Part shown: piece by piece, positions 1 through 31,141 of the stretch
Position numbering within the stretch: position 1 is the stretch's first letter
Layout: the number at the start of each line of letters is the position of its first letter
Source: a virus
IMG/VR virus record: IMGVR_UViG_3300032132_000767
Coordinates: 1 to 31,141 of that record
Strand: one strand, 5' to 3'
DNA: 31,141 nt
Notes under the pieces: model-generated
Told to the model about the DNA's origin: nothing
The model's input: the letters and a program-made list of their open reading frames with translations, nothing else
The model's database searches: none
Program-made: the position numbers and the translations under genes

Positions 1-318
1 TCATTCCGCCGGACCCACTTGGACCGAGACATCGAAGCCGCCCTCGCCGACCGCGCGCAGCACCGACAAGGCGAGTTCGCGCACCTCGGGACAGCCGTAG
101 AATAGGGCTCGCGCGTCGTCCGCGCTGTCATTGGCCGCGCGACCCAACACGTCCACAGGCAACCGGCAAAGCCGCCGCTTGACGAACGCCAATATCTTGT
201 CGGTTTCGCCTTCCGCAACCCGGTCGGCCGCCTCGATCGCGTCGATCGTCTGACTCGGCAGACAGCCGGCAACGCCCAATGCCAAGGCGAGCGCCACCAC
301 CCATGACGGATACATCAT
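1..318 (-). CDS. Small putative lipoprotein
   Basis: Protein of 105 residues with a short hydrophobic N-terminus and a lipobox (V-A-G-C, Cys19), so it is probably exported and lipidated. The N-region lacks the usual Lys/Arg, which is odd for a signal peptide. A GGAGA ribosome site lies about 6 nt before the ATG at 318, supporting this start. The mature part is mixed charged/hydrophobic with two further Cys and matches no family I recognise. It follows the tail fibre and another exported protein, a place where phages keep lysis genes (outer spanin) or receptor-masking lipoproteins of the Cor type. Neither role is shown by the sequence. The stop codon falls on the window edge, so the gene is complete. 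Confidence 0.6.
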   Translation of the reverse strand: MMYPSWVVALALALGVAGCLPSQTIDAIEAADRVAEGETDKILAFVKRRLCRLPVDVLGRAANDSADDARALFYGCPEVRELALSVLRAVGEGGFDVSVQVGPAE

Positions 319-500
319 GATCTTCTCCGGAAATGACGGTGTGTTAGAGAACGGCTTGTGGGCTTACGGTTCGCCAAGGATGGCCACGCGTGAACCAGCG
401 GGCACCGCTGCGTCGTGATAGTTGGGCCCCAGAAACAAAGCGAACCGTGCCAGAAAACACAGTTCGGTCGTGTGTGTGGCGTGTCCCGCGCATTCAACGA
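319..500. other. Intergenic region with a 9-bp inverted repeat
   Basis: No convincing gene. A perfect inverted repeat (ACGGTTCGC at 366-374, GCGAACCGT at 440-448) has arms 65 nt apart. On the minus strand it precedes the lipoprotein gene, so it may be part of a leader or operator; no clear promoter is seen. A 60-codon minus-strand reading frame at 315-497 has no ribosome site and an implausible composition. Confidence 0.3.
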
Positions 501-854
501 TTACACCCGCAGGCCCCGCAGTAGCGCCGTCAACCGCTCACGCGAGACTTCGCCGCCGCCGACCCGGCATCGCCGGACAAACACCACGACATAGACGGCC
601 GCGACACCCGGCCGCTCGAACCAGATCGCCGCATCGCCGTACCTCAGGCCCACGCTTTCGGCGAACGCAGCGAATTCCTCATCGCTCATCGCGTGCGAAA
701 CTGCGCCTGGGCGGTTGTGTCCGATCGAGGCGATTTCAATCTCGGGCGTGACGCACCGGAAATGGCTCGCCGAGCCAAACGACGGCACAATTGCACCGAC
801 AGCGAGCACGATAACAAAAAAGGCCACCGAAGCGACCCAAAACGTTTTCCGCAT
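501..854 (-). CDS. Small membrane-anchored or secreted protein
   Basis: Protein of 117 residues beginning M-R-K, with a hydrophobic segment at about residues 6-27 that would act as a signal anchor or signal peptide. The rest is soluble. A GAGGG ribosome site lies 6-7 nt before the ATG. I do not recognise the family. It sits between the tail fibre and a lipoprotein, which resembles an inner/outer spanin order, but the periplasmic part shows no coiled coil and has an arginine-rich stretch near residue 95, so the spanin idea is weak. It could instead be a host-envelope modifying moron. Confidence 0.55.
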   Translation of the reverse strand: MRKTFWVASVAFFVIVLAVGAIVPSFGSASHFRCVTPEIEIASIGHNRPGAVSHAMSDEEFAAFAESVGLRYGDAAIWFERPGVAAVYVVVFVRRCRVGGGEVSRERLTALLRGLRV

Positions 855-927
855 GGTGCGACCCTCACATAGCAGCGCTGGTCACGTGGATTTGGCGACT
901 ATCACCATGAGACGATACAGCCTACTG

Positions 928-2094
928 TTAGGCATTCGTTTGGCCGTACAGAGTCACATCTCCGGCCGCGACGTTGCCGCTGTCGAAGAGTAGCTGGACA
1001 GCGTTGATCGCTTCTGCGGAATTCCTGGTTCCGCCGCTATCCACTCGGGCGGGCCGATTGTCGGACGTCGCCATCGAATAGATAGCCTCCGAGATAAAGT
1101 AGGGAAATTCGTTGGCCGACCCGAGAGTGAAGCGGATGTGGAATTGAATTGCGTAACCCGCGTCATTGCCGATCGAGTTCAAGCCTGTGCCATTGAAGGC
1201 GATATAGATCTGGCCAATGGTCCCATCGGTGGATGAGCTATTCGTCGCCGCAAGCGTTTGCCATACGGTCCCATAGTCACTAGCTCCCGCATCAAACGAC
1301 GCGCCGCCGTTACTATCGGTTCGGAGAAACAGATTGACGTCGTCTGTCGCAGGGCGAAGCCAGCCACTCAGGACATAAGTTCGATAGCTGCTGTCGAGAC
1401 CGATCGTAAAGTTATAGGATGCGACATCGCTCGAAGAAATGCGCGTCAGAGGGACCAATCCTGAAGCGATAGTAAGGTTCGATGGGGAGACCTTCTTATG
1501 TCGCCCCTCGCTCGCGTCGTAGATCAGCAGCTCGTCATTATCCGCGTCGACCGTTGTCGACGGTGATCCGGCGGTGACGTTTTCCAGCGCGTTGATATTC
1601 CATTGCCCGGACGTGACGAGCAAGGAACCGTTGCAGAACACAAGCACGGATTGCCCCGGATCTAGGGTGAGCGTGGTCGCACCGTCGATCGTCTCCGCGC
1701 CATTCGGATCGAGCGTAACCGTGCCTGTGGCGTCGTTTCGCACGAAGCAGAACCAGCCGTCGCCGAGTGTGGCCGCGGCGGTAAACGACAGCGTGAAGCC
1801 GCCGGCGCCTGTAGCGCGGATTAGCTTGCTCCGGTCCGTCGTAGTGATCGTATAAGCGCCAGATTTGCCGGACACCGCGATCGCGGTCTTGAGGTCATCC
1901 GGCATGCCGCCGCCCTGAGATGCGACGCCGAGTCCTTCAGCGATGTTGTAAAGTGCCGCGGCGCCAAGTGCGCTTTTGAGCGAGTTGAACTTATCGATGA
2001 CGCCGGCGAGGTCAACGAGAAGCGCTTGCTCGGGATCGTCAAGCACCGAGTCCGAGTTGTCCTTGGTCGCGTTGGCTGGGAGTGTGGTTGCCAT
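928..2094 (-). CDS. Tail fibre protein
   Basis: Protein of 388 residues downstream of the J-like tip. Residues about 1-60 form an attachment-like helical region, followed by a beta-rich domain (about 75-170) in which short strands alternate with T/D/G turns, a linker resembling fibre repeats (A-L-E-N-V-T-A-G, D-N-D-E-L-L-I-Y-D), and a C-terminal domain ending in Q-L-L-F-D-S-G-N-V-A-A-G-D-V-T-L-Y-G. That ending is typical of receptor-binding fibres of proteobacterial siphophages. The ATG overlaps the stop of the tip gene (TAATG), indicating coupled translation. Likely role: host-surface (polysaccharide or protein) recognition. No lyase or esterase motif is evident. Confidence 0.8.
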   Translation of the reverse strand: MATTLPANATKDNSDSVLDDPEQALLVDLAGVIDKFNSLKSALGAAALYNIAEGLGVASQGGGMPDDLKTAIAVSGKSGAYTITTTDRSKLIRATGAGGFTLSFTAAATLGDGWFCFVRNDATGTVTLDPNGAETIDGATTLTLDPGQSVLVFCNGSLLVTSGQWNINALENVTAGSPSTTVDADNDELLIYDASEGRHKKVSPSNLTIASGLVPLTRISSSDVASYNFTIGLDSSYRTYVLSGWLRPATDDVNLFLRTDSNGGASFDAGASDYGTVWQTLAATNSSSTDGTIGQIYIAFNGTGLNSIGNDAGYAIQFHIRFTLGSANEFPYFISEAIYSMATSDNRPARVDSGGTRNSAEAINAVQLLFDSGNVAAGDVTLYGQTNA

Positions 2095-5000
2095 TAGCGG
2101 ATTTTCGGTCCTTTCAATTCGATATCGACGACGGAGTCGACGTTCGTCGGGCTGCCCTGTTGATCGAATAGCTTGAATTCAGCGCCGAGCCGGGCGGGCG
2201 ACCCGCCGAACGCCCTGGCTTTGCTGACCAGCAACCATTGCAACGGCGTATCGGTACCCTGGATGGCGCGGATCGTTGCCGAGGTAATGTTTGCGATGTT
2301 GCCGCTTTTCGAGGCCACGACGAAGTGCCCGGGCCCGAGGCTCTCAAACCATACCGCGGTTTCGGTCGCGGTGTTGACGTCTTCAAAGTCGTCGACCTGT
2401 GTGTCGCCATCGAGGATGATGGTGGCCGTATCGAAGCGAAGCGCCACGTTCGGTGACGCCCCACCAACCGCATCGAAGCGGAATTGCACATACCGTTTTA
2501 ACGTTTGCGGCGACAGCGCCTCAAACGCGCCAACAGGCGCACCGTCGGCGTCCGAACCGATCTTCATGCCGACCGTGGCTGTTCCGGTGCCGGTCAGCGT
2601 CACAAGCGGCGTGAACGACGTGTTGGCGCCGAGGTCGATGATTGGCGTTTCGTACGCGATCGGATCGGTGCGCGGGATCATGTCCTCGATCGTCGCGGCC
2701 AGTGCGCCAATCGTCGACGGCAAGTCGCCGATTGTCAGACCGGTCGCGGCCAGCAACTGGGTTCCGAATACAAAACTGTCGGTCTTGGCGCCTGGCCACA
2801 GCAGTTCGTGCTCGAGGCGCTGCAGAAGAACGCCGCGCAGGCGCGGGTCGCCGAGCTGCACTGTGGTGAACACCGCGTTGGTCGAGAAATTGTTGCTGGA
2901 GTCGACCGACTTGATGGCGAACGTCCACGTGCCCGCGGCCAATTCGTTGCTCTCGAAAGGCGACGCCAAAAGCAAACCGGTGTGCAGCGCCGTCATCGAG
3001 TCCCAGTCGGACGTCACACCGGATTTGTAACGAATGACATATCCGCCGCCGGCGCGCACATCCGCGGGCACCGCGTCATGCGTCCAGCTAAACCGCCGCG
3101 TCCCGTCGGCGAGCCTGACGATGTTGAAACTATCGACCGCGGAGGGCGGCGCGGTCTTACCGACGACCATATGATTGGATGCGGTAACAAATTCACCGGG
3201 GCTTCCGAGCGTCGATATGACCCGCACACGAACGTCGAAACTAGTGCCGTCTTCAACCGGCACGACGAAAAACTCGGTCTGACCCTTTTGTGCCAAGCCA
3301 GCGGTGGTCCAATCCGCGTCGGTGGATTTCTTGAACTGGATCTCATATCGATCGACCCAGCCTGTCGACGGCTCCGTCCACGACGCCTTGATGCGACTGA
3401 TGATCGAGCCTTCGCCTATCGACAGCAGTTGGTCTGTGCCGCTGACCAGGGTCAGGCCGGATATCGTCCCGACATTGAACGGATTCGGCAGATTGGTATC
3501 GGGCGCGGCGTCGATCAGTGTCTCTTCGCCGAAGTTCCAGTTGTAGCTGGTATTCGCCTCCTCTTGCAGCGTCAGGTCGACACCACCCAATTCCTCCGCG
3601 AACTTGACCGCCAGCACGCGGAATTTCTTCGACGACCAGCCGAGGTAATCGACCGTCACCAGCACCGTGTCCCACACCCGCACCGTGAGTGCGGTCAGCT
3701 TACACGGCACCTGCACCGTGATGCCCTGGCGCGATTTTTCGAGATGGATCTTGGCGAGCCGCTGTGCGCGCGTGACATCGGTCGTGTACGGCAGCTCGAT
3801 GTCACGGTTGAGCGTATCGCCACCATCTTCCGCGACGTAAGCCGCGTTTTCGACCGCCGGAAAGTCCGACGGCTGCCAGAAATTGTCCGGGTTTACGAAT
3901 TCGCCTGTGACCCGGTTGAACAGTTCTCGGCGTTCCGGCTTGGCCCGGACTTCGAGCGGGCCGCGCAAATCGGAGATGGTCATGGTGGTGACCGCGGGCG
4001 TCGCGGCGCCGGCATAGATTTCATATTTGCCCGCCGCCCAGATCGTCACGCCGGCGGTCGCCGTGTTTATTTCTTCGATGACCTTGAGCGGGGTCTGGTC
4101 CTTTTCGAACACGCCGTTGCAGTCGTAGCGCACCTGGTCGTTGAGCTGGATCGTGTGTGTGCCACTGCCAGGCGCGAACGGCGAGACTTGGTCAAGGCTG
4201 ACGGCGACGTGTTCAAGCGCGTTCTGATAAGTCGTCGCCAGCTTGAACCGGCCGTCGTCCAGCCGGATATAGAAATAGGCGCCTTCGCTCAGGCCCCCGG
4301 GCAGGTCGGCCGGACTTTGATCATTCGAAACCGTGACGCCGTCGCCGGTCTTCCATTTGTGTGCGTCCTCTGGGGTCGAGAGGATCAACCGGTTGTCCGA
4401 CACGTCCTCGAGCGTGAACTGATCGGTCACCGTGGTCAGCGTTACGCGCTCATCGCAAATCGTTGCTTGAGCGGCGTTAACCGTATCGTTCACCTCTTCG
4501 GCCGTGATGCCGATGTCCAATTCATTGATCAGTGCGTCGCGAATGCACAGCACCGGGTTCGCCGTATAACGCGTCACGCCGTCGCGCGGGTCGAACACTT
4601 TTTTGCCGCGCACCACGGCGCGGACATTTGGAATCCCGTTCGGGAGCAGGTTTTGACTGCCCCGCAGGCGCAGATAGACATACGCGATGCCGCGCAGCCT
4701 ATGGTCGGTCGTCCAGTCGGAAACCTCGGCGATAAGATCCGTGTCCGCCGTCTGGTCCGCACTGCCAAGGTGCTTCTTGATGCGCACCATCGGCACGGAA
4801 CTACCGGTGAAAAACTCGCCCTCGGTGACCTCACCGGCGGCGTTCAGGTAGCGCGCGGGCACCCGCGTACCGTTGATGAAAATGTCGTCAATCGCCTCAA
4901 CCTCGTGGCCGGCGAGCGCTACCACGAGATGCAGTCGGTCGTCGCCGTTGGTCGTCGTCGCGTAAACGAGCGGCCCGGAAACAAGCTGCTCACCATAAAT

Positions 5001-5225
5001 GACGCGTCGGGGTTCGTTCGAGGACCGGATGACCTCGGTGCGCGTGCCACTGTCGAAAGTCGCTGTCCGTACCTTTGGTTTGGGCTTACCGAACAGGACC
5101 GTGCTGATGGCGGTCAGCGCGACCGAAATAGCGATCGAGACAAGGATGGACGTGAGGGAAATCGGCTCAGCGAAGTAGTAAGTTGGGTCGACTGACCCGT
5201 CCGGCAGCAGAAAGTAATCGTGCAT
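2094..5225 (-). CDS. Phage tail tip / host-specificity protein (lambda gpJ-like)
   Basis: At 1043 residues this is the largest gene of the window. It has an N-terminal hydrophobic segment (about 22-45), then the gpJ-like start with V-I-Y-G-E and the I-D-D-I-F-I-N-G motif, a hub region, and fibronectin III-like beta domains around residues 580-790 (P-S-T-G-W-V-D-R-Y-E-I-Q-F-K-K). About residues 258-350 look like an inserted beta domain (W-K-T-G-D-G-V ... L-P-G-G-L ... F-K-L-A-T-T), a type found in several tail proteins. It should form the central tail hub/tip that contacts the receptor and triggers DNA release. The ATG directly follows the stop of the preceding peptidase-like gene. The long opposite-strand frame here (2505-5195) is a GC-codon shadow. 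Confidence 0.9.
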   Translation of the reverse strand: MHDYFLLPDGSVDPTYYFAEPISLTSILVSIAISVALTAISTVLFGKPKPKVRTATFDSGTRTEVIRSSNEPRRVIYGEQLVSGPLVYATTTNGDDRLHLVVALAGHEVEAIDDIFINGTRVPARYLNAAGEVTEGEFFTGSSVPMVRIKKHLGSADQTADTDLIAEVSDWTTDHRLRGIAYVYLRLRGSQNLLPNGIPNVRAVVRGKKVFDPRDGVTRYTANPVLCIRDALINELDIGITAEEVNDTVNAAQATICDERVTLTTVTDQFTLEDVSDNRLILSTPEDAHKWKTGDGVTVSNDQSPADLPGGLSEGAYFYIRLDDGRFKLATTYQNALEHVAVSLDQVSPFAPGSGTHTIQLNDQVRYDCNGVFEKDQTPLKVIEEINTATAGVTIWAAGKYEIYAGAATPAVTTMTISDLRGPLEVRAKPERRELFNRVTGEFVNPDNFWQPSDFPAVENAAYVAEDGGDTLNRDIELPYTTDVTRAQRLAKIHLEKSRQGITVQVPCKLTALTVRVWDTVLVTVDYLGWSSKKFRVLAVKFAEELGGVDLTLQEEANTSYNWNFGEETLIDAAPDTNLPNPFNVGTISGLTLVSGTDQLLSIGEGSIISRIKASWTEPSTGWVDRYEIQFKKSTDADWTTAGLAQKGQTEFFVVPVEDGTSFDVRVRVISTLGSPGEFVTASNHMVVGKTAPPSAVDSFNIVRLADGTRRFSWTHDAVPADVRAGGGYVIRYKSGVTSDWDSMTALHTGLLLASPFESNELAAGTWTFAIKSVDSSNNFSTNAVFTTVQLGDPRLRGVLLQRLEHELLWPGAKTDSFVFGTQLLAATGLTIGDLPSTIGALAATIEDMIPRTDPIAYETPIIDLGANTSFTPLVTLTGTGTATVGMKIGSDADGAPVGAFEALSPQTLKRYVQFRFDAVGGASPNVALRFDTATIILDGDTQVDDFEDVNTATETAVWFESLGPGHFVVASKSGNIANITSATIRAIQGTDTPLQWLLVSKARAFGGSPARLGAEFKLFDQQGSPTNVDSVVDIELKGPKIR

Positions 5226-5642
5226 CTACACCGCCCAGTGCAGCCGTGCGTGATAGACAGGCGCACGGGCCAAGCCGTTCGGCGCCGCGGCATAGATCAC
5301 CCCGCCGCAATGGACGCCGAGCACGTCGCCCAATTGACTTTCCAGAAGTGCCAGATCGCCACGTCCGGCTTCGCCTTGGCGGATGGGCCGCATACCTTTC
5401 TCTGCGGCTATCGCGTGGGCGACGTCCTCAAGCGTCCCCGCGTACTCTTTCAAGGCGCGATACGCGCCGACCCTCGATTGGTATTGGCCGCGAAACGGCG
5501 CTGCCGGATCCACCCCCGTCATCGCTTCGATGCAATCGCACGCGAACAGGCAGCAATCGTGCTGCCCCCATGCGAACGGCTTCCCAGCCGCAGCGTCGAT
5601 GACCCCGACGAGGCGCGCCGGCCAGTCCTCGAACCGCTTCAT
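5226..5642 (-). CDS. NlpC/P60-like (DUF6950-type) tail hub protein
   Basis: Protein of 138 residues. W-G-Q-H-D-C-C-L-F-A at about residues 26-35 places a Cys after H-D in the manner of an NlpC/P60 Cys nucleophile, followed by E-A-M-T-G-V-D and a G-R-G-D-L-A-L-L strand. A later G-V-H-C-G-G segment may supply the His. This matches the DUF6950/NlpC-P60-like proteins that lie between a DUF2163-type protein and the tip in alphaproteobacterial phages and GTAs (g14 position). Likely role: cell-wall cleavage during DNA entry or tail-tip assembly. The ATG at 5642 overlaps the upstream stop (ATGA). A GTG four codons earlier is possible but less likely. Confidence 0.8.
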   Translation of the reverse strand: MKRFEDWPARLVGVIDAAAGKPFAWGQHDCCLFACDCIEAMTGVDPAAPFRGQYQSRVGAYRALKEYAGTLEDVAHAIAAEKGMRPIRQGEAGRGDLALLESQLGDVLGVHCGGVIYAAAPNGLARAPVYHARLHWAV

Positions 5643-6214
5643 GCAACGCGCCACACGATTTCTTTTTCGACCATCTGCGCGACGAACTCGAGGCCCTTGT
5701 CACCCGGAAAACGGTTCTGCTGCTCTTCGTTGGTATAGCGCACGTTCTGCGCCTCCTCCCACCGCGCGAGCCGCGACTGGGCTTTGAGCGTGACAGTCGC
5801 CTCCTCGCCGAGCTGAATGTCCATCGTGTCCATCAACCCGTCGAACCACAGCGTCGGATCAGCGATCACCGCGAAATCCGCTTCCATCAAACCAAACCAA
5901 ACGAGGCACGGCCGGCCCTGATAGTCCGCGCCGAGCGCCGATGAAATAAGGTCGTTCGGAATGCCGCGCAGCTGCAGGTCGATCGAGTAGTTCTTGAGCT
6001 CCGAACTTTCCTCGACCACGCTCATGCTGCCGTACTGGCCGACGCCGAGGAAATCGTCCGATGGGCTGCCACTATCGGCGTTGAACGTTAGCGTACGATC
6101 GGTCGAATTGAAGCGCAGCCGGCCGGTCGAGAAGTTCAGTTCCACGGCGGTGAATGGCCGAAAAATGTCCGCCGTCGAGGCCGTCGCCATTCCCGATGTA
6201 AGGTCGCGGCTCAC
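5639..6214 (-). CDS. Tail hub protein (DUF2163-like, GTA g13 position)
   Basis: Protein of 191 residues from a GTG start overlapping the preceding stop (GTGA); ATG at 6190 is the alternative. The start V-S-R-D-L-T followed by a R-P-F-T-A-V-E-L-N-F strand is typical of DUF2163-like phage tail proteins. The C-terminal half reads W-F-D-G-L-M-D-T ... V-T-L-K-A-Q-S-R-L-A-R-W-E, then R-Y-T-N-E-E-Q and F-P-G-D-K-G, a signature of tail proteins in which a baseplate-like domain precedes the peptidase. It is a structural hub component between the distal tail protein and the NlpC/P60-like protein. The family name is by recognition, not by a search. Confidence 0.75.
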   Translation of the reverse strand: MSRDLTSGMATASTADIFRPFTAVELNFSTGRLRFNSTDRTLTFNADSGSPSDDFLGVGQYGSMSVVEESSELKNYSIDLQLRGIPNDLISSALGADYQGRPCLVWFGLMEADFAVIADPTLWFDGLMDTMDIQLGEEATVTLKAQSRLARWEEAQNVRYTNEEQQNRFPGDKGLEFVAQMVEKEIVWRVA

Positions 6215-6831
6215 GTGAACACCTCGACGCCCGAAATGCTGATGCCGTAGATGCTCATCTGGTCGGCGTCCCACGCCGCCTGATCGTCGTCGACCAGCGC
6301 CATTTCGCACACCGCCGAATTGACCGTCAGCGCCGCATTGTCGGCGGGCGCCGACCGGAACGGCGGTTCAATGGTCAGCGTCGCCTCGCCGGACCCGTTC
6401 GAATTGGCGTCCTCAACCACCATGTGCAGCTCGGCGCTCGCATCGCCGTTGGTGAACGAGATGTAGTCGCCGGCGCGCAGGATATTGGTGACGCTCGCGG
6501 TCCAGCCATCGGTCACCAGCGAGCTCCCGGTCTGCGCGGCGCCGTTCACCAAAGGCGTGCCGGTCGCCACGCCGCGCGGTGTTCGAGCGTCCGGGTCGCC
6601 GACGAGAAACCGGTTCGCCCCACCCCGCAGTTTAGCGAGCGCCGCCTGCCACGCCGCCGCCTGCCGGCGCTGCATGGGCGGTAGGGTCGCCGACAATGAC
6701 CAGCGCGCACCCGGCAGCTCACGCGTCTGCACCGCACCATTGAGCGGCGAGATAAACCGCTGTGTGTTGGTGACGAGCGCGAACCGCGATGTCCGGAAAT
6801 CCGGTGCCGTTGGCAGAGCAATGATTGCCAT
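6211..6831 (-). CDS. Distal tail-like protein (GTA g12 position)
   Basis: Protein of 206 residues encoded directly after the tape measure. The N-terminal part (P-D-F-R-T-S-R-F-A-L ... L-P-G-A-R-W-S-L-S-A-T-L-P-P-M) and the C-terminal S-I-Y-G-I-S-I-S-G-V-E-V-F look like the two halves of a beta-sandwich split by an inserted strand-rich region (residues about 85-175). Position and shape fit a distal tail / hub ring protein. I do not recognise a specific family with confidence. AAAGGG lies just upstream of the ATG as a weak ribosome site. It overlaps the next gene by 4 nt. Confidence 0.65.
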   Translation of the reverse strand: MAIIALPTAPDFRTSRFALVTNTQRFISPLNGAVQTRELPGARWSLSATLPPMQRRQAAAWQAALAKLRGGANRFLVGDPDARTPRGVATGTPLVNGAAQTGSSLVTDGWTASVTNILRAGDYISFTNGDASAELHMVVEDANSNGSGEATLTIEPPFRSAPADNAALTVNSAVCEMALVDDDQAAWDADQMSIYGISISGVEVFT

Positions 6832-6845
6832 AAAAGCCCTTTACG

Positions 6846-7000
6846 ATCATGTACGGTCGTTTGATGACGCGGATTGTCGCGCCGCGCAGCGCTATGCGGG
6901 GACATCGGGCAAGTGGCGCAACACGTCCGGCACGACAATCCGCCCCACCGAAGACCGGCGGTAAAAATCATCCCGGTCAAATGACCGCATATGATTGGAA
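6846..7000. repeat. Compound inverted repeat between tape measure and hub genes
   Basis: The inner arms are perfect: GCGGATTGTCG (6869-6879) and CGACAATCCGC (6933-6943). The outer arms are imperfect: ATCAT..CGGTC.TTTGA at about 6847-6864 and its inverse at about 6974-6996. Read on each strand, the outer arm encodes nearly the same peptide (D-H-V-R-S-F-D on plus, N-H-M-R-S-F-D on minus), as if a short piece had been duplicated in inverted orientation. A 32-codon minus-strand frame (6892-6990, ATG start, no good ribosome site) runs through it and could be a remnant or tiny gene. It could fold into a long hairpin in the tail mRNA. Confidence 0.45.
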
Positions 7001-7006
7001 AAAGCT

Positions 7007-9013
7007 CTAAATCTTGCCGATCGCCTTCGCGAACGACCCGCCCTGCTGCGCCTGATGCGCCACCTCGGCCACGGTCTCGCGCTTGATGCGCTCGGACTCC
7101 TGCCGCAACTGCACAACACTGCCATTGTCGGCGCGCCGGAAGTCGAAGTTCTGAGTGATATTCACATTCGGGGCGGCGTTAGACCGACCGGAAAGCGACG
7201 ATAGTACTGGCGGACGAAGCGGGATGATCTGTGCCCCGCTGGGACGCGATATTGCGAGCTCGGGTCCCTCCTCACCGACGAAGCCAAATTGGCCGGTTGG
7301 GATTGTTCCGCCCTCTGCGAAATTTGCCCCGCCCAACGAATTGCCGAGCAACCCGCTCGTGCCAGCGCCTGCGCTACTGCCGCCGAAACTACTGGCAAGC
7401 GCACTCAAGCCCGCCCCGATCGCCGTTTGCAACAGACTCGACTTCGTGTCGCCGCCGCCCTGCCCACTGGGCAATTGCTCACCGAGCAGAATGACGCGCA
7501 GGAACTGCGCGATGACGTCTTTCAAGACATCGAGTAATTCCTTCAAACTCGTCCGTGCGATCTCTTCGAACCCCGCGCGCAACTCGTCCAACGCGAGCCG
7601 ACCTATCTCCTTCAAACTATCGATATCGAGCGAAAGGTTGACAATTTCATCGGCCAATCGGTCTACCGCCCGATCTCCGACCCCCTTCAGCAAAGTATCA
7701 ATCTTTTCGAGCGCCTCTGCTCCGACTTCGCCCGCCCCTTTTAATCCGTCGGTAAGATTTTCATCCAACGCGTCGCCAAGCTTTTCCAAAGTGATGTTGG
7801 AAATGTTGTCAATGATATCTTCAATATCCGTAAATAACTTCTCGATTGCGTCCGTTGTCATTGGAAACGGCCCTGTCGATTCACCACCTCCCGCCGCCAG
7901 TCCGGTCACAAATCTCCCGTCAATCATGCCCGGAAAATCCACCGAGCCCCGCCCCAGCGTCGTCTGCGGTACAAAAGGCGGAGTTGAGGCGCCGCCCCCC
8001 CTTCCGGCGGCCAAGATCAATGGAGCTTGCCCTCCCGTCGACGATTGAGGCCCAACAGGTCTTGATGAAGAATCTTCGAACCGCCGCAATTCCTGCAGAC
8101 GTTCCTCCCGTAATTTCATCAACAAGTCCCGAAACTCCTGGAAAACTCTAAATTCCCGATCAAAGCCGCTTGCGTCGAAACGCAAGCCATTCTCTTCGGC
8201 AATTTTCTCCGCTATGCCCGCTCTTTCTCGCACACTGGCGATCGCGGCATCGGCGTCAACAATAAGGCCTCCGAGATCATGAATTTCCTCCCGGATTTCA
8301 TCAGCCGATGTAGTTAACTGCTCCGTGATTTCTTCCGCACGGTCTGCTTGATCCCGGTCAAATTGTTTAAGGATGCGGTCAAAGAAGGTTTCCTCAGCTG
8401 AATCGCGATTTCTCTCAATTTTTGCATTGTTTCGGAGAATTCGATCGTCGGCGCGAGTGCGTTCCAGTTGTTCGAATTCTCTCTCAAGTACCGATTCCTG
8501 TGCCTCAAGCGCGGTAAGCACTTCTTCCGCATCAACACCAGCTTCTTCAATGTGATTTACTAACTCTTGAATGGTGGAAAGGCCCAAACCGTTCGCAATC
8601 GCTTCAGCTAATCTAGGTGCTGCTTGGTCAATATTGGCAAGGCGCCCCACATCGAAGTCGTCAAATGCTAGGCCAGCTTCTAAATCCGCTATCGCCCTTT
8701 CAATGTCTTGAGCGCTAGAATTCGAAAGTTTCAGCGCTTGATTGATACTTTTTGTAAGCTGCAGCACATCACCTTGATCGCGGGCAATTTCGGGCTCCAA
8801 CTTAGTGATCGCTGTATTCAGACTCGCGAATACCTCCGCACTTTGGAGCGCGGCGCTGCGTGTTTCTCGAGCAACATCAAATATGTCAGCTTGAATGCCG
8901 GGTAGAATTTCCTCGCCTACCGTTTCGGACAATATTTTCTGTATTTTTCTGGTTTCTTCTAGGTTTTTTCTGTCTTCTTTTATCGCCTCCGCCATCAGTT
9001 CGAGCAGTGCCAT
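7007..9013 (-). CDS. Tape measure protein
   Basis: Protein of 668 residues. The N-terminal half is almost wholly charged helix/coiled coil (about 5-330), followed by a Gly-rich linker (about 345-400), a second helical region, and a C-terminal domain with F-A-E-G-G-T-I-P-T-G-Q-F-G-F-V-G-E-E-G-P-E-L-A at about 563-585, the hallmark ending of lambda-like tape measures. It sets tail length and passes into the envelope during injection. By the usual 1.5 angstrom per residue rule the tail would be about 100 nm, if all of it is helical. AGAGG lies 8-9 nt before the ATG. Base composition changes inside the gene: the 5' half (about 7600-9000) is visibly AT-richer than the 3' end, matching the adjacent membrane-protein genes. 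Confidence 0.88.
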   Translation of the reverse strand: MALLELMAEAIKEDRKNLEETRKIQKILSETVGEEILPGIQADIFDVARETRSAALQSAEVFASLNTAITKLEPEIARDQGDVLQLTKSINQALKLSNSSAQDIERAIADLEAGLAFDDFDVGRLANIDQAAPRLAEAIANGLGLSTIQELVNHIEEAGVDAEEVLTALEAQESVLEREFEQLERTRADDRILRNNAKIERNRDSAEETFFDRILKQFDRDQADRAEEITEQLTTSADEIREEIHDLGGLIVDADAAIASVRERAGIAEKIAEENGLRFDASGFDREFRVFQEFRDLLMKLREERLQELRRFEDSSSRPVGPQSSTGGQAPLILAAGRGGGASTPPFVPQTTLGRGSVDFPGMIDGRFVTGLAAGGGESTGPFPMTTDAIEKLFTDIEDIIDNISNITLEKLGDALDENLTDGLKGAGEVGAEALEKIDTLLKGVGDRAVDRLADEIVNLSLDIDSLKEIGRLALDELRAGFEEIARTSLKELLDVLKDVIAQFLRVILLGEQLPSGQGGGDTKSSLLQTAIGAGLSALASSFGGSSAGAGTSGLLGNSLGGANFAEGGTIPTGQFGFVGEEGPELAISRPSGAQIIPLRPPVLSSLSGRSNAAPNVNITQNFDFRRADNGSVVQLRQESERIKRETVAEVAHQAQQGGSFAKAIGKI

Positions 9014-9166
9014 GGATTTTGCCTCTAAAGGTGACGACTTTTTTCGATTTCGAACTTGCTTGCGAGACGTCTTAAGTGCGTCGTTTATTCGATCAGCGCC
9101 GTCTCCGGAAACAGCGAATAACCCGGCTCCAGCAATCGAGTCGTGCCGGTCGCGAAGTGCGCACTG

Positions 9167-9196
9167 ATCTAGCGAATTTCGGTCGGATTAGTTCAA
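9167..9196 (-). promoter_or_regulatory. Candidate sigma70-like promoter for tape measure
   Basis: On the minus strand TTGAAC (9196-9191) and CTAGAT (9172-9167) are 18 nt apart, about 150 nt before the tape-measure ATG. Three plus-strand genes separate the tape measure from the rest of the late operon, so a local promoter would be useful. Weak match; no experimental support. Confidence 0.22.
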
Positions 9197-9237
9197 GCCG
9201 AACCGGAAGGAGATGACAGCGACTTTGTAACCTGTAA

Positions 9238-9594
9238 TTGTTGACCCAAGATAATGATCTCGAAGCGACGATTGGATGTGTGTTGTCTTTTATTCTCGAA
9301 ATTTTGCTTTGGGCGGTTTACCTAGCGCCAAGTATCGTAGCGCGCCTGCTTGGTCACAAAAAATTCTGGATGCTATTCGCACTGAATTTTGTGTCCTTGG
9401 CCATCCCAGTTTTTGCTTTGGAGATGTGGAGCGTCGAGATCGGTATTGTGGCATTCATCGTTTGGTCCACAATTTTTGCCTGGGCAATCGCACCACGGAT
9501 TGACAAACCGGGCTTACTACGTGCGAAGCCAAGTTATGAAGATTCAATCCGGCCTGGCTCGCGATACGGAAAGAACGATGTTGGCCACATTTAG
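9238..9594 (+). CDS. Small membrane protein, Imm-like (possible superinfection exclusion)
   Basis: About 118 residues with three probable membrane segments (about 15-37, 43-62, 66-88) and a hydrophilic tail. V-Y-L-A-P-S-I-V-A-R at about 27-36, followed by a short basic loop and a hydrophobic A-L-N-F-V segment, parallels the arrangement of the neighbouring Imm-like protein at 9632, so the two may be distant paralogues. The start is uncertain: TTG codons at 9238 and 9241, with a GTG inside the first helix as alternative. A strong AAGGAG at 9206-9211 lies too far upstream and serves only a 5-codon frame (ATG 9213). Opposite in strand to the tail genes and AT-rich, hence a moron-like insertion. 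Function inferred, not shown. Confidence 0.6.
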   Translation: MLTQDNDLEATIGCVLSFILEILLWAVYLAPSIVARLLGHKKFWMLFALNFVSLAIPVFALEMWSVEIGIVAFIVWSTIFAWAIAPRIDKPGLLRAKPSYEDSIRPGSRYGKNDVGHI

Positions 9595-9631
9595 TCCCAA
9601 AACCTACGTCTTGCGCTGTTGACTTGCAGAT

Positions 9632-9904
9632 ATGATTGACGTTTATGAGTTCGGGCTTGGTATCGGCTTGTTACTTGCGTTTTGTGTGGCCGTCCCTCTG
9701 TATTTCGCACCCACTATTGTTGCCGCGATCCGCGGCCAGTACCTCTATTGGCCAATTTTCTTTGTTAATTTATTTTTTGGCTGGATATTGGTTGGCTGGG
9801 TAATGGGCTTTGTCTTAGTATTTTCTGAGGCCCCAATCAGGCAAACTTCCGCGTCGCCTCCTCCACCTCCAAACGGCAAGCCTGGCGCAAACGAGGCAAG
9901 CTAG
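9632..9904 (+). CDS. Superinfection immunity protein (T4 Imm-like)
   Basis: Protein of 90 residues with two membrane segments (about 8-32 and 41-66) and a Pro-rich cytoplasmic or periplasmic tail. The core L-Y-F-A-P-T-I-V-A-A-I-R-G (23-35), then N-L-F-F-G-W-I-L-V-G-W-V (46-57), is the pattern of the T4 Imm-type superinfection immunity family: a Tyr-Phe-x-Pro-Thr-Ile helix end followed by N-L-x-x-G-W-x-x-x-G-W. In T4, Imm blocks transfer of incoming phage DNA across the inner membrane; the same job is inferred here. The start ATG has no clear ribosome site. The gene lies in a plus-strand, AT-richer pair inside the minus-strand tail operon, 37 nt after the other Imm-like gene. Confidence 0.75.
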   Translation: MIDVYEFGLGIGLLLAFCVAVPLYFAPTIVAAIRGQYLYWPIFFVNLFFGWILVGWVMGFVLVFSEAPIRQTSASPPPPPNGKPGANEAS

Positions 9905-9909
9905 GAATG

Positions 9910-9953
9910 AACAGCCGGGCTGCGAATTCCTAGGAATTTCCAGATCGGCTGTT
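9910..9953. repeat. Nested palindrome after the Imm-like gene
   Basis: Outer arms AACAGCCG (9910-9917) and CGGCTGTT (9946-9953) enclose a perfect 14-bp palindrome AATTCCTAGGAATT (9925-9938). It lies 5 nt after the Imm-like stop and 13 nt before the stop of the convergent tail-chaperone copy, so it may act as a terminator or mRNA end for either strand, although no U-tract follows. It could also be a recombination or insertion scar. Confidence 0.4.
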
Positions 9954-9966
9954 GTGACCTGCTGCC

Positions 9967-10128
9967 CTCACCCTTCCTCCACCTCACGCTTCCACGCCGC
10001 ATAGTCCTGACGACGCGCCCGTTTCGCCGCCGCGCCCGAGTGATAGTCGTGGGCCACGCGGAACTCGCTGAAGGTCGCGGCCCAGAAGGTGTCTGGGGAC
10101 CAGCCGAAAGCGCCCATCGCCGCTTCCA
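9967..10128 (-). CDS. Second copy of tail assembly chaperone (TAC_6-like)
   Basis: Protein of 53 residues from the ATG at 10128; the homologous frame extends upstream to D-W-R-R-Y without a start codon. The sequence has G-W-S-P-D-T-F-W-A-A-T-F, matching the DUF2376/TAC_6 pattern of a W-x-x-x-M start and a L-S-P-x-x-F-W-x-x-T-P core. It differs from copy 1 (10879-11040) at 7 of 58 aligned residues, with about 9 synonymous codon changes and no indel, so both copies seem to have been kept as protein-coding. The upstream part of the gp10 partner gene is missing: only the last 15 or so codons with the slippery heptamer remain. An ATG at 10230 opens a 27-codon frame into that remnant, which could feed the frameshift. 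Confidence 0.6.
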
Positions 10129-10190
10129 TGTAGCGCCGCCAGTCTAGCTTGTCGGACTCGGCGGCGCTTTCGGGTTTCCCGCATCCGCCT
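9967..10190. repeat. Direct repeat, copy 2 (224 bp, tail chaperone region)
   Basis: Pairs with 10879-11102 at a constant offset of 912 bp with no gaps. I count about 25 mismatches by hand, mostly in third codon positions. It contains the end of the gp10-type gene, the GGGAAAC heptamer (here 10173-10179 on the opposite strand) and the whole TAC_6-like frame. The plus-strand gene 10376-10858 lies between the two copies. Confidence 0.9.
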
Positions 10191-10375
10191 CAACGCGCTT
10201 TAAGTACGATTCGAGGTCGAGCGATATCATTCCTCGACGCATGGCTCTTCGCTGATGTGCGCGAATTGTCAGCGATGCGTTGGGTCAAGTCGCATGACGG
10301 CGCGGCCATTCCGAGTTGTTTTTCGGTGAAATATTCACGCTTTACCTGCAGAATGAACCCAGCTAGCGTTCCGCA

Positions 10376-10858
10376 ATGTCTGGTATTCGGCAATCCTGGT
10401 TTGCGGCGGCCTGCGCAGCGGCGATCCTCGCTCTGGCAGCTTATGGGCTCTACGCCTCTTATGATCCGTCTCGGAGCGAGAGGTATGAAGAGCTACTCAA
10501 GCAATACGACGAAGGTACTGGAGGTGTTGACACCTCGGACCCAGCTTTGCGCGCGCTAATCGATGCTATTTATGCCACCCAAGAAAATAGAGTGTTGGGT
10601 GCGACCGCCGATTGGCTTTCGTCATGGGTTCGCGCCGAGCCCATCGGAGCCCTTATCGTAATTTCTCTTGGTTTGGCCGCATTCGGCGGCTTGTTGCTGC
10701 TACCACTCCTTATGTGGCGCAGCGTTCGGAGCTTGAGGGAAATTGCTGACAACCAACGTGTTCAAATCAGATTGCTTAACAGGGCAATCAATGAGGCCGA
10801 GCTACGGCGCGAGAGCGAAACTACGACATCGCACGAGCCATTAACGAGCGGCAGTTGA
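10376..10858 (+). CDS. Two-TM membrane protein in the duplicated tail locus
   Basis: Protein of 160 residues. One membrane segment at about 9-28 and a second at about 91-115 flank a 60-residue soluble loop with many acidic residues (Y-D-P-S-R-S-E-R-Y-E-E-L), and a charged helical tail follows (about 116-150). If the N-terminus is cytoplasmic, the loop faces the periplasm. I recognise no family. The gene is opposite in strand to the tail operon, has weaker third-position GC than its neighbours, and is bracketed by two copies of the tail chaperone. Its stop lies 20 nt from that of chaperone copy 1 (convergent). The ribosome site is weak. The setting, next to two Imm-like genes, suggests a superinfection-exclusion or other prophage-expressed role, as an inference only. 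Confidence 0.6.
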   Translation: MSGIRQSWFAAACAAAILALAAYGLYASYDPSRSERYEELLKQYDEGTGGVDTSDPALRALIDAIYATQENRVLGATADWLSSWVRAEPIGALIVISLGLAAFGGLLLLPLLMWRSVRSLREIADNQRVQIRLLNRAINEAELRRESETTTSHEPLTSGS

Positions 10859-10878
10859 TTCAATCCGTCGTGCCGCAC

Positions 10879-11040
10879 TTACCCCATCTCCACCGTCCGC
10901 TTCCACACCGCGTAGTCCTGACGACGCGCCCGTTTCGCCGCCGCGCCCGAATGATAGTCGTGCGTCGCGCGGAACTCGCCGAACGTCGCGGCCCAAAACG
11001 TGTCCGGCGACCAGCCGAAAGCGCCGAGCGCCGCTTCCAT
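10879..11040 (-). CDS. Tail assembly chaperone, frameshift partner (TAC_6-like), copy 1
   Basis: Frame of the DUF2376/TAC_6 type: D-W-R-R-Y-M-E-A-A-L-G-A-F-G-W-S-P-D-T-F-W-A-A-T, then a basic A-K-R-A-R-R patch. The first ATG (11040) gives only 53 residues and cuts off the conserved D-W-R-R-Y; there is no ribosome site and no alternative start upstream, while the frame stays open back to 11112. The frame is exactly -1 relative to the gp10-type gene (11055-11459), and both are open at the GGGAAAC site. I therefore infer that it is made mainly as the C-terminus of a frameshift fusion of about 193 residues (lambda gpGT-like), which holds the tape measure and recruits the major tail protein during assembly. 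Confidence 0.75.
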   Translation of the reverse strand: MEAALGAFGWSPDTFWAATFGEFRATHDYHSGAAAKRARRQDYAVWKRTVEMG

Positions 11041-11054
11041 GTAGCGCCGCCAGT

Positions 11055-11459
11055 CTAGCTCGTCGGACCCGGCGGCGCCTTCGGGTTTCCCGCGTCCGCC
11101 TCCGCTGGCGTTTGGTCACCGCCTGTATCCGCGCCATCCGCCGCCGCGTCCGCGGAGTCGCTGAACGCCGCGCCCAGAAACTCACCGAGGGAGCCAAGCA
11201 AGCCGACGATGCCGGCATCGATCACCATCTCGCCGACCTTGTCGTAGCTCGGCGGTTTCTTCTCCACTGCCTTGATGCCGGCCTGGACGATCACCGCCAC
11301 GTCGCGTACCCCGACCGAGCCCTGGGCCAGCCGGCGCACCAGCGCGATCAGCCCTTCGCCGAGCTCGCTCTCGATCTCGCACAGCGCCTGAAAGGTCGGC
11401 CTGAGCACCCAATCGCGGCCGCCCAGGCTGAGCGTGATTTCGCCTCGCGCTTTGTTCAT
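11055..11459 (-). CDS. Tail assembly chaperone, GTA gp10-type (TAC_11-like)
   Basis: Protein of 134 residues. G-E-I-T-L-S-L-G-G-R-D-W-V-L-R-P-T-F-Q-A at about 6-25, followed by C-E-I-E, is the signature of the GTA-gp10 / Phage_TAC_11 family. The helical core runs to about 100 and the acidic, Ala/Asp-rich tail ends the short form. It starts 8 nt after the major tail protein stop. In the lambda scheme it corresponds to gpG: a chaperone that binds the tape measure in the cytoplasm and is absent from the finished tail. Near its end (codons 124-125) lies G GGA AAC in the reading phase needed for -1 slippage. Confidence 0.85.
   Translation of the reverse strand: MNKARGEITLSLGGRDWVLRPTFQALCEIESELGEGLIALVRRLAQGSVGVRDVAVIVQAGIKAVEKKPPSYDKVGEMVIDAGIVGLLGSLGEFLGAAFSDSADAAADGADTGGDQTPAEADAGNPKAPPGPTS
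11085..11091 (-). promoter_or_regulatory. Programmed -1 frameshift heptamer GGGAAAC
   Basis: On the minus strand the gp10-type frame reads GCG GGA AAC CCG, so the heptamer G GGA AAC fits X XXY YYZ exactly. Slipping back one base gives GGG AAA CCC GAA and enters the TAC_6 frame, which stays open to 10879. Such sites (GGGAAAG in lambda G/T) are conserved in long-tailed phages. The duplicated copy keeps the same heptamer. Confidence 0.75.
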
Positions 11460-11467
11460 GAGCCGGC

Positions 11468-11884
11468 TTACTGTTTGTTAAACACGACGATGCCGTCGTT
11501 CTGTAGCGTCAACGAATATTCCACCGCGCCGGTATGCGTGCCATTCTCGGAGAACGCGGTCACGTTGAACGTGCCTTCGTAGTAGCTGCCATTGGCGTCG
11601 ACCAGCAGGCGGTAGTTGCCGGTGGTGCGGTTCATCGAGCTCGTGCGCATGGCGTCAAGCTGCAAATCCGCGACGTCGGTGACGCCGCTGGTATTGACCG
11701 TCGCATTCGACAGCACGGACAATGTGCCGCCCCACCCCGCGTTCGATTTATCAGTGATATCCGCCGTGGTCAGATCCAGGCTCAGCGAGCCGTCCTGCTG
11801 GCCTTGCAACGTGGTAAACACCTCAGGCGAGCCACCGCCCTGCCCGACCTGTAGCAATACGTTAACACCGGATTGTTTCGCCAT
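11468..11884 (-). CDS. Major tail (tube) protein
   Basis: Protein of 138 residues, TP901-1 / GTA g9-like. It has G-V-N-V-L-L-Q-V-G near the start, T-T-L-Q-G-Q-Q-D-G-S-L-S-L, I-T-D-K-S-N-A-G-W near residue 43, and the final A-V-E-Y-S-L-T-L-Q-N-D-G strand pair typical of tail tube subunits. It polymerises into the tail tube. The ATG is preceded by GGGGA at about 9 nt. Only 15 nt separate the ATG from the U-tract of a terminator-like hairpin that ends the sugar cassette, an unusual place for one of the most abundant virion proteins. Confidence 0.88.
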   Translation of the reverse strand: MAKQSGVNVLLQVGQGGGSPEVFTTLQGQQDGSLSLDLTTADITDKSNAGWGGTLSVLSNATVNTSGVTDVADLQLDAMRTSSMNRTTGNYRLLVDANGSYYEGTFNVTAFSENGTHTGAVEYSLTLQNDGIVVFNKQ

Positions 11885-11898
11885 TCGTCATCCCCATG

Positions 11899-11923
11899 AA
11901 AAAAGGGCCGCTTCCTGGCGGCC
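11899..11923 (-). terminator. Rho-independent terminator-like hairpin before major tail gene
   Basis: On the minus strand GGCCGC (11923-11918), a 6-nt loop CAGGAA, GCGGCC (11911-11906), one C, then six T (11904-11899). It lies 46 nt after the last sugar-cassette gene and 15 nt before the major tail ATG. Full termination would starve the tail genes, so partial read-through, antitermination or a protective 5' hairpin is likely. Confidence 0.75.
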
Positions 11924-11968
11924 GTCGGTGGTTGCGGAGTAGGTGAAAAGTGCGCGACGCGCGGACCG

Positions 11969-12679
11969 TTATGCCGCTACATACGCCGTTGAGGCCGCCC
12001 GCCAGTCGTCGGCGAAATCGACCTCGCCATAAGCGCCGCCGAACCACGGCCCGCCCAAGGTAAAGTGCACCGCCTTCGGATCGGCGCATTGGTCCACCGT
12101 GTTGTGGCCGACCAGATAGTTCCATTCGAGCGGCAAGCTGCCGATCTCGCCATCGTCAAGCCAGCGGAAGCCGTGCAGATCCAGCCCCGTCGCCCGCGCG
12201 ACGTATCCCGGCGTCAACCGCGCGTTCGCCGGATGCGCCGCGTTCCACAGCACCAGGCTCGACCAGTTCTTGCGCGCATAAGCCGTCTGCGCCACACCGT
12301 CCATCTTGGCCGTCTCGCACGGTCGATGATCGTGCTTCACCGCCATCGCCGCAAAGCGATCATCGGCCAGCACGAACAGGTCCGCCACCGAGGCGCGAAA
12401 CAAAAAATCCGCATCGACAAACAGGTGCCACCCGCGATAGCTCACGAGATACGGCACCAGGAACCGCGAAAATGAAAATTCAGTCGAGAACGGCGCGCCG
12501 GTCACGCCGTCGATGAACTGACCTTCCTCGCGTTGGTATGGCCGGTGATACACCGCCGCAACATCGGCATCGGTGAGTCTCAGCAGCCGCGCCTCAACGT
12601 CCGCACAATGCCGCAGGATCGACCACCGGCACACCTCGGCGGCCAGATGTTCGCGCGGATCGTAACCGACAAAGATCAC
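11969..12679 (-). CDS. Glycosyltransferase, GT8-like (GT-A fold)
   Basis: Protein of 236 residues from a GTG that overlaps the previous stop (GTGA). It begins V-I-F-V-G-Y-D-P-R-E, has F-S-R-F-L-V-P-Y-L at about 70-78 and the metal-binding D-A-D at 89-91 (W-H-L-F-V-D-A-D-F-L-F), then W-S-S-L-V-L-W-N-A and near the end V-H-F-T-L-G-G-P-W-F, an arrangement typical of GT8-type hexosyltransferases. It should use a nucleotide sugar; acceptor and sugar cannot be told. Last gene of the sugar cassette, followed by the terminator-like hairpin. An upstream frame extension to 12766 overlaps the previous gene and is not needed. Confidence 0.75.
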   Translation of the reverse strand: MIFVGYDPREHLAAEVCRWSILRHCADVEARLLRLTDADVAAVYHRPYQREEGQFIDGVTGAPFSTEFSFSRFLVPYLVSYRGWHLFVDADFLFRASVADLFVLADDRFAAMAVKHDHRPCETAKMDGVAQTAYARKNWSSLVLWNAAHPANARLTPGYVARATGLDLHGFRWLDDGEIGSLPLEWNYLVGHNTVDQCADPKAVHFTLGGPWFGGAYGEVDFADDWRAASTAYVAA

Positions 12680-13413
12680 GCCGCCGGCCGTTCCCGCGAC
12701 GCGCCAATGGTTTTGCGCGCGCCTTTGAGGTGATCCATGTATTGCCCGAGCGGCGATTGAAACCACACATGCCCGCGCCCGCTCGGTGTCAGATCACGCC
12801 CCGTGATCCCGGTCGCGCCGCGCGCCTGGTCGAACGCATAAGCCGAATGCCACTCGAGCAAGTCGAACACCGTATCGCTCGCGTACAAATCGGCGTAGGC
12901 GTCGATCAACCGCCGCGCCTCGGGCAATCGGAACGCGATAAATCCCGTCTCCGAATGTTTCGGAACGCGCCCGAGATAGGCCACATCCGCATCGCCGATC
13001 AAACCTTCAACGAAGCCTTCCGGCACGTCGCGATAGGTCATCACGTCCGCGTCCAGCCAGACCAAAATCCCATCACCGAGGTCTCGCGCGGCATCGCGCG
13101 GGATCATCGCCATGCGGCAGAACTTCCAGGCGTCGAAGCGATAGCAGTACCCCGCACGCCGATCCTTGGCGCTCCAGCCCGGTCGCGGCTCTCGACCATT
13201 CGCCGCCACATTGCCGCGATGGCGATCGAGAAACGCGGCGCATCCCGGAATGTCGAACAAAGACCTGCATTCGCCACGCGGCACTTCAGTGCGTTCCTCG
13301 GTATAAACCTTGAGGTCGACCGATCGCGGCCAATGGCGATCGAAGCTTTCGAGAAACCGTTCGCCATACAAGCGATATCCGGATTGAGAGAAGCCGGTAC
13401 ACACCGTCACCAT
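12676..13413 (-). CDS. Glycosyltransferase with DxD motif (GT-A type)
   Basis: Protein of 245 residues. The ATG at 13413 overlaps the upstream SDR stop by 7 nt. It begins with M-V-T-V-C-T-G-F-S-Q-S-G-Y-R-L-Y-G-E-R-F, as in transferases that scan for the sugar donor, with W-L-D-A-D-V at 119-124 as the metal/donor motif and a preceding Y-R-F-D-A-W-K-F helix. The C-terminus has S-E-T-G-F-I-A-F-R and a H-S-A-Y-A-F-D segment. It transfers a sugar to an unknown acceptor. It is translationally coupled on both sides, which ties it to the oxidoreductase/SDR pair and the next transferase as one unit. Confidence 0.72.
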   Translation of the reverse strand: MVTVCTGFSQSGYRLYGERFLESFDRHWPRSVDLKVYTEERTEVPRGECRSLFDIPGCAAFLDRHRGNVAANGREPRPGWSAKDRRAGYCYRFDAWKFCRMAMIPRDAARDLGDGILVWLDADVMTYRDVPEGFVEGLIGDADVAYLGRVPKHSETGFIAFRLPEARRLIDAYADLYASDTVFDLLEWHSAYAFDQARGATGITGRDLTPSGRGHVWFQSPLGQYMDHLKGARKTIGASRERPAA

Positions 13414-14024
13414 GTATGTCGTCCCCCGTTTATCCGGATCACCGTGTTGGTAATCGCGCCCTCGTCCTCGTAGAGCAGAAAGCGGATCAGCCGCGCGACC
13501 TCGATCGCGCTCAAGTAACACCGCCTGGGCTCTTCACGCGCCCGCTCGCGCAGCGCCGCCAGGTCGTTCCGCCGCCGCGTCATGCCGCCGTCCCAAATAA
13601 TGTGCGGCGCCACCGCGACGAGCTGTTGCCCCGGCGCCAGCGCCCGCGTCTCGACATAGCGATGCAGCCCCGCCTTCGCGACCGCGTAGGTCGTGTCGTA
13701 CGACCCTTTGAACCCCGACTCCGACCCCACTACGCAAATCCGCGCCGTTAGTTTCGCGTCTAGCACCGCCTCGCAAATCCGCACCGCCGAAATCAGATTG
13801 ACCGCCAGGCTCTCGCACACCTCGGCCGCGGTCTGCGCGGCAATCGGTGCCTGGTGCAGCACGCCAGCACACAACAGAAAGCGATCGCCATCCACCGCCA
13901 CCGGCTGCTCGCCGAGCGTCGCCAGATCATTGTCGAGCCGTACCACCTGCTCGCCAGCCGGCAACAGCGTACGAACCGCCTCAACGATCCGCGACCGCGC
14001 CCCGGTCACATGCAAGACTCCCAT
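13407..14024 (-). CDS. Short-chain dehydrogenase/reductase (SDR)
   Basis: Protein of 205 residues, short for the family. The N-terminus M-G-V-L-H-V-T-G-A-R-S-R-I is a reduced T-G-x-x-x-x-I cofactor loop. L-L-C-A-G-V-L stands where N-A-G usually lies, and S-E-S-G-F-K-G-S-Y-D-T-T-Y-A-V-A-K contains the catalytic Ser, Tyr and Lys (Y-x-x-x-K at about 116-120). The end I-R-I-N-G-G is the normal SDR C-terminal strand. It probably oxidises or reduces a sugar or sugar nucleotide with NAD(P). The ATG overlaps the oxidoreductase stop by one base (TGATG). Confidence 0.78.
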   Translation of the reverse strand: MGVLHVTGARSRIVEAVRTLLPAGEQVVRLDNDLATLGEQPVAVDGDRFLLCAGVLHQAPIAAQTAAEVCESLAVNLISAVRICEAVLDAKLTARICVVGSESGFKGSYDTTYAVAKAGLHRYVETRALAPGQQLVAVAPHIIWDGGMTRRRNDLAALRERAREEPRRCYLSAIEVARLIRFLLYEDEGAITNTVIRINGGRHTW

Positions 14025-15016
14025 CAGGGCTCGATCAAATGCTTGATCTCGCGTTCGGCCAACAGGATCGCGTCGATTTTGCCCGCGCGGACTCGCAGGC
14101 TCCGTTCACCCGTGCGCACGATGTCGACCAGACGCGCATCGGCCCCACTTCGCGGCATGGCGCGGATCGACAATTTGTAATCCGCGATCTCGTAGTCTTC
14201 CCGCACTGCCGGATAGAACCGCGCCATCGACGCCATCATGCACTCGGTGCGATGATCAATCTCCTCACGCGTCACACTGTCGAGCATGGCGCGCGCGGCC
14301 TCGCGGCTCCGGCATGATTTCGAAAACGGCGTCCAGCGCGCCGAGGTCAGGCTGCTCAGCCCGCGCTCCTCATGCCACGGATAGAGCGACGGAAACGGCC
14401 CGTCCATAACCGTCACCGCGCGATTGGTCGGCCCCCGCAGCAGCACCATCAGGCACGGCTCGTAGCGGTCGATATCGCGGCCATCGCGCGCGCAGAACGT
14501 ACAGTCGATGGTCCAGTCCCACACCGCATGGTCGCCCGGGCCAGGCGCGACGCCGAAGCGAACATGACCGTCGAGCAGCTCCGAAAAATGCGCCCGCGCC
14601 CGCTCGATCACGATATGCCGCTCGCCGGTGAGCACGGCGCCCTCGACATTCGCGAGCCCAAACTCCGCCGGCCGTTCAATCGTGACGAACTGTGTCTCTC
14701 GCGCCAGAATGTCACAATAGGTGCCGAAATCGATCAAGCTGTCCTGCGCCGCGATCGCATAGATATTGACCGGCACCCCTCGGGTGAGCGCGCCGTAGCG
14801 TTCCATGAACGCCGCGTGATGCTCCTGGCACAGCGCCCGGGTCAGCCGCGACCGCGGATAATGAAACCCGCCATGCAACCGCGCCGGATTGGCCCCACTT
14901 GCCCCGGCGAACAGTTCGTCCGCTATTTCATGCAGCTCAACCCGATGCCCCTCGGCCAGCAAACGCGCCGCCAAATGACACCCATACCAACCACCCCCGA
15001 GGATACGGATTTTCAT
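14024..15016 (-). CDS. FAD-dependent oxidoreductase (DAO-like)
   Basis: Protein of 330 residues. ATG at 15016 overlaps the previous stop (ATGA). The first residues M-K-I-R-I-L-G-G-G-W-Y-G-C-H-L-A form a Rossmann dinucleotide loop, followed by a conserved acidic residue after H-R-V-E-L-H-E, and A-S-G-A-N-P-A-R-L-H-G-G-F-H-Y-P typical of D-amino-acid-oxidase-type flavoproteins found in polysaccharide clusters. The substrate is unknown. Next to an SDR it could form a two-step sugar or amino-sugar redox modification. A longer reading to 15046 runs into the preceding gene and is rejected. Confidence 0.75.
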   Translation of the reverse strand: MKIRILGGGWYGCHLAARLLAEGHRVELHEIADELFAGASGANPARLHGGFHYPRSRLTRALCQEHHAAFMERYGALTRGVPVNIYAIAAQDSLIDFGTYCDILARETQFVTIERPAEFGLANVEGAVLTGERHIVIERARAHFSELLDGHVRFGVAPGPGDHAVWDWTIDCTFCARDGRDIDRYEPCLMVLLRGPTNRAVTVMDGPFPSLYPWHEERGLSSLTSARWTPFSKSCRSREAARAMLDSVTREEIDHRTECMMASMARFYPAVREDYEIADYKLSIRAMPRSGADARLVDIVRTGERSLRVRAGKIDAILLAEREIKHLIEP

Positions 15017-15855
15017 GGGTCGAGCTGCGGTCGAATGGTGTTCCACATCTCTCCCGAAGCCATTTCATTAAGGGTCCACTGGCAATAGGCAAGGTCGGCG
15101 AACCACTGGCGCCGCGTCTGTTCCGACGGCCAGAATGGGCGATCGATGTCAGCGATACGGTGCGCGGCGACGGGGCGAGCGATGCCAGGACCGAGAACGA
15201 TCGCCGGCACGCCGGCGAGGATCGCGTCGAGCGCGGCGTTGCTCGAATGCGTCACCAGCACGAAGCAACGCTTCAGTTCGTCCGCGAGCGTTGTCGGCGG
15301 TCGCGAAAATGCGACGCCGTCGATCGGCATCGCGTCGCGCCATGTCGGCTTGGGACGATGGATCACCGGCTTGTCGGTGATCGCGTGGATCTGCTTGATC
15401 ACGCCGCGCGCATAAGCCGTGCAATCTCCGAGCCCATGAAAATCGCAATGTTTCTGGCTCGATCCCGCGAACAACACGCGGTCGCCGAACCATCGCGGCG
15501 CCGGCGTAAAAGCCAGCGCACGAGCACGGTCGTCGGGCCGCCGTTCGCGCTGGAATGTCGACAGTGGCATGTCGGCATCAACCGAAACCCGCCACAACGC
15601 CTCACCATTTACCTTTTGCCGCGTGTGCCCCTTGTCGAAAAACAGAACATGTTTGCCAGCCGCGCGATGGTCATCGAGCAGACGCCGCGAAATCCCCTTC
15701 ACCCCAAACACGCAGCCGACCTCACCAACGGGCGCGCGATAGTCTTCGACGGCGCGCACTTCGAAACCGTCGCCGCCCGCGAGCACCGCCTTCCCGAGCG
15801 CCGCTGCAATCCGGTCCTCGCGCGGCTTGCCAGCCGACCAGAATGTGACGTTCAC
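15013..15855 (-). CDS. Capsule-type glycosyltransferase-like protein, paralogue 3
   Basis: Protein of 280 residues from GTG at 15855, which overlaps the previous stop (GTGA). N-terminus V-N-V-T-F-W-S-A-G-K-P. Shared motifs with the genes at 15852 and 17418: H-R-P-K-P-T-W in the middle, V-T-H-S-S-N-A-A-L-D-A-I-L-A-G-V-P at about 201-217, and a C-terminal F-A-D-L-A-Y-C-Q-W-T-L-N-E-M-A-S-G. The Ser-Asn-Ala-x-x-x-A-x-x-x-G-x-P element resembles the donor-binding part of KpsC/KpsS-type and other GT-B capsule transferases. Likely role: adding one sugar of the same glycan as its paralogues. Activity and donor are inferred. Confidence 0.68.
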   Translation of the reverse strand: MNVTFWSAGKPREDRIAAALGKAVLAGGDGFEVRAVEDYRAPVGEVGCVFGVKGISRRLLDDHRAAGKHVLFFDKGHTRQKVNGEALWRVSVDADMPLSTFQRERRPDDRARALAFTPAPRWFGDRVLFAGSSQKHCDFHGLGDCTAYARGVIKQIHAITDKPVIHRPKPTWRDAMPIDGVAFSRPPTTLADELKRCFVLVTHSSNAALDAILAGVPAIVLGPGIARPVAAHRIADIDRPFWPSEQTRRQWFADLAYCQWTLNEMASGEMWNTIRPQLDP

Positions 15856-16622
15856 ACCAAGCCTTCGCCGACCAAATAGTCCCAGCAGGCACCGGACGCC
15901 ATTTCGGGCACCGACCATTGGCAGTAGGCGAGATCGGCAAGAAATTCGGCGCGACCGCCAGGCAACGGCGGGTCGTCGAGATGATCGAGGCTCGGCATCG
16001 ACAACAACGAGGCCGCGCCGTCTTCGCAGTAGACCGGAATACCGGCCGCCAGCGCGTCGACCGCGGCGTTCGAATGGTGCGTCACCAGCGCCCAGCAGTC
16101 GCGAAGATACTGCCGAATATCGGTGCCGCCACGATGAAACGCCGTGCCGCTGATCGGCCGCGCGCCATCCCACGACGGTTTTGGTCGATAGCGGATCGCC
16201 CGCTCCGTGTGTTTTTTGATTTCCTCAATCGCCCGACGCTCCCAGGCCTCGGGCGCAAAGCCATTGACCGCCGCCGATCGGTCGCTCATGCCGGCAACGA
16301 TGATATGCTCGCCCCGTTTCCGCCACGGTTTGAGCCGCACGCCGATCTGGTTGAGCCGATCGGGAGAATGCCCGGCGCGCAAATACGCGGTCGGGTGCAA
16401 GGCATTCACCGAAACCTTATGATAGCCGCCGAAGCGATCCTTCGCCGGCTTACGGTTCCAATAGCCGAGATCCATATAGACCGCCGTGGTGGCACTGCGG
16501 TAGGCCTCGAATACCTCGCGCAAACCCAGCCTGAGGCCATAGAAAATCGCCACATCAGCCTCAACCGCGCCGCTGAACGTCACGCCGTTGCGTATCTCGG
16601 GCGTGATCCCGTGCCGGCGCAA
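15852..16622 (-). CDS. Capsule-type glycosyltransferase-like protein, paralogue 2
   Basis: Closest to the protein at 15013: both have R-P-K-P-[ST]-W, V-T-H-[HS]-S-N-A-A-x-D-A and a D-L-A-Y-C-Q-W near the end. The start given (TTG, 256 residues) is probably too late: the same frame continues upstream with V-A-I-Y-R-D-D-G-K-E-R-A-R-R-I at 16688-16644, a convincing N-terminal strand and helix, but offers no ATG or GTG before the stop at 16737-16739. Initiation at CTG 16715 or another non-standard codon, or translation coupled to the methyltransferase stop at 16708, would explain it. A start-site mutation is also possible. Confidence 0.65.
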   Translation of the reverse strand: MRRHGITPEIRNGVTFSGAVEADVAIFYGLRLGLREVFEAYRSATTAVYMDLGYWNRKPAKDRFGGYHKVSVNALHPTAYLRAGHSPDRLNQIGVRLKPWRKRGEHIIVAGMSDRSAAVNGFAPEAWERRAIEEIKKHTERAIRYRPKPSWDGARPISGTAFHRGGTDIRQYLRDCWALVTHHSNAAVDALAAGIPVYCEDGAASLLSMPSLDHLDDPPLPGGRAEFLADLAYCQWSVPEMASGACWDYLVGEGLV

Positions 16623-16707
16623 CCCCCGTTGCCAGGCATCGCAGATCCGCCGCGCCCGTTCCTTGCCGTCGTCACGATAAATGGCGACGCGTGGAAACCC
16701 GGACCGC

Positions 16708-17454
16708 CTAGACAGACTCGAAAGCCATATTCTTGATCACACGCCAGCGCGCCTTGGCGGGCTTTCTGGTTGCCACTTTAAGGCCGACACTGTCCGCCCA
16801 GCCAAGCCAGTCGACACGGTCGATCTTCGCCATGTCAGCGGCGTCACGTTTGATGAAAAAGCAATTGATGCCCGAGCTATCGACAGTGACGAAGCGATAA
16901 CCCAACGGCTCCCACAGCCGTCTCCACGCGGCCACCGAGGCGCCGAAATAGAAATGTTTCAGGCCGCGCGGCCGCTCAAACGGATAGCGGTAGGTCACCG
17001 TGATCGGCCGCGCGCCGAACGCGGCGTTGTACTCACATATCGCAATCTTGGGCCCGAACCCCGCCACCACCATCGCCTCGGCGACATGCCAGTCGATCGA
17101 ATCGATATCGATCGAGAACACATCTGGATCGGGCATTAACGCGGCGAACGTGAGCGCCGACTTGCGTTCCGCCGGCATCGCGAGCGTCTGCACATTGTGC
17201 AACCCCTCGATCGCGCAGAAGGCTCGGAACGCCTCAAGCCGCTTTGCTTCACGATCGATCGCCAGGCCGAACCAACCTTGCTTGGCGAGCCACGTGCAAT
17301 TGTTGCGCTTACCGTTGCCGCAGCCGATTTCCAAATACCGCCGCTCGCACTCGTATAGCGCGCTCACCAGATACGCGATGATGCCGTCCTCGCCGTTCTG
17401 GCTGTGCACCCGCTTCTCTATGGTGGCGAGCGCAACAATGTCTTGATCGCCCAT
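16708..17454 (-). CDS. SAM-dependent methyltransferase, FkbM-like
   Basis: Protein of 248 residues. S-Q-N-G-E-D-G-I-I-A-Y-L at about 18-29, motif I Y-L-E-I-G-C-G-N-G at 40-48, then G-W-F-G-L-A-I-D-R-E (SAM ribose-binding acidic end), and V-F-S-I-D-I-D-S-I-D-W near 112 make up a class I methyltransferase fold of the type found in LPS and capsule clusters. Probably an O-methylation of a sugar. The ATG at 17454 overlaps the previous gene by 37 nt, with GAGAGCGG just upstream as ribosome site. It separates two of the three paralogous transferases. Confidence 0.75.
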   Translation of the reverse strand: MGDQDIVALATIEKRVHSQNGEDGIIAYLVSALYECERRYLEIGCGNGKRNNCTWLAKQGWFGLAIDREAKRLEAFRAFCAIEGLHNVQTLAMPAERKSALTFAALMPDPDVFSIDIDSIDWHVAEAMVVAGFGPKIAICEYNAAFGARPITVTYRYPFERPRGLKHFYFGASVAAWRRLWEPLGYRFVTVDSSGINCFFIKRDAADMAKIDRVDWLGWADSVGLKVATRKPAKARWRVIKNMAFESV

Positions 17455-18248
17455 CCGCTCTCAATCTCTTCCACGGAAAATTGCGACCAGGCGAGCCGGG
17501 CGAACGCCGGCAAGCGATCGGGATATGACGGATGGTCAAGATTCGTGAGCCCGGCTTCCGCCGCGCCCCGCGTGACGATGTTCGGCCCGCAATAAAAGGT
17601 CGGTATCCCGGCGAGCAGGGCTTCGGTCGCCGCATTGCTCGTGAACACCACCACCGCCCAGCACTCTCGCAAATGCGCCGCGAGCGGTTCGGTGAAATCG
17701 ACCACACGGTCGTAAGCCGCGCTCGGCATCCGCCGCCGCCGTTTAGGGTGCGGTCGAAACCAGACCGGCCGGTCGGAATGCCGCCTGATCTCGGGCAGAA
17801 CCCGGTCGGGCCAGTCATCCGGCATCGCCATGGCGTTGTAGCCGAAGCCACGTTGGCCACAGACCAGAGTGTGCGATCCGCTTTCGCGCCATGGATTGAC
17901 CGGAATGCGCCAGGCGTTCCAGCGCTCCACGCTGCCAATCGTATGCCGGCTGTTACCATTGTGACCGCCGAGACCGAGGGCGAGATACCGTTCGCCACCG
18001 ATCTCCCGCAGGTACGCTTCCTCGCAGACAATGTGCCGGCCAACCAGTTCGCCAAGCCGCTGATTGTTGCCGTAACTGTTCCAGCTCACCAGCACATCAT
18101 CGGGACCCGGCGCAACGGGCACCGCCTTGCGCACCGCAAACCCGGCACGGGCAAACCCTTGCTCTATGACGTGGTGCCGGCCATCCTCGAAGCGGTCAGG
18201 CAGCCGGCTCCAGCAAGTCGGCGAGGTCGGCGGTCGGGAAACAGGCAA
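17418..18248 (-). CDS. Capsule-type glycosyltransferase-like protein, paralogue 1
   Basis: Up to 276 residues from TTG; the true start is uncertain because the first 25 residues overlap the preceding gene and look non-conserved, while homology with the paralogues seems to begin near R-F-E-D-G-R-H-H-V-I-E-Q-G. It shares W-F-R-P-H-P-K-R, V-F-T-S-N-A-A-T-E-A-L-L-A-G-I-P-T-F and a final A-W-S-Q-F-S-V-E-E-I-E-S-G with the proteins at 15013 and 15852 but is more divergent. The R-P-[HK]-P and S-N-A-A-x-[ED]-A motifs recall KpsC/KpsS-like sugar transferases. Expected to act in the cytoplasm on a nucleotide-sugar donor. Confidence 0.66.
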   Translation of the reverse strand: MPVSRPPTSPTCWSRLPDRFEDGRHHVIEQGFARAGFAVRKAVPVAPGPDDVLVSWNSYGNNQRLGELVGRHIVCEEAYLREIGGERYLALGLGGHNGNSRHTIGSVERWNAWRIPVNPWRESGSHTLVCGQRGFGYNAMAMPDDWPDRVLPEIRRHSDRPVWFRPHPKRRRRMPSAAYDRVVDFTEPLAAHLRECWAVVVFTSNAATEALLAGIPTFYCGPNIVTRGAAEAGLTNLDHPSYPDRLPAFARLAWSQFSVEEIESGWAIKTLLRSPP

Positions 18249-18906
18249 TCGCGCTTCCCCGCGTACAATTGATCACCTCGACCCCGCGTGTCTTGAGCGG
18301 CGCCACGAGAGTCTCGAAATGTGGCAGCATGGCGCTGTCATATGTGCTCGCTCGTGTCGGAACCGGATGATCGCCGAACCAGTGCGACGCACCGTCCGCC
18401 GCAAATTTCATGTCGTAGCCAAGCAGCACGACGCGCGTGCACCCCAGATGCACCGCCAGATTGATGCACTGATAGCCGCTATTGCGCCCCGTGCGTAGCC
18501 CATCGGGCCCCTGGCACAAACCGCCTGCCACGCCCGCCTTGTCATCATTGCGCAAAATCTTGACCGGCTCGGGCAATGGCGGTTCAGCGGCGGTCGGCGC
18601 CAACCTCACCTTGGTCCCGGAAAAGCCCCGAAACGCCGGCTCATTAGCATGCCAGCGATACCATTTTGTATCACAGAAATAGAGCAGCTCGGCGAATAGA
18701 CACAGCCGATAAGCGTCATTGATCGCGATCACCCGCCGCCCTTCGAGCACCGAACAGTCAACCTCACGCAAGCTCGGCCCGCCAGCGACAATGAAACAAG
18801 TCTCACCGCGCCACAAAGGCGGCACGCGCCAATACTCAGTCAACGATGTTAGGTACTTGCGATTGTCAAGCGACCTGCGTCGCGACCTCGAAGGTCTGCA
18901 CGCCAT
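18196..18906 (-). CDS. DUF115/MAF-like or sialyltransferase-like protein
   Basis: Up to 236 residues. C-F-I-V-A-G-G-P-S-L (37-46) then V-I-A-I-N-D-A-Y form the nucleotide-binding start seen in DUF115/MptE-like and CST-type sialyltransferase-like proteins. N-S-G-Y-Q-C-I-N-L-A, V-V-L-L-G-Y-D-M-K and H-W-F-G-D-H-P follow in the usual order; the last His may be catalytic. Such proteins occur in phages and in flagellin- or surface-glycan loci. The start is uncertain: ATG 18906 lies 41 nt inside the tail-terminator gene and its first 20 residues look non-conserved, so a later TTG is possible. First gene of the nine-gene cassette. Confidence 0.7.
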   Translation of the reverse strand: MACRPSRSRRRSLDNRKYLTSLTEYWRVPPLWRGETCFIVAGGPSLREVDCSVLEGRRVIAINDAYRLCLFAELLYFCDTKWYRWHANEPAFRGFSGTKVRLAPTAAEPPLPEPVKILRNDDKAGVAGGLCQGPDGLRTGRNSGYQCINLAVHLGCTRVVLLGYDMKFAADGASHWFGDHPVPTRASTYDSAMLPHFETLVAPLKTRGVEVINCTRGSAIACFPTADLADLLEPAA

Positions 18907-19273
18907 GCCGCGTCAACCCATCGGCATCCAGCATCAACTCGGACTTGGTGAACCGGATCCACGCAAGCTCATGCCCGGTAACGGTCAACCCAGCCCAGTG
19001 CAAGGCCGCTGCCACCGCGCCCATAATCTCCTTCGCCTCCGTCGCGCCGCGCGCCCGCGACCAAGTATGAACGCGCAAAGCTTGCATCATGCCGCCCTTA
19101 AGCTTGTCATCAAACGGCACGCCCGAGGTCTCGCCGATCACCAAATAAGGAAACACGCTATCCGCGGGCACATGATCAAACACCCGCGCCCCAACAAGCG
19201 CCGCGACCCCAGCATCTCCGACCAAGGCCCCGTGTACGGCCGATTGCACGGCCGCCTGCGCGTCACCTGTCAT
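18866..19273 (-). CDS. Tail terminator / tail completion protein (DUF3168)
   Basis: Protein of 135 residues, the usual size of DUF3168. It has V-G-A-R-V-F-D-H-V-P near 28, F-P-Y-L-V-I-G-E near 41, and V-H-T-W-S-R then A-K-E-I-M-G-A-V-A-A-A-L as the beta-strand/helix pair of this family (GTA g8). It caps the tail tube where it joins the head. In GTA-like phages the major tail protein gene follows directly; here a 7 kb sugar cassette intervenes. 58 nt separate it from the head-closure gene. Confidence 0.85.
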   Translation of the reverse strand: MTGDAQAAVQSAVHGALVGDAGVAALVGARVFDHVPADSVFPYLVIGETSGVPFDDKLKGGMMQALRVHTWSRARGATEAKEIMGAVAAALHWAGLTVTGHELAWIRFTKSELMLDADGLTRHGVQTFEVATQVA

Positions 19274-19331
19274 GTGGAGTCCTCTTTGGCCGATATCCCA
19301 GCAATCGTTTCGCCATTACCGTGCCCCGTGA

Positions 19332-19673
19332 TCAAACGGCGATGCCTTCTTCGGCCAAGATTGTCAGCCAGCGGTCGCGCTCGGATTCGTTCATCACGGA
19401 CCGGATGTTGAAGGTACGTGTGCCGAGGCGGAAACGATGTTGCGGCGTGACGTCGGTGCGGTAGCGCATCCGTATGCGGTGGCTCACCCGGTCCTCGAGT
19501 TGCATGGCGCGGAGTTGTTCGCCGCCCCCAAGCGGCGTGACCTCGGCCCACACGGTCGCGACCTGGGTCGGGTTGGCCCACGGGTCGGTAAGGCCGCCGG
19601 CACCGTCGGGGCTCGCGTTTTCCGCCTCGATGGTCACCCGGTGGCGGAGCGCGCCCAGGGTCACACGACTCAA
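19332..19673 (-). CDS. Head closure / head-tail adaptor protein (SPP1 gp16-like)
   Basis: Protein of 113 residues. L-R-H-R-V-T-I-E near the start, W-A-E-V-T-P-L-G-G-G-E near 43, H-R-I-R-M-R-Y and the final strand R-T-F-N-I-R-S-V-M-N-E-S-E-R are the standard PF05521-type head-tail joining protein. It closes the portal after packaging. The start is probably TTG at 19673, overlapping the previous stop (TTGA); GTG three codons later is possible. Equivalent to GTA g7. Confidence 0.85.
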   Translation of the reverse strand: MSRVTLGALRHRVTIEAENASPDGAGGLTDPWANPTQVATVWAEVTPLGGGEQLRAMQLEDRVSHRIRMRYRTDVTPQHRFRLGTRTFNIRSVMNESERDRWLTILAEEGIAV

Positions 19674-20311
19674 TTGAGCGCTCGCAGCCGCGCCACGCGG
19701 AACGGCGAGAGCAGGTTTCGCGCACCCGGCGGCATCGGATCCAGCATCGCCAGATCTTCGCCGCGATGTTCGTAAAGTTGGGCGATCAGCATTAGGATCG
19801 CCTGGCGGATCGGCTCGGGTACATCACCGACGTGGGTGCCGTATCCCGCGGTATAGGTGACCTGGATTGCGTTGGCGACGCGATCGGCGCCGGCCGGCCA
19901 CACGGCGCCGTTGCGCAGCACCACCCGGCCCGGCTCGCGTGCAACATCGATCAGATAGTTGCTCGCCGCGAACGTCGTCACCGTGTCCGCGTCGTCATAC
20001 GTGACAATCGACGAAACCGCGATCAGCGGCGGCCGTGGCAATTCGAGCGCGCGATCGAGCGGGCCCACGCGTACGCCGATGCGGAAGCCGGGCGCGAAAC
20101 CGGTGTCGGGCGATTTGTCGAGGCTAAGGCGCAAGGTACGGGTGATCAGCGCGCGGCCCAAATATGCCTCCACCGTGTGGGTCGCCGCGCGGACCAGGCC
20201 CATCAGCAGCGCGTCCTCGGCGGTATCGTCGTCGTTGAGCCGTAGCTGGTCCTTGACCATGGCGAGCGATACCGGCAGGCCGGTCGGCGGTGTAACGGTT
20301 GTCAGGCTCAT
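19670..20311 (-). CDS. Head-tail connector protein (gp6-like)
   Basis: Protein of 213 residues from ATG 20311, which overlaps the previous stop (ATGA); the open frame runs further upstream but that part is a shadow of the neighbour. P-V-S-L-A-M-V-K-D-Q-L-R-L near 13, then D-D-D-T-A-E-D-A-L-L and A-A-T-H-T-V-E-A-Y-L-G-R form the helical start of HK97 gp6-like connectors; P-P-L-I-A-V-S-S-I and I-Q-V-T-Y-T-A-G-Y are its middle strands, and I-R-Q-A-I-L-M-L-I-A-Q-L-Y-E-H-R-G the final helix. It forms a ring below the portal (GTA g6). Confidence 0.87.
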   Translation of the reverse strand: MSLTTVTPPTGLPVSLAMVKDQLRLNDDDTAEDALLMGLVRAATHTVEAYLGRALITRTLRLSLDKSPDTGFAPGFRIGVRVGPLDRALELPRPPLIAVSSIVTYDDADTVTTFAASNYLIDVAREPGRVVLRNGAVWPAGADRVANAIQVTYTAGYGTHVGDVPEPIRQAILMLIAQLYEHRGEDLAMLDPMPPGARNLLSPFRVARLRALN

Positions 20312-20607
20312 CTTTGCTCGCAACGCAGAGTCAGCGACCGCTCGGCGGTCCGCCCCTGTCCGGTGGTGATGGTATTGGTCAATTGATAGAGCTCGCTCAA
20401 TTGGCAGCCGGAAATAAACACCGTAGCGGTGCTCGTGGTGTTGGTCGCGCCGCTCAAGGTCGGTTGCGACGGGCTGCCCGTCGAGTCGCTGACCCCCCAG
20501 CTCGACGTCGAAATGGTGTCCGCTGGCGAGCCGGTCTCGGCGAGCCAAGTCACCCAGTTCATAGTGTAGTCGAGTGTTTCGTCGGGGTCGATCAGCAGCG
20601 TGGTCAT
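20308..20607 (-). CDS. Small fibre/head adaptor-like protein
   Basis: Protein of 99 residues. I-D-P-D-E-T-L-D-Y near the start, W-L-A-E-T-G, then T-V-F-I-S-G-C-Q-L and a final T-N-T-I-T-T-G-Q-G-R-T-A-E-R-S-L-T-L-R match short beta proteins often annotated as fibre-tail adaptor in alphaproteobacterial phages. It starts 2 nt after the repeat protein and overlaps the connector, so it may dock the repeat protein on the virion. Family assignment is by pattern only. Confidence 0.6.
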   Translation of the reverse strand: MTTLLIDPDETLDYTMNWVTWLAETGSPADTISTSSWGVSDSTGSPSQPTLSGATNTTSTATVFISGCQLSELYQLTNTITTGQGRTAERSLTLRCEQR

Positions 20608-20609
20608 GC

Positions 20610-22121
20610 TCAGTTCAATCTCCGTCGGTCGCCAGGCGGTATGACGCTACCGCGATCGCCGGCGCCAGGCGTTCCTATTTGGTTACCGCCGGGGCTGAAT
20701 GTGCGTTCCTCGCCCGGACTCGCGATGCGCAACCCGCGCGGCGTGAATGTCCGAGACGTCGCACCCACCTGACTGTCGGGGCCAGCGTGGGTGCCGCTCG
20801 CCGACTGCGTCAGTGCCGGAAAAATTTGCGCGCTGGTGACATTGATCAGTTCGATGCCAGCCGCAAATTGTGTAACGGCGGGCAACCCCTGCGCGCCGAC
20901 TGCGGCAAGAGCGTGCCCGCCCGACGCGGACTGCAGCGCTGCCGCCAGCACCTGGCTGGCAGTGCCCGCAATCGTCTGACCGCCGCCCGCCTCTTGTACC
21001 ACTGACGGTAAGATGATCGCGGCGGTACCAGGTTGCGCCTGTTCACCAGATCCCGCTTGCGTGGCTGCCGGCAAATTCTGCACCGCGGCGCCAATCGCGT
21101 CACCTGACTCGCCGCTGCCCGCCTGGGTGGCGCTGCGCAAGGTCTGGGCAGCCGCACCGCCATGCGTTTGCTCGGCGACGGCAGCTTGGCCGAGCGACGG
21201 CACGGTCTGCGCCCCAGCGCCGGGCTGTGTTTCAACGCCCGCGCCCGCCTGGGTGGCAGCGGCAAGGGTCTGAGCGCCGGACCCGGTGGCGCTCGCGTCG
21301 GTATGTGTTCCAGCAGCTGCTTGGGATATGGACGCCAGTGTTTGAGCGCCGGCGCCCTCAAAAGCGGATTTGCCGCTGCCCGCGTGATTGAGGCTCGGCA
21401 GTGTCTGAACACCGGCACCCGACAACGTTTGGCCGCCAGTCCCCGTTTGCGTCGTCGCCGGCAGTGCCAGCGCGCCAGTGCCCTCTGCTGGTTGGGTTCC
21501 CGTGCCAGTCTGGGTGGTCGACGGCAGGGTCTGGGCGCCGACGCCGTCGGGCTGCATAACGCCACCACCGGCCTGGGTGAGCGACGCCAAGGTCTGAGCG
21601 CCGGTGCCAGAAGGCGTCGAGGCGACGGTGTAATGGACCTTGATCTCGCCGTGATCGACGCGCGCGGTGATCCCGAAAAGAAACGAGGTGTTGTCGGCTG
21701 CAACAGCAAAGCCAAACGTGCTCGCCTCGACATCACTTTCGGTAAGAGTGACGCTCCAAAGATCAGCCGCACCGCCATAGGTGGCTAGGGCGTCAGTTGT
21801 CGGCCACGTACCGGCGACGGCCTTATTGTCGCCTGACTTGCTGCCGCCCTTGATGAGCCGAATAACGCCGTCAACGACCGTCCCGAGTCCGCTCGTCTGG
21901 CTTCGCTCGAAGCGGACCTCAACACCGTCGGGCGTTGCGCCGGCCGGCAGCGACGCGCCGAAATTGGTAAATTCGAGGTAGTCTGTGTCCTCATTCTTGG
22001 CCAGAGCCGCGGTGGCGTAGGAATTATCCGACGCACCGGCATTGCTGGGGTTTGTCCACGCTATACCACGACTGTTGACGCTGCTTATGGTGCCGGCGCT
22101 AAGCCATCCGGTGTCAGCCAT
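20610..22121 (-). CDS. Repeat-containing virion fibre-like protein
   Basis: Protein of 503 residues in three parts. Residues about 1-170 form a beta-rich domain with a lectin-like look (D-Y-L-E-F-T-N-F-G, G-V-E-V-R-F-E-R, F-G-F-A-V-A-A-D-N). Residues 172-450 are thirteen repeats, mostly of 21 residues, with consensus G-x-G-A-Q-T-L-P-S-x-T-Q-A-G-x-G followed by a variable part. A 53-residue Arg/Gly/Pro tail holds T-F-T-P-R-G-L-R-I and T-F-S-P-G-G-N-Q-I, a double motif. No family recognised. It lies in the head module, so a head fibre or decoration protein is most likely. The ATG overlaps the previous stop by 8 nt. Confidence 0.7.
   Translation of the reverse strand: MADTGWLSAGTISSVNSRGIAWTNPSNAGASDNSYATAALAKNEDTDYLEFTNFGASLPAGATPDGVEVRFERSQTSGLGTVVDGVIRLIKGGSKSGDNKAVAGTWPTTDALATYGGAADLWSVTLTESDVEASTFGFAVAADNTSFLFGITARVDHGEIKVHYTVASTPSGTGAQTLASLTQAGGGVMQPDGVGAQTLPSTTQTGTGTQPAEGTGALALPATTQTGTGGQTLSGAGVQTLPSLNHAGSGKSAFEGAGAQTLASISQAAAGTHTDASATGSGAQTLAAATQAGAGVETQPGAGAQTVPSLGQAAVAEQTHGGAAAQTLRSATQAGSGESGDAIGAAVQNLPAATQAGSGEQAQPGTAAIILPSVVQEAGGGQTIAGTASQVLAAALQSASGGHALAAVGAQGLPAVTQFAAGIELINVTSAQIFPALTQSASGTHAGPDSQVGATSRTFTPRGLRIASPGEERTFSPGGNQIGTPGAGDRGSVIPPGDRRRLN
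20772..21608 (-). repeat. Thirteen degenerate 63-bp tandem repeats (coding)
   Basis: In-frame repeats inside the 503-residue protein. Unit lengths by hand are 21 residues in ten units, and 24, 22 and 23 in units 5, 9 and 13. Units are diverged at DNA level; the most constant residues are Ala-Gln-x-Leu and Thr-Gln-Ala/Ser. The later units (10-13) are the most divergent. Confidence 0.85.
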
Positions 22122-22602
22122 TGCGTGCCCGAACCGGCGGGATACTGTCTTCGCCGCGCTGACGCTTCAACCGTTCCGTGCGCTCGTGACGCGGTGTCTT
22201 GGAATCGCGCGGCGCAAGCTTGTCGAGTAACTGCGCCTTCTGGTCTCGCGGCAGATTTCCGTCCCGATACAGCGCAAAGGCCGGGCCGGCCATGCCGATT
22301 GTCGTATTGTCGATAATCACCTGGCGGCAGAAATGCGCCGTGCGCGGCGTCAGGTCGGCGTCGGTGAACTTCATGCTGGTCAGCACCCAGCGCAGCGGCT
22401 TGCCCTCTTGCGGGATCGCCAGCAAGGCGTCGCGATAGGTCCACCTATCGGGCTTGGTCTTCAGCCAGTCCTCGGCCGGCCAGCACATTTTGCCGATCGC
22501 TTCGGCATCTCGGCGTTCCGCATCATCAGCCGGTGTTTTTGGCCGGCTTCTGAACGCCGCGACGTAATCGCGGATCGGCATGTCGAGATCAACAACGGGC
22601 AT
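22114..22602 (-). CDS. Hypothetical phage protein, head module
   Basis: Protein of 162 residues, rich in charged residues, probably helical and soluble (W-P-A-E-D-W-L-K-T-K-P, R-W-T-Y-R-D-A-L-L-A-I-P). No signal or membrane segment. GAGG lies 8 nt before the ATG. The basic C-terminus (R-H-E-R-T-E-R-L-K-R-Q-R) may bind nucleic acid or a partner. It lies between a structural beta protein and the repeat fibre, so it could be a fibre chaperone or a minor head protein. No family recognised. Confidence 0.6.
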   Translation of the reverse strand: MPVVDLDMPIRDYVAAFRSRPKTPADDAERRDAEAIGKMCWPAEDWLKTKPDRWTYRDALLAIPQEGKPLRWVLTSMKFTDADLTPRTAHFCRQVIIDNTTIGMAGPAFALYRDGNLPRDQKAQLLDKLAPRDSKTPRHERTERLKRQRGEDSIPPVRARNG

Positions 22603-22635
22603 GGCGGTGCCTCGGAAATGTGCCGCAAGCCGCCG

Positions 22636-23067
22636 TCAACTCTGCGGCATCGTCACGGTCCAAGAGGTCATCGAGACCGTCGAGCCGGAAACGATGGACA
22701 CCGTGTTGAAGTTAAAGTCGGCGCTGGATGTGCCGGCCTCGCCATCAATCACGTCGTCGGCGCCGGTTCCCGTCGCGCCCGCGCGGCAATAAGCCAGCGT
22801 GCCGGTGGCGTCGGCCGAGCTGTCATCGGTGATCGCACTGGCGGTTGCCGCGCCGCCTGGCGCGGCATCGACGGCGCCACCGAATGCCGGATCGGAGCAT
22901 GTGAGGGTAAACAGCAGCGTGCCGCTCTCGGCGGCGTCCGGGTCCGCCGGCTGGGTGCCCGTGCGGCCACGGATCGTGGCGGCGGTCGAGCCCAGATCGA
23001 GGCGGTCAACAATTGAATCGCAAGCCGCGATGGCGGCCACTGCGGCGATGCGAGTGTTAAGAGCCAT
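22636..23067 (-). CDS. Probable minor structural protein
   Basis: Protein of 143 residues. Residues 1-30 are helical (M-A-L-N-T-R-I-A-A-V-A-A-I), the rest strands rich in Ala, Thr, Asp and Ser, ending F-N-F-N-T-V-S-I-V-S-G-S-T-V-S-M-T-S-W, a form common among capsid-associated or head fibre proteins. The ATG overlaps the upstream stop by 11 nt. No enzymatic motif. Assigned as structural from composition and position only. Confidence 0.6.
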   Translation of the reverse strand: MALNTRIAAVAAIAACDSIVDRLDLGSTAATIRGRTGTQPADPDAAESGTLLFTLTCSDPAFGGAVDAAPGGAATASAITDDSSADATGTLAYCRAGATGTGADDVIDGEAGTSSADFNFNTVSIVSGSTVSMTSWTVTMPQS

Positions 23068-23575
23068 TGGGAACCAACTCCGTGTGAACTGCGGCGGGAT
23101 CGGGGAGCGGGTCGGCGACGTCGTTGCCAGCCTGGCGTTCCTCGTCCTCTCCCGCGTAAATCGGCCACTTCGCGTTCCTCACATGACCGCCGGAGGTCAC
23201 GTATCGGCCAACGATGCGCTGGCCAACCTGAACCGATCCGATCTTGCCGGCGATGTGATTGCCGTCCGGATCGATCGCGAGTTTGTTCCCAAGTTGTGTC
23301 GCGAACATCTCGTCGCTGCGCGGCGACTTGGCGCGCAATTCAGCAACTGCCTCGGCAAAAGACTCCAAGTCCGCGCCAACCAAGTGCCTCGTCACCGCCT
23401 CGATCAGATGTTCGAACTCATCCTTGAAAGTGAGGTTATAGAATTCCTGTTTAAGCCACCCGCGATCACGCTCGGGGAAGCCGGTTTGAAACCCCTGGAT
23501 CCACCAGACGGCAAATTGCCTGCCGTAATTGTCCAGGGTGGCCGTATCAAGTTGTCGTGGCATTGCCGTACTCAC
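23057..23575 (-). CDS. Hypothetical phage protein, head module
   Basis: Protein of 172 residues from GTG (ATG at 23563 is the alternative). The first half is helical with aromatic residues (Q-F-A-V-W-W-I-Q-G-F, F-K-D-E-F-E-H-L-I-E-A-V); the second half has beta-like G-K-I-G-S-V-Q-V-G-Q-R-I-V-G-R-Y-V. An acidic C-terminus follows. No family recognised. It starts a block of four overlapping or closely spaced genes leading to the repeat fibre, separated from the capsid genes by a hairpin. Confidence 0.55.
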   Translation of the reverse strand: MSTAMPRQLDTATLDNYGRQFAVWWIQGFQTGFPERDRGWLKQEFYNLTFKDEFEHLIEAVTRHLVGADLESFAEAVAELRAKSPRSDEMFATQLGNKLAIDPDGNHIAGKIGSVQVGQRIVGRYVTSGGHVRNAKWPIYAGEDEERQAGNDVADPLPDPAAVHTELVPNGS

Positions 23576-23671
23576 TAACTTCCAAATGTTGTTGCAGGCG
23601 CGTGCGTCCGATCGCCCTCGGCGACGACGGCGGCCATATCGACATTCACGGTGTAAGCTGTGGAAAGACGC

Positions 23672-23697
23672 GCCGGCGGGCCTGAAGACCCACCGGC
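23672..23697 (-). other. Strong hairpin downstream of capsid-associated gene
   Basis: A 9-bp stem (GCCGGTGGG with CCCGCCGGC, one G-U pair) and an 8-nt loop lie within a 135-bp gene-free gap. No U-tract follows on either strand, so it is not a classical terminator. It may protect the 3' end of the abundant capsid mRNA or reduce transcription into the following minor genes. Confidence 0.4.
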
Positions 23698-23710
23698 TCA
23701 GTGAGGAAAG

Positions 23711-24166
23711 TTACGATACCGGAGTCCGGTGCGCGTGGCCCTTCAGCGCCCAGATACCGACCGGACCGCCGGTGGCGAGGCTAGTCGGGGTCAGCGTGAC
23801 CCGGACGAACCGCCCGGAGCCGATATAGCTGAAGCGAACCGGCACGAGGTCGCTGGTCGGCGTGGTGACCACGCCGGACGCAACCGTGTGCGCGCCGTCG
23901 CTGTCGACATCGCCGGTCGCCACCGCGGCATAGGTGCCGGCACTGCCGGTGCCGTCATCGTTGGCGTGTTCGAGCAGCACCGCGATTTGCGCCGCGCCTT
24001 CAGGGCTCGCGCCCATCTCGGCGATGTCGCCGAAATCGACGACAATCTGTACCGAGTCGAAGCCCTGCGTATCGACGTCGCCGGTGTTCAGCGCACTGGA
24101 AGAAATCGTCTGTGCCTGCAGCAGGCGAACAGGCAGAATGTCGGAATAGGTTGAACGGGTTGCCAT
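23711..24166 (-). CDS. Capsid-associated (decoration-like) protein
   Basis: Protein of 151 residues directly after the major capsid gene. The frame opens earlier, but ATG 24166 has an excellent AAGGAGG whose TAAGG includes the capsid stop codon, so strong coupled expression is expected. Beta-rich: D-S-V-Q-I-V-V-D-F-G-D, A-A-Q-I-A-V-L-L-E-H-A-N-D-D-G, V-P-V-R-F-S-Y-I-G-S-G-R-F-V-R-V-T-L-T-P. This resembles phage head stabilisation/decoration or head fibre base proteins; the precise role is inferred from position and predicted abundance. Confidence 0.65.
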   Translation of the reverse strand: MATRSTYSDILPVRLLQAQTISSSALNTGDVDTQGFDSVQIVVDFGDIAEMGASPEGAAQIAVLLEHANDDGTGSAGTYAAVATGDVDSDGAHTVASGVVTTPTSDLVPVRFSYIGSGRFVRVTLTPTSLATGGPVGIWALKGHAHRTPVS

Positions 24167-24179
24167 TGTCCTGTCCTCC

Positions 24180-25478
24180 TTAGCTGGTGGCCACCTTGAT
24201 GGCCTTGTAGGATTCGAAATTGACCACGTCGCCACCGACCCGCTTGCGCGTGTCGAACAACACGTGCGGCTTGGCGGTGAACGGATCGCGCAGCACCGAA
24301 ACGCCGAGCCGGTCGACGATGGTGTAGGTCGCTTGGAAGTTACCGAACACGATCGGCAGCGCGTTCGCCGCCACGTCGGGCATGTCCTCGGCCTCGATTA
24401 CCGCGAAACCGAGCAGCGACGATGGCTGGCCAACCGTAAGCGATGGCTGCCACAGATAGCGCCCATTGGTGTCCTTGAATTTCCGCACTTCGGTGAGCGT
24501 CGACCGGTTCATCATCCACACCGCGCCGGCGCGATAGCCGGCCTTCAGCGCGCCAACCGCGTCGTACAGAACGTCCGCCGGATCGGTCGATGCGAAGTTG
24601 GCGGCCGCGCCGGTCGCGATATAGCCGAGATTACCCCACGACCAGCTCGCGTCGGCGACCGCCGGGTAATCCAGAAAGCCGCGCGGCCGACCGACACCAT
24701 TACCGGTAACAAAGGCGGTGTTCTCCGTACGCGCAAACTTGTCGGCGACCTTGCCGGCGAGCCAACTCTCGACGTCGATATTGGCGTCCTCGAGAATCTT
24801 CTGAGTCGCCTTGGGTTGGGCATGCAGCTCGTACACCGGAATCCGCGCGGTCGCCACATCCGGCGTCGCGGTCTCCGATCGGCTATCGGTTTCACCGACC
24901 CATTGCGCCGCCGCCTGGTCCTTATCGACAACGAACTCGAGCGCGTCGGTGGTGACCTGCTCGACCGCCGCGACCTGCCGCACCGGCGACGTGTCGAAAA
25001 TGGTCTCGACAATCCGGTTCGACGTCGCCGGCGTCACCCAATACCCGCCTTCGGTCTGGGCGCCGACCGATAGCGCCTTAAATTCGGCAATCGCGCTCCG
25101 GTGACCATCGGTCATGAACTCTGGACCGCGTCTGAGATAGGATTTCAGCGCCAGGCGATAGTCGCCGATCGCGCGCAAATCGACCTCGGTCTCGTCGACC
25201 GGCCGTTCTCGCACCGTCGACAACCAATCGCGCGCCGCTTTCACCGTATCCGCGCCGTCGTGCGATCGTCCAAGGCCGGGTCGGCTCAAAAAAGTTTCGA
25301 TGCCCTGCAAACGATTATCGATGCGCGCGACCTTCTCCTCGGTCAGCGGGTCCGCCGTGCCTTTCTTCTCGATCTCGGCAAGGCGTTCGTCGTTCGCCGC
25401 CTTGTATGCTTCGAAGGCGCTCAGCGCGGCCTCCGTCGTCGCCTTGACCTCGGTCAGGGCGCCTGTGTGTCCTGCCAT
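24180..25478 (-). CDS. Major capsid protein, HK97 fold
   Basis: Protein of 432 residues. Residues about 5-70 are coiled coil (scaffolding delta domain, expected to be removed by the prohead protease, perhaps near residue 100-125), then the HK97 body with G-G-Y-W-V-T-P near 153, P-V-Y-E-L-H-A-Q-P-K-A-T and F-V-T-G-N-G-V-G-R-P-R-G-F-L, a hallmark of the family, and a C-terminal F-E-S-Y-K-A-I-K. TAGGAGT stands upstream of the ATG. It follows the protease by 28 nt in the standard order. It forms the icosahedral shell. Confidence 0.93.
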   Translation of the reverse strand: MAGHTGALTEVKATTEAALSAFEAYKAANDERLAEIEKKGTADPLTEEKVARIDNRLQGIETFLSRPGLGRSHDGADTVKAARDWLSTVRERPVDETEVDLRAIGDYRLALKSYLRRGPEFMTDGHRSAIAEFKALSVGAQTEGGYWVTPATSNRIVETIFDTSPVRQVAAVEQVTTDALEFVVDKDQAAAQWVGETDSRSETATPDVATARIPVYELHAQPKATQKILEDANIDVESWLAGKVADKFARTENTAFVTGNGVGRPRGFLDYPAVADASWSWGNLGYIATGAAANFASTDPADVLYDAVGALKAGYRAGAVWMMNRSTLTEVRKFKDTNGRYLWQPSLTVGQPSSLLGFAVIEAEDMPDVAANALPIVFGNFQATYTIVDRLGVSVLRDPFTAKPHVLFDTRKRVGGDVVNFESYKAIKVATS

Positions 25479-25506
25479 ATCAGCTTACTCCTACAGGGTT
25501 GAACGA

Positions 25507-26196
25507 TCAGCTGACATCGAGACGTTTGAGTCGCGCGATACGCGCGTGCGTCTCCGCCAGCCACTCATCCAGCCCGTCCTCGTCCCGAGGCTCCGAACCG
25601 GTTTTAAAGCCGCCGCCGGCGATCGCCTTGGCGGCGGCGCGCGAGAACCCGCCTGCCTCACGCAGGAAGCTCTCGAACTCGCGTATTGTCATGTCTTCGG
25701 CTTTCACCGCCTGTACCCGCGCGGCGGGGTTGGCGGCGAAGGTGACCAGCGAAATCTCCAGCAGCTCAATCTCTTCGAGCCGTCGCACGGACCGGTCGTG
25801 GTCAAAACTGTCCTTAAGCGTGCGAAAGCCGATCGACATTTCGTCAATCGCGCCGGCTTTGAGCAACTTGTACACGTCGAGACCAAGCGTCGTGTCGAGC
25901 AACCGCCCTTCGACGAACAGCCCCGTCTTGTCCTCACGGATTTCACTGAAGGTGCCGATCGGCATGCGACTGTCATGCTGCCACAACAGTTTGACCCGGC
26001 TCGGATCGCGCCGCCTGAGTGAGCGCGTGAATGCGCCGGGCTCAATCGCATCTCCGACCAGATCAACCTCGCCGAAGGTCGCCGCGTGGCCAGTAAAGCT
26101 CATCGCGCGTTCGGCCTTGATCTCGGCCTCGACCGTCAGTCGCTTGATCTCGGGCGCGTCAATCGTCTCGGCCGCGCGTGCACCGACAGCATTCAT
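25507..26196 (-). CDS. Prohead protease (HK97 family, U35/S78-like)
   Basis: Protein of 229 residues from ATG 26196, chosen because GAGGAT lies 8 nt upstream; the longer frame to 26313 overlaps the portal. Conserved points: F-T-G-H-A-A-T-F near 34-41, D-x-x-x-D-A-I-E-P-G-A-F near 45-56, L-W-Q-H-D with candidate catalytic His74, and L-L-E-I-S-L-V-T-F-A-A-N-P with candidate catalytic Ser149. It cleaves the capsid delta domain and itself during maturation. The last 60 residues are helical, with an acidic D-E-D-G-L-D-E. Confidence 0.9.
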   Translation of the reverse strand: MNAVGARAAETIDAPEIKRLTVEAEIKAERAMSFTGHAATFGEVDLVGDAIEPGAFTRSLRRRDPSRVKLLWQHDSRMPIGTFSEIREDKTGLFVEGRLLDTTLGLDVYKLLKAGAIDEMSIGFRTLKDSFDHDRSVRRLEEIELLEISLVTFAANPAARVQAVKAEDMTIREFESFLREAGGFSRAAAKAIAGGGFKTGSEPRDEDGLDEWLAETHARIARLKRLDVS

Positions 26197-26227
26197 TATG
26201 CGGGATCCTCGAACAGTGTCTTGCAAA

Positions 26228-27499
26228 TCATGATGTCGGTGCATCCCCGGCAGCGACTGGCGACGCGCCGAGGGAACGCAATTTGGCCGGAACCAGCGGC
26301 GTATCACCGCCATCGATTCCGCTTAGGCCAACATCGGCGCGCGCCTCATTAATGGTCATCACCCCGGACTGAACGAAGCCGACATTCTTTTCCATCTGCG
26401 CGCGCTTGCGCCCGACCAGCGCCGGGATCGCGTCGATGTCGTATTTCAGCCGCAGGCCCTCGCCAAACTCGGGCACCAGCCATTCATTCAGGTCGGATTC
26501 AAAGCGGTGCAGGATCGGGATCACCGCCTCTTCGTACATCGACAGTCGCGCCTGCTCGAAATTGGCGAAGGTCAGCGAGCCTTCGACATTCACCAGCTGC
26601 GGCGGAATGTCGTAGGCCATGGCGATTTCGCCGGCGCTCATGTTCTTCAATCCCGCCCAATCCATATCGCCCGGCGACAGACCCATCTGGGTCCAGTTGA
26701 AGTCGCCTTCGAGCAACAGGATGCGCCCGGCATTGTCCGGCCCCCTCAGCTTGGCGTCGAGATCCTGCTTCAAGATCGCGCGTTGCTCATCGGTGAGCGG
26801 CACTAATTGGCCCGACTCGTCCTGCGGCCGAAACACCACCGCGCCCGACGGCCGGCCACTATTCTGTAGCAAGGCAAGATTATGCCGGTTCGCAGCGTTG
26901 TGCTGATCGGTGCCCCACGCCGCCGCCTGCAACGGTGACATGCCGTAATGATCATCGAGCGGATGCCAAGTCTTGAAGTGCTTGACCGCCGACGCACCGG
27001 TACGGGCATCGACCGGATAACGAGCTTGCACCCGCCCTTCGATGGAATATTCGTAGGCAGCCGGAATTTCGCTGCCCGAGGCCTTAATACGCAAGCGGTC
27101 GGGCCGCAACGGCCACAGCTCGCGCGGCGGCCCGCTTGAAGGACCCAGTTTGACCAAGAAGGCGTTGCCCGCGAGCAGCCAATAGGCGCTCAATGCGGTG
27201 AAGAGTTCGACCCGTCCCTTGGTCGGCGCGGGGCTTTCCAGTAAATCGAGCAACGCGTGACGCGCGATCCGCTCGCTGCCCCGAAACAGCGTGAAGGGCA
27301 CCGCGGCAATCGCTTTTGACAGCAATCGCACGCAGCGAAACACCACCACGTTTTGCTGATAGCCCTCGGCGGCAAGCGCCTCGTAGCGATCCGGCAAAGT
27401 TCGCGGCTGCCCAAGGCCCGAAACCGCGACCACCGGCGCTTCTTTGCGCTCGGGGCTCTCTGAACGCCACAAGGTGCGCCACGCTTGGCGAAGATTCAT
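26228..27499 (-). CDS. Portal protein (HK97 family)
   Basis: Protein of 423 residues. R-C-V-R-L-L-S-K-A-I-A near 55, L-L-A-G-N-A-F-L near 110, P-L-R-P-D-R-L, H-F-K-T-W-H-P-L-D-D-H-Y-G-M-S-P-L near 180, and a clip/stem region with I-A-M-A-Y-D-I-P-P-Q-L-V are typical of HK97 portals. It forms the dodecameric ring for DNA entry and exit and is the terminase docking site. It starts 3 nt after the terminase stop. The last part (I-N-E-A-R-A-D-V-G-L) is the usual family ending. Confidence 0.93.
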   Translation of the reverse strand: MNLRQAWRTLWRSESPERKEAPVVAVSGLGQPRTLPDRYEALAAEGYQQNVVVFRCVRLLSKAIAAVPFTLFRGSERIARHALLDLLESPAPTKGRVELFTALSAYWLLAGNAFLVKLGPSSGPPRELWPLRPDRLRIKASGSEIPAAYEYSIEGRVQARYPVDARTGASAVKHFKTWHPLDDHYGMSPLQAAAWGTDQHNAANRHNLALLQNSGRPSGAVVFRPQDESGQLVPLTDEQRAILKQDLDAKLRGPDNAGRILLLEGDFNWTQMGLSPGDMDWAGLKNMSAGEIAMAYDIPPQLVNVEGSLTFANFEQARLSMYEEAVIPILHRFESDLNEWLVPEFGEGLRLKYDIDAIPALVGRKRAQMEKNVGFVQSGVMTINEARADVGLSGIDGGDTPLVPAKLRSLGASPVAAGDAPTS

Positions 27500-27502
27500 G
27501 CG

Positions 27503-28777
27503 CTAGCTGACCGAGTAGATCGCGGCGCCGCCCGAACGCAGGAGGTCCGTCAACGCCCACACCAGAGCATCCACCCGGTCGGGCGACTCCGTGGTGTTGG
27601 GGGTAAATGAGCACATTTGATCCTCCAGGTCGGGCATGGTGGCGCCGACATGCTTGACACGGTTCTGTTCATAAAGCGCGGCGATCGGCTCAGCCCGGGT
27701 GTGCTTGCCACGGCTCGCGCGCACCGCGCGAAACCCGATACTTCCGTCGATGGTGCGCAGCAGGCTGTGCACCAAATCACCACCCTGGTTGATTTCGGCG
27801 ACGATGCTGTCGGCCTGGTGGGCGTGATAAAGCGCGACCGACTTGCGCGCCCAACTGTCGGGTGAAGCGCGTAAGGATGCGTCCTCAAGCACGTAGAAAA
27901 ACCCGTTCTCGCCGAGTCCGGCGGCAACGATGCCGGTCAAGTCCGCGCCTTCGCCGCTGGTCACCGCCGGGTCGACCCCGATCACCACCCGCTTCAGCGC
28001 CGGCGTGGCCTCGACCCGATTGTCCTCGATCATCCGGCGCGACCACAGCGCGCCCGGCACATCGTCGAGCAGCTCGGCGTCGATCTCCTGCCGGCCGAGT
28101 CGGGTGCCTTGATACTTAGCGATGATCTGATCGAAAAAGGCCGCCGGCAAGTTGGCGCGGTTGTCGTAGGTCGAGCCACCGCTGATCACCGTGTGCTTGC
28201 CCGCCATCACTTCGCGCAGCACGCGCACCGGTTTCGGCGTCGTGGTCACGACCGCGCGCGGATGCTCGCCGAGCCGAAGCCCGAAGCGCGCCATGTCCCA
28301 CGCGGCCGGATACCGCCACGCTGCCAGTTCGTCGGCCCACAGCGCGTCATGCTGTGGCCCACGCAGTCTCTCCGGCTCGTCGGCGCTATAGGTCGTTGCT
28401 ATGGCACCGTTCGGCCAGGTGAGCCGATGTTTCGACGGTTCGTAGAGCGGCCGGTTCCACGGCGGCGATACCGCCAGCAGCCCCGACTCGCCTTCAACCA
28501 TCACATTGCGCGCATCGGCCGCGGTCGGCGCGATCAGCGCAATGCGGCGCGCCTGCCCGCGCTCCGCCTGGCCCCGCACCCATTCGGCGCCGGTGCGGGT
28601 TTTACCAAAACCGCGTCCGGCGAGCACCAGCCACACCGACCAATCCTCGTCGGATGCGAGCTGGCTCGGCCGCGCTTTGCGCGACCAGTCCCATTGCTCA
28701 ATGCGCCGCTGTCGAGCCAGCCTCGCGGCGCGCAACCTCTTGTTCAAGTCGTTGGATATAGGCGTCGAGTTCGGCAT
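27503..28777 (-). CDS. terL: Terminase large subunit
   Basis: Protein of 424 residues. Walker A G-R-G-F-G-K-T at 54-60, Walker B A-L-W-A-D-E at 145-150, coupling motif V-V-T-T-T-P-K-P at 176-183, then a nuclease domain with V-I-G-V-D-P-A (Asp269), V-A-E-I-N-Q-G-G (Glu329) and D-R-V-D-A-L (Asp400, Asp403). It pumps DNA into the prohead and cuts concatemers; similar to GTA g2 and HK97-type enzymes. The ATG at 28777 overlaps the small subunit gene by 80 nt; an internal TTG near 28747 is another possible start. Confidence 0.95.
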   Translation of the reverse strand: MPNSTPISNDLNKRLRAARLARQRRIEQWDWSRKARPSQLASDEDWSVWLVLAGRGFGKTRTGAEWVRGQAERGQARRIALIAPTAADARNVMVEGESGLLAVSPPWNRPLYEPSKHRLTWPNGAIATTYSADEPERLRGPQHDALWADELAAWRYPAAWDMARFGLRLGEHPRAVVTTTPKPVRVLREVMAGKHTVISGGSTYDNRANLPAAFFDQIIAKYQGTRLGRQEIDAELLDDVPGALWSRRMIEDNRVEATPALKRVVIGVDPAVTSGEGADLTGIVAAGLGENGFFYVLEDASLRASPDSWARKSVALYHAHQADSIVAEINQGGDLVHSLLRTIDGSIGFRAVRASRGKHTRAEPIAALYEQNRVKHVGATMPDLEDQMCSFTPNTTESPDRVDALVWALTDLLRSGGAAIYSVS

Positions 28778-29165
28778 CAGTCATGTCGTCGAGGCTAATC
28801 CGGGTCTTGACGTCCTGCCGCTCGACCGTGAGTCCGTGCAGCTTGGCCTTGGCCATGATCGCCTGCACCGCGGAGCCCGCCTGCCCGAACACCATGCTAG
28901 CCAACCGCACCGCCTCCAACTCCTCGGTCAGACTCTCAATAGTGACGGCCTGTTCGGGTTGGTGAGAGCTGGTGGACGCCTCACAAAACAACGTGTCGAT
29001 CCGAGCCGCCACCGCAGGCCTTCCCAGCACCGCTTTTGCCGCGCGACTAATCGCGGCGGCTGATTTCCCGTCAGTTTGATAAGCTCGCCGATACGCCTCA
29101 GCCGCACTGCCGCACGCAACATAGGCGTCACAAAACGAGGCTTCGCACCGTGTCAACTTCTGCAT
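28698..29165 (-). CDS. terS: Terminase small subunit
   Basis: Protein of 155 residues. C-E-A-S-F-C-D-A-Y-V-A-C-G-S-A-A-E-A-Y-R-R-A-Y at about 7-29 is the HTH-like DNA-binding start of Terminase_2-type small subunits, followed by a helical oligomerisation core (V-L-G-R-P-A-V-A-A-R-I) and a C-terminal segment (D-M-T-D-A-E-L-D-A-Y-I-Q-R-L-E-Q-E-V) that would contact the large subunit. The recognition (pac/cos) site is often in or near this gene but I cannot point to it. It starts 14 nt after the IrrE-like gene. Confidence 0.85.
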   Translation of the reverse strand: MQKLTRCEASFCDAYVACGSAAEAYRRAYQTDGKSAAAISRAAKAVLGRPAVAARIDTLFCEASTSSHQPEQAVTIESLTEELEAVRLASMVFGQAGSAVQAIMAKAKLHGLTVERQDVKTRISLDDMTDAELDAYIQRLEQEVARREAGSTAAH

Positions 29166-29179
29166 CGTTCGGCGCCAAC

Positions 29180-29794
29180 TCAGCTATCCTCGATTTTTGC
29201 CCACACTGATGCAGAAAAATCCGCATATAAATCGCTTAGTGCGAATTGGACAAGGTGCTCCGGGATATCAAAATATTCTGCTACCGAGTAAAGAGTTTTC
29301 TCACCGGTTTCGACCTCTTCTTTACATTTTCTGCGCATATCGAAGGGAAACAGCAACTCGATTGCCGCAAATTTAGTCAGCGATTCTGTTGCCACGTCCT
29401 TTGGCGCGGCGACCGTACCATCTATCTCATCTTCATCAATCACGATGTATTCAATAATGCCAAGGGGATTGGTGGTATGAAACTCATCATCATCTAGCAG
29501 ATGATGACTCGCCTCTTTCGCGAATACGTACCGTGTCCATGCCGAGCTGAGTTCGCCATCCACGTAGATAACTGATCTACCTTCGTACATCTCGATCATT
29601 CCGCGCAGCAAGCTGGAGTCAAGAGGCACCGTATAAACCTCGATTGAGACATCATATTCCTGCTCGATCGCGAATCGCAGGTTTTGCTTAGGCAAAGGAA
29701 TAGAGTCGTCTGCCAGGCAATATTGACGCATGGTCTCTTGGACTTTGCGGACTTGTTCAAACAAGGGGGGGAATAATGCGCGATCAAGATGCAT
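29180..29794 (-). CDS. IrrE/ImmA-like protein with altered zinc motif
   Basis: Protein of 204 residues. R-Y-V-F-A-K-E-A-S-H-H-L-L-D-D (88-102) lies where ImmA/IrrE peptidases have H-E-x-x-H: Glu94 and His97 are kept but the first His is Lys93. T-E-S-L-T-K-F-A-A-I-E-L-L-F-P (137-151) matches the following conserved helix, with Glu137 as possible third ligand, and V-A-E-Y-F-D-I-P-E-H-L-V (171-182) the final HTH-like unit. So the fold is probably IrrE-like but metal binding is doubtful. ImmA-type proteins cleave phage repressors; here a regulatory or partner-binding role is inferred. Its ATG is 15 nt after a terminator-like U-tract and lacks a strong ribosome site. Confidence 0.65.
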   Translation of the reverse strand: MHLDRALFPPLFEQVRKVQETMRQYCLADDSIPLPKQNLRFAIEQEYDVSIEVYTVPLDSSLLRGMIEMYEGRSVIYVDGELSSAWTRYVFAKEASHHLLDDDEFHTTNPLGIIEYIVIDEDEIDGTVAAPKDVATESLTKFAAIELLFPFDMRRKCKEEVETGEKTLYSVAEYFDIPEHLVQFALSDLYADFSASVWAKIEDS

Positions 29795-29808
29795 AGTTTT
29801 TGTCTCAC

Positions 29809-29838
29809 AAAAAAAGCCCCGGGCACTCCCGAGGCTTT
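29809..29838 (-). terminator. Rho-independent terminator-like hairpin
   Basis: On the minus strand AAAGCC-T-CGGG, loop AGTG, CCCG-G-GGCTTT, running into a tract of seven T (29815-29809). One internal mismatch. It lies after the 73-residue gene (stop at 29865) and 15 nt before the IrrE-like ATG, leaving no room for a promoter between. Confidence 0.8.
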
Positions 29839-29864
29839 AATGATTGCTGTGGTAGTGTCAAGAG

Positions 29865-30086
29865 TTAGGTCGCGGGCAATCCCTTCCCGTCATCCCAATC
29901 ATCGATTCTCGTGCATTTTCCTTCATCGACCAACCTGTAAAGGCGGTTGACCTCCTCGCAAAAAGTATCAACCGTAGACTCGGAAACACGGCCGAAAAAG
30001 AACTTCATATCTTTAAGCCCGTCATCCGCCGTCTTGGCTTGAAAGCGGGCGAAAAGCTGTTGCTGTTCCGTCAATGTTGTAGTCAT
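29865..30086 (-). CDS. Small hypothetical protein (73 residues)
   Basis: The start at ATG 30086 is fixed by AAGGAGG 7 nt upstream; an earlier in-frame ATG at 30107 has none. Acidic, mostly helical: Q-L-F-A-R-F-Q-A-K-T, then F-F-F-G-R-V-S-E-S-T-V-D-T-F-C-E-E-V-N-R-L-Y-R-L, ending D-D-W-D-D-G-K-G. No HTH or membrane segment. It stands before the IrrE-like gene, a place where toxin-antitoxin or repressor-protease pairs keep a partner, but it does not look like an XRE antitoxin. Strong ribosome site and its own terminator suggest abundant expression. Confidence 0.65.
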   Translation of the reverse strand: MTTTLTEQQQLFARFQAKTADDGLKDMKFFFGRVSESTVDTFCEEVNRLYRLVDEGKCTRIDDWDDGKGLPAT

Positions 30087-30327
30087 TTCAAGCCTCCTTT
30101 CTTCCATCTTGCACTAGCGGCAGCCTTTACGATTTCCAGTGTACAGACCGCGCTCGGTGCGTTCTTCCATGTTTGACCTAGCATCTATCCGCTACTTCGT
30201 GCGGCGACGCCAATTAGTAATTCCCCTCCACTTCCCAGCAGCGAATGGCGCAACACATACCTTACGCTCCACCATGTGGCTGGACGTTTCGCACCGCATG
30301 GCCATCCGGGTATCAGCTAACTCACTC

Positions 30328-30349
30328 ACTGGTGCCTGATGGCACCAGT
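30328..30349. repeat. Perfect 9-bp dyad ACTGGTGCC/GGCACCAGT
   Basis: Arms at 30328-30336 and 30341-30349 with TGAT between. The half-site GCACCAGT recurs at 30371-30378. It looks like an operator for a dimeric regulator or a small hairpin. Confidence 0.6.
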
Positions 30350-30361
30350 TCGTGCTAAACA

Positions 30362-30399
30362 GGTTATAGCGCACCAGTCAATAGGTGCTTTAGATAACC
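30362..30399. repeat. Nested dyad sharing the GCACC half-site
   Basis: Outer arms GGTTAT (30362-30367) and ATAACC (30394-30399); inner arms GCACC (30371-30375) and GGTGC (30384-30388). It lies 13 bp from the previous dyad, forming a cluster that suggests cooperative regulator binding. Confidence 0.5.
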
Positions 30400-30471
30400 A
30401 GGGGAAACCTCAACAAACTTAATGTGCCTTAACATCACATTCAACTTGATTTCCATCGAAAAAAGTGATAA

Positions 30472-30503
30472 AAGAAATTGATTTACTTTCTAATCAATTT
30501 CTT
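30472..30503. repeat. Perfect 12-bp AT-rich inverted repeat
   Basis: AAGAAATTGATT (30472-30483) and AATCAATTTCTT (30492-30503) flank an 8-nt loop. No U-tract follows, so a protein-binding site is more likely than a terminator. It lies 120 bp from the end of the next upstream gene. Confidence 0.6.
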
Positions 30504-30622
30504 AAATACGCAACGACGCAGTGTGATTTGGCGCCCGAATTGCGCGATGCCAATCCAACCCGTGTTCAAACAAAAATGCTAGCAAAAATTGGGTGTCATG
30601 ATCGGCGTATTTTGACAACCGA

Positions 30623-31141
30623 TCAAATTGCTTCGTCGAGCGAAAGACCGTCGCCAGGGCGCGGCATTTGCCAATTCTGGCGCTCGAGATCGCGGGCGCG
30701 GGCACGCACGGCTTCCGGATCGATTTGGGCCTGTTGGCAAACCTGGTCGAAATTCTCGGAGCGGCTGAGCAACCACGCCCGCGCGCCACACCGCGCCGAC
30801 TCGCCGACCTTGGGCCGCGCCCAGGCCGGAATTTCATCGTTGCCGAACGCAGTGGCGTCGAGAAACGCCTGCCAAATCACCGCCCGCCACAATCCGATGC
30901 AGCCGCCATCGGCGCCGATCGCCGAGCCGCGCCGACCAGTTTCGCCCGGTCCCGCCGCATCCAACCACGCCACATCGGCGAAACTGTTGCTGACGCAACC
31001 ATCACCCGCCCAAACCGGCTCTTCGGTGCTTTGTTGACCAGCCGCGGCGTGGCCGAGCGCCAGCCCGCGATCCTCTATGGCTGTGTCGAAGTCGAGGTTA
31101 AGCAACGCCGTCGTCCCGCGACGGCGAGGCGCGTTGTCCAT
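30623..31141 (-). CDS. Conserved phage hypothetical protein (possibly partial)
   Basis: 172 residues from an ATG on the window edge; the true start may lie outside. W-R-A-V-I-W-Q-A-F-L-D-A-T in the middle and A-R-A-W-L-L-S-R-S-E-N-F-D-Q-V-C-Q-Q-A-Q-I-D-P-E-A-V-R-A-R-A (about 122-151) form a helical unit with an HTH-like rhythm that I associate with hypothetical proteins upstream of terminases in alphaproteobacterial phages. It may bind DNA as a late regulator, but that is an inference. It reads away from the window edge into the regulatory gap. Confidence 0.6.
   Translation of the reverse strand: MDNAPRRRGTTALLNLDFDTAIEDRGLALGHAAAGQQSTEEPVWAGDGCVSNSFADVAWLDAAGPGETGRRGSAIGADGGCIGLWRAVIWQAFLDATAFGNDEIPAWARPKVGESARCGARAWLLSRSENFDQVCQQAQIDPEAVRARARDLERQNWQMPRPGDGLSLDEAI

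Follow-up and report, generated by a model that had tools for sequence, protein, structure and literature searches.

In a 31,141-base virus record (hereafter the window, meaning the whole stretch of DNA that was analysed) the genes for the tail terminator and the major tail protein (MTP) are set apart by nine co-directional genes, g1 to g9 (18906 to 11969, minus strand). We read these genes, with moderate confidence, as a phage-borne glycan assembly cassette that would decorate a virion protein late in infection. That phage virions can be glycosylated is already known; of this recurring cassette inside morphogenesis genes our literature search, with subscription papers mostly outside its reach, found no description.

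Layout of the cassette

The late gene run of the window is on the minus strand and proceeds from the small terminase (assigned by position) through TerL, portal, protease, MCP, several capsid-region genes and Ad1 to the tail terminator, the cassette, the MTP, a tail chaperone-type gene, the tape measure, distal tail genes and a J-like protein. The window covers mainly late genes, with early and lysogeny genes outside view. Rfam and tRNA scans gave no matches, nor did a megablast search with 22 kb against phages. The cassette and its borders are as follows.

18866-19273, minus strand: tail terminator, the upstream border (Pfam Tail_completion_gp17, 7e-29; phrog_176, 1e-17)
18196-18906, minus strand: g1, MptE-like/DUF115, GT42/Maf-like; candidate priming (protein O-) glycosyltransferase
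17418-18248, minus strand: g2, paralogue 1 of a KpsC/WbbB-like GT-B transferase family; TTG start uncertain
16708-17454, minus strand: g3, putative SAM-dependent methyltransferase; optional cassette member
15852 to 16622/about 16715, minus strand: g4, paralogue 2 of the KpsC/WbbB-like family
15013-15855, minus strand: g5, paralogue 3, with a KpsC/KrkA/WbbB CMP-Kdo-transferase-like fold
14024-15016, minus strand: g6, FAD-dependent oxidoreductase of the DAO type; the core's marker gene
13407-14024, minus strand: g7, short-chain dehydrogenase/reductase (SDR)
12676-13413, minus strand: g8, putative GT-A glycosyltransferase, DxD
11969-12679, minus strand: g9, GT8-like glycosyltransferase, DxD
11906-11923, minus strand: terminator-like hairpin and T run in the g9/MTP gap
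11468-11884, minus strand: MTP, the downstream border and a possible acceptor (phrog_1407, 8e-21)

The Pfam and phrog matches at the two borders confirmed the first-pass annotation's placement of nine same-strand genes between terminator and MTP. Its claim that nearly every junction is an ATGA, GTGA or TGATG overlap held for five of the eight (g4/g5 GTGA, g5/g6 ATGA, g6/g7 TGATG, g7/g8 ATGGTGA and g8/g9 GTGA) and failed for g1/g2 and g2/g3, which have long overlaps of 53 and 37 nt, and for g3/g4, where a clear canonical start is absent. The in-frame stretch upstream of g4 is open ('VAIYRDDGKERARRIC'), and the g4 N-terminus probably extends through it to about 16715 via a non-canonical start. 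The longest ORFs over-extend the N-termini of several genes (g5, g8 and g9). Co-transcription with the tail genes, as in the late operon of the first-pass annotation, may be interrupted by the terminator-like hairpin and T run in the g9/MTP gap, although this gap folds no better than shuffled sequences (z-score 0.47). The GC content of the cassette equals that of the neighbouring structural genes, and simple hydropathy found no strong hydrophobic or membrane segment in g1 to g9; all nine enzymes appear soluble.

Predicted functions of the cassette proteins

The first gene had been called DUF115-like. Window g1 itself falls below the curated cut-off for PF01973 (MptE-like/DUF115; 29.2 vs 34.6 bits, over residues 137-169 only), whereas 49 of its 51 relatives match that family at E≤0.01, and g1 matches phrog_4603 at 2e-45 over residues 40-233; by Pfam the label is borderline for the window's copy. 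The name of phrog_4603, alpha-2,3-sialyltransferase, is an annotation and not an assay result. Seven of nine PDB profile matches of g1 were to the CstII sialyltransferase (GT42), all of them weak (E 0.4-0.9), which is consistent with the published structural similarity of the central Maf domain, Maf_flag10 (pfam01973), to Cst-II (PMC11339370). Maf enzymes can attach Neu5Ac or Kdo to Ser/Thr of flagellin (PMC11339370). Like these flagellin O-glycosyltransferases, g1 falls in the PF01973-related group, and its GPSL, N, SG and LGxDM motifs can be aligned to CstII; unlike Maf it is about 210-236 residues long, a central domain without the Maf flanking domains. An AF2 model of g1 (pLDDT 89.8) gave no significant match when searched against the PDB with Foldseek, and since the CstII similarity is also weak, a priming activity for g1 is a guess. 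Rossmann-like Foldseek matches of g1 were not counted as evidence.

The capsule-type transferases of the first-pass annotation were borne out by both sequence and fold. The best PDB match by Foldseek to the g5 model (pLDDT 87.5) was KpsC (2e-8, probability 1.00), the model also matched the CMP-Kdo transferases KrkA and WbbB, and the profile of the family matched KpsC at 4e-5. The three genes are paralogous, with g4 and g2 31% and 26% identical to g5, respectively, and by this homology g2 and g4 are predicted to share the GT-B fold of the KpsC/WbbB family. In a gene tree across loci, g2, g4 and g5 fall mostly into groups of their own, so the three copies are old and have been retained; relatives of g2 are also present in Caulobacter jumbo phages. 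What sets them apart from KpsC, KrkA and WbbB is that three paralogues stand side by side in a phage and that the catalytic Asp is not conserved: the positions that align, by sequence alignment only, with the KpsC nucleophile (D160) are not Asp in the window's g2, g4 or g5, which makes CMP-Kdo uncertain as their donor. Distant paralogues, e.g., in L082 and L018, retain this Asp.

For g3 the earlier description as an FkbM-like methyltransferase was not supported, as there was no Pfam match to FkbM (PF05050), and the matches obtained were weak and generic (Methyltransf_25/23 at about 0.01; TehB at 0.026); g3 is best described as a putative generic SAM-dependent methyltransferase of unplaced subfamily. 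The flavin oxidoreductase g6 matched Pfam DAO over its N-terminal FAD-binding part only (3.4e-6; 27.2 bits against a curated cut-off of 27.9), its profile matched DAO-type oxidases at 3e-5, and its GGG-YGC motif is invariant among 15 sequences. The SDR g7 matched adh_short_C2 in Pfam and SDRs in the PDB (each 1e-10) and retains the catalytic Ser...Tyr-x3-Lys, with S101, Y113 and K117 invariant. Both proteins described as DxD transferases have this motif invariant across their aligned relatives, D121-x-D123 in g8 (with H189 and HLKG) and D89-x-D91 in g9. Profile matches to g8 were weak only; a PBCV-1 glycosyltransferase, its best PDB match, was not significant (E 0.54) and was set aside. Matches to g9 included phrog_28018 (4e-59) and the PDB GT8 enzyme GlyE (0.007), and Glyco_transf_8 was found in 12 of 19 g9 relatives at E≤0.1 (best 1e-6), window g9 itself being unmatched. 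Most of the nine proteins look transferase- or sugar-enzyme-like, and the original view of a sugar-modification cassette within the late (structural) gene run is supported.

Recurrence of the cassette in other phages

Such a cassette had been thought unusual, a view that found no support: it is common among uncultured phages, occurs in some prophages too, and sits at several sites. Scans with g6 found 46 viral loci, forming 37 clusters at 90% identity. When loci with too little DNA on the relevant side were left out of the counts, at least two g2/g4/g5-type genes lay upstream of g6 in 24 of 25 loci and g1 in 17 of 25, while downstream we found g8 in 40 of 41 loci, g7 in 38 and the ordered series g7-g8-g9 in 29. 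Recurrence of the same gene order in dozens of loci rules out chance, and it is a conserved multi-gene synteny, not a set of unrelated single morons lying elsewhere. Genes of the relatives were called from ORFs and HMMs built on this window, not from curated annotation, and at divergent loci some labels may be lacking; the contigs are from uncultured sources and often partial. Since the scans depend on conserved peptides, the number of loci is not an estimate of frequency. A g6 search of the GenBank phage collection returned one partial fragment only, and of 385 genomes from one class only 5 had g6-like proteins; the g6-like genes of L194 and L195 stand in bacterial surroundings, and L193 is ambiguous. 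Single-protein scans with the terminator, g9 or g3 found few relatives, and nowhere in the terminator alignment was conservation sufficient for a search query.

The scan of viral contigs with g1 left 80 loci, 76 of which had a same-strand morphogenesis gene within the fetched DNA, as did each of the 44 g1 loci on contigs of bacterial or archaeal genomes. In a first g1 survey, for which both strands were searched, all labelled genes of the fetched loci shared the g1 strand. The commonest flanks of g1 were MCP/Ad1 (30), Ad1/Ttm (22) and portal/Ad1 (15). In 31 loci the other ORFs lying from g1 up to the nearest structural gene beyond included many glycosyltransferases and methyltransferases, and g1 is therefore a marker for a broader class of sugar blocks; g1 neighbours in these loci also matched sulfo-transferase, pyruvyl-transferase and epimerase. 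Unlike g1, g6 singles out the particular cassette of the window.

Insertion sites and exchange between phages

The cassette core lies before the MTP in the window, in L148 (where a g3 homologue sits within the cassette) and in L149; between MCP and Ad1 in L137, L141, L142, L147 and L155; ahead of the portal and terminase genes (terminase assigned by position) in L196-L198; and upstream of tail tubular protein genes in the podovirus-like L150 and L153. The cassette changes its site from phage to phage, so that the acceptor cannot be read off its location. The phages with the nearest g6 genes have portal and MCP only 22-31% identical to those of the window, e.g., g6 of L155 is 64% identical, yet its portal only 29% and its MCP 24%. 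The window's g6-g8 match phages of unrelated backbone better, from which we conclude that the core travels between phage backbones. The 83% identity of the L147 MTP is a short local alignment and was not used.

The terminators (54-55%) and proteases (49-52%) closest to those of the window belong to prophages in Kiloniellaceae MAGs (L093, L095, L096 and L102), which hold a shorter set (g1, g2, sometimes g5, g9) at the terminator/MTP site; their genomes yielded no g6 match. By prophage similarity alone, a Kiloniellaceae-like member of the Alphaproteobacteria is suggested as host. In portal the closer relative is L009 (48%, vs 41-42% for the Kiloniellaceae prophages), where the terminator adjoins the MTP, i.e., the site is empty.

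Proposed function

We infer the acceptor, donor and timing of glycosylation as follows. The enzymes would work in the cytoplasm, drawing on nucleotide sugars of the host to assemble an O-glycan on a virion protein; the donors are taken as host-made because the cassette contains no nucleotide-sugar synthesis genes. The enzyme to link the first sugar to Ser/Thr in a structural protein would be g1, which resembles the catalytic domain of Maf flagellin O-glycosyltransferases and, weakly, of GT42 sialyltransferases; that sugar is perhaps a CMP-activated ulosonic acid, for instance Kdo of the host. Further residues would be added by g2, g4 and g5, each its own orthologue group, and hexose-type residues by g8 and g9; g6 and g7 would oxidise or reduce the sugar and g3 would methylate it. 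The acceptor would probably be a protein that is plentiful and exposed (major capsid, capsid-surface or tail-tube), and the likely benefit an altered particle surface (stability, adsorption, shielding). The placement among morphogenesis genes points to late expression. A more specific version, which we offer only tentatively, is a mobile system common to siphovirus-like, podovirus-like and prophage lineages that builds an ulosonic-acid-containing virion O-glycan, with Maf-like priming from host CMP-Kdo or a similar donor and elaboration by the three KpsC-like paralogues and the redox, methyl and hexosyl enzymes.

The first-pass annotation is thus confirmed as an observation and partly supported in its interpretation, which had left the target between virion and host surface: virion decoration is the best explanation, and the host surface is possible and less likely. 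Enzymes of the KpsC/WbbB-like and GT8-like kinds do work in bacterial surface polysaccharide synthesis, the bacterial g6 homologue in L194 lies among heptose-type-looking sugar genes, and cassette-type enzymes could act on cytoplasmic lipid-linked intermediates to alter LPS or capsule, e.g., against virion binding to debris or superinfection, as in serotype conversion. We nevertheless consider this unlikely, because in siphovirus-like, podovirus-like and jumbo phages alike these genes lie among virion genes and would thus be expressed late, shortly before the host lyses, and because Caulobacter jumbo phages, which we take to be lytic, also carry related sets. Serotype conversion by gtrABC uses a flippase and a membrane glucosyltransferase; the cassette, unlike gtrABC, has no membrane protein, flippase or polymerase. 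Very improbable is glycosylation or hypermodification of phage DNA, for which glycosyltransferase clusters are known in phages (Pyle 2024, as cited in PMC12619734), since the cassette has no base-hydroxylating or hydroxymethylating gene (in a window without early genes) and Maf/CstII-like, KpsC-like, GT8, SDR and DAO families fit sugar chains better. About as improbable, despite the several insertion sites and the non-canonical g4 start, are functionless bacterial polysaccharide genes hitch-hiking or decaying in a permissive site, since dozens of loci keep open frames and catalytic motifs at identities of 40-65%, gene order is conserved and the GC content equals that of the backbone.

Virion glycosylation is thought rare among tailed phages. 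If virion decoration is the correct reading, a glycan cassette that is both conserved and transferable, carried by dozens of uncultured phages and by some prophages, would make it common, and the g6-g7-g8-g9 core would serve as its genetic marker. The cassette would also allow the role of a sugar coat to be studied (in stability, in adsorption, in evading binding proteins or grazers) and may yield soluble protein O-glycosyltransferases for glycoengineering.

Comparison with known systems

That virion glycosylation exists in phages is shown by mycobacteriophages Che8 and Rita, whose capsid and tail-tube subunits are reported to be glycosylated (Freeman 2023, as cited in PMC11256854 and PMC12619734). 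Phage-encoded glycosyltransferases are common to these reports and to the window; in the F1 phage Maravista, which is related to Che8 and Rita, the glycosyltransferase genes are described near the genome 3' end, whereas the window has a nine-gene cassette of other enzyme families inside the morphogenesis genes, with virion glycosylation as its putative role. The Caulobacter phages CcrColossus and CcrBL9 carry homologues of g1, g2, g5 and g9 and a methyltransferase after their tail genes, but these are very large phages and lack the g6-g7-g8 core; the literature searched did not describe their sugar-gene set as a cassette. In phage D3 a g1 homologue, orf7 (DUF115-type), adjoins the major capsid gene as a single gene, unlike the cassette. 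Tetraselmis viridis virus S20 has a g1 homologue and several sugar genes beside its major capsid gene, although the gene set differs from that of the window.

Additional features of the window

Besides the nine-gene cassette (g1 to g9), several features of the window and its relatives deserve mention, and those in the window are as follows.

20610-22121, minus strand: 503-aa repeat protein, between the major capsid protein gene and the morphogenesis gene Ad1
11906-11923, minus strand: GC hairpin resembling a terminator, with a T run after it, just ahead of the major tail protein gene
9238-9594, plus strand: small membrane-like protein ORF in a lower-GC region
9632-9904, plus strand: small membrane-like protein ORF in the same region
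10376-10858, plus strand: small membrane-like protein ORF in the same region
29180-29794, minus strand: towards the terminase end, a protein matching a metallo-protease PHROG (phrog_87, 5e-9)

The 503-aa protein, which contains many degenerate ~22-residue repeats of Gly, Ala, Ser, Thr and Gln, is a possible glycan acceptor. Within the cassette, the frame of the KpsC/WbbB-like gene g4 stays open ahead of every ATG, GTG or TTG, and the sequence there resembles g4 (16622-16718, minus strand); due to this, g4 may have a non-canonical start, e.g., CTG at about 16715, or else there may be a sequence error. A hairpin comparable to that ahead of the major tail protein gene was seen in L093, one of the Kiloniellaceae MAG prophages, between g9 and the major tail protein gene.

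With the tail chaperone region on one side and the tape measure gene on the other, the region 9014-10840 holds lower-GC DNA, around which a 232-nt sequence occurs twice (9960-10191 and 10871-11102; 88% identity, spacing 911 nt). This region looks like an inserted moron with a duplicated flank.

Among the relatives, orf7 of phage D3 (5762-6409 of L003), a g1 homolog, is flanked by the major head protein and head-tail adaptor genes. Genes resembling the flavoenzyme g6 were also present in bacterial genomes, adjoining a g7-like SDR in one (L195:8652-10447) and lying amid genes resembling heptose-type sugar genes in another (L194:9499-10509).
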